Source of the DNA: a virus | Virus record (IMG/VR): IMGVR_UViG_3300017971_000554 | Span: 1 to 35,046 of that record | DNA: 35,046 nucleotides | Reading direction: 5' to 3' (one strand) | In this document: positions 1-35,046 of the stretch, piece by piece | Position numbering within the stretch: position 1 is the stretch's first letter | How the letters are laid out: each line of letters begins with the position of its first letter | Notes under the pieces: generated by a model | The model's database searches: none | Seen by the model: only the letters and a program-made list of their open reading frames with translations | What the model was told of the DNA's origin: nothing | Program-made: the position numbers and the translations under genes

Positions 1-142
1 CAGCCAGTTGGACAGCCAGTTGTACAGCCAGTTGGACAGCCAGTTGGACAGCCAGTTGGACAGCCAGTTGTACAGCCAGTTGCGCAGCCAGTTGTACAGC
101 CAGTTGGACAGCCAGTTGTACAGCCAGTTGCGCAGCCAGCTT
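1..142 (+). repeat. 12-bp tandem repeat encoding xSQL tetrapeptides
   Basis: About 11.8 contiguous copies of the unit CAGCCAGTTGNN run from the window edge to 142, and the array may continue to the left. Ten bases are invariant; NN is only GA, TA or CG. Read in the gene's frame, each unit gives x-Ser-Gln-Leu with x = Asp (GAC), Tyr (TAC) or Arg (CGC). Variation is therefore confined to the first two bases of one codon. Expansion and contraction by slippage or recombination is likely. Confidence 0.95.
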
Positions 143-865
143 AAAAAAATGAAGTTAGAATATTATCCCGTAGGTTGGTTTTATCAATATGGTAATTGTC
201 GTAGTGGATATTGTGCTTTTTATGATTTTCTAATTTCAGAAGTTAAATCAATAGATAAAAAAACCCAATCTATCTGGGAAATATTCAAAGAAGTAACAAA
301 AAATACACATTATATATTTGTATTCCAAGATTTTGTTTTTATCTCACAAAAACCAGTTGGGTTACATTTTAAGGGTGATGTATTACATAATCAAAATGGA
401 GCGTCTGTAAAATATGCTGATGGATATTCCCTATATGCTTCTAATGGTATTCCTATACCAGAATGGTTAGCGAATACTCCGGCTAATAAACTTGATGCTA
501 AAAAGATAATAGAAGAAGTAAATATTGATGTCAGGCGTGAAGGGATAAACAAGATAGGCGCAAAAAGGATATTAAAATTTCTTAATGCTAAGCCAATAGA
601 TAAATGGACATACAGCAAAACAGGATTATATTATGAGTTGTATAATATGAAAATGGATGGTATTGACAGAAAATACCTATATTATAAACACGCCTCCGGT
701 ATAGAACAGGAATACTTTAGTCCAGTACCGCCAGAAATAAATAAATGTATGGAAGCTTGGGCGTGGAAAATATGGGCAATAGAAAGAGAAGAAATAAAGG
801 ACATACAAGGCAACCATGCACAGGAAGCAATGCTAGAAGCTTGTTTACCCGAATGGGTTGTATGA
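2..865 (+). CDS. DUF6745-like protein with N-terminal xSQL repeat (5' end cut by window)
   Basis: The frame is open to the left edge, so the true start lies outside; an internal ATG at 149 would give a repeat-free version. About 45 residues of xSQL tetrapeptides precede a globular domain of about 240 residues. The segment around residues 130-190 (LHNQNGASVKYADGYSLY, then IPEWL and a later NxDVRREG) matches my memory of the DUF6745 pattern LHNxxGPAVxYxDGWxLYxxxGxxVPxWV...NAEVRR. The C-terminal PPE...EAWAWKIW segment fits as well. The function of that family is unknown. GAGGAGG just before the stop serves the next small gene. Family assignment is from remembered motifs; role unknown. Confidence 0.75.
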   Translation, partial: SQLDSQLYSQLDSQLDSQLDSQLYSQLRSQLYSQLDSQLYSQLRSQLKKMKLEYYPVGWFYQYGNCRSGYCAFYDFLISEVKSIDKKTQSIWEIFKEVTKNTHYIFVFQDFVFISQKPVGLHFKGDVLHNQNGASVKYADGYSLYASNGIPIPEWLANTPANKLDAKKIIEEVNIDVRREGINKIGAKRILKFLNAKPIDKWTYSKTGLYYELYNMKMDGIDRKYLYYKHASGIEQEYFSPVPPEINKCMEAWAWKIWAIEREEIKDIQGNHAQEAMLEACLPEWVV

Positions 866-876
866 GGAGGTAAAAG

Positions 877-996
877 TTGAAAGGGCATGATTTTGTATCA
901 GAGGGAATTATAGACAATGGACATTCAAAATACGGAGCATATCGCTGTATGCGTTGTGGTAAGGTTCATGATTGGCAATACGATTATTCAATATAA
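877..996 (+). CDS. 39-residue single-knuckle (CxxC) micro-protein
   Basis: The start is TTG at 877, chosen because a perfect GAGGAGG lies at 864-870, six bases upstream, and overlaps the stop of the preceding gene. The product ends ...YRCMRCGKVHDWQYDYSI. The CMRCG knuckle looks like half a zinc ribbon; with only two cysteines it may bind metal as a dimer or with histidines. It is one of several tiny Cys-containing proteins in this genome. Function unknown. Confidence 0.6.
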   Translation: MKGHDFVSEGIIDNGHSKYGAYRCMRCGKVHDWQYDYSI

Positions 997-1041
997 ATCA
1001 AAAAAGTAGAGGGGTATTAACCCAAAATAAACAGGAGTGAT

Positions 1042-1107
1042 ATGAAATTCAAATTAATACTTATTATTCTGCTTTTACTGACTATAATTGTCTTAAAAAT
1101 ATTTTGA
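1042..1107 (+). CDS. 21-residue hydrophobic micro-protein
   Basis: AGGAG at 1033-1037 is followed after four bases by ATG. The peptide is almost wholly hydrophobic (residues 5-18 are Leu, Ile, Val and Thr) with Lys at both ends, i.e. a single membrane helix. It sits between two early genes. It could be a small membrane effector or a translated leader with no function. The ribosome site is the main support for it. Confidence 0.4.
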   Translation: MKFKLILIILLLLTIIVLKIF

Positions 1108-1126
1108 AGAAAAATAAAGGTGATGC

Positions 1127-1918
1127 GTGAAAGTAGATTTTAAATTTACAAAAATTAAACATGAAATACTGGAAGCTTTATGTCGTACCCGGATTCCAGG
1201 GGAAGCCCGCCAAGTGCTTGATTGTATAATACGCAAAACTTATGGATTTTCAAAAAAAGAAGACTGGATTGCGCTGAGTCAATTTGTTGTTGCTACAGGC
1301 CTGAGCAAGCCCCGGATTTCTCATAGCTTAAAAAAATTATTTGCTATGAATATCATTGCCAAAAAAGGCAATGGGAAAATAGGTTTACAGACGAACCCGA
1401 ATCTTTGGAAGCCATTGCCAAAAAAGGCAAAGCCAGAAATCATTGCCAAAAAAGGCAAAAAGCTTTGCCAAATAAGGCAAGAGCCTTTGCCTTTATTGGG
1501 TACCACAATAGATAATACTACAATAGATACTACTACAAAAGATAATAATTATAGTAAAGGGGAAGGGAAAGGGAAGGACAAAAATCTTACATTTGAACCG
1601 AAAACACCTTTACAAAAAATCATTGCGTGTTATATGTTTAAGAAGCGCCCAGAACTACAAGATGTAGAACCCGGACAAACAGAAAAAATAAGAGAAATAA
1701 AGAAATGGAATAAACTGAATTATAAAAAGTGGGTTAAATACGCAAACGAACTTTTGGAATATTTTGACGGGGACTATCGCAAAGTTATTGAGTGTATTGA
1801 TGAATTAGGAGAACAATTTGATAAGCTTGGTAATTGGACGCTCGCTGCTGTCGCAAGGGGGGCAAGTGATTGGGAATACAAAGAAAAAAAAGAAAATCAA
1901 GAAGGGGGTAGTTACTAA
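1127..1918 (+). CDS. Lambda O-like replication initiator
   Basis: GTG start preceded by AAGGTGAT. Residues 8-75 match the phage replication protein O N-terminal winged-helix domain: ...EALCRTRIPGEARQVL, IIRKTYGFSKKEDWI, LSQFVVATGLSKPRISHSLKKL. This is the origin-binding half in lambda-type initiators. Residues 77-125 are Lys-rich linker encoded by an iteron cluster. The remaining part to residue 263 is charged and unrecognised; in lambda O the corresponding half contacts the helicase loader. The stop TAA overlaps the next ATG (TAATG). With the RuvC-like gene it forms a replication/recombination pair. The iterons inside the gene are the strongest support for an initiator role. Confidence 0.85.
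   Translation: MKVDFKFTKIKHEILEALCRTRIPGEARQVLDCIIRKTYGFSKKEDWIALSQFVVATGLSKPRISHSLKKLFAMNIIAKKGNGKIGLQTNPNLWKPLPKKAKPEIIAKKGKKLCQIRQEPLPLLGTTIDNTTIDTTTKDNNYSKGEGKGKDKNLTFEPKTPLQKIIACYMFKKRPELQDVEPGQTEKIREIKKWNKLNYKKWVKYANELLEYFDGDYRKVIECIDELGEQFDKLGNWTLAAVARGASDWEYKEKKENQEGGSY
1354..1560 (+). other. Putative replication origin: inverted-repeat iterons plus AT-rich tract
   Basis: Palindromic 16-mers TTGCC-N6-GGCAA occur at 1356-1371, 1415-1430, 1443-1458 (all with A6 in the middle) and 1465-1480 (AAATAA). A half-site TTGCC follows at 1487-1491. Just downstream, 1500-1560 is AT-rich and contains a repeated CTACAATAGATA-type motif. Iterons inside the initiator gene followed by an AT-rich unwinding region is the arrangement of lambda ori. 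The copies fall in all three reading frames of the gene, so DNA, not protein, is conserved. Confidence 0.7.
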
Positions 1919-2415
1919 TGATTTATGTAGGGATTGATCCGGGACTTGATGGAGGCATCGCATTAATTGAAGAGTCGCAAGGAAGTACGCTGTTTGATAT
2001 TCCTGTTATATTTGAGAAGACCAAGAAGGGAAAGCGAAGACGTTATTGTATTCAGGCAATATGTGAAATATTCCGGCACAACATATTGAAGTATTCAAGA
2101 GAAGAAGTTTTTGTTGTACTGGAGAAAGCTCAGGCAATGCCCGGTCAAGGCGTGTCTTCTATGTTCTCAACTGGTCGAGGCTTCGGAATGTATGAAGGTA
2201 TATTGTCAGCATTTCAAGTCAGGCATGATGTTGTACACCCTAAGAAATGGCAGAAAGAATTTTCAATATCCGGCGACACTAAAGCCAAAGCGTTTCAGGT
2301 AGCTCAACAACTATTTCCGGGACAACAATTCACAACAACACGGGGAAGGCTATTAACAGGGCGTTGCGATAGTGTATTGATGGCTGAATACGGCAGGCGC
2401 TTATATAAACCATGA
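1918..2415 (+). CDS. RuvC-like Holliday junction resolvase
   Basis: 165 residues with an RNase H fold signature: the first acidic site is in GIDPGLDGG (D7), the second in VVLEKAQAMPGQG (E69) and a third in GRCDSVLMAEYGRR (D151). KAKAFQVAQQLFP before the last motif is typical of phage RuvC-type resolvases. The enzyme would cut branched DNA during replication, recombination or before packaging. The start ATG overlaps the stop of the initiator gene (TAATG), indicating translational coupling. The length is near the usual 150-175 residues. Confidence 0.88.
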   Translation: MIYVGIDPGLDGGIALIEESQGSTLFDIPVIFEKTKKGKRRRYCIQAICEIFRHNILKYSREEVFVVLEKAQAMPGQGVSSMFSTGRGFGMYEGILSAFQVRHDVVHPKKWQKEFSISGDTKAKAFQVAQQLFPGQQFTTTRGRLLTGRCDSVLMAEYGRRLYKP

Positions 2416-2549
2416 AGAAGAAAAAGAAAGGTTTATTTGTTGATTGCCCGAAATGTAAAAGCTGGAAAACCCGGCTTCTATCTATATTTGAAGTATCTAT
2501 AAAACAGAAAGAAAAATATATTTGCCGGAACTGCGGGCATAAATTTTAA
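2412..2549 (+). CDS. 45-residue zinc-ribbon micro-protein
   Basis: It starts in an ATGA overlap with the resolvase stop. The sequence has a Lys-rich start, then CPKCKSW, then CRNCGHKF at the C-terminus, giving two CxxC knuckles about 26 residues apart, a classical zinc ribbon. It probably binds nucleic acid or a protein partner. No specific family recognised. Confidence 0.7.
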   Translation: MKKKKKGLFVDCPKCKSWKTRLLSIFEVSIKQKEKYICRNCGHKF

Positions 2550-2570
2550 TAAACGGGAGGTGATTAAATA

Positions 2571-2849
2571 ATGGCTCAGGAACAAACAACGATTAAAGGC
2601 TTCGAGAATACCCAGAGCGAACTCGGAAAGCAGGCAACGAAATGCCTAGCAGAAGAGAAGAAACTCCAGGTCCAACAGGCAAAATGCGACTCGGAAAATT
2701 CCGAACTAATGGGATTAATGAAAGAGGAAGGCAAGAAGATCGTCAAGATGAAAACTTCCAACGGGAAAATAGCGATCCTGAAATACAAAAAAACTCATAC
2801 ACGAACCAAAGAGAAAATAGAAATCCGGGAAGTTGAAGACGACGAATAA
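2571..2849 (+). CDS. Hypothetical 92-residue charged protein
   Basis: Preceded by GGGAGGTGAT. The first 60 residues are Gln/Lys/Glu-rich and probably helical (SELGKQATKCLAEEKKLQ...). The end has alternating basic and acidic stretches and finishes EVEDDE. No enzyme motif is visible. It is the last gene of the rightward early block, followed directly by a strong terminator. Function unknown. Confidence 0.65.
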   Translation: MAQEQTTIKGFENTQSELGKQATKCLAEEKKLQVQQAKCDSENSELMGLMKEEGKKIVKMKTSNGKIAILKYKKTHTRTKEKIEIREVEDDE

Positions 2850-2876
2850 AAGCCCTATCAATAAACAGATAAAATA

Positions 2877-2930
2877 AACCCGCTTTATATCAAGTATCGA
2901 AAGTCCTCAAATATAGAGCGGGTTTTTTTT
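2877..2930. terminator. Bidirectional intrinsic terminator between convergent genes
   Basis: A 14-base stem (AACCCGCTTTATAT, 2877-2890, with ATATAGAGCGGGTT, 2911-2924, one G-U pair) closes a loop of about 20 bases. It is followed by T8 on the plus strand. On the minus strand the stem is followed by a shorter TTTATTTT. It separates the rightward gene ending at 2849 from the leftward gene ending at 2929. Confidence 0.85.
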
Positions 2931-3123
2931 ATTCAGCTACATTCCCAACTATAATACCTATTAGCATCATAGCAATTGAAACTGAAAACATAACAAGAGA
3001 AACGCTTCCAGCGTGTTCATCCTTAACAAATGAATAAATAAACGACAAACAAATAGATAATAAAAAAGTAAATATTCCAACCAGTATTAAATAAATCGCT
3101 AACCAGCGTATAGCTTTTTTCAT
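2929..3123 (-). CDS. Small two-helix membrane protein
   Basis: 64 residues. Two hydrophobic segments (about residues 6-32 and 40-61) are separated by a charged turn (KDEHAG). The ribosome site GGAGG precedes the ATG. It starts one base beyond the stop of the gene at 3125-3307, so the two are co-transcribed. The topology resembles small phage membrane proteins such as superinfection-exclusion or holin-like proteins, but there is no distinguishing motif. It lies far from the lysis set, so a lysis role is not favoured. Confidence 0.55.
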   Translation of the reverse strand: MKKAIRWLAIYLILVGIFTFLLSICLSFIYSFVKDEHAGSVSLVMFSVSIAMMLIGIIVGNVAE

Positions 3124-3124
3124 A

Positions 3125-3307
3125 CTATTTAACCTCCGTCAATTTAATATCATCATAAATCTTCTTTAACTCGTGCCAGGTATAAACGACACCGAGAAAA
3201 CTAATCCGGGGACGCCCTGTCAATAACTCTTCTTTCATTGAGTCAATCAATCTTTCAGGCGTTACATTGTAAATCTGCGCTACTGCGTTTAATTCTTCTC
3301 TTGACAT
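3125..3307 (-). CDS. Hypothetical 60-residue protein
   Basis: AAGGAGGA precedes the ATG. Residues 3-28 (REELNAVAQIYNVTPERLIDSMKEEL) look like a small helical DNA- or protein-binding unit; the rest is ISFLGVVYTWHELKKIYDDIK. No family recognised. It is part of the leftward set of small genes, and its upstream leader can form two mutually interleaved hairpins. Confidence 0.55.
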   Translation of the reverse strand: MSREELNAVAQIYNVTPERLIDSMKEELLTGRPRISFLGVVYTWHELKKIYDDIKLTEVK

Positions 3308-3321
3308 TGATTCCTCCTTGT

Positions 3322-3375
3322 CTTCCTTGTAGGATCATAGCGGGTACACCGCAAGGAAGGCCCAGCGTACCCGCT
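3322..3375 (-). promoter_or_regulatory. Leader with two interleaved hairpins
   Basis: Stem A pairs AGCGGGTAC (3339-3347) with GTACCCGCT (3367-3375), nine perfect pairs. Stem B pairs CTTCCTTG (3322-3329) with CAAGGAAG (3352-3359), eight perfect pairs. The arms alternate, so the stems form a pseudoknot or two alternative folds. The segment lies just before the ribosome site of the gene at 3307. There is no T tract on the minus strand, so it is not a plain intrinsic terminator. Confidence 0.45.
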
Positions 3376-3381
3376 TTGTAT

Positions 3382-3615
3382 TTATTGTCCTTTGTTTATG
3401 CTTGCCATTATCCCAAACTCTTCACATATTATACAAGGTAAAAATACTCCTTGATACCATTCGTCGAAATCTTTTTCATAATATCCTAGTTCATCTGATC
3501 CGGCTTGTTTAGTGTTTCCCCATTCATTATTAAAATCTTCATCACTTCCGAGCAAGTCTATAAATTCAGCCCTTGCTATTTCTTTGATTTTTTCCCCTTG
3601 TTCTGATCTAATCAT
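3382..3615 (-). CDS. Hypothetical acidic 77-residue protein
   Basis: GGGAGG lies eight bases before the ATG. The product is rich in Glu and Asp and contains an FLPCIICEEFG segment with a CxxC pair. No family recognised. It belongs to the leftward operon, between two hairpin-containing intergenic stretches. A role as a small inhibitor of a host protein would fit its size and acidity, but that is only a guess. Confidence 0.55.
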   Translation of the reverse strand: MIRSEQGEKIKEIARAEFIDLLGSDEDFNNEWGNTKQAGSDELGYYEKDFDEWYQGVFLPCIICEEFGIMASINKGQ

Positions 3616-3645
3616 AATTAAAACCTCCCTTGTTTTTATTTAAGA

Positions 3646-3682
3646 CTTCTATTCCTGCCCGCTTATACGAGCAGGATAGAAG
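3646..3682 (-). promoter_or_regulatory. Hairpin between leftward genes
   Basis: CTTCTAT(T)CCTGC at 3646-3658 pairs with GCAGGATAGAAG at 3671-3682, with a single bulged base and a 12-base loop. It lies between the stop of the 247-residue gene and the ribosome site of the next leftward gene. No run of T follows on the minus strand, so RNA stabilisation or weak termination is more likely than strong termination. Confidence 0.45.
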
Positions 3683-3696
3683 CCCCCCTATACCTC

Positions 3697-4440
3697 TTAA
3701 ATAGCTGTTTTTAGCTCTTTTATAGCCTGTAATGCTTCGCCTCTTGTCTTATGCCCTTGGAAAGCTCCCAGCGTGTCAATGCTGCCGGAATTACGCATAA
3801 AACGAGCGCTATATAGCCGGGGTTCCGTGTCATGTTGTTCACTTGTAACAAAGAACCAGCCAGGCACGTCGTTATATTTACCGGCTTTCCCTTTAGTTTC
3901 AAGCTTGCAATTGAAAAACCGCATACTTGAACCACTAAAAAAGTAATAGCCCATACTTTTGTTAATATATTTTATTTCCCGCTTGTTTATATCGCCATTA
4001 ACTTCATAAGGCGTTTTTTGCCTTGCGTGTGCTTCTGGTTGATCCGTCAATATATAAAGTGTGTTGTTTTTGCCTTCTTCGCCTTTATATATCAGTTTAA
4101 GCCCTATTGCTTCGATTACTTTTTCAATACAACTGAAGCCACAAGCGCCGTCAAGCCTGACTCTTTTTTCTTTGCTGTTGTAAGTCATACCATAAAACCC
4201 GTGTTTATGATGTTTGTAGTTTTTCCCGTTCCAAGTGCTGCTTGCTTTCCTTTTAATCTTCATTAATTCAGGCTGGAACGCTGAAACAATGAACCGGGCA
4301 AGGACTGATCCTTTCATGTCATAGCCCCCGCCGTCTACTGATTCAACTTTCATGCCGTCCACGTATAACGAACAGATATTATATCCGTACGTGCCCCGTC
4401 CTCTTGATACGCTCCACTTAAAATTTAATACTTTTTCCAT
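3697..4440 (-). CDS. Hypothetical phage protein, possibly DUF7447-like C-terminus
   Basis: 247 residues, ATG preceded by GGGAG. The N-terminal part (FKWSVSRGRGTYGYNICSLY, then VDGGGYDMKGSVLARF) resembles a conserved phage protein I have seen in many tailed phages without assigned function. The C-terminal 90 residues (YFFSGSSMRFFNCKL, GWFFVTSEQHD, GAFQGHKTRGEALQAI) resemble the DUF7447 type; this is a memory-based guess. A central patch HHKHGFYGMTY is His-rich. It is the largest gene of the leftward operon and has no visible catalytic motif. Confidence 0.7.
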   Translation of the reverse strand: MEKVLNFKWSVSRGRGTYGYNICSLYVDGMKVESVDGGGYDMKGSVLARFIVSAFQPELMKIKRKASSTWNGKNYKHHKHGFYGMTYNSKEKRVRLDGACGFSCIEKVIEAIGLKLIYKGEEGKNNTLYILTDQPEAHARQKTPYEVNGDINKREIKYINKSMGYYFFSGSSMRFFNCKLETKGKAGKYNDVPGWFFVTSEQHDTEPRLYSARFMRNSGSIDTLGAFQGHKTRGEALQAIKELKTAI

Positions 4441-4461
4441 TGTTTTAAATCTCCCTTGTTT

Positions 4462-4650
4462 TTAGATTTGTTTGCTGATTGCTTCAATGCTCACCTCCTT
4501 TTGTAAATCTTTTATTGTGTTGATCCGATTAAATTGAAAAACCCTGTTAAGCAAACAATGGCTAAATTGTCTCAAGCTTACGCTCAAGCTTAACAGGGTT
4601 TCAGGTAATTTATGATTAAAAAATCTTGAGACTTTGTTTATTTTAGCCAT
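4462..4650 (-). CDS. Possible 62-residue leader-encoded protein (doubtful)
   Basis: ATG at 4650 lies only about ten bases after the expected start of transcription from the promoter at 4667-4695, with a poor ribosome site (AGG). The product (MAKINKVSRFF...KQI) is basic and has no known domain. The frame runs straight through a 14-bp terminator-like hairpin. The RNA structure may be the real function and the frame accidental. An unusually strong AAGGAGGTGA lies inside its 3' end. Confidence 0.3.
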   Translation of the reverse strand: MAKINKVSRFFNHKLPETLLSLSVSLRQFSHCLLNRVFQFNRINTIKDLQKEVSIEAISKQI

Positions 4651-4661
4651 TGTCTTAACCT
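4530..4661 (-). ncRNA. Structured leader or small RNA of the leftward operon
   Basis: From the predicted start near 4660 the minus-strand RNA would be about 125 nt, ending at a T5 tract. Stem A: AAACCCTGTTAAGC (4539-4552) with GCTTAACAGGGTTT (4588-4601), 14 perfect pairs. Stem B: ACAATGGCTAAA (4555-4566) with TTTAGCCATTGT (4642-4653), 12 pairs, plus TCTCAAG (4570-4576) with CTTGAGA (4625-4631). The arms of A and B alternate along the RNA. CTCAAGCTTA is also directly repeated at 4571 and 4585. It could act as an attenuator or as a free small RNA. Confidence 0.45.
4535..4601 (-). terminator. Terminator/attenuator in the leftward leader
   Basis: On the minus strand a perfect stem (GCTTAACAGGG with CCCTGTTAAGC) runs directly into TTTTT and then CAATTT. 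It lies about 60-120 bases downstream of the promoter and upstream of all recognised leftward genes, so it would limit their expression unless bypassed. Confidence 0.55.
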
Positions 4662-4666
4662 AGTAT

Positions 4667-4695
4667 ATATTAACACATATTCCGGTATTTGTCAA
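4667..4695 (-). promoter_or_regulatory. Sigma70 promoter, leftward
   Basis: On the minus strand a consensus -35 TTGACA (4695-4690) is followed by 17 bases and a -10 TAATAT (4672-4667). Transcription would start near 4660 and read the structured leader and the leftward genes. Confidence 0.7.
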
Positions 4696-4999
4696 GGCTT
4701 TTAAAAAAAAACTCATAATCATATATTAGCTCATAAATACCCTCTTTTATCGTCGGAAAACTAAAACATAATATAAACCTCTAAAATATACCTTGAAAAA
4801 TTAACCCTTGACAACTATAATATATTATGTTATATATGTATCAAATGACAAACACTAAACTATATAACAACCATTTATATATAAAACATTATAAGCTTGT
4901 ATGTTCTTTATGGCGTATTGTTGTTAAGCCTTTCGTATCTAGTATCTATGTATCTATAGTTCCGTAAGCTCTTACTCTTTCGTAACTACAGGATCGTAA
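4696..4999. other. AT-rich divergent intergenic control region
   Basis: No gene is seen here. The stretch 4700-4800 is very AT-rich. Three direct copies of GTATCTA lie at 4935-4941, 4942-4948 and 4950-4956 in the leader of the terminase gene, spaced like operator half-sites. No repressor gene is adjacent. The region is a plausible switch point between leftward and late transcription. Confidence 0.45.
4808..4836 (+). promoter_or_regulatory. Sigma70 promoter, rightward
   Basis: TTGACA at 4808-4813, a 17-base spacer, then TATATA at 4831-4836, in a very AT-rich tract. It would drive the small-terminase gene and the late operon. It is divergent from the leftward promoter, with about 110 bases between the two -35 boxes. 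Confidence 0.6.
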
Positions 5000-5509
5000 A
5001 TGTCTAAAACTAAAAATCACAAATCTAAAAAACTTCATTACTCACCTAAGCAAATCACTAAAAAGAAAATTAAAACTCATATCGATGAGAAAACTAAAAC
5101 CTTAGTTATCTCTTTACTCATTCAAGGCTTATCTCTTAGACACGTATCTCAAAAATTGACAGAGGCTAATATAAAACTAACGCATGAAGCTATTAGACAT
5201 ATCAAAATTAAGAACTTGGCTCACATTGACAAAGTTAAAAAGGAAAATAGAGAGATAATGCTTGAGACTGATAACGAAAAATATAAAAAGGTTGTCTCTG
5301 GGTTCCTGGACGTAACACGTAGAGCAGTTAACCATATCACCGACAAGAAGCTAGAAGAATCGAGCGGGGCAGCATTAGCCACTATTGCGGGGATCATGAC
5401 AGATAAACACGCTCTAGCTTCTGGAGGGCCTACGGATAGAGTCGAAATCAAGTTCAAGAGTAAAGGCGATATGCTGGATTATATCAGGAAGCGCAAGGAT
5501 AAAAAATGA
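5000..5509 (+). CDS. Putative terminase small subunit
   Basis: 169 residues: a very basic start, a helix-turn-helix-like segment at about residues 40-72 (LIQGLSLRHVSQKL...THEAIRHIKIK), a central helical region, and a C-terminal TDRVEIKFKSKGDMLDYI that resembles the tails of small terminases. Position supports it: it is the first late gene and lies two small genes before the large terminase. It would recognise the packaging site and load TerL. An alternative is another DNA-binding phage protein. Confidence 0.65.
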   Translation: MSKTKNHKSKKLHYSPKQITKKKIKTHIDEKTKTLVISLLIQGLSLRHVSQKLTEANIKLTHEAIRHIKIKNLAHIDKVKKENREIMLETDNEKYKKVVSGFLDVTRRAVNHITDKKLEESSGAALATIAGIMTDKHALASGGPTDRVEIKFKSKGDMLDYIRKRKDKK

Positions 5510-5782
5510 ATGTAAACAAGCCTTGTAAACAGATTATTGTAAACTTATCAAGAGGCGTAAACGTTTTGTCTTCCGTTTGCTATATGACTTTATCCCGTGT
5601 AAACGTTTTGTCGGGTTTTGGTTCCGATAATAAGTTATTATGTTATGCGGGCATTTCGCATTTTAAGAGCTTTTTTTCTGTATGCCTGGAATTTGTATAT
5701 AAGAGTTTGGTATCAATCGGGGGAAAGTCGGTGGAAATCATTATATGTTCTGGACAGATTTTCCCCGTAAAAGGATATTAAA
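5510..5782 (+). other. Non-coding stretch with repeated GTAAAC: candidate packaging site
   Basis: GTAAAC occurs at 5512, 5525, 5539, 5557 and 5599. The last two are part of a 14-base direct repeat, GTAAACGTTTTGTC, at 5557-5570 and 5599-5612, which contains the palindrome AAACGTTT. A weak GGGGAAA/TTTTCCCC inverted repeat follows at about 5731-5767. A 91-codon frame crosses the region but looks non-coding. Sites for packaging enzymes often lie in or next to the small-terminase gene, so a cos/pac role is plausible. Confidence 0.5.
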
Positions 5783-6031
5783 ATGCAAGGAATAAAAACG
5801 TTGGTATATCATTTGGACAAGAACGACAATATGGATTTGGATTTTGAGAAGATGATACGGTTGGAGATAGAGAGGCTTTTACATAGCGGGCATAAGGACA
5901 CGTTGAACGTAATTGATTACGACAAATATTTTTCAGGAATAGTTGGAGTGGATAGGTACAAGAAGAGCATAACGTTTATAAAGAAGGAGCAGGAGGCGCA
6001 ATGCGAGACGCAACCTTTGCAAGATTCATAG
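5783..6031 (+). CDS. Hypothetical 82-residue protein upstream of TerL
   Basis: AAAGGATATT precedes the ATG. The product is charged and probably helical (DLDFEKMIRLEIERLLHSGHKD), with a tail KKEQEAQCETQPLQDS that lies in the overlap with the next gene and may be dispensable. No family recognised. The 31-base overlap downstream suggests coupling to the next gene. Confidence 0.6.
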   Translation: MQGIKTLVYHLDKNDNMDLDFEKMIRLEIERLLHSGHKDTLNVIDYDKYFSGIVGVDRYKKSITFIKKEQEAQCETQPLQDS

Positions 6032-6279
6032 ATGATTACAACGAGTTCAAGAGAATGTTCAATCAGCATTTGGTAATGACTGATTACAGGGATTTTGAAA
6101 CGTCGATGTATGTCAAGGCGATATACAGGGTTTTGACAAAGATACCTTTGCTGAAGATATTTATAGCACACGAGTTGAAAAATATAATGAAGAGGGAGAG
6201 GGCAAGGCGAGAGATGATGGAAGCGCAGATAAAGGCAGAGAAGAAGAGCCGGGAGTTAAAAAACAAACTGAAATTATGA
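6001..6279 (+). CDS. Hypothetical helical protein, TerL-coupled
   Basis: 92 residues with AGGAGG before its ATG. It is predominantly helical; the last 40 residues (LKNIMKRERARREMMEAQIKAEKKSRELKNKLKL) form a strongly basic probable coiled coil. Its stop overlaps the TerL start (ATGA), so the two are made together. It might be a terminase accessory or DNA-binding protein; there is no motif to prove it. Confidence 0.65.
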   Translation: MRDATFARFIDDYNEFKRMFNQHLVMTDYRDFETSMYVKAIYRVLTKIPLLKIFIAHELKNIMKRERARREMMEAQIKAEKKSRELKNKLKL

Positions 6280-7808
6280 TAGAGCAGATTAAGGCGGTCA
6301 GGTTTGATGATGTTGTTGCGGGGTTAGGTTGTCCGAACGGGCTTAACGATGATGAGCAGATACAATGGTTAGAACTGAATTTGGACGAGAAGGAACTAGC
6401 TCGTTTATGTACCATAAAGGCAGACATAGAGTATAAAGAGAAGCATTTTGCGATATTGTATTATGAGCCTCAAGAGCATCAGAAACCTTTTCATTTGAGT
6501 GAAAAGAAAGTGCGGTTGATAAGCGGGGCGAACCAGAGTGGTAAGTCGATTAGCGCTTCGGCTGAAGGGATAAAAATTAGTCTGGGAATACACGAGACAA
6601 AAAAGATTCCTGTTCCGAACAAGGGCAGAGTTGTAGCGACTGATTTGCAGAAGGGTATTGGTGAGAATATAAATGAGCAGTATGAGAAATATTGTCCTTG
6701 GGATGAAGTTGCGAAGATAAAGAGATATCCCGGTGGGGAACTGAAGAAGATATTTTACAAGAATGGTTCAACTGTAGATTTTCTCTCCTATGAACAAAAG
6801 ACGGAAATATTTGAAGGCTGGGTAGGGCATTGGGCGCAGTTTGATGAACCGCCTCCGAGAGACAAGTATATTGCGACAATGAGAGGGTTGATGCGGTATG
6901 CAGGGTTATGCTGGATTGCTATGACGCCTTTGACTGAGCCTTGGATATATGACGAGATATATACTCAGGGTGGGCCTGAAGAGAATCAGCCGGACGTATG
7001 GACTTTCGATCAAAGGGATAACACATATATTTCCGATAAAGAAAAAGAAGATTTTGCCAGCCGATTGACTCAGGACGAGAAGGAAGCTCGGTTACATGGA
7101 CGCTTCAAACACTTGAGCGGATTGATATATAAGCAGTTTGATTCTCAGATACATTGCGTAAAATCCTTCCCGATACCGAAAGAGTGGACAAGATATCATG
7201 CTATGGATTATCATCCCCGGACTCCCTGCGCTTTATTGTGGATTGCTATTGACCCGCAAGGGAGAGCCTATGCGTATGATGAACTTGAAATTGATGATAC
7301 GATAAAAAAGATATCTGAAGGAGTGAAGGCGAAAGAAAGCAAGGACAGGATAAGATTCAGGTTCATTGACCCGTTGAGCGCTACGCCTGACAGGATCACG
7401 GGACGTTCAGCTCAGAGAGAGTTTTTAAGACCGCCGAATAGGTTGGCTTATAGGTCTGCAACAAAGACGTGGACAATAGGTAAGAACGCCGTTGATGAAG
7501 CTTTGAGGCTTGATAAAGAGGGGAACCCAGGAATAGTTTTCTTTAAGGACAAAGTACCGAAATGTATTTCAGGTTTTCTCCATTATCAATGGGACGAATA
7601 CGCTGGTACACGGGAAGGCGAGAAAGAAACGCCTCGGAAGAAATTTGCTCATTTTCCGGATTGTACCAGATATATTATGGTTACGAGACCTACCTACCAG
7701 AAGAACATACCAGTAACAACCGGACATTTACCCAGAGAGTTGCAGGATTTAAAACAGAGGCAACCAGAGGGGCATAAATATACAGGCTATTCAGGTGGAG
7801 GAGAATAA
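6276..7808 (+). CDS. Terminase large subunit (ATPase-nuclease)
   Basis: 510 residues. Packaging ATPase: Walker A GANQSGKS at about residues 84-91 and Walker B WAQFDEPPP at about 187-194; these lie in a RecA-type motor that pumps DNA into the prohead. The C-terminal nuclease carries acidic positions in HAMDYHPRTP (D311), DELEID (about 335-340) and RFIDPLSA (D365), as in RNase H-like terminase nucleases. Length is normal. It starts in an ATGA overlap with the preceding small gene. GGAGGAG at its 3' end is the ribosome site of the next gene. Confidence 0.93.
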   Translation: MIEQIKAVRFDDVVAGLGCPNGLNDDEQIQWLELNLDEKELARLCTIKADIEYKEKHFAILYYEPQEHQKPFHLSEKKVRLISGANQSGKSISASAEGIKISLGIHETKKIPVPNKGRVVATDLQKGIGENINEQYEKYCPWDEVAKIKRYPGGELKKIFYKNGSTVDFLSYEQKTEIFEGWVGHWAQFDEPPPRDKYIATMRGLMRYAGLCWIAMTPLTEPWIYDEIYTQGGPEENQPDVWTFDQRDNTYISDKEKEDFASRLTQDEKEARLHGRFKHLSGLIYKQFDSQIHCVKSFPIPKEWTRYHAMDYHPRTPCALLWIAIDPQGRAYAYDELEIDDTIKKISEGVKAKESKDRIRFRFIDPLSATPDRITGRSAQREFLRPPNRLAYRSATKTWTIGKNAVDEALRLDKEGNPGIVFFKDKVPKCISGFLHYQWDEYAGTREGEKETPRKKFAHFPDCTRYIMVTRPTYQKNIPVTTGHLPRELQDLKQRQPEGHKYTGYSGGGE

Positions 7809-7810
7809 AA

Positions 7811-10018
7811 ATGAAAAAGATTTTAATTTTATCGATGTTGATATTGTGTGTTGCAAGTTTGATTTATGGAGCTGGTCCTACAGAATATACCGCACAAAAT
7901 GTTTTGTGCTTGGTTTTTAGGGATTCTGACGGCAATGCTCTTGCAAGCCAAACTTCTTTGACTTCGCAGAATGTTTTAAGTTATTGTTTTGATTCCTCTA
8001 ATAATGCTTTGAATGTAACTTTTTCTGGAAGCGTAGATATTTCCACAGCTTCGGGCGTATCTGCGATATGGTGGTTAGATGGTTCAACATGGACCGCTAC
8101 AAGCATTATGATGGGAACAGAAACTATGGAATACACAAATTATACTTTTGTATTTTCTTCTACTGTTGTTACGGAGAAACTTCAAACTGCTGCTGGTAAT
8201 GATGTAGATAATGTAGCATTATCAACGGCTGCGGTAGTTGTAAATACTGCTGAGATTGCAAAACTTGTAATTGATACTACAACTAATAGGACAGATATTG
8301 ATACAAATACTGCTGAAATTAATCAATTGCGTATTGATACAACTACTAATAGAACTGATATAGATTCTAATACAGAGCAAATAGAAGGTCTTGTAGAAAC
8401 AGCTTTATTGCGGTATCTATATTCTACAGAATCAACAGAACATACTCCGGGATATTATGTAACTTCTTCTACTCCGCAGGCATCGGCAGTAACGAGAGTA
8501 AAAACATTATCTGGGACAAATATAATTGTATCTTCTTGGGTTGTAGATGTAACTGATATAACTACAATACCAAGCGGGGAATGGCACGTAGAATTTTATG
8601 CTTATCTGGATAAGGTTAATACAACTAATATATGGTTTGAAATTTATGATGGTACGGGGGCGGCTATAGCAGATGCTGGAAGTTTTATAATGGGTACGGC
8701 TAAGTCGAAACCATTAACTCAAGCAGTAGCAGAATATTTTGTTTATATAACTACAAATCAATATACTATGCAAACTGATTATTTAACTCTTGTAATGATG
8801 GCAGATGAATCTGGAGCTGATCCAGCCTTATCGTATGTAATGGGTGGAGTTTATGATTCTCATTTACATTTTCCTGCATTAAGAGAAGAAGTGTCTGTTA
8901 CCGAAATTACTGAAGGAACAAATATAGGTATATCTCCTGCTAGTGGAAAAGGGAATGTTACCGTTAGTCTTGATTCTAGTATTTCTTTAAAAGAGACAAA
9001 TTTGACAGATGGTACAACAGTAGCAGGAAAACAAACTAATAATGGAGATGTAGAAATAGCAACAGGAAAAAATGTTTCGTTCGGCTCATCGGCCAGATAC
9101 ATAACGGACGATTCTGGAAATTTTTGCCTTGTAATATCTACTGAATTGGCTGTAAAAGCTAATAGTGTATATATCAATCATGCTTCGAGTTCTATACTTG
9201 TAGAATTAAAATCATCGGAAAATTATAAAAATGCTATAATAAGATTATGGCCAAATTCAGCTAATGGAGATGCCAGAATAGAATTTGGAACTAGTAGTGA
9301 TTTTTTTAATGGTGGATGGATATATCAAGGAGATGAAAAAAAACTTAATAAATATATTGATGATATATTAGTATCAACTGAAACTGCTAGAGAAAAATCT
9401 TATGCCAAAGGGTACGAAATGTATATTAGTAGCATAAATACTGATAGGGTAATATATCCTGATGGCTCAGAGCAAACAACTGCATCAAGTGGTAGTGGAA
9501 AAGCTGTTATGAGTTTATATCCCGGTTCAGCGAAACTCCCAAATTCTCAATATGCTAGGTTAGAAAAAATAACGAGAGGGGATTCTACTCCGGATTGCGT
9601 AGATAATGTATTAAAATTTGATGCCTTAGCTACTGGCACTACTGAATATGCTTATTGGCAAGTGCCGTGTCCATCTTTTTATGCAGGTGGAAATTTAACG
9701 ATAACATCTTATGCTGTATTAGATACTACAGAAACAGCTGGAGCAGTAGCAACTATGAATGTAGGAGTTAAAGCTAAGGCACATGGCGAAGATTGGGATG
9801 ATACATTTACAGATTTAGGGAATATATCGATCAATCCAACTGGAACATCAGGGCAACTTCTTGTAGATACTCTTGCATGGAGTTCTAATAAACCAACCGC
9901 AGGAGATATGTTATGCTTTAGATTTCATGTTACTACTGTGGATTCTACATTCGCTATAAAAGACGCTAATTTTGATGCAGATGTAAAAATTTTATCATTT
10001 AAAATAGAGGAGGATTAA
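7811..10018 (+). CDS. Tail-fibre-like protein with signal peptide
   Basis: 735 residues. Residues 1-21 (MKKILILSMLILCVASLIYG, then A) form a textbook Sec signal peptide, which is odd for a virion protein. Residues 140-195 contain two near-copies of IDTTTNRTDID(T/S)NT, a probable trimeric coiled coil. A beta-rich domain spans about 205-355. EGTNIGISPASGKGNVTVSL and YPDGSEQTTA (near residue 560) are motifs common in phage fibres. A final beta-sandwich fills about 600-735. The gene is unusually AT-rich and Ser/Thr/Asn-rich. It may be a receptor-binding fibre, or an exported surface protein built from fibre modules. Confidence 0.75.
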   Translation: MKKILILSMLILCVASLIYGAGPTEYTAQNVLCLVFRDSDGNALASQTSLTSQNVLSYCFDSSNNALNVTFSGSVDISTASGVSAIWWLDGSTWTATSIMMGTETMEYTNYTFVFSSTVVTEKLQTAAGNDVDNVALSTAAVVVNTAEIAKLVIDTTTNRTDIDTNTAEINQLRIDTTTNRTDIDSNTEQIEGLVETALLRYLYSTESTEHTPGYYVTSSTPQASAVTRVKTLSGTNIIVSSWVVDVTDITTIPSGEWHVEFYAYLDKVNTTNIWFEIYDGTGAAIADAGSFIMGTAKSKPLTQAVAEYFVYITTNQYTMQTDYLTLVMMADESGADPALSYVMGGVYDSHLHFPALREEVSVTEITEGTNIGISPASGKGNVTVSLDSSISLKETNLTDGTTVAGKQTNNGDVEIATGKNVSFGSSARYITDDSGNFCLVISTELAVKANSVYINHASSSILVELKSSENYKNAIIRLWPNSANGDARIEFGTSSDFFNGGWIYQGDEKKLNKYIDDILVSTETAREKSYAKGYEMYISSINTDRVIYPDGSEQTTASSGSGKAVMSLYPGSAKLPNSQYARLEKITRGDSTPDCVDNVLKFDALATGTTEYAYWQVPCPSFYAGGNLTITSYAVLDTTETAGAVATMNVGVKAKAHGEDWDDTFTDLGNISINPTGTSGQLLVDTLAWSSNKPTAGDMLCFRFHVTTVDSTFAIKDANFDADVKILSFKIEED

Positions 10019-10019
10019 T

Positions 10020-10322
10020 ATGAAAAAGTTAGTATTGGTTGCGGTAGTTGTGTGTTTGTTAAGCTTGGTGGCGTCAGTAGTTATTTCCCAGACTTCAGTA
10101 AGTACAGAAGAAAAAGATACTTATGTTGAAGAAATGGCTAAACTTAAAAAAGTAGATAATCTACTGGAAGACGCTCTCAAAGCTTATAACGATGCGGTTG
10201 AAATAGAATATCAGAAATATCTAACAGCGATTGCAAGTTTAGAATCTACGCATCAGCCGGGAATTGACGCCTTAAGAGCAGAAAAAACTTCTATTGAAAA
10301 TACTCTTGAGGGGATAAAATGA
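10020..10322 (+). CDS. Small secreted or membrane-anchored coiled-coil protein
   Basis: 100 residues: hydrophobic segment at 4-23 (LVLVAVVVCLLSLVASVVIS) followed by QTS, which may be a cleavable signal peptide or an anchor. After that comes an Ala/Glu/Lys-rich helix of about 75 residues, a coiled coil. The arrangement resembles inner-membrane spanins (Rz-like). It follows the fibre-like gene by one base and overlaps the next start by ATGA. Function not certain. Confidence 0.55.
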   Translation: MKKLVLVAVVVCLLSLVASVVISQTSVSTEEKDTYVEEMAKLKKVDNLLEDALKAYNDAVEIEYQKYLTAIASLESTHQPGIDALRAEKTSIENTLEGIK

Positions 10323-10438
10323 ATTTACTGCAAATTTTAGGTATATTTTTTCTAATAGAGAATATAGCATTTTTGTCAATTTATTTATTGATAGGTTGGT
10401 TAAATAAAACTGATAAAGAAACTTATATAGGAAATTAA
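10319..10438 (+). CDS. 39-residue single-helix membrane peptide
   Basis: It starts in an ATGA overlap with the previous stop, with GAGGGG upstream. One membrane helix (about residues 4-28) is followed by a polar tail NKTDKETYIGN. It could be a small lysis or membrane accessory protein. It is supported by coupling and the ribosome site only. Confidence 0.5.
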   Translation: MNLLQILGIFFLIENIAFLSIYLLIGWLNKTDKETYIGN

Positions 10439-10451
10439 GAGGAACGACGGG

Positions 10452-11219
10452 ATGAGGTATAAAGTATTAATAGCTCTATTGCTATGTTATAATATAGTAA
10501 TGGGAGCCGCAAGAGTAGATAACACTACTAATGACGCTATTGCAGTTGGCAATAGTGATGTTTTAGATGCTATTGATTATGACCAAGCTTTTACTATTGA
10601 GTTTTGGTATTATGGAGAGCAACTTGCGTCGGCTAACGGAACATTTTTATCAAAAATAGAATTAGTTGGAGAAGATGGCTGGTATTTAAGGACACAGGCA
10701 AGAGATAGTGGTGAGCGTAATGTAGAATTTTATGCACAGAGAGATAATGGCTCAGATGCTATATTATGTTATGGAGATTTAAATATAGAAACTTATGATA
10801 ATGTATGGCATCATATTTGTGTTACTCATGATGGTTCCGGGATAATAGGTGGATTTCATTTTTTTGTAGATGGTGTTATAACGCCAACAAAAACCATAGG
10901 TGATTACCCAGGCATGGAAGCAACTTGGGTATTAGACAATAATATGTTTATTTTTAACAACATTAATCTCAATAATAGTAGAGCCGGAGCAATGGCTGAA
11001 GTGAGATTATGGAATGTAGAGTTATCAACTCAACAAATTAATAACGTGTTGGAAGGAAAAATAATTCCTGATACAAGAGTTATATTTTACCAACCTCTTG
11101 ATGATGGACAAGGCTCAACTTCTTGGATAGATAGAAGCACTAACGGATTGAATGGTACAAATTGTAATACTGTGAATTATTTTGAACATCCACCTATATT
11201 GTGGAATAGAGGAGAATAA
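10452..11219 (+). CDS. Secreted LamG/concanavalin A-like lectin-domain protein
   Basis: 255 residues. An N-terminal signal peptide (MRYKVLIALLLCYNIVMG, then AA) precedes a single jelly-roll domain of the LamG/concanavalin type: FTIEFWYYGE near residue 48, NVWHHICVTHDGSG near 118, FHFFVDGV near 136, then AMAEVRLWNVELSTQQI near 180 and FYQPLDDGQG. These domains bind sugars or proteins. A phage virion lectin normally lacks a signal peptide, so this one may act in the host envelope or at the surface of the infected cell. GAGGAG at its end is the next ribosome site. Confidence 0.72.
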   Translation: MRYKVLIALLLCYNIVMGAARVDNTTNDAIAVGNSDVLDAIDYDQAFTIEFWYYGEQLASANGTFLSKIELVGEDGWYLRTQARDSGERNVEFYAQRDNGSDAILCYGDLNIETYDNVWHHICVTHDGSGIIGGFHFFVDGVITPTKTIGDYPGMEATWVLDNNMFIFNNINLNNSRAGAMAEVRLWNVELSTQQINNVLEGKIIPDTRVIFYQPLDDGQGSTSWIDRSTNGLNGTNCNTVNYFEHPPILWNRGE

Positions 11220-11501
11220 GTGAAAGAATATTTTACGCTTCAAAATGCTTTTATTCTTATAAGTATTGTGATGGTTCTTTATAATTTGCTAAGAACGCAT
11301 TTGCAAGGTAGAGATGCTAAAAAAATAAAGGAAAATGATATTCAACATTTATCTGATAATTTTAGTGAATTTAAAAAAGCAGTATGGAAGAGGATAGATT
11401 CTGAAAAGAAGAGAACAGATAATCAGGAAACTAGATTATCTAAATTAGAGGGAATAACTGAAGCTATATATAAAATTATAAATGGAGGTAAACGTGGATA
11501 A
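11220..11501 (+). CDS. Membrane-anchored coiled-coil protein of the lysis set
   Basis: 93 residues from GTG with AGAGGAG upstream. One membrane helix (about residues 8-24) is followed by a charged coiled coil (KKIKENDIQHLSDNF...RLSKLEGITEAI). This N-in anchor plus periplasmic coil layout is shared by spanin and holin-associated proteins. It overlaps the holin-like gene start by eight bases. Confidence 0.55.
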   Translation: MKEYFTLQNAFILISIVMVLYNLLRTHLQGRDAKKIKENDIQHLSDNFSEFKKAVWKRIDSEKKRTDNQETRLSKLEGITEAIYKIINGGKRG

Positions 11502-11736
11502 GAAATTTAAGGAAAGTAAAAAGGCAATCGGATTTTGCGTAGGTCTTGTATGTTTGGTAATTACTTATATTGGCGGTTCTAAGCTGGGGCTTGCTCCGGC
11601 CATGATAGAGAGTCTTGGGATGAAGATAATGCTCACAACTGGCGTTTATATTGGCGGGCAGGCTTTTGTTGATATGCTTAAACAGGCTATTTCTTTAATT
11701 GCAAGTTTGAAAAAATCTTTAGTTGAACCAAAATAA
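11494..11736 (+). CDS. Holin-like membrane protein
   Basis: 80 residues from GTG at 11494, chosen because GGAGG sits five bases upstream; an ATG at 11482 would place that ribosome site inside the gene. Two hydrophobic segments (about residues 14-30 and 40-62) join through a Gly/Pro-containing turn, with basic residues at the N-terminus and a C-terminal KKSLVEPK. Size, topology and position directly before the endolysin fit a holin that would release it. Confidence 0.65.
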   Translation: MDKKFKESKKAIGFCVGLVCLVITYIGGSKLGLAPAMIESLGMKIMLTTGVYIGGQAFVDMLKQAISLIASLKKSLVEPK

Positions 11737-11739
11737 AAA

Positions 11740-12204
11740 ATGGATCACAAACTATCTGAGCATTTTTGGGCTTCGGAATTTGTTTGTCGGTGTGGAAAGT
11801 GTGAGCTTTCCAATCCTGACGTTATAAAACTCAAAATCAATATGCGGGTTGTTCAAAACCTAGAGAGACTCCGCATTGCTATAAATGCTCCCATATGGAT
11901 TACAAGCGGAGCTAGATGCAGAGATAAGCAAATTCAGATATATAAGGAACGTTACAAAGAATTTTGGGAATCCCATATTGTTTGGAGTAGTTTGCATTTG
12001 CTTGATTCTGCTACTGATAAATTTAATGCTTGTGATTTTCGTTGTGATTTTGATATGTATAAAACTTCAATGATAGCAGCCCATTGTGGATTTACTGAGG
12101 TTGGCTGGTATCAGCGTAAAGCCGGAGAAGGATTAGAAAATATTTTCGTTCATTCTGGAATGAAGGACGGATTAAGCTTTTATAGGAAAATTTATAATTA
12201 CTAG
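11740..12204 (+). CDS. M15-type peptidoglycan peptidase (endolysin)
   Basis: 154 residues of the Peptidase M15 (VanY/L-Ala-D-Glu) type. It begins LSEHFWASEFVCRCGKC, as in phage members, and has PIWITSGARC, then H86 and D99 in SSLHLLDSATDKFNACDF, and a third zinc ligand H138 in FVHSG. The enzyme cleaves peptide cross-links in peptidoglycan. No signal peptide, so it depends on the upstream holin. The H-to-D spacing is longer than in the canonical SxHxxGxAxD. The ribosome site is poor, hinting at coupling to the holin gene three bases upstream. Confidence 0.85.
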   Translation: MDHKLSEHFWASEFVCRCGKCELSNPDVIKLKINMRVVQNLERLRIAINAPIWITSGARCRDKQIQIYKERYKEFWESHIVWSSLHLLDSATDKFNACDFRCDFDMYKTSMIAAHCGFTEVGWYQRKAGEGLENIFVHSGMKDGLSFYRKIYNY

Positions 12205-12212
12205 GAGGCGTT

Positions 12213-12755
12213 ATGTTAAAAAAGTATGGAATAGTTGGTTTAGTTATTTTGGTTCTGGGGCTTGTAACTCAGAATATAAGGACTTGCAATGAATTGAAGA
12301 AACAGATTGAAAAAGAGAAAACCAATCGTGCTATAATTGAAAATCCTAGAGTGGTTGAAGAGCCTGCAACCAAGATTAAGGCTACTGAGAAGAAATTAAC
12401 GTATAAAAAACCGGAATCAAGTTTTGTAGATGTATTTGAAAAAGAGGTTGATATAGTTGATACCAGCGAAAAACCTAAAGTTAAGATAATTGAAGGCCCG
12501 AACCTTGGGTTTTATGAAGTAATTGAAAGAGTTATTGAGATAGAGAAGGCTGGTGGAAAAACTATAGAACCAATAAGTCCGCCTTCAATAGAAGAAGTTT
12601 TGAAAAGCGTTAATTGGGAGATTGGGGCAGATTATAATCTTACCGATAGTTATATCGGATTTGAAATTAAACGCAGGATTTATAAATCAATTAAAATTAA
12701 GGCAGGGTACAATCTCAATGAAACATCTGAGGTTGGTGTCTCTATAGGTTTTTAA
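12213..12755 (+). CDS. Spanin-like protein with outer-membrane-type C-terminus
   Basis: 180 residues, AGGAGG before ATG. An N-terminal membrane helix (residues 5-21) is followed by a charged periplasmic stretch and a C-terminal 40 residues of alternating polar/hydrophobic beta strands (YIGFEIKRRI, IKIKAGYNL, EVGVSIGF) ending in Phe, as outer-membrane barrels do. There is no lipobox (IRTC does not fit). Position after holin and endolysin suggests a membrane-fusion (spanin) function linking the two membranes. This is inference; known spanins do not look like this. Confidence 0.5.
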   Translation: MLKKYGIVGLVILVLGLVTQNIRTCNELKKQIEKEKTNRAIIENPRVVEEPATKIKATEKKLTYKKPESSFVDVFEKEVDIVDTSEKPKVKIIEGPNLGFYEVIERVIEIEKAGGKTIEPISPPSIEEVLKSVNWEIGADYNLTDSYIGFEIKRRIYKSIKIKAGYNLNETSEVGVSIGF

Positions 12756-12773
12756 AATGGGAGGTGATATAAA

Positions 12774-13283
12774 ATGAGGTTTTCGTTTAAAGGTTTTATG
12801 CAGAGTTTGCTGTTTGTGTTTGTCCTGATTGCTATTATGTTTATGGTAACTCAGGTAACAGAAGCGAGGCAGTATAATCGTTATATCCAGCTAAATGAAG
12901 AGGTTTTAGCAACGGATTGTACGACATACGCTTTGGCTCCTTCAACAAAGTCAATCAAAACAGTTGAATTGAGAGCAGGAAGGACTTCTGGTTCCTATCT
13001 TGTAAATCTCAGTACCTACGGGGCTTTTATTACTGACACAAGTTTTGGTACTGGAGCAATTGCGAACACGAAGATCAGAACTCAGGGTATGTATATTGGT
13101 CCAGCCTCAACAGCAGATGCAGCAGGAGTGGCAGCAAATGAGGGAAGTGCTGTAGCGGATAATGTTTTTCCTTTAACTACAGAGAAAGCGTATTACATAG
13201 TAGGCGGCGATGATGATACAAGCGCATTGACGAATGACATCAGAGTCTATGACGAATGGATTGATGGGAAATTGGCCCCTTAG
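12774..13283 (+). CDS. Secreted beta-rich protein of unknown function
   Basis: 169 residues, GGGAGGTGAT before ATG. The hydrophobic start (SLLFVFVLIAIMFMVTQVTEA, residues 11-31) is a signal peptide with a probable cut after VTEA. The mature part is Thr/Ala/Gly-rich and beta-like, with GGDDDTSALTNDIRVYDEWIDGKL at its end (shown in parts: DDDTSAL, IRVYDEWIDG). It resembles small virion decoration proteins but for the signal peptide. It is the last gene before the portal. Confidence 0.55.
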   Translation: MRFSFKGFMQSLLFVFVLIAIMFMVTQVTEARQYNRYIQLNEEVLATDCTTYALAPSTKSIKTVELRAGRTSGSYLVNLSTYGAFITDTSFGTGAIANTKIRTQGMYIGPASTADAAGVAANEGSAVADNVFPLTTEKAYYIVGGDDDTSALTNDIRVYDEWIDGKLAP

Positions 13284-13287
13284 TTCC

Positions 13288-13329
13288 ATTGCCGTAAACT
13301 ATCATTGCCGTAACTATAAACGTTACGGC
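13288..13329 (+). promoter_or_regulatory. Hairpin and direct repeat before the portal gene
   Basis: A perfect hairpin GCCGTAAC (13307-13314), loop TATAAAC, GTTACGGC (13322-13329), is preceded by a direct repeat of its left arm (ATTGCCGTAAACTA at 13288, ATTGCCGTAACTA at 13304). No T tract follows, so it is not an intrinsic terminator. It may be an operator, an RNA-processing site or a stabilising hairpin ahead of the structural genes. Confidence 0.5.
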
Positions 13330-13352
13330 TGAACTTATAAGGATAAAATAAA

Positions 13353-15365
13353 ATGGCTGACGAAAAAGAATTAACTCATAAAGAAGGCTTGGAAGAAGAA
13401 GCAAAAGCTTTTATTCTCGAAGCCTATAAGACTTATAAAGATAGACATGGGCTAGAGGAGAAGTGGGCTAAGTGGGATAAGCTATATAATAATATAACAA
13501 CCGAACAGTTCTATAAAGGGGCAGCAAATCTTTTCCCTCCAGAGACAAGACGTGCCTGTAAGACTCTTATAAATTTTGCTGATGAAGTTTTGTTTAGTCA
13601 AGCTACTCCATTTAAACTTAAAGGTGTTGGCGGGGATAGTGATAATAAGAAAGCTGAAATTCATACTATAGTTATGGATTGGCAACATAAGAAGATTTAT
13701 CTCCGCAGGAAGATACGAAAATTATTGGAGAGTCTTATAAAATACGGGTTTGTTTGGATAAAGGCTCCCTGGGCGTTGAAAGAAAAATATGTACTTGCTA
13801 GTTTAGCGGAGAGGGATAAGTTAAAGAAGAAAATCAATGGCGAAGATGTTGAAGGTATAAAGAAGTCGCTGAAGACTATGTTTGATAATATAGATTTTCA
13901 GGTTAAAGACCCCCGGACTATGTACTGGAATTATTATAAACCTTGGGATGAACAGGACGCTATTATTGAAAGAAATATGGTGAACTGGAATCACTTGAGA
14001 ATCCTTGAGAAAGCCGGAATATATTACGGGATAGACAGACTCAAAGATGTGAAGGGGAAAAAGGATAAAAGCGAATCTGAAAGCGTAACAGGCGATTGGT
14101 CTCATATTATGGAAATTACGGGACTATCGGCTGGTTATAAAATAGGTAAAGATAGTTTCGAGTTATTGGAATCTTGGTGTAATTTTGATTTAGATAAAGA
14201 CGGCTTGGAAGAAGAAAGCGTAATAACGTTGGCGAATCAGGAACACATTATAAGACTTGATCCGAATCCTTTTGATGAACAGGAAAAACCTTTCTTCTGG
14301 GTATGCTGGGACGCAATAGAAGGTACAAGCCTCGGTATGGGTGTACCGCAGTTAGCAGAGAAAGACCAGATTGCTCTTAACGATTTTACGAATCAGATAA
14401 TGGATAATATAACTCAGATACTTAACTGCATGAAAATAGTAGATGAGTTGGCTGAAATATCTGATACTCAATTAAAGTCAAGACCAAATGGTATTATTCG
14501 TTCTAAAGCTGGAGTCGATGCGGTTAAGTTTGAAAGACCGCCAAATACTTCTCAGGAAGGGCTTAAAGCGGTTGCTATGTCAAAAGAAAATATCCGGCAG
14601 GGATCAGGAGCAACAGTATCTCTCCAGGGTTTGCCTGCAAGATATGATACTACTGCTACGGAGTACACCAGACAGGGCAATGCTTCTGCAAGAGACGTTT
14701 TTGCGAAGTTGCGGGAAATAGAAGATTATGTTTTGATACCTTTTTATCGCAGGAATTACGCATACAACTTGCAGTTCCTTGAAAGAGAGAAATTTATTAA
14801 GATAGTTGGGCGTCCTGCTGCTGAAGAGTTTTTGGGAACAGACACTAATAAGAAAAGAAGTTTAAGAGATGCTCTAACAGCAGATTTAGATATTATTGCC
14901 TTGGGCGTAACCCAGATGGAGAATAAGGTTGTAAAGGGGCAGCAGTTGATAAACTTTTTAAATATTTCTTTGGGAGCGCCTCCGGGTATTGTCGATTTAC
15001 CTAAGTTGTATTCAAAGATATGGAAATATGTTGGCGATAATGACGATATAATTTTACCTCAGCCGAAAGATACTTTAATTTCTCCAGCAGACGAAAATCT
15101 TTTGATGCAACAGGGAATTGAGGTACACGCTAAGTTAATGGAAAATCATCCTTTCCACATGATAGAACATCAAAAATTACAATTACCAGAAGAATTACAG
15201 CAATTAAATTTTAGGCATATAATGGAACATCAGCAGTTAATGCAGATATTACAACAGGCAAGGACAGGCGCTCCTCCGCAGGAACAGCCTAGGGGTGGCC
15301 CCGAGAGAATTACTGAAGAGTCAGTTGCTAAAGTACCCGGAGCGCCCGCAGAGGAGATAGTATGA
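13353..15365 (+). CDS. Portal protein
   Basis: 670 residues, the length of podovirus-type portals. AAGGA lies upstream. The N-terminal third has ...AAKLFPPETRR-type residues (NLFPPETRRACKTL) and FADEVLFSQ; the centre has WDAIEGTSLGMGVPQLAEKDQ and NDFTNQIMDN, typical of portals that form the 12-fold DNA entry ring; then GSGATVSLQGLPARYD and the stem-like helices. The C-terminus (from residue 590) is Gln/Glu-rich with MMEHQQLMQ-like helices and a Pro-rich tail. It is separated from TerL by a 5.5-kb insert, which is unusual. The stop overlaps the next start (ATGA). Confidence 0.88.
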   Translation: MADEKELTHKEGLEEEAKAFILEAYKTYKDRHGLEEKWAKWDKLYNNITTEQFYKGAANLFPPETRRACKTLINFADEVLFSQATPFKLKGVGGDSDNKKAEIHTIVMDWQHKKIYLRRKIRKLLESLIKYGFVWIKAPWALKEKYVLASLAERDKLKKKINGEDVEGIKKSLKTMFDNIDFQVKDPRTMYWNYYKPWDEQDAIIERNMVNWNHLRILEKAGIYYGIDRLKDVKGKKDKSESESVTGDWSHIMEITGLSAGYKIGKDSFELLESWCNFDLDKDGLEEESVITLANQEHIIRLDPNPFDEQEKPFFWVCWDAIEGTSLGMGVPQLAEKDQIALNDFTNQIMDNITQILNCMKIVDELAEISDTQLKSRPNGIIRSKAGVDAVKFERPPNTSQEGLKAVAMSKENIRQGSGATVSLQGLPARYDTTATEYTRQGNASARDVFAKLREIEDYVLIPFYRRNYAYNLQFLEREKFIKIVGRPAAEEFLGTDTNKKRSLRDALTADLDIIALGVTQMENKVVKGQQLINFLNISLGAPPGIVDLPKLYSKIWKYVGDNDDIILPQPKDTLISPADENLLMQQGIEVHAKLMENHPFHMIEHQKLQLPEELQQLNFRHIMEHQQLMQILQQARTGAPPQEQPRGGPERITEESVAKVPGAPAEEIV

Positions 15366-15673
15366 GCGAAGAAACTATTTTACTTGCAGAAGCAGAGCAT
15401 ATTGTTAAAATTTTGAAGACTGAAGGTTTTCAGAATATTGTTAAATGGATTAATAAGCGTATTGAAATATGTCAAAACAAAATTCTCAGCAATGCAACCG
15501 ATATGTCTATCAGCAACGTAGAAACGAAAACTGATGCTAAGACTAAAAAAGTAAATATTACGATTGTAAATGTTGAGAAGGATTCTAGCAAGAGTGAAAT
15601 TAGAGTTTGGAAGACTTTCCTGAAGAAAATAGAAGACTGGAATAATCTTGTGTTAGATAATAAGAGGAGATAA
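15362..15673 (+). CDS. Hypothetical 103-residue helical protein
   Basis: It begins in an ATGA overlap with the portal gene. It is predicted mostly helical at both ends with a beta segment in the middle (KKVNITIVNVEKD). No motif recognised. A head-assembly role follows from position only. Confidence 0.6.
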   Translation: MSEETILLAEAEHIVKILKTEGFQNIVKWINKRIEICQNKILSNATDMSISNVETKTDAKTKKVNITIVNVEKDSSKSEIRVWKTFLKKIEDWNNLVLDNKRR

Positions 15674-15677
15674 TTGT

Positions 15678-15899
15678 ATGAGTAAGCTATCGAACTATTT
15701 AAGCAAGAAGGGCGCTTTTGCTAGAGGTAAAAAAGCAAGGGCAAAGCGTGATATACTTGCGAAAAGGTTGAGGCATAAGAAGGGAATTGATGAACCTTTT
15801 GGTCTTGCTACTTATCTGGTAAGAAAAGGAGCGAAGGTTAAGGGGCCAGCAGTTGAGAGGGAATTTGCTGAACAAAAACGTATGGCAAAAAGGAGCTAA
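15678..15899 (+). CDS. Small basic head-region protein with internal duplication
   Basis: 73 residues, AGAGGAG upstream. Very rich in Lys and Arg. Two halves share YL-x-x-KGA followed by G and A/R residues (NYLSKKGAFARGKKARAKRD and TYLVRKGAKVKGPAVERE), suggesting a duplicated helical hairpin. A nucleic-acid or capsid-interior binding function is plausible. No family recognised. Confidence 0.6.
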   Translation: MSKLSNYLSKKGAFARGKKARAKRDILAKRLRHKKGIDEPFGLATYLVRKGAKVKGPAVEREFAEQKRMAKRS

Positions 15900-15902
15900 A
15901 TC

Positions 15903-16193
15903 ATGGCAAAAGTTGAAGCGATGAAACCAAAGAAGATGCCTCATACTATAAGGCTGTATGCTGAAGACATAAAAGGTATTTCCGGTTTAACAGTTGATGG
16001 TAAGGTTACAATAATGCTTACCGGAAAAGTCAGGGAAGTCGGCAGGGATATGTACGATGATAATAAGCCTATGCGGGCTGAACTTGAAGTGATATCCGGT
16101 AAGGTTGCGGGTAGCAAGGTAAAGGATAAAATAGATTCTGCTAAGAACCTCAAGGAACTTGATAACGCAACAAAAGACGTTCCGAGAGATTAA
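15903..16193 (+). CDS. Putative capsid staple-like protein
   Basis: 96 residues. The pattern MPHTIRLYAEDIKGI...LTVDGKVTIMLTGKVREVG...MRAELEVISGKV (listed in parts) resembles the capsid staple family of siphoviruses: a Pro/Lys start, a helix, then beta strands with a K(V/I) core. These proteins clamp neighbouring capsid subunits. Its last 23 residues share a motif (KI-x-SA...L...L...TK-x-VPR) with the scaffold protein encoded two genes later. Family assignment is tentative. Confidence 0.5.
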   Translation: MAKVEAMKPKKMPHTIRLYAEDIKGISGLTVDGKVTIMLTGKVREVGRDMYDDNKPMRAELEVISGKVAGSKVKDKIDSAKNLKELDNATKDVPRD

Positions 16194-16213
16194 CATAGAG
16201 GGGAGGTGATATT

Positions 16214-16411
16214 ATGGCAGAAAAGAAGAAGGAAGATAAGAAAAAGGACGATCCGAAACCGGAGGCAGAACAGCCGAAAGAAGAAAAAGCCGATGGGAAG
16301 GTTGTAACTTGCAGCAGATGTGGTTTTGAATATCCGGGTAACAAAGCAGTCATAGTTGAACAGCAGAAGTGCTGTCCTGATTGCAATGCCCCGCAGATAT
16401 GGAAGAAGTAA
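16214..16411 (+). CDS. Zinc-ribbon protein, 65 residues
   Basis: GGGGAGGTGAT precedes the ATG. Residues 1-30 are Lys/Glu/Pro-rich and unstructured. Residues 33-58 have CSRCGFEYPG and CCPDCNAPQ, i.e. two CxxC pairs forming a rubredoxin-like knuckle. It lies between the staple-like gene and the scaffold. Similar ribbons are common between portal and scaffold genes in environmental phages. Partner unknown. Confidence 0.7.
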   Translation: MAEKKKEDKKKDDPKPEAEQPKEEKADGKVVTCSRCGFEYPGNKAVIVEQQKCCPDCNAPQIWKK

Positions 16412-16434
16412 AAATTTAAAAAGGGAGAAAGAAA

Positions 16435-17247
16435 ATGAGCGTAAGAAAAACCAACTCAGAAGAAGAAAAAGAAGAAAAAGAAGAAACAGAAGAAGAGGAA
16501 ACGGAAGATACAGAAGAAACAGAGGAAACAGAAGAGGAAGAAGAGGAAGCAGAAGAGAAAACTGAAATTTCGGATGATGAAAGAAAAAAGTTTAATATTC
16601 CAGATAAGTTCAAGCATTGGGAAGATGTTGTAAAATGGGGATCGGAAGCGGAGAAAGCGAAGTCAAGCTCAGAGTCAGAGAAAGGTAAACTTAAAGCCAG
16701 ATTGGATGAATTTGAGGAAACAATAGGTAAGCTGGAAGAAAAACTTGAAGAGAAGGAAAAGAAGGGGGAAATAACCGAAGAAGAGAAAGAAGAAACGATT
16801 GCTGAGTTTAAAGAGGCGTGGGACAAAAATCCTCTTGCGACAATGAAGCAGTTGTTTAAAGCTTTCAGAGAAGAAATCAAGGCTGAAAGTTCAAAGAAAG
16901 AAAATGAAAAGACTTGGGCTGAAGAAGAAAAACATCTCAAGTCATTGGATAAATATAAAGATAAATGGGACGAAATAAAACCTAAACTTGCTGAGATAGC
17001 CAAAAAGAGACCTTACCTGAAGACAATAAAAGAGGCTTTGGCTATATATGAAATTGAACAGCAAGAAGAAGAGAAGGAAAACGCAGAGGATAAAAGCAAA
17101 AAGAAAGAAGAGAAAAAGGGCGCATATAGTGAACATAAAGGTACGCCGGGAGTTGGTACAAAATCTCTCGAAGAGAAAATTGCAAGCGCAACCTCTTTAG
17201 AGGATTTGGAGAAGATTACCAAGAAAGTCCCACGTGCAGAGCGGTAA
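16435..17247 (+). CDS. Capsid scaffold protein
   Basis: 270 residues, extremely rich in Glu and Lys. Residues 9-45 are almost pure acidic repeats (TEETEE, EEEEEAEE). A folded patch (FNIPDKFKHWEDVVKWGSEA) is followed by long coiled coils. The composition and position directly before the major capsid gene are typical of phage scaffolds, which form the internal core of the prohead and then leave or are degraded. The C-terminus (SLEEKIASATSLEDLEKITK then KVPRAER) is the likely capsid-binding end, and the same motif ends the staple-like protein. Confidence 0.82.
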   Translation: MSVRKTNSEEEKEEKEETEEEETEDTEETEETEEEEEEAEEKTEISDDERKKFNIPDKFKHWEDVVKWGSEAEKAKSSSESEKGKLKARLDEFEETIGKLEEKLEEKEKKGEITEEEKEETIAEFKEAWDKNPLATMKQLFKAFREEIKAESSKKENEKTWAEEEKHLKSLDKYKDKWDEIKPKLAEIAKKRPYLKTIKEALAIYEIEQQEEEKENAEDKSKKKEEKKGAYSEHKGTPGVGTKSLEEKIASATSLEDLEKITKKVPRAER

Positions 17248-17376
17248 AATAGGCTTATTCCAATAAAGACCATTTGGGATAAATAACCTAAACAAAGTAA
17301 AGACCTCCTCGGAGTAATCTTATTACTTTTCAAAGCAGTACGGCAAATCTAAAAAAACTAGAGAGGTAATAAGCGT
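17248..17376 (+). promoter_or_regulatory. Capsid-gene leader with alternative hairpins
   Basis: No gene. A local hairpin GTAAT-CTT-ATTAC sits at 17314-17326. Its right arm, extended as CTTATTAC (17319-17326), is also perfectly complementary to GTAATAAG (17366-17373), which follows the ribosome site AGAGG and precedes the capsid ATG. The two pairings exclude each other, so the segment could tune capsid translation. No convincing promoter was seen. Confidence 0.35.
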
Positions 17377-18549
17377 ATGGCAGGTTTAACAGTATATAGT
17401 ACCTTACCTCCTTTGGTACAAGCCTACTATGACAAGCGGTTTCTGCTCCGAGCGAAGGAAAATCTCGCAGCATACCAGTTTGCTCAGAAGAGGTCTTTAC
17501 CGAAGGCTAAAGGTAAGACAGTATATTTTACAAGATACACTCCCCTTAACAAACAGACATCAGCATTGACCGAGACGGTAGATGGCGGTATCAGCGTCGC
17601 TACCCGTCAGCAGTTGAATATCGAGGAAACGGCGGCAACAGTTGCCCTTTGGGGCGATTTTGTAACTATTAGTGCGCTTGCTTCCGTAACTTCGATTGAT
17701 CCTGAAGTATCAGAGAAGGCAGATATTTTAGGGCAGCAGGCTGGCGAGAGCATGGACTACTACACGATGAAAACCCTTGCGACAGGAATCCGCAGACGTA
17801 GGGCTGATGGTGATTCAAATTACCAGGTCGAGGCAACGGCAGATAGCGGAACCACGACTACATTGGTTGATGCTTCGCTAACGCAGGCAGATGACTACTG
17901 GAATGGTGGATTTATTACCATTACGGCTGGAACGAACTACGGCGAAACCCGGAAGGTTACAGATTTTGCTAATGCGACAGGGACGGTTACTTTTGCAGCG
18001 ATGCCGAAAGCCAATGATTCAACTTCTCAGTATCGTCTTGTTGTAGGTACTGGAATAGTTGCTGGCGATGTTCTTACTACGGGAAATATCCGGTTAGCAA
18101 ACAGGGACATGAAGAGAGCGAAATCGTTGAAATACGAAAAGGGCTACAATATAGTTCTTGTTGATCCCGACATCGAATACGACTTCATGGGTGATACAAC
18201 CTGGGTGGATGCAGCCGTTTATAAAGATAAAGTGGACTCTCTTTATGAGGGCGAAATCGGGAAGTGGTTCGGTAACAGATTTGTTGGGACCACGCAGTTG
18301 TACCGAGAGAGCGTTGCGGGTGGTGAACAGGATGGTTCCGGCGCAGTACATATTGCTTGTATGTTAGGCAAAGAGTGTTACGGCGTTGTGGAGCTTGAAG
18401 GACAGGCGAAGAAAATTTATATCAGAACGCCTGAACAGCTTGGACAGCCGATTCCGTTGTATGGAAGTTGCGGTTGGCAGGCAGGGTTTGAAGCGAAGGT
18501 CTTGAATGGAATGTACGGCATAGGCATTATGTGTGGAGCAAGTGCCTAA
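17377..18549 (+). CDS. Major capsid protein, N4-gp56 type
   Basis: 390 residues. The N-terminus (QAYYDKRFLLRAKENLAAYQ, then KGKTVYFTRYTPL and ALTETVDGG) matches the N4-gp56 family of HK97-fold capsid proteins. Residues 153-223 (ATADSGTTTTLVDASLTQ, DDYWNGG, GTNYGE, TVTFAAMP) look inserted: the same module occurs in the tail protein at residues 155-228. The rest (VLVDPDIEYDFMGD, YEGEIGKWFGNRFVGT, YGSCGWQAGFEAKVLN) is family-typical. A strong terminator follows, as expected for the most abundant product. Confidence 0.9.
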   Translation: MAGLTVYSTLPPLVQAYYDKRFLLRAKENLAAYQFAQKRSLPKAKGKTVYFTRYTPLNKQTSALTETVDGGISVATRQQLNIEETAATVALWGDFVTISALASVTSIDPEVSEKADILGQQAGESMDYYTMKTLATGIRRRRADGDSNYQVEATADSGTTTTLVDASLTQADDYWNGGFITITAGTNYGETRKVTDFANATGTVTFAAMPKANDSTSQYRLVVGTGIVAGDVLTTGNIRLANRDMKRAKSLKYEKGYNIVLVDPDIEYDFMGDTTWVDAAVYKDKVDSLYEGEIGKWFGNRFVGTTQLYRESVAGGEQDGSGAVHIACMLGKECYGVVELEGQAKKIYIRTPEQLGQPIPLYGSCGWQAGFEAKVLNGMYGIGIMCGASA

Positions 18550-18570
18550 CCTAATACAAACTTGAGCTTT

Positions 18571-18599
18571 AACGCAGTTTCAGGGGTTCTGCGTTTTTT
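18571..18599 (+). terminator. Intrinsic terminator after the capsid gene
   Basis: AACGCAG (18571-18577) pairs with CTGCGTT (18589-18595) around an 11-base loop, followed by a run of T. Partial termination here would make capsid mRNA more abundant than that of downstream tail genes. Confidence 0.85.
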
Positions 18600-18653
18600 A
18601 ATTAAAAATCCCAATAGCACTCATAAATTTTTTTTATAAAGAGAGGTAACAAT

Positions 18654-18866
18654 ATGAGCAAAACAGGAACGTATAAAGTTGATAAGGTTACGGGTGAAGT
18701 TGTTAAAGTATCTGATAGAGTTCCTGTTATAAAGAAAATTGCTGATTGGAAGCGAAATATGAACGCTCACGATGAAACAAGGAGAGCTTTTGCTTCTATG
18801 GAAGACAAGGGAACGCTTGGCGCTGTAGATGATAGAGATGTTCAGGCAGATTACGTTGTAAGGTAA
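18654..18866 (+). CDS. Hypothetical 70-residue protein after the capsid gene
   Basis: AGAGAGGTAAC precedes the ATG. The product (TYKVDKVTGEVVKVSDRVPV, then DWKRNMNAHDETR) starts beta-like and ends helical. Similar short proteins follow the capsid gene in many environmental podoviruses, but I cannot name a family. It may be a minor head protein. Confidence 0.6.
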   Translation: MSKTGTYKVDKVTGEVVKVSDRVPVIKKIADWKRNMNAHDETRRAFASMEDKGTLGAVDDRDVQADYVVR

Positions 18867-18877
18867 GGAGAAATAAA

Positions 18878-19576
18878 ATGACCTGGGGAAACCTTTTTTC
18901 AATTATAAAGAAAACATTGAAAGAACCGAGTACGGCAGTAGTAGATTCAGGACATTGGACTGATGCCGAGTATCTTGCAATGGCTAATATCGGGCAGCGT
19001 AAGATTGTTGGATTTACGGCTTGCTTGAGGCAAACAGATACTTCAACTACTTCGGTTGCTTCTCAGGCTGAATATACAAAACCGACAAATTGTTTAAGGT
19101 GGATCAGGATAACTTATGATGATAAGAGGTTATATCCTATATCCAGAGATGATTTGGATATACTGGCTTCTGCTGCTATGATTAACGCTCCCTGGGTGGA
19201 CAGCGAAGGTACACCGACAAACTATTATAAGACATTTTCTACTTATGGCTTGTATTATAAACCGAACGCAACCGGAACTGTTATTACTGAAGAGTATGCT
19301 TTGAAGCCTACTGATTTGACTGATACTGATAGCGTACCTTTTAATGGCACAACTATACTTGAAGAGTATCACGATTTAATTGCTACCTATGTAATATGGC
19401 AATTTATGTTACAAGATGGGAATGAGCTTTATAAAGAACATGAGAAAATCTTTAAAGAAGGTATAAGAGATTTAAGAATTAAAACTAATGTGAAGTTTGA
19501 TGATGAATTGGGAACGTTTACTTTATTGAAGCAGAGGGAAGGTATTAATACTTTCCCGCTTCCTTTGTGGGGATAG
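18878..19576 (+). CDS. Head-tail adaptor protein
   Basis: 232 residues, AAGGAG upstream. WTDAEYLAMANIGQRKIVG, the RWIRITYDDKRLYPISRDDLD segment and a C-terminal helical region (YHDLIATYVIWQFMLQDG...YKEHEKIFKEGI) fit the gp6-like/phage adaptor family that docks under the portal. Position after the capsid gene and before the large tail protein agrees. The assignment rests on general pattern and context. Confidence 0.7.
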   Translation: MTWGNLFSIIKKTLKEPSTAVVDSGHWTDAEYLAMANIGQRKIVGFTACLRQTDTSTTSVASQAEYTKPTNCLRWIRITYDDKRLYPISRDDLDILASAAMINAPWVDSEGTPTNYYKTFSTYGLYYKPNATGTVITEEYALKPTDLTDTDSVPFNGTTILEEYHDLIATYVIWQFMLQDGNELYKEHEKIFKEGIRDLRIKTNVKFDDELGTFTLLKQREGINTFPLPLWG

Positions 19577-19584
19577 TACAATAA

Positions 19585-22422
19585 ATGAATGGCGTAGAAA
19601 TTCTAACACTAGAAGATTTCAAGGAAGGTTGGCACTCCTACCGGGACACCAAAATACCCGCAAATGCTTTTTCTAATGGACAAAACATACAGCTTGGCGT
19701 TGATTACGTTCCAGTAAAGGTTGCCGGACACCAAAAATATAATTCCGTTACTTTGGGGGCAAATCCCGTAAGAGGCGGTTGTCTCTATGTGTTGGCAAGC
19801 GGGACCAGATATTATGTCATTGCCTGCGGTGGTAAGCTTTATTATTCTGTTGTGGGATCAGGAACGTTTACAGCATATCAAATTGGCGGGGCTGATTTAA
19901 CGTTTGATTCTACTGTTGATGTTGAGATGGTTCAGTATCTTGATGATTTGTGGGTAGTGAATGGGAAATATCCGGTAATAACAAATACAGGCTTTACTAA
20001 TGTCAAGATGTTGAGAATACATGGAACGACTGTTAATGAAGAACAAACTGGTACAGCTGATAGTGGTTCTACTACGACGCTGGTAGATTCAGCTTTGACT
20101 CAAGTAGATGATTATTGGAATGGAGGAGTTCTCGCTATTACGGGTGGAACCAATTCTGGAGAAGTCAGGTTGATATCCGACTTTGACGCAGCTACCGATA
20201 CTGTTACTGTTAGCGTAGCGTTTACTAATCCCATTGATGCAACTTCGGTATATGCTATTTATGAGCAAATAGGAGACGCTAATACTCCTTCAGGCGGGGA
20301 ACTTATTATCGAACATGAAGAACGCTTGTTTATAGCAAAGTCTGATGATAATGGTAATGGTCTTTATTGGACTGAACCTTTTGAACCTGAAGACTGGACA
20401 CCGGAATATGGGTTGAATTATGATTTTGTTGGCAAAGATGATGGAGAAAATATTACGAGTATAATAAGCTATCATGGTTACGTCATTGTAGGTAAGGCTC
20501 ATAGTATGTATAGATATTCTACTGTAGGCGATATAACGGAATGGGGAGCTAAGAGGGCTGATACAACTTTTGGTTGTTTATATCACCGGACAATGAAAGA
20601 GTTTTTTGGACGACTAGTATATTTGTCTAATGTTGGAGTAGTTGCTTTTGATGGAAATAATGCCGAGATACTTTCTGATAATATAGAAGACGATATGTTG
20701 GAATTACCGCAGTTAAAAAATAATATCCGGCAATGGTTACAAACAACGACTACTGAGTTTGATACGGGTACAGCCGGAGCAAAACTTGTAAATACTGCTG
20801 ACGATGAATTAAAAGCTATTCCGCAAACTTCTCAGGCAGATTGGGACGCAGGCACAAAGTCGCAAGTAAATACTGATCTTAGTCCGGGAGATGTAAAACT
20901 TGCTCAATATAATGCTGGAACTAATTTAGCATTGAATCAGCCTGCTAGTCAAAATTCAGATTTTCCCGGATATCCCGCTGCCAATGGTAATGATGGAAAT
21001 GTCAATACTTATGCTATAAATCGCACTCCATCTCCTTACTGGTGGAAAGTTGATTTAGGTTCTTCAAAAACAATAGGGTATATTTATGTGAAAATGAGAG
21101 GGAATGAAGGAACACCGACAATTCTTATTCAGGGTTCAAATAATGATATTGATTGGACAACGTTAGAAACTCAAGTTGTAGATACAACTCTTACATATTA
21201 TGGTTATGAGCAAAATGCAATTTCTTATAGGTATTTAAGACTTTATTGCACTACTACTGTTTTTTGGACTGCTGAGTTTGAAGTATATGCTCCATATTAT
21301 CGTTCCACTGGTAACATTGCAACTCAAACGTTAGATTTTGGATTTACTCCAAATTCTTTTGGGAATTTAGCTGCTGAGATTACTGTTCCTGCAAACACCG
21401 GAATAACTTTTCAAACGAGGTCTTCTGCTAATGGTACGAGTTGGGATTCATGGACAAATATCGGTTCGGCTGGAGAAAATAACGGAGTTATAAATTCTAC
21501 TGTCAGAAGATATCTCCAGTGGAAAGCTATTCTTACTACTACGGATTCAGGGGCAACTCCAATACTTCATCAGGGATATGTTGGAGTAGAATACTGGTCT
21601 GTAGAAAAAGATTTAGGAGTAACGCCTGATTCATGGGGAAAGTTTGATAGTGCTTATGTAGCTGATGGACAAACAATAACGTGGTGGATGAGATCAGCAG
21701 CTACACAAGGCGGTCTTGCGGCTGCAACGTGGTATCAGCAAACTCCAGGTAATATTGTATCAACTGTAACTTTGAATCAATGGGTTCAATATAGCGTGCG
21801 AATAAATTCAGTATTGTATAGTGGAACTCCTATAGTTGGTAGTGTGCAAATAAATTATTATACAGGCCCGAACCTTGTAGCTCCTTGTGCTGCCGTATGG
21901 GGAGACCTTTATAAATTGAATGTAACTGCTGTAGGCAGTTCTGAAAACGATATTGTGTTTCAGTACAACAAAGAAGGATATTGGCTACCTAAGAGAACCA
22001 ACAAACATAATAACATATACTTTATAGACCAGGACAATCTTGTTTCAGGAACTTCTGAGTCAGATGGTTTTGTGAGGTTGAATGAAATAGGAACCCAGGA
22101 TGATACGACGGATATTGATAGCTGGTTTGAAACAAAGAAATTTGAACTTGTGCCTATGGTTAAATTACTTAGGCGGTATCTTGTAAGTTCTAAATCAGAT
22201 GCAGACTGGACTTTATCCTATTCGCTTGACGATGCAGCGTATGTAGATGTAACGATAGATTTACAATCAGTTGTAAAGACAGTAAATAAAGTTTTTGCAG
22301 GAGTAGTACGGGGTAGATATGTTAAGTTTAAAATAAGACAGAACTCAGAAGATGCTAATTGGGAATTGCACAAACTAGATGTAATGTGGAAGCCTGTACG
22401 GGAATTGGATATTGACGATTAA
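19585..22422 (+). CDS. Large tail/stopper protein with embedded lectin domain
   Basis: 945 residues. The N-terminus (LEDFKEGWHSYRDTKIPANA, NGQNIQLG) resembles tail tubular/stabilisation proteins of podoviruses that plug the portal. Residues 155-228 are the module also found in the capsid protein. Residues 235-370 look like beta-propeller repeats (HEERLFIAKSDDNGNGLYWT, YHGYVIVGKAHSMYRY). Residues 447-570 form an F5/8 type C (discoidin) domain: NLALNQPASQNS, NGNDGNVNT, YWWKVDLGSSKTIGYIYVK, YRYLRLY. Two further beta domains follow. The stop overlaps the next start. The ribosome site is weak. Confidence 0.75.
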   Translation: MNGVEILTLEDFKEGWHSYRDTKIPANAFSNGQNIQLGVDYVPVKVAGHQKYNSVTLGANPVRGGCLYVLASGTRYYVIACGGKLYYSVVGSGTFTAYQIGGADLTFDSTVDVEMVQYLDDLWVVNGKYPVITNTGFTNVKMLRIHGTTVNEEQTGTADSGSTTTLVDSALTQVDDYWNGGVLAITGGTNSGEVRLISDFDAATDTVTVSVAFTNPIDATSVYAIYEQIGDANTPSGGELIIEHEERLFIAKSDDNGNGLYWTEPFEPEDWTPEYGLNYDFVGKDDGENITSIISYHGYVIVGKAHSMYRYSTVGDITEWGAKRADTTFGCLYHRTMKEFFGRLVYLSNVGVVAFDGNNAEILSDNIEDDMLELPQLKNNIRQWLQTTTTEFDTGTAGAKLVNTADDELKAIPQTSQADWDAGTKSQVNTDLSPGDVKLAQYNAGTNLALNQPASQNSDFPGYPAANGNDGNVNTYAINRTPSPYWWKVDLGSSKTIGYIYVKMRGNEGTPTILIQGSNNDIDWTTLETQVVDTTLTYYGYEQNAISYRYLRLYCTTTVFWTAEFEVYAPYYRSTGNIATQTLDFGFTPNSFGNLAAEITVPANTGITFQTRSSANGTSWDSWTNIGSAGENNGVINSTVRRYLQWKAILTTTDSGATPILHQGYVGVEYWSVEKDLGVTPDSWGKFDSAYVADGQTITWWMRSAATQGGLAAATWYQQTPGNIVSTVTLNQWVQYSVRINSVLYSGTPIVGSVQINYYTGPNLVAPCAAVWGDLYKLNVTAVGSSENDIVFQYNKEGYWLPKRTNKHNNIYFIDQDNLVSGTSESDGFVRLNEIGTQDDTTDIDSWFETKKFELVPMVKLLRRYLVSSKSDADWTLSYSLDDAAYVDVTIDLQSVVKTVNKVFAGVVRGRYVKFKIRQNSEDANWELHKLDVMWKPVRELDIDD

Positions 22423-23114
22423 TGGAAAAACCTTATAAAATAAATAAACTTGAAAATGCTCAGGATATAGAGAGATTGGATAATCTTCTTACAATCCTGT
22501 TCGCTAATATGCAGACAATAAAGCATAGGGTTTCAGACACTACTCCAGTAGTAGAGCAACTCCGGGAAGGAGAAATATTATTTTTAGATGATGGTTCTGG
22601 AAACAGACAATTGTATGCTAAGATAAAAAATACTTTATATCGTGTTCCAAAGGTATCGACTGATGGAACTTTAGCAAATAATAGCGATAATTTATTTCCT
22701 ACTGAGAAAGCTGTAAAGACTTATGTTGATGGAATAGATAAATTTACTGAAAGAACTGGAGCAACTGATTATGATTATCACGAAACTGGAGATAAATCGG
22801 TTATAGATACTGACGGAGACACCCACGACTTGGATTTAGGTTCTGGAGGTTTAGGGGTAGTTCCAACGACAGCGACAGCAGTTCTTTTAAGAGTAACAGT
22901 ACAGGATGATGTTGAAAACAGCTATATTAGGTTTTTCAAAAAAGGCTCATCCGATACCGGTTACAATATAGCCGAAGCTGTAACCCAGGTAGGCAGCGTA
23001 CCTATTACCTATGACTTAACCGTACCATGCGACAGCAGCGGAAGAATAAGTTACATCGGAGAAAACCTAGCATTTCAAAATATATGGATTGTAGTCAGGG
23101 GATGGTGGCAATAA
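22422..23114 (+). CDS. Tail fibre-like protein
   Basis: 230 residues, starting in a TAATG overlap with the previous stop. A helical start (residues 8-40) is followed by GEILFLDDGSGNRQLYAKI and STDGTLANNSDNLFPTEKAV plus KTYVDG, a motif widespread in phage tail fibres and fibre-attachment proteins. A beta-sandwich with an SYIRFFKKGSS patch ends in VVRGWWQ. It probably sits at the tail tip or connects a fibre. Receptor specificity cannot be seen. Confidence 0.65.
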   Translation: MEKPYKINKLENAQDIERLDNLLTILFANMQTIKHRVSDTTPVVEQLREGEILFLDDGSGNRQLYAKIKNTLYRVPKVSTDGTLANNSDNLFPTEKAVKTYVDGIDKFTERTGATDYDYHETGDKSVIDTDGDTHDLDLGSGGLGVVPTTATAVLLRVTVQDDVENSYIRFFKKGSSDTGYNIAEAVTQVGSVPITYDLTVPCDSSGRISYIGENLAFQNIWIVVRGWWQ

Positions 23115-23308
23115 TGGCAGACAGGGAAAAGTTATATAGAAGTTTTGGGCCGAAATTATTAGAAGCAATAGTAATTATACTAAAGGATGAAATAAATGAA
23201 TTAAGACAGAAGGTAGGATTGCAAGAAAAAACTAATCAGCAAATGATAAGTTCTGTAGAAGATAAATTAAAAAACATAAAAGATTATAATTGGATGAAAA
23301 AAAACTAA
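23114..23308 (+). CDS. 64-residue helical phage protein
   Basis: The start at 23114 is chosen because it overlaps the stop of the fibre-like gene (TAATG); an upstream in-frame ATG at 23027 would add basic residues that are only the shadow of that gene. KLYRSFGPKLLEAIVIILKD, INELRQKVGL and the NQQMISSVEDKLKNI segment look like a small helical protein I have seen in other environmental phages between fibre and internal-virion genes. Function unknown; a chaperone role would fit. Confidence 0.65.
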   Translation: MADREKLYRSFGPKLLEAIVIILKDEINELRQKVGLQEKTNQQMISSVEDKLKNIKDYNWMKKN

Positions 23309-23319
23309 GGAGGCTTAAC

Positions 23320-23874
23320 ATGGCATGGTGGATTCCTTTATCAATTGGATTATCAGCTTTATCAGAATACTTAGGAGCAGAAGCAGAAGAAGAAACATTA
23401 GAAAGGCAATTAACCGAGCGTGAAAAAGGACGGGGGCGAGCTAGAGAAATAATCGGGAAGTATCAACCAGGAGTTTTTTCAGAGGAATATACTCCGTATG
23501 CTTCTCCTCTTGCTCCGCAGAGACAGGCAACGTTAGCGCAGTTTTTATCTGGAGAACTTACTCCGGCCCAGACAGGAGTATTAGCACAACAGAGACGTTT
23601 GGGTGAGGGAGCAATTTCAAGACGGGTAGCTGGAGCCGGAACTCCTATGGGTGGACGGGCAGCATTGTCAGTTCAATTAGCAAGAGACCTTGCTTTACAA
23701 GGAGCAACGCTTGCCGGACAGCAACAGCAGTTCGGATTGCAGGCTGCTTTACCTTATGAGCAAGCGGCACGGGCTGAAAGACAATATGGTTATGAATCAA
23801 GGCTTGCTAAGTGGCTAAAAGGTCAGGAAGAGGAATCGAGGAGAAGAGAACTGGAATTACAATATTTAACTTAA
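23320..23874 (+). CDS. Putative internal virion/ejection protein
   Basis: 184 residues from ATG 23320, picked because AAGGAGG lies at 23307-23313; an upstream ATG at 23290 overlaps the preceding gene. It starts with a hydrophobic segment (MAWWIPLSIGLSALSEYLGA), followed by Arg/Glu/Gln-rich helices (ARDLALQGATLAGQQQQFGL, AARAERQYGYESRLA). This small Gln/Ala-rich composition resembles podovirus ejection proteins. It is followed by two larger proteins of similar type. Confidence 0.6.
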   Translation: MAWWIPLSIGLSALSEYLGAEAEEETLERQLTEREKGRGRAREIIGKYQPGVFSEEYTPYASPLAPQRQATLAQFLSGELTPAQTGVLAQQRRLGEGAISRRVAGAGTPMGGRAALSVQLARDLALQGATLAGQQQQFGLQAALPYEQAARAERQYGYESRLAKWLKGQEEESRRRELELQYLT

Positions 23875-23893
23875 TTCTTGGAGGTATATATCA

Positions 23894-24691
23894 ATGGCAA
23901 GACGGCGATCTATATTACTAGGTTTACGTGGGGCAGCAAGAGGAGCAATGCCTTGGGTACATCGTGCAATAATGCAAGAAGAACTTGCGAAACAGCAAGA
24001 ACAGAAAGCCATATCAGATTATTACAGAGATTTATTGGCTACAGGAGAACTTGAGGTTACTCCTCCAACGCCTATTGGGCCGATGGCGGGGCCTGTTCCC
24101 GTTGCTGAAGAAACTGGTTTGGCTGGATATCTCAGACCGGAAGCTCCGGCTCCGAGAGCGCCTACAGTTGAAGAAGAGTTTGATGTTATGAGGGCGATAT
24201 CCAGAGGACGAAGATTGCCTCCGGGAGTAAGAATTAAACCGCCGAAAATACCAAAGGGACTTGAGCCTGCTCAGTTTACTCATAAGGGCATTACATATAG
24301 CAGACCGACTAAAGAAGTCAAAAAGAGAACCGATCCCCGCTTTGAAGAAATGATGGACGTAGCGGGTAAGCATTGGGCTTCTTACAAAGAGGCGATTGAT
24401 AACGATGATGAACTCGGAATAGAATTATACAGCAAGAGGTTTGAATCAGCAATGGACGTTGCTGAAGGACTTTGGACAGCTTCTAATCCAGATATCCCTT
24501 TTGACAGATTTGAATTGGCAGAACTTGCGAAAGACCAGTCAGGGTGGCAGAAGTTCTGGGGATTGGAACCTAAAGGCAAAAAAGTCGCTGTTGTTGAAAA
24601 AGGCAAGAAATATGCAGTAGGCGACGAAGTAACTACGAAAAGAGGAACATTCAAATATTTAGGCAATGATAGATGGCAAAAAACCAAATAG
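23894..24691 (+). CDS. Hypothetical internal virion protein
   Basis: 265 residues, GGAGGTATAT upstream. A basic, partly amphipathic start (MARRRSILLGLRGAARGAMP) is followed by a Pro/Ala-rich linker (residues 55-90), a helical middle (RFEEMMDVAGKHWASYKEAI) and a beta-like end (VVEKGKKYAVGDEVTTKRGT, FKYLGNDRWQKTK). It overlaps the giant gene's start by 19 bases, so the two are probably made together. No enzymatic motif. Confidence 0.6.
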   Translation: MARRRSILLGLRGAARGAMPWVHRAIMQEELAKQQEQKAISDYYRDLLATGELEVTPPTPIGPMAGPVPVAEETGLAGYLRPEAPAPRAPTVEEEFDVMRAISRGRRLPPGVRIKPPKIPKGLEPAQFTHKGITYSRPTKEVKKRTDPRFEEMMDVAGKHWASYKEAIDNDDELGIELYSKRFESAMDVAEGLWTASNPDIPFDRFELAELAKDQSGWQKFWGLEPKGKKVAVVEKGKKYAVGDEVTTKRGTFKYLGNDRWQKTK

Positions 24692-27600
24692 TAACAACCA
24701 AGGAACTTTTCGGAGAAGAAGAGATACTCTCAACGGAAGAACTCTTCGGTGATGAAATTTTATCTACTGAAGAAGTTCTCGCCGATCCTATCATAGAAAA
24801 ACCTCCCGAACCATCAGTTCCAAAACAACTATTACAGAGAGCCTTAGAAAGAGTCGGGAAACTACGGGCTGAAAAAATAAGAGTGCCTAAGCCGAGAGTT
24901 CCGGCTGAAAGAAGAGTTGAGATTGGAGCGCCTGAGATTCCTGAAGAAGTTCCTAAACTTGAATGGACTCGTGCTGGGATTCCTACCGAAACAAGGTTTA
25001 TATCTCCTGAAATGATTGGAGAACCTTTAATTGATTATACAGCAAAACAAGAGAAGAAGTTGGCTGAGAGAGCAAGGAACCTTGCTACTAAGGAATTTGA
25101 AATGAAATATCCTCCACGTGCTGGAACGGGTTATCTTGTAACTCCACGTGAACGGAATATTATGTATATAGCTTCAGTTACTTCTATGAGGAATTTATTA
25201 CCGAGTGTTCTGGGTGGGATAACAAGGAAAGTTCCTGCTTTTGGGCGCTGGGTTATGAGGCATCCTGTAATGGGTAGATTGCTTGAACGTTCTCTTGAGG
25301 GCGGTATTGCAGGCGCATTGTCAAAGAGACCTGAAGACAAGTTTGCCAAAGAAGCAGTTGAAGGAGCAGTAACCCATACAGCTTGGTCTTTGGCTACAGA
25401 GATAGCTCCGGCATATATCAAATTAGCTTTACAGAAGGCGAAACCTGAAGTGGTTAAACCGCCGTTGGCGTTGCCTGCTCCGGGAAAGCCTCCGGTTCCA
25501 GAAGTAACAGTCCGGCCCCCTGTTGTTCCCAAACCCGCTCCATTAGCCTTAAAACCGCCTGTAAAGCCCATTCCTGCCGTTCCTGCTATTGGAGAGGTCA
25601 TATCAACTGAAGAGCTTGCTAAGCCTATTGTAGCCAAAATAAAGCCTATTGTACCCCCCGCCAAACCTACTTTGCCAGAGGTAGGAAAACCCCCTATTTT
25701 GAGGAGTCCTGAACAGGCGAAGACTTACGGGGAAAGCATAAAGGGTAATAAGGAGCTTATACAGGATTTGAAAGATGAAAGGGAAAGACTGCTTGGTGAG
25801 TCTATTGATATAGTGGATCGGGATAAGAAGATACAGATATTAACCAGAGCGCAACATTACAGGGAAGCAATTCAGGTTGCAGAAGTTAAGCCTCCAGTGG
25901 TTAAGCCCGTGCCTAAGCCTCCAGTTAAGCCAGTTGCAAAACCACCCGCAAAAGTACCAGCAAAACCTCCGGCTCCTGTTCCGGGAAGAAGAGAAGTAAC
26001 TATATTCCCGAAAGGAAAGAGAGATCTGATTACTGATATAAAGAAAGCTATTGTTGAAGTCCCGAAAAAAGTATCAGAGTTTGTCGGGTTTCAGATAGAC
26101 GGCGGGTTTAAAATAAAGAACACCAAGGAAGCTTTAGGGAAGTTTTTAAAAGAAGTTAAAAAGACTCCAGAGAAGATGGTTATTGGAGAGTTGAGAGTTC
26201 CTAGAAAACCAACTGCTCCAAGGAAAGCTTATATACCGCAAACCGATAAGCTTATGACATTAGAGAAGAGGGGTGGTTGGACTGATGGAGCTATGATGGA
26301 TTTAGAAGGCGAAGCTCCAAAGCCAGTTCAGAGTTTGCCAAAACTAAAGAAGCGTACTGTTCCTGATGAACATTTTGACGAAATTATCAAGAACGCAAAG
26401 AAGGCAGCAATCCTTCCAGTTGATAAATTAACGACAAATGCTGTTCCTGCTCCTGTTGGTAAAGTTAATCCGTTTGTGGTTCTGTTTAAGAAACCTGATG
26501 GGAAAATAATAGAATTAAATAAAGAGTATCACGATTACTTTGTAAATAAATATGGTTCAGATGTTGTTTTCAAGTTCCAGGATAAAGTTGATACTCCGAT
26601 ACTGGTAGAACACAAAGGGAAAGTTAAAGGCGTAGTTATGCCTAAAGAATATAAAGCAAAAGAGCAATACATAAAATTATTTGAAGAAGAAATTGAGGAA
26701 ACTCAAGCTAACCGGATCACTCAAATTATGCGTGGCGCTAAGACAATGGCTGAAGCCCAGCAACAGATAAAGAAAGATTTGAAGCTGGACATTCCTATTG
26801 CTGATTTGAAAGCTTTTGAACCGCAAGTTAAAGGTGGACTTCCCCCAGAAGCGCAGCAACATATAATAAAGGATTTAAGCGAGAAGATAAAAGGGAAGGA
26901 AAGAAAAGACGTAATGAATTTTGGCGTAAGCGAGGTTGCTGATATATCTCCAGAAGATTTGGTTGATAGCATGACTTTTTTCGATAGGGCAAAAGATTAT
27001 ACTTCTACGAAATATAAACAGCTTGGGGAAGCTATTCATTCTTTGGAGTTAGCTCAGAATTATTTATATTCTTATGCTGATTCTAAGCCTATTGCTGAAG
27101 GTGTTATTGACGCCCAGGTAAAGCAGTTAAGAAGTTCAAACGACGTGGATGAGGCAATCAGGATCATAAACAAAGCTACGAATAAAAGTAAGGTTGCAGA
27201 GATACTTGTTGAGGCTGATAAGAAAGAAAGACTGGACGGCGATATTGATAACGTGATATCGAAGGTAAATGCGGGCATTGAAAAGGGTACAATGACTCAG
27301 AAGGACAAAGAGGCTATCCGGGCTTTCGGATCATTGAGGAAAGTTGTCAAAGAGCAGATAATAAAAGACATACTTGATTCAAGAGTTGGTATAAGAATAA
27401 AGTCTGATGGTATAAGGTATGATCTTACTTATACAAATAATAAAGGTAAATTAGTTAAGAGAAGAGGCGTTACTGAAATTACTCTTGATAGATTACAGCG
27501 TATGCACAGGGACGTTAAAATAACAGACCAGAACGAGAGAGTTAAGTTTAGGCACTTAGACCCGAATACCGGAAAGTATGTTACAAGAACAGAGTACATA

Positions 27601-29262
27601 AAAGACTATGACGAAGTAACTAAAATACTTGGGAAAGAAACTAAAGAGTTGATTAATGAAACTTTGCCTTATGTGAACTGGATTCCTCACAACAGGATTC
27701 ATGGTAAGTTCTGGGTTGAAGCATACGAACCGCACGCAACAGGAGAAGGAGAAACGAAAATATTCTCGGCCCGTGTACCCAATAAAGTATGGGCTGATAA
27801 GATGCAGGCAAAAATAAAACAGAGTTTTCCTTCTGCTAGGGTATTGGTTAAACCTCATAGTCTCAAAATGAAGTATATGCCTTCCTTCGGTAGCATGGTT
27901 GAAGTATCTCATTACCTTCATAACGCTGGTGTTGATCCGAGGTCTGAAGCTGGACAGAAGATAATAAATGCTTACCGCTCAATGTCAGGACTTATGAGCA
28001 GTTTGATTCATTCTCAGAACCTTGCTGGTTATAGAGTTGATTTTGACGGGCTTGTTGAGGGAATGGAGAGGAAAGCGACGGCAGCAGTAAACAGAGGATT
28101 CCGGCAGGAGATAAAAGATTTAACGGGTCTTACTAAAGAGATAAAAGATGATTTCAGATATAATACGGCGACAAAATATATCAATGCTTTATCTTCTGTT
28201 ACTGAAGGTAATGTTGTCTTAGACGCAGCAAAAGCATTGACTTATTTCTGGGTGCTTGCGAATAAGACAACTTATGTTGTGCAGAATTTAACTGAGTCTT
28301 TGTGGGCTTTGGCAAGAGTTCCGAAGTTAAATAAACCTTTTAAGTTTATGACTCCTTTACCCAGAGAGTATAAAGTTCTTGTTGATAAGGCAAGAAATGA
28401 AGGAATAATCCGTCCGTTCTATGGAGAGCAATTAACCGGAAGAGGATTGTTGCATAATATAAATATACTTGGCAACTGGTCTGAGAATGAAAGCAGTAAG
28501 AGAGTATTTGAGATAGGATTGAGGGTTGCAAGAGATAAAGGATTGACTGGAGACGAGGCATACCGGGAAGCGTACCAGTTCTTGTTTAACGTAGGTAAGC
28601 CTTATTACAGGAACCCTAATACTATAGTAGCATTGCTGGGTAGAGAAGGTACAGTAGTAAATAAGTATGGATTTATATTTTTACGCTGGGTACTGGATTG
28701 GATAAATAAGTTTGCCCGTGCGCCTGTAAGTACGAAAATAAAAACAATGCTTGTCTGGTTCCTGCTTGGTGGAGCTGGAACTTTACCTTTCGGAAGAAAG
28801 ATACTTCATAAGACTGGACTTGTTGATATCAGGAAAGACCCGAAGAGATTAACCTTGACTGAAAAGTTTATGCTTGGAGGACTCCCTGGAACGATAGGTG
28901 TTTCTTCTAGGTTCCTGATCCCGATGTTTTATAAAGGGCTGGGAGATGTGAGAACCGGAGTTGAAAGAGGTTTTAATATTCTTAGTAGCCAGATAAAAAG
29001 AGGTAAAGTTGGTTGGGGAAAATATGGATTGATAGGCGCTCTAGGCGCTCTCCCTCTTGGTGGTTTCCAGTACCCGATAAGTGGTATTACGAAAGTGAAA
29101 AAAGGCATAGTTGAAGTAAGAGGAGAGAAGAAGAAAGTTGTTTATAAACCTAAGACTCCCTGGGCTAAGTTCATAACAGGAGTTGGCTTAACTCCGTTTG
29201 AATTGAGTCAGATTTATGCACAGAAAAAAGAGCCGAGACCAAAACCGAAAGTCTTCAGATAA
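24673..29262 (+). CDS. Giant internal/ejection protein, polyvalent-protein-like
   Basis: 1529 residues, the largest gene. Residues 8-41 hold three copies of a motif (TTKELFGEEEIL, STEELFGDEIL, STEEVLADPII); ISTEEL recurs near 310. Residues 255-450 are Pro/Lys/Val-rich linker (KPPVPEV, KPVAKPPAKVPAKPP). The C-terminal half contains ALTYFWVLANKTTYVVQNLTESLWAL (in parts), GLTGDEAYREAYQFLFN and FLRWVLDWINKFARAP, resembling large-polyvalent-protein-associated domains of ejected phage proteins. Hydrophobic segments near 1357-1377 and 1440-1460 could insert into the host membrane. It would be injected with the DNA. No catalytic motif recognised. Confidence 0.7.
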   Translation: MAKNQIVTTKELFGEEEILSTEELFGDEILSTEEVLADPIIEKPPEPSVPKQLLQRALERVGKLRAEKIRVPKPRVPAERRVEIGAPEIPEEVPKLEWTRAGIPTETRFISPEMIGEPLIDYTAKQEKKLAERARNLATKEFEMKYPPRAGTGYLVTPRERNIMYIASVTSMRNLLPSVLGGITRKVPAFGRWVMRHPVMGRLLERSLEGGIAGALSKRPEDKFAKEAVEGAVTHTAWSLATEIAPAYIKLALQKAKPEVVKPPLALPAPGKPPVPEVTVRPPVVPKPAPLALKPPVKPIPAVPAIGEVISTEELAKPIVAKIKPIVPPAKPTLPEVGKPPILRSPEQAKTYGESIKGNKELIQDLKDERERLLGESIDIVDRDKKIQILTRAQHYREAIQVAEVKPPVVKPVPKPPVKPVAKPPAKVPAKPPAPVPGRREVTIFPKGKRDLITDIKKAIVEVPKKVSEFVGFQIDGGFKIKNTKEALGKFLKEVKKTPEKMVIGELRVPRKPTAPRKAYIPQTDKLMTLEKRGGWTDGAMMDLEGEAPKPVQSLPKLKKRTVPDEHFDEIIKNAKKAAILPVDKLTTNAVPAPVGKVNPFVVLFKKPDGKIIELNKEYHDYFVNKYGSDVVFKFQDKVDTPILVEHKGKVKGVVMPKEYKAKEQYIKLFEEEIEETQANRITQIMRGAKTMAEAQQQIKKDLKLDIPIADLKAFEPQVKGGLPPEAQQHIIKDLSEKIKGKERKDVMNFGVSEVADISPEDLVDSMTFFDRAKDYTSTKYKQLGEAIHSLELAQNYLYSYADSKPIAEGVIDAQVKQLRSSNDVDEAIRIINKATNKSKVAEILVEADKKERLDGDIDNVISKVNAGIEKGTMTQKDKEAIRAFGSLRKVVKEQIIKDILDSRVGIRIKSDGIRYDLTYTNNKGKLVKRRGVTEITLDRLQRMHRDVKITDQNERVKFRHLDPNTGKYVTRTEYIKDYDEVTKILGKETKELINETLPYVNWIPHNRIHGKFWVEAYEPHATGEGETKIFSARVPNKVWADKMQAKIKQSFPSARVLVKPHSLKMKYMPSFGSMVEVSHYLHNAGVDPRSEAGQKIINAYRSMSGLMSSLIHSQNLAGYRVDFDGLVEGMERKATAAVNRGFRQEIKDLTGLTKEIKDDFRYNTATKYINALSSVTEGNVVLDAAKALTYFWVLANKTTYVVQNLTESLWALARVPKLNKPFKFMTPLPREYKVLVDKARNEGIIRPFYGEQLTGRGLLHNINILGNWSENESSKRVFEIGLRVARDKGLTGDEAYREAYQFLFNVGKPYYRNPNTIVALLGREGTVVNKYGFIFLRWVLDWINKFARAPVSTKIKTMLVWFLLGGAGTLPFGRKILHKTGLVDIRKDPKRLTLTEKFMLGGLPGTIGVSSRFLIPMFYKGLGDVRTGVERGFNILSSQIKRGKVGWGKYGLIGALGALPLGGFQYPISGITKVKKGIVEVRGEKKKVVYKPKTPWAKFITGVGLTPFELSQIYAQKKEPRPKPKVFR

Positions 29263-29293
29263 TTAGCGCCTTCCTTGAATTTTTAAATACCCC

Positions 29294-29322
29294 TTGATAA
29301 ATTCCTGAATCTATGTTATAAT
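29294..29322 (+). promoter_or_regulatory. Strong sigma70 promoter
   Basis: TTGATA at 29294-29299, a 17-base spacer and a perfect TATAAT at 29317-29322. Transcription would begin near 29329 and read a non-coding segment with two terminators before the second early gene block. It is the best promoter of the window. Confidence 0.85.
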
Positions 29323-29407
29323 TCAACATATTGGAAAAATGAATCAGATATAGCGGAGCGCAGAAGTGAAACTGGCAAATAAATCGAATTTAGCAAAAAA
29401 TTGTGAG

Positions 29408-29443
29408 AGACAGGAGGCAATTGCAATCTTCCTGTCTTTTTTT
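29408..29443 (+). terminator. Intrinsic terminator 1 of the leader
   Basis: AGACAGGA (29408-29415) pairs with TCCTGTCT (29430-29437) and is followed by T7; the loop contains a further GCAATTGC palindrome. It would end a short RNA of about 115 nt from the promoter at 29294. Confidence 0.85.
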
Positions 29444-29455
29444 ATTGCAGGGAGT

Positions 29456-29517
29456 AACGGTATGGGTTCCGGGAATGCGCTCCGCAAAGCCAGTTCCGGT
29501 CCCATGCCGTTTTTTTT
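29456..29517 (+). terminator. Intrinsic terminator 2 of the leader
   Basis: AACGGTATGGG (29456-29466) pairs with CCCATGCCGTT (29501-29511, one G-U), with an inner CCGG(G)AA/TTCCGG stem and an 18-base loop, followed by T8. A ribosome site AAGGAGAT comes immediately after. The loop is complementary to the 5' part of the same transcript, which suggests regulation of read-through. Confidence 0.85.
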
Positions 29518-29530
29518 ATAAGGAGATATT

Positions 29531-29665
29531 ATGGTTAATTACAAAACTTCATTTGACCGCAAAAAAAAGGGAACTCAGAAGCCTAAGAAATTCAAGCTAT
29601 CAGAAATAACAAAGATAATATGGGGTTATCGAAAGGCGACACCTATTGTTGAAAGGAGAATATAA
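29531..29665 (+). CDS. 44-residue basic micro-protein
   Basis: AAGGAGAT lies seven bases before the ATG. The product is Lys-rich (DRKKKGTQKPKKFK) and ends in a short helical part (SEITKIIWGYRKATPIVERR). It is the first gene after the double terminator. The stop directly abuts the next ATG. Possibly a nucleic-acid-binding peptide; no family recognised. Confidence 0.6.
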   Translation: MVNYKTSFDRKKKGTQKPKKFKLSEITKIIWGYRKATPIVERRI

Positions 29666-29968
29666 ATGAAAAAAGAAAGTAAAGTATTATATCGTACTTG
29701 TATGTACTGCGGAGATACTTTTGGAGCTAAGGATGGGAAGCAGTCAAGCGGTCATTCTCACGGAGTCTGTTCTGTATGCCGTCCTTTTAGTTTGATGTTG
29801 GCAGAAGCTCAGAGAGAAAGGAATAGAATAATAGAAAGAAGAAAAACTAATAAATATGTTCTGATTAAATTACAGAGGGTGTCCCGAAGAATTGATACAT
29901 TAAAGAACATTCTTTCCTTTAGGAGATATGCTGTTCAGAACAGAGGGTTGCTGGCGAAACCGGCTTAG
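29666..29968 (+). CDS. SHGxC-type zinc-finger protein
   Basis: 100 residues, GAAAGGAG before ATG. CMYCGDTFGAKDG followed by SSGHSHGVCSVC is the SHGIC-x-x-C zinc-binding pattern seen in small bacterial and sensor-associated zinc fingers. The rest is a basic helical tail (RNRIIERRKTNKY). A nucleic-acid-binding regulator is likely. It is co-directional with the downstream exonuclease. Confidence 0.7.
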   Translation: MKKESKVLYRTCMYCGDTFGAKDGKQSSGHSHGVCSVCRPFSLMLAEAQRERNRIIERRKTNKYVLIKLQRVSRRIDTLKNILSFRRYAVQNRGLLAKPA

Positions 29969-29976
29969 GAGGTTAC

Positions 29977-30537
29977 GTGAAATTATTTTATTTTGATACG
30001 GAAACAACAGGAACCGATCCAAAGAGAAATGCTATCGTTCAGCTTGCCTATATAGTTGAGATAGACGGCAAGGTTATACGTGAAGGCAATATGTTGATTA
30101 AGCCTTTCGAGGGGGCCAAGATAGAGCCGGAAGCTCTCAAGGTAAACAAGAGAACCGAGGAAGAGATAACGCAAGAACCTTTCAAAGACTTCTTCGCTTC
30201 CTATAAATATTTCGTGAGAATGTTGGACACTCATATAGATAGGTATAATAGAGAAGATAAATTTATTATGGTAGGACACAACGTACACTTTGACGCAAAC
30301 TTCCTGAGCGAGTTTTTTAAGAAGAATGGCGACAAATATTATGGCAGTTATTTTGGTACTCAGATATGTACGAGAGTATTGCTCAGCTATATGGGATATA
30401 AGGGGCTGATTAAGTTGCATAACTATAAGCTGGTTACTGCCTGTCAGCATTACGATATTGAACTTGATGCTCACGATGCGATGAATGATATCCGGGCTAC
30501 CAGAGAGTTGTTTCTGAAGTTGCAGGAGGAAGGGTAA
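29977..30537 (+). CDS. DEDDh 3'-5' exonuclease (DnaQ/RNase T type)
   Basis: 186 residues from GTG with TAGGAGG upstream. Exo I FDTETTG (D7, E9), Exo II GHNVHFDANFL (D106) and Exo III HDAMNDI (H166, D171) are all present, so the enzyme should be active. It resembles the epsilon proofreading exonuclease. With no phage polymerase in the window, it may process DNA ends, trim RNA, or assist the host polymerase. Its stop overlaps the next start (TAATG). Confidence 0.9.
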   Translation: MKLFYFDTETTGTDPKRNAIVQLAYIVEIDGKVIREGNMLIKPFEGAKIEPEALKVNKRTEEEITQEPFKDFFASYKYFVRMLDTHIDRYNREDKFIMVGHNVHFDANFLSEFFKKNGDKYYGSYFGTQICTRVLLSYMGYKGLIKLHNYKLVTACQHYDIELDAHDAMNDIRATRELFLKLQEEG

Positions 30538-30980
30538 TGGAAAAATATGTATGTAATTTAGAACTGGCAAAGAAACTTAAAGAGTTGGGTGTGAACCGCA
30601 AGGAAGAATGTGGCTTTTATTGGCGGTGTGCTTCGCAATTAAATCCTGATTGGGTACTATTATATAAAACATCTAAAATGTTTGATAGGAATAGCATATA
30701 TTACTCTGCCTTTTCCGTAGGCGAATTAGGGGGAATGTTGCCATCTTATATGAAGCCCATTGGTATAATTGATGACAGCATTGAGAGAATAAAAACTGAA
30801 AGAAATGGCGGACACTATGTTTGTTACTATAAGCAAATAAAAAAAGAAGGAAATTCCACGATTACTAAAATAATAGAGTTTTCAGAACCTTTCGAAGCAA
30901 ACGCCAGAGCAAAAATGCTGATATATCTTATTGAGAATAAATTGATTGAGGTAAAAAATGGAACACTTCAGGGATCATAA
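30537..30980 (+). CDS. Conserved phage protein of unknown function
   Basis: 147 residues. CNLELAKKLKELGVNRKEE, FYWRC, YSAFSVGELGGMLPSYM and ANARAKMLIYLIENKLIEV form a pattern found in many tailed phages near replication genes (helical start, ELGxxLP, AxAxMLIYLIE). No function known to me. Aromatic-rich FYW near residue 27 could be a binding surface. It overlaps the next gene by 23 bases. Confidence 0.7.
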   Translation: MEKYVCNLELAKKLKELGVNRKEECGFYWRCASQLNPDWVLLYKTSKMFDRNSIYYSAFSVGELGGMLPSYMKPIGIIDDSIERIKTERNGGHYVCYYKQIKKEGNSTITKIIEFSEPFEANARAKMLIYLIENKLIEVKNGTLQGS

Positions 30981-31152
30981 CCTTACGCCGAAGGAACCCA
31001 AGAACCGCAAAGTTACTTGCGCCGAGTGTGGTTCTGCAATAGATATTGACGATGCCATAATAGAAGAGGTTAATCATAACCAGACAATATTTTTCTGTAG
31101 AGATACAGATTGTCAGGAGCAGTATCACAAGAGAGTTGATAAGGAGGATTGA
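30958..31152 (+). CDS. Zinc-finger protein, 64 residues
   Basis: ATG at 30958 with GAGG upstream inside the preceding gene. CAECGSAID and FFCRDTDC give a C-x2-C...C-x4-C set that probably binds one zinc. Ends in a charged tail. Stop TGA overlaps the following ATG (TGATG). It precedes the putative annealing protein and may be part of the same recombination unit. Confidence 0.65.
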   Translation: MEHFRDHNLTPKEPKNRKVTCAECGSAIDIDDAIIEEVNHNQTIFFCRDTDCQEQYHKRVDKED

Positions 31153-31751
31153 TGGCTAAAACAAAGAAGGAAAAGAAAAGCAAGATTACAGTAAGGAAAA
31201 AGGTTGATGGTTATGGCAAGGCAATGGCGACTCTTGTAGAAGATGCGGAGTCCCAGCTTTCCCTAGCAGAAATAAAGGGTAAGATAATTGACAAGCTGGC
31301 TTACTCTTTTAAAAGCAAGAACGTCCAGGTTGATGGATTAACTTTCTGGGGCCTGAAGGCTTGTACTGAATTTGACAAAAGTAGCAAATGGTCTCCGAAG
31401 TGGACTGAGCCTAAGTATCAGGTATTAAATGACGAAGCAGTTCTTCTGACTATCGGCTGTATAAATCCTAAAACGAAAATGACTGAATGGGGTAATTGTA
31501 TTTTTAATCCGAAAGCAAGGTTCGGAGAGAGAACAGCTTTAACAAACGCAAAGCGCTATGCCCTTGATAAACATATATCTGTACCGCAAAAGATATCTTT
31601 TGTTCAGTTTTTAAAAAAGCATAAGCCAAAGCAAATATTGCAAATAGAAGAGGGCAGGGATAAGACGGAAGGTTTTGTTGTGTCTGATGAAGGCGATGTT
31701 AAAACTAAAAAGTTGAAAGGTAAAAAAAATAAGGAGACAATAAACTTATAA
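31152..31751 (+). CDS. Putative single-strand annealing protein (divergent)
   Basis: 199 residues. ATG 31152 is preferred over TTG 31149, since AAGGAGG ends at 31147. After a Lys-rich start there is a helical segment and a core TEFDKSSKWSPKWTEPKYQV, LTIGCINPKTKMTEWGN, then RTALTNAKRYALDKHISVP. That last helix resembles the A-x-T-x-A-K-R-Y-A-L helix of Erf/Rad52-like annealing proteins. Next to an exonuclease of PD-(D/E)XK type and an SSB-like gene, this would make a complete Red-like system. The assignment is inference; the C-terminal tail is Lys-rich and disordered. Confidence 0.5.
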   Translation: MAKTKKEKKSKITVRKKVDGYGKAMATLVEDAESQLSLAEIKGKIIDKLAYSFKSKNVQVDGLTFWGLKACTEFDKSSKWSPKWTEPKYQVLNDEAVLLTIGCINPKTKMTEWGNCIFNPKARFGERTALTNAKRYALDKHISVPQKISFVQFLKKHKPKQILQIEEGRDKTEGFVVSDEGDVKTKKLKGKKNKETINL

Positions 31752-31758
31752 AGTTTTT

Positions 31759-31907
31759 ATGATAAAGAGAAAATGCTTGATATGTGGAAAAGTTTTTTTA
31801 GTAAAACCTTCTAGGATTAAAAAAGGAGGTGGGATTTAAATAATGGTATTGTTTTGTGTAAAAAATGCCATAGAAAAACAAAGAATTACAAAAATAAAAG
31901 GGGGTAG
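31759..31907 (+). pseudogene. Frame-split zinc-finger/HNH-like mini-gene
   Basis: ATG 31759 opens MIKRKCLICGKVFLVKPSRI then KKGGGI and a stop at 31837. In the -1 frame, immediately after the A6GG run at 31819-31826, the sequence continues DLNNGIVLCKKCHRKTKN to a stop at 31905. Joined, the halves make a sensible CxxC...NNGIxLCxxCH module of HNH or zinc-finger type. Either a one-base change broke the gene, or ribosomes slip on T-AAA-AAA. AAAGGAGGT follows the slip point. Confidence 0.4.
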
Positions 31908-31910
31908 AAA

Positions 31911-32561
31911 ATGAGCGGAAAGTATGATAATACTTGCCCATCTGTTACTGAGGTTCTTGGGGTTTTGCGAAAGGTGGGGTTGGAAATTTGGTTTCGGAAT
32001 AACACGAGAGAGTTCTGCGATGCTGAAAGCAAAAAAGGTAAAGAGATAGGACAGATAATTCATAAAATTATTCAGTCTAATATCGATAAGTCAGGGGTAG
32101 ATATTGAAACTGAATATGTCGAAGAGGTCAAAACTGCTTTAAAATCCTTTATGCTTTTTAAGAAAGAGCATCCTGAAATTAAATTGAAAAAAGCAGAAAT
32201 GGCTCTTACAAGCGAGAAGTATAAGTTTAATGGAACTATAGATTGTATAGGTTTAATCGGGAAAGAAGAGATAATTATAGACTGGAAAACCAGTAAATGT
32301 AATGTCGGTAAGAAAAGCGAAACCGATAACCCGAAACTATACGAAGAACACGAATACCAGGCTTCAGCTTATACTATGCTATATAGAGAAGCGAAAAAGA
32401 GAGACGTTAAAAGAGCTGGTTTAGTTGCTGTAGCGAAAGATAAAGTTGCTTACAATTATCTGCTATTGACTGAAAATGCTATAAAAGAACATTTTGAAAA
32501 CGCATTTCTGCCAGCGCTTAAGATATGCAACCATCAAAACAAACAAAAGGAGAAAAAGTAA
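31911..32561 (+). CDS. PD-(D/E)XK exonuclease (RecB/Cas4-like)
   Basis: 216 residues, GGGGG upstream. The PSVTEVLGV start, GKEIGQIIHKII (conserved His helix), GTIDCIGLIG (motif D) and IIIDWKTSKCN (D-W-K, catalytic) followed by YEEHEYQASAYTMLYRE match the PDDEXK_1 group of phage recombination exonucleases. It would resect double-stranded ends to expose single strands. Linked to the annealing and SSB-like genes on either side. Confidence 0.82.
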   Translation: MSGKYDNTCPSVTEVLGVLRKVGLEIWFRNNTREFCDAESKKGKEIGQIIHKIIQSNIDKSGVDIETEYVEEVKTALKSFMLFKKEHPEIKLKKAEMALTSEKYKFNGTIDCIGLIGKEEIIIDWKTSKCNVGKKSETDNPKLYEEHEYQASAYTMLYREAKKRDVKRAGLVAVAKDKVAYNYLLLTENAIKEHFENAFLPALKICNHQNKQKEKK

Positions 32562-32562
32562 A

Positions 32563-33048
32563 ATGGCAAAAAAGTTTAGCGTAGGTATGGAAGGGGAAAG
32601 CGACTCAAGAAGCAAACAGAAACTACCTGAAGGAGAACACATTATGATAATCAAAGATGTTGTTCTCGTAAGAGAAAATCAGTCAAAGAGTGGTAATCCT
32701 TATTTCAGATGGGATTTGAAATCTAAAAAAGAAGGTATAGAAATGCCCGTTTATACGACTCTTATAAAGGGCAAACGTTGGCTATTGAAGCAGATACTTT
32801 TTGCCTGCGGTATTGAAGCGGACGATAAAGACCCCGACCAGAAGTACCAGTTTGACGAAGAAGATGTTGTCAAGAAAGAAGTTGTGGCTGTTATCAAACA
32901 TGAACCGAATGAGTTTGTTGGTAGAGACGGGAACGTTATAAAACACTTGAAAGCAGTAGTTAAGTCTTTCAGGAAAGTTGATGATATAGAGTTTGATCCT
33001 GAAAGTGGACAAGTTTTGCCTGACGAAAACGACCCACCACCATATTGA
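32563..33048 (+). CDS. Single-stranded-DNA-binding-like protein (DUF669-like)
   Basis: 161 residues from ATG 32563, with AAAGGAG upstream; an earlier frame start at 32494 is inside the nuclease gene. PEGEHIMIIKDVVLVRENQS, GNPYFRWDL and KGKRWLLKQILFACGIE resemble DUF669/OB-fold phage SSB-type proteins. The acidic tail ends in DENDPPPY, recalling the acidic, aromatic-ending tip of bacterial SSB (DDDIPF) that recruits repair proteins. It probably coats single strands made by the nuclease. Confidence 0.65.
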   Translation: MAKKFSVGMEGESDSRSKQKLPEGEHIMIIKDVVLVRENQSKSGNPYFRWDLKSKKEGIEMPVYTTLIKGKRWLLKQILFACGIEADDKDPDQKYQFDEEDVVKKEVVAVIKHEPNEFVGRDGNVIKHLKAVVKSFRKVDDIEFDPESGQVLPDENDPPPY

Positions 33049-33076
33049 TTTTTTTCTGTAAAAAGGAGATTACATT

Positions 33077-33772
33077 ATGCCGTTAAAACCAGCGCAAGGG
33101 AATATGTACGATTGGGTTCAATTTGTTCATTCTCACTTAGGCGGTCAATGCCCGCATCGTTGCGGGTATTGTTATGTCCAGAGAAGTAGGTTTGGAATAA
33201 ACGTGCGCTACCAGGGACCACCGAAAATAGTTAAGCCGGAATTGAAATGCAGTTACGGGGCTGGCAAGATAATATTTGTCGAACACATGAGCGACTTGTT
33301 TGCTTTTCAGATACCGAATGAATATAAAATGGATATACTTACTCATTGCCGGAAGTACCCTAAAAATGAGTATGTAATACAGAGCAAGAATCCTCTTGAA
33401 GCTTTCAAATTTATTTCTGTCTTTCCGATTAAGTTTCTTTTCGGTACAACTATTGAAACGAATGTTTCCTCTCTTACTACAAAGGTAAGTTATGCTCCGG
33501 CCCCGTTCTATAGGTATGCTGGTTTGAAGAAGTTTAAACAGGGCGGGCATAGGATATTTGTAAGTATTGAACCGATAATGAGCTTTGACGTTAATATACT
33601 GGCTAAGTGGATGATTGATTTACGTCCTGAGTTTGTAAGCATAGGAGCCGATAGTAAAGATTATGTTCTCCCAGAACCCTCAAAAGAGATGATTGAGGAT
33701 TTTATAGGACTCCTGAATGAAGCGAATATAAAGGTTAAGCAGAAGTCGAATTTAGAGAGGTTATTACGATGA
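33077..33772 (+). CDS. Radical-SAM-like Gp37/Gp68 (DUF5131) family protein
   Basis: 231 residues, AAAGGAG before ATG. QCPHRCGYCYVQ (C25, C29, C32) is the CxxxCxxC cluster motif that binds a 4Fe-4S cluster in radical-SAM enzymes. FVEHMSDLFAFQIPNE, PKNEYVIQSKNPLEAFK, FLFGTTIETN and IFVSIEPIMSFD match the Gp37/Gp68 phage family (DUF5131). Its substrate is not known to me. Adjacency to two DNA methyltransferases suggests nucleic-acid modification, which is inference. The stop overlaps the next start (ATGA). Confidence 0.82.
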   Translation: MPLKPAQGNMYDWVQFVHSHLGGQCPHRCGYCYVQRSRFGINVRYQGPPKIVKPELKCSYGAGKIIFVEHMSDLFAFQIPNEYKMDILTHCRKYPKNEYVIQSKNPLEAFKFISVFPIKFLFGTTIETNVSSLTTKVSYAPAPFYRYAGLKKFKQGGHRIFVSIEPIMSFDVNILAKWMIDLRPEFVSIGADSKDYVLPEPSKEMIEDFIGLLNEANIKVKQKSNLERLLR

Positions 33773-34035
33773 TACAGCAGGCTCTTGTCTTTGCCCCAGA
33801 GAAGCCCAAAAAACAGCCCGTAGAGCCGAAAATAGGGACTCAATGTTCCTTCATACTGAATATGCTCAAGGAGAGGCAATGGGTTAATACAATAGAGATT
33901 ATGGAACGTAAAGGGCTATTCTGCCGGAACTTGGCTGTTGCTGCCAGAATATATGATTTGAAGCATAGATTTAATTGGGATATAGAGAGCAGGATATCTA
34001 AAGAAAATGGACAAGGGGAATACAGGCTTAAATAA
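33769..34035 (+). CDS. Small winged-helix protein
   Basis: 88 residues, starting in an ATGA overlap with the radical-SAM gene. IGTQCSFILNMLKERQWVNTIEIMER, then VAARIYDLKHRFNWDIESR (shown in parts: QCSFILNMLKERQWVN; AARIYDLKHRF) has the helix-turn-helix/wing plan of small phage winged-helix proteins often found near such genes. DNA-binding is likely. Overlaps the next micro-gene by 29 bases. Confidence 0.65.
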   Translation: MIQQALVFAPEKPKKQPVEPKIGTQCSFILNMLKERQWVNTIEIMERKGLFCRNLAVAARIYDLKHRFNWDIESRISKENGQGEYRLK

Positions 34036-34138
34036 AAAAACACGAAAAGGTCGATGTATGTTGTGTAAGAAAATAAGAAAAATAAATAGTTATGGGTATT
34101 GCTTCCCGTGCTTCAAAAAATATCATGGACTCAAATAA
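34007..34138 (+). CDS. 43-residue zinc-ribbon micro-protein
   Basis: ATG 34007 lies inside the end of the winged-helix gene, with a weak ribosome site; a second in-frame ATG at 34058 is possible. The peptide has CMLCKKIRK and YCFPCFKKYHG, two CxxC pairs about 14 residues apart, a compact zinc ribbon, with many basic residues. It overlaps the first bases of the methyltransferase gene. Supported by the motif rather than by the start site. Confidence 0.5.
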   Translation: MDKGNTGLNKKTRKGRCMLCKKIRKINSYGYCFPCFKKYHGLK

Positions 34139-34715
34139 AAAATACCAGATAATATATGCAGACCCGCCTTGGGATTACAGAGATAAAAACGAGGGTAAGC
34201 GTAAATATGGAAAGATTACTCCGTACTATTCCGGCATGAACATTGAAGAAATTAAAGCGTTGCGAGTAAGCAAAATATCAGATGTAAATTGTATTCTTTT
34301 TTTGTGGGTTACATTCCCAAACTTGCAAGAGGGACTTGATACTATAAAAGCGTGGGGGTTTAAGTATAAAACTCTTGGTTTCAGTTGGATTAAAGTTCAC
34401 GAAAAAGAGAAAAATCAACTTGTATTGTGGGAAAAAGAATGTAAGCCGTTTTTTGGGATAGGACATTATACAAAATCAAATTGCGAATGTTGTCTTATAG
34501 GTATGAAAGGAAAGTTAAAATATATAAAGGAAAGTGATAAGATATCAAGCGTTGTGGTATCTCCTCTAAGAGAACATTCTAGAAAACCTGACGAGATAAG
34601 AGAACTGATAGTTAAATTATGCGGGAATAAATCTCGTATTGAGTTGTTTGCACGTCAGAAAACGGAAGGCTGGAACGTTTGGGGGAATGAAGTTGAGTCG
34701 GATATTCAATTATGA
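34125..34715 (+). CDS. MT-A70 family adenine-N6 DNA methyltransferase
   Basis: 196 residues from ATG 34125 (MDSNKKYQIIYADPPWDY); ATG 34092 would add 11 residues that overlap the zinc-ribbon gene. DPPW is the catalytic motif of MT-A70 adenine methyltransferases. FLWVTFPNLQEGLDTIKAWG, FSWIKVH, GIGHYTKSNCECCLIGMKG and PLREHSRKPDE, then IELFARQKTEGWNVWGNE are the usual family blocks. It would methylate adenine in the phage DNA, probably to resist restriction. The stop overlaps the next ATG (ATGA). Confidence 0.9.
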   Translation: MDSNKKYQIIYADPPWDYRDKNEGKRKYGKITPYYSGMNIEEIKALRVSKISDVNCILFLWVTFPNLQEGLDTIKAWGFKYKTLGFSWIKVHEKEKNQLVLWEKECKPFFGIGHYTKSNCECCLIGMKGKLKYIKESDKISSVVVSPLREHSRKPDEIRELIVKLCGNKSRIELFARQKTEGWNVWGNEVESDIQL

Positions 34716-35046
34716 ATCACGTAGATATGTTTACTGGTATAGCTGGCTTTGCTTTGGCAGCCAAGATAGTATGGGGAAATGATTATGAAAATATATGTTT
34801 CTGCGATAATAATATTTTCTGCCAGGAAGTAATAAAAAAGAACTTCGGAAAGGAGTCATTAATTTATGGGGATATCAAAGAAGTTACGAAAGAACGGATT
34901 ATTGCCGACACCGAGCGTATGCGGAAATTACAATCGAAAAGGAGCAAGCAAGACAAGCGGGAATGGGCTTGCGACATCCTTACGGGAGGCTTCCCTTGCC
35001 AGCCATTTTCACAAGCCGGTAAGAGAAGGGGAACAGCAGATGACCG
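34712..35046 (+). CDS. C5-cytosine DNA methyltransferase (3' end cut by window)
   Basis: The first 111 codons are present. Motif I is DMFTGIAGFALAAK (SAM binding, F-x-G-x-x-G variant), and motif IV is GGFPCQPFSQAGKRRG with the catalytic Cys in PCQ. Between them is a charged insert (TERMRKLQSKRSKQDKREWA). It starts in an ATGA overlap with the adenine methyltransferase. The pair suggests methylation of both A and C in phage DNA. The target-recognition part lies outside the window. Confidence 0.9.
   Translation, partial: MNHVDMFTGIAGFALAAKIVWGNDYENICFCDNNIFCQEVIKKNFGKESLIYGDIKEVTKERIIADTERMRKLQSKRSKQDKREWACDILTGGFPCQPFSQAGKRRGTADD

Follow-up and report, generated by a model that had tools for sequence, protein, structure and literature searches.

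The window analysed here is a complete virus record of 35,046 bases with a G+C content of 38%. Gene matches in the window included a terminase, a podovirus-like portal/head-tail adaptor, a major head protein, a DnaQ-like exonuclease, a replication initiator, a RuvC-like resolvase and a DNA methyltransferase. The portal protein was 41-58% identical to those of rumen and other viral contigs and of a contig of an Elusimicrobia genome, and terminase relatives at about 50% identity were found in two more genomes of the same phylum. Because portal and terminase relatives occur in genomes of that phylum, an Elusimicrobiota host is likely.

The last structural gene ends at 29262 and the second early block begins at 29531, while a leftward operon spans about 4650 down to 2929. 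The last structural gene is probably the one at 24673-29262, encoding a 1529-aa protein that matched neither Pfam nor PHROGs and for which the viral contigs searched yielded no relative. The second early block opens with a 44-aa gene, followed by the gene for a 100-aa Cys-rich protein and then that for the DnaQ-like exonuclease (phrog_192). Rightward and leftward operons converge at a bidirectional terminator (2868-2933; 22-nt arms, 20-nt loop), and two strong minus-strand hairpins of -24 and -29 kcal/mol lie between leftward-operon genes at 3336-3378 and 3642-3686, respectively. The very start of the record (1-140) consists of 12-base tandem repeats (CAGCCAGTTGGA and variants) containing GCCAGTT, the 7-mer called B2 below; these repeats probably represent the repetitive end of a coding sequence at which the assembly broke.

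Two leaders complementary to the loops of predicted terminators

We studied the plus-strand leader between the last structural gene and the second early block (leader 1, 29294-29530), for which a preliminary description had proposed a near-consensus promoter followed by two terminators. In the consensus scan, promoter P1 scored 11/12, a value shared by one other site in the window, and carried an extended -10 TG, in agreement with that proposal; its RNA would start at about 29329. Both terminators were credible by folding. The loop of terminator 2 had been reported to be complementary to the 5′ part of the leader over 9 and 5 bp. We found that the complementarity is longer, comprising 10 bp between blocks A1 and B1 and 7 bp between blocks A2 and B2 (Table 1), and that the two contacts indeed lie in swapped, pseudoknotted order. 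An RNA ending at predicted terminator 1 would carry both A blocks.

We identified a second case, absent from the preliminary description, in the leader of the leftward operon on the minus strand (leader 2, 4537-4694), which shows the same layout. It was first spotted when the divergent region was read, and was then confirmed by a blind hairpin scan. The loop reads CTTGAGAC-AA-TTTAGCCATTGT, so that its blocks stand in antisense order, unlike those of leader 1, and the sequences of the two leaders are unrelated. Leader 2 is without an upstream terminator that could yield a short RNA carrying only the A blocks, and a short RNA of this kind is plausible for leader 1 only. The candidate promoter P2 is weak in its -10 element, which counts against attenuation at leader 2; other minus-strand promoter candidates were found by the consensus scan at 4814-4851. 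The B1′ region (4553-4566) further shows 86% complementarity to the region where the downstream 247-aa gene starts (AAACAATGGAAAAA, 4432-4445), a start site on which the loop might also act.

Table 1. Positions of the predicted elements in the two leaders, numbered along the window
Feature	Positions	Strand	Description	Basis
Promoter P1	29294-29322	+	TTGATA 29294-29299, 17-nt spacer, extended -10 TG-N-TATAAT (TATAAT 29317-29322)	consensus scan, 11/12
Block A1	29353-29362	+	GCGGAGCGCA; includes GGAG of the candidate 51-codon frame	exact complement of B1
Candidate 51-codon frame	29366-29521	+	GTG start; open across both terminators; stop overlaps the next gene's ribosome site	translation
Block A2	29370-29376	+	AACTGGC	exact complement of B2
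Terminator 1	29405-29443	+	13-bp stem 29405-29440, U-tract 29437-29443	folding
Terminator 2	29456-29517	+	outer stem 29456-29466/29501-29511, inner stem 29469-29474/29494-29499, T8 29510-29517	folding, -32.4 kcal/mol
Block B1	29476-29485	+	TGCGCTCCGC, in terminator 2 loop	pairs with A1, 10 bp
Block B2	29489-29495	+	GCCAGTT, in terminator 2 loop	pairs with A2, 7 bp
First gene behind terminator 2	29531-29665	+	44 aa	ORF; coding-like codon score
Candidate promoter P2	4666-4694	-	TTGACA 4694-4689, 17-nt spacer, TGt-TAATAT (4671-4666)	read from sequence; -10 only 4/6
Block A1′	4642-4653	-	ACAATGGCTAAA; contains ATG 4650 of the candidate 62-codon frame	exact complement of B1′, 12 bp
Candidate 62-codon frame	4462-4650	-	runs through the hairpin; stops shortly ahead of the 247-aa gene's ribosome site	
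Block A2′	4625-4632	-	GTCTCAAG	exact complement of B2′, 8 bp
Terminator-like hairpin	4537-4602	-	perfect 14-bp stem 4601-4588/4552-4539, 35-nt loop, T5 4541-4537	predicted
Block B2′	4569-4576	-	CTTGAGAC, in the loop	pairs with A2′
Block B1′	4555-4566	-	TTTAGCCATTGT, in the loop	pairs with A1′

The stretch of about 190 nt behind P1 had been described as free of genes. This needs qualifying, since a 51-codon GTG frame stays open across both terminators; a 62-codon frame likewise runs through the leader 2 hairpin. Shuffling left the two frames open in 9% and 1.4% of cases, respectively. Their codon scores were non-coding-like (-0.11 and -0.15, where 95% of in-frame stretches from coding genes scored above 0.02), and we therefore rejected them as ordinary protein-coding genes and kept them as possible leader frames. 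As for their start sites, A1 and A2 flank GTG 29366, with the GGAG well spaced, and A1′ covers ATG 4650; if its RNA begins near 4660, leader 2 may be without a Shine-Dalgarno site.

The complementarity is well above chance in this genome

To find out how rare such complementarity is, we blindly scanned all 225 hairpins of the window with a loop of 10-50 nt. The scan ranked leader 2 first (score 20) and leader 1 second (score 17), and the next hairpin scored 14. When leader 1 and its loop were considered alone, a 10-nt match arose in 0.06% of 5000 dinucleotide shuffles and the 10+7 combination in none of the 5000. Across all 225 hairpins, however, a score of at least 17 was reached somewhere in 16 of 300 sets with shuffled leaders (about 5%), so that leader 1 by itself is only moderately surprising. 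A score of 20 did not occur in the 300 sets, and two hairpins scoring at least 17 occurred in one of them; the two cases together therefore make the pattern convincing. The window itself holds just three terminator-like long-loop hairpins. We then compared 66 viral records of less than 48% G+C (780 kb, with the window included and some records overlapping), in which 49 terminator-like long-loop hairpins were identified, and only those of leaders 1 and 2 scored above 14. Altogether, the pairing of leader and loop is well above chance, in one genome.

Searches for RNA families and homologous leaders

The covariance models of Rfam 15 gave no match at the gathering threshold across the window, and matches in 29200-29600 and 4430-4870 were at chance level, with neither isrK nor C4 antisense RNA among them; the preliminary description had likewise recognised no known RNA family. 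No convincing homologue of the leaders was obtained by exact 24-mer and inverted-pattern scans of viral contigs, or by a blastn search of phage and plasmid records. The inverted pattern GCGGAGCGC-N100-130-GCGCTCCGC was found in 90 viral stretches, nearly all of them GC-rich, and none had a convincing second block and a terminator placed alike. Pattern searches of 341 genomes from the phylum of the relatives also revealed no convincing leader, and in one of these searches the matches did not exceed those of the reversed-pattern control.

We also looked for the same locus in the protein relatives (portal 41-58% identical), whose records stop before the region or differ in layout; none of their terminator-like hairpins scored above 14. 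A search for the locus through the adjacent 1529-aa and 100-aa proteins found no relatives. In one relative (L062), rightward genes, among them one coding for 367 aa, occupy the stretch that separates the structural genes from the early block (12791-15016), a place where the window has only the leader; these genes are possibly a lysogeny module. Two further ideas were rejected: a copy of AACTGGCAAA at 30562, considered as another P4-like target downstream, was not beyond chance, and the core-site letters expected of an integron attC-like site were, as judged by eye, wrongly oriented in hairpin 2.

Computed folding of the growing transcripts

To follow the competition between the leader-loop helix and the terminator during synthesis, the RNA was folded at each successive length as secondary structure only, without pseudoknots and without kinetics, leader 2 being run from 4665. 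In leader 1, the probability of A1:B1 was about 1.0 until the RNA was exposed to 29506, and terminator 2 took over at 29507-29508; when the A blocks were masked, terminator 2 already formed at 29503. Similarly, the A:B probability in leader 2 was about 1.0 until exposure to 4543 and flipped to the terminator at 4542-4540, while with masked A blocks the terminator already formed at 4546. The RNA hybrid held by the polymerase is usually 9-10 nt long. Assuming this length, the window of switching would correspond to about the RNA exposed when the polymerase stands on or just past the U-tract.

In the full-length RNAs, terminator 2 was more stable than the nested alternative by 7.6 kcal/mol, and the leader 2 terminator was favoured by about 2.2 kcal/mol. 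With the terminator preferred in either RNA once it is complete, the predicted switch depends on timing. The earlier proposal that pairing could hold off terminator 2 is thus supported by the computed course of synthesis, within two limits: the balance in the finished RNA, and a pseudoknot that could spare the stem. A pseudoknot of this kind could let A:B coexist with the terminator stem, and in leader 1 the 11-bp basal stem need not break. Because the leader 1 contacts are in swapped order, the two together probably could not form without strain.

A possible attenuation mechanism and its alternatives

Based on the above results, we tentatively propose, at somewhat less than an even chance, that leaders 1 and 2 both act as transcription attenuators and share one design within this phage. 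As in other attenuators, each leader stands ahead of an operon and contains a predicted intrinsic terminator, and the computation identified an alternative helix that competes with this terminator during synthesis. In the proposed mechanism, the 5′ leader block A would pair with block B in the apical loop of the downstream terminator. Since synthesis of B precedes that of the terminator's 3′ arm, an unoccupied A would capture B first and hold back the terminator at the time when RNA polymerase stands on the U-tract, so that read-through into the operon would be favoured. If A were occupied when B emerges, the terminator would fold several bases earlier and transcription would stop. The order found by folding, in which the leader-loop helix comes first and yields in the last exposed bases, or earlier if A is occupied, supports attenuation. 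The occupant of A might be a ribosome at a start site overlapping A, or another RNA, such as another copy of the same RNA. A ribosome is a candidate because A1 and A2 flank a GTG with a GGAG, A1′ covers an ATG, and the frames reach the next ribosome site, although their codon usage looks non-coding and leader 2 may lack a Shine-Dalgarno site. We saw no good promoter in the stretches leading from the terminators to the first genes of either operon, and operon expression therefore appears to need read-through. Counting against the model are its basis in a single genome with no homologous leader found, the non-coding-like codon usage of the candidate frames, the preference of the full-length RNAs for the terminator, and the probable strain between the leader 1 contacts. 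We infer that the leader RNAs are made and that read-through is regulated.

The same pairing could also work between molecules. A prematurely ended RNA with A or B, in the style of P4 CI or Gifsy-1 IsrK, would pair with the partner block of a transcript that is longer or still being made, and alter its termination or translation. The RNA ended at terminator 1 would be suited to this role through its two A blocks, the pairing of A with an intact terminator 2 hairpin was computed at about -15 kcal/mol net before initiation costs, and IsrK offers a precedent in which, with one promoter and terminator read-through, the short form acts on the long one (PMC4825925). However, leader 2 has no upstream terminator to give such a short RNA and the phage shows no recognised immunity module, and we consider feedback in trans rather unlikely. 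Still less probable, in our view, is that the loop, by pairing, covers the ribosome site of the 51- or 62-codon frame and silences its translation, to which that of the next gene would be coupled, with read-through beside the point. The position of the A blocks at the two start codons fits such masking, as do the frames, which cross the terminators and end at the following gene's ribosome site; the non-coding-like codon scores and the possible lack of a Shine-Dalgarno site in leader 2, depending on its 5′ end, argue against it.

The remaining alternatives dispense with RNA switching. That ordinary terminators close a late operon and are complementary to the leaders by chance is improbable to a similar degree: terminators are common after late operons, and one score of 17 arises somewhere in the genome in 5% of shuffles, but here two cases coincide, both in leaders and both with strong terminator-like hairpins, at a joint chance of about 0.3% before position is considered, and none of the 47 other terminator-like hairpins shows the pattern. 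DNA-level inverted motifs, either protein-binding sites or an origin element, might mimic RNA pairing; GCGGAGCGC is internally dyad-symmetric and the leftward leader adjoins the AT-rich divergent region (4650-5000). The two cases, however, have no common motif and differ in order and spacing, yet they have in common the RNA layout of leader and terminator loop, which makes such motifs a very remote prospect.

Comparison with known systems and implications

We compared the proposed attenuators with known systems of RNA control. In classical attenuators and riboswitch expression platforms, the antiterminator usually takes an arm of the terminator stem. The phage leaders resemble them in that an early-made segment would form an antiterminator helix against an intrinsic terminator, which is freed when that segment is occupied; by calculation, however, the phage leaders take the terminator loop, not the stem. 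The C4 antisense RNA of P1 and P7 is produced by processing and acts on the translation of ant. It has in common with the phage leaders two short pairing blocks in one phage transcript that overlap a start region, and differs from them in its processing and its action on ant, the leaders having no Rfam match. We found no description of a loop-targeted antiterminator in a phage leader in the open-access literature.

In satellite phage P4, the CI RNA pairs with seqA and seqC, causing premature termination (PMC4825925). Both there and here, complementary stretches lie in an early phage leader and their pairing is tied, here by prediction, to transcription termination. P4, however, uses a processed RNA with targets on both sides and promotes termination, whereas in this phage it is the loop of the terminator that provides the complementary stretch, and pairing in cis is predicted to delay termination. 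By layout, the closest known system appears to be the isrK-orf45-anrP locus of the Salmonella prophage Gifsy-1, where a terminated small RNA interacts with its own read-through transcript and two mutually exclusive folds exist (PMC4825925). The likeness extends to one promoter and a terminator with partial read-through (both predicted on the phage side), a small frame between the leader and the first gene (a candidate frame in the phage), complementarity of the leader to a stretch further along its own transcript (10+7 bp and 12+8 bp in the phage) and two mutually exclusive folds, which were computed for the phage. In contrast, IsrK pairs with about 30 nt of orf45 while the phage leaders would pair with a terminator loop, its proven effect is on translation (PMC4825925), no sequence or Rfam match to it was found in the phage, and leader 2 is without a separate short RNA.

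A bolder and distinctly unlikely version of the attenuation model is that the phage runs its two non-structural operons by a general RNA device hitherto undescribed, in which the 5′ end of the transcript reads the loop of its own terminator, read-through is the default, and the switch is tripped by terminated copies, so that accumulating transcripts would close the operon. The attenuation model itself sharply predicts the position of the polymerase at the moment of switching. If it is true, the switch would be worked through the loop of the terminator, not its stem, and this in two unrelated sequences of one genome, which would suggest that the design was selected and not merely inherited. To our knowledge, regulation in uncultured phages is almost unknown, and relatives of this phage are found in Elusimicrobiota genomes. 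Complementarity between a leader and a terminator loop would, if the model holds, provide a simple, searchable signature for RNA-controlled operons in uncultured phages.
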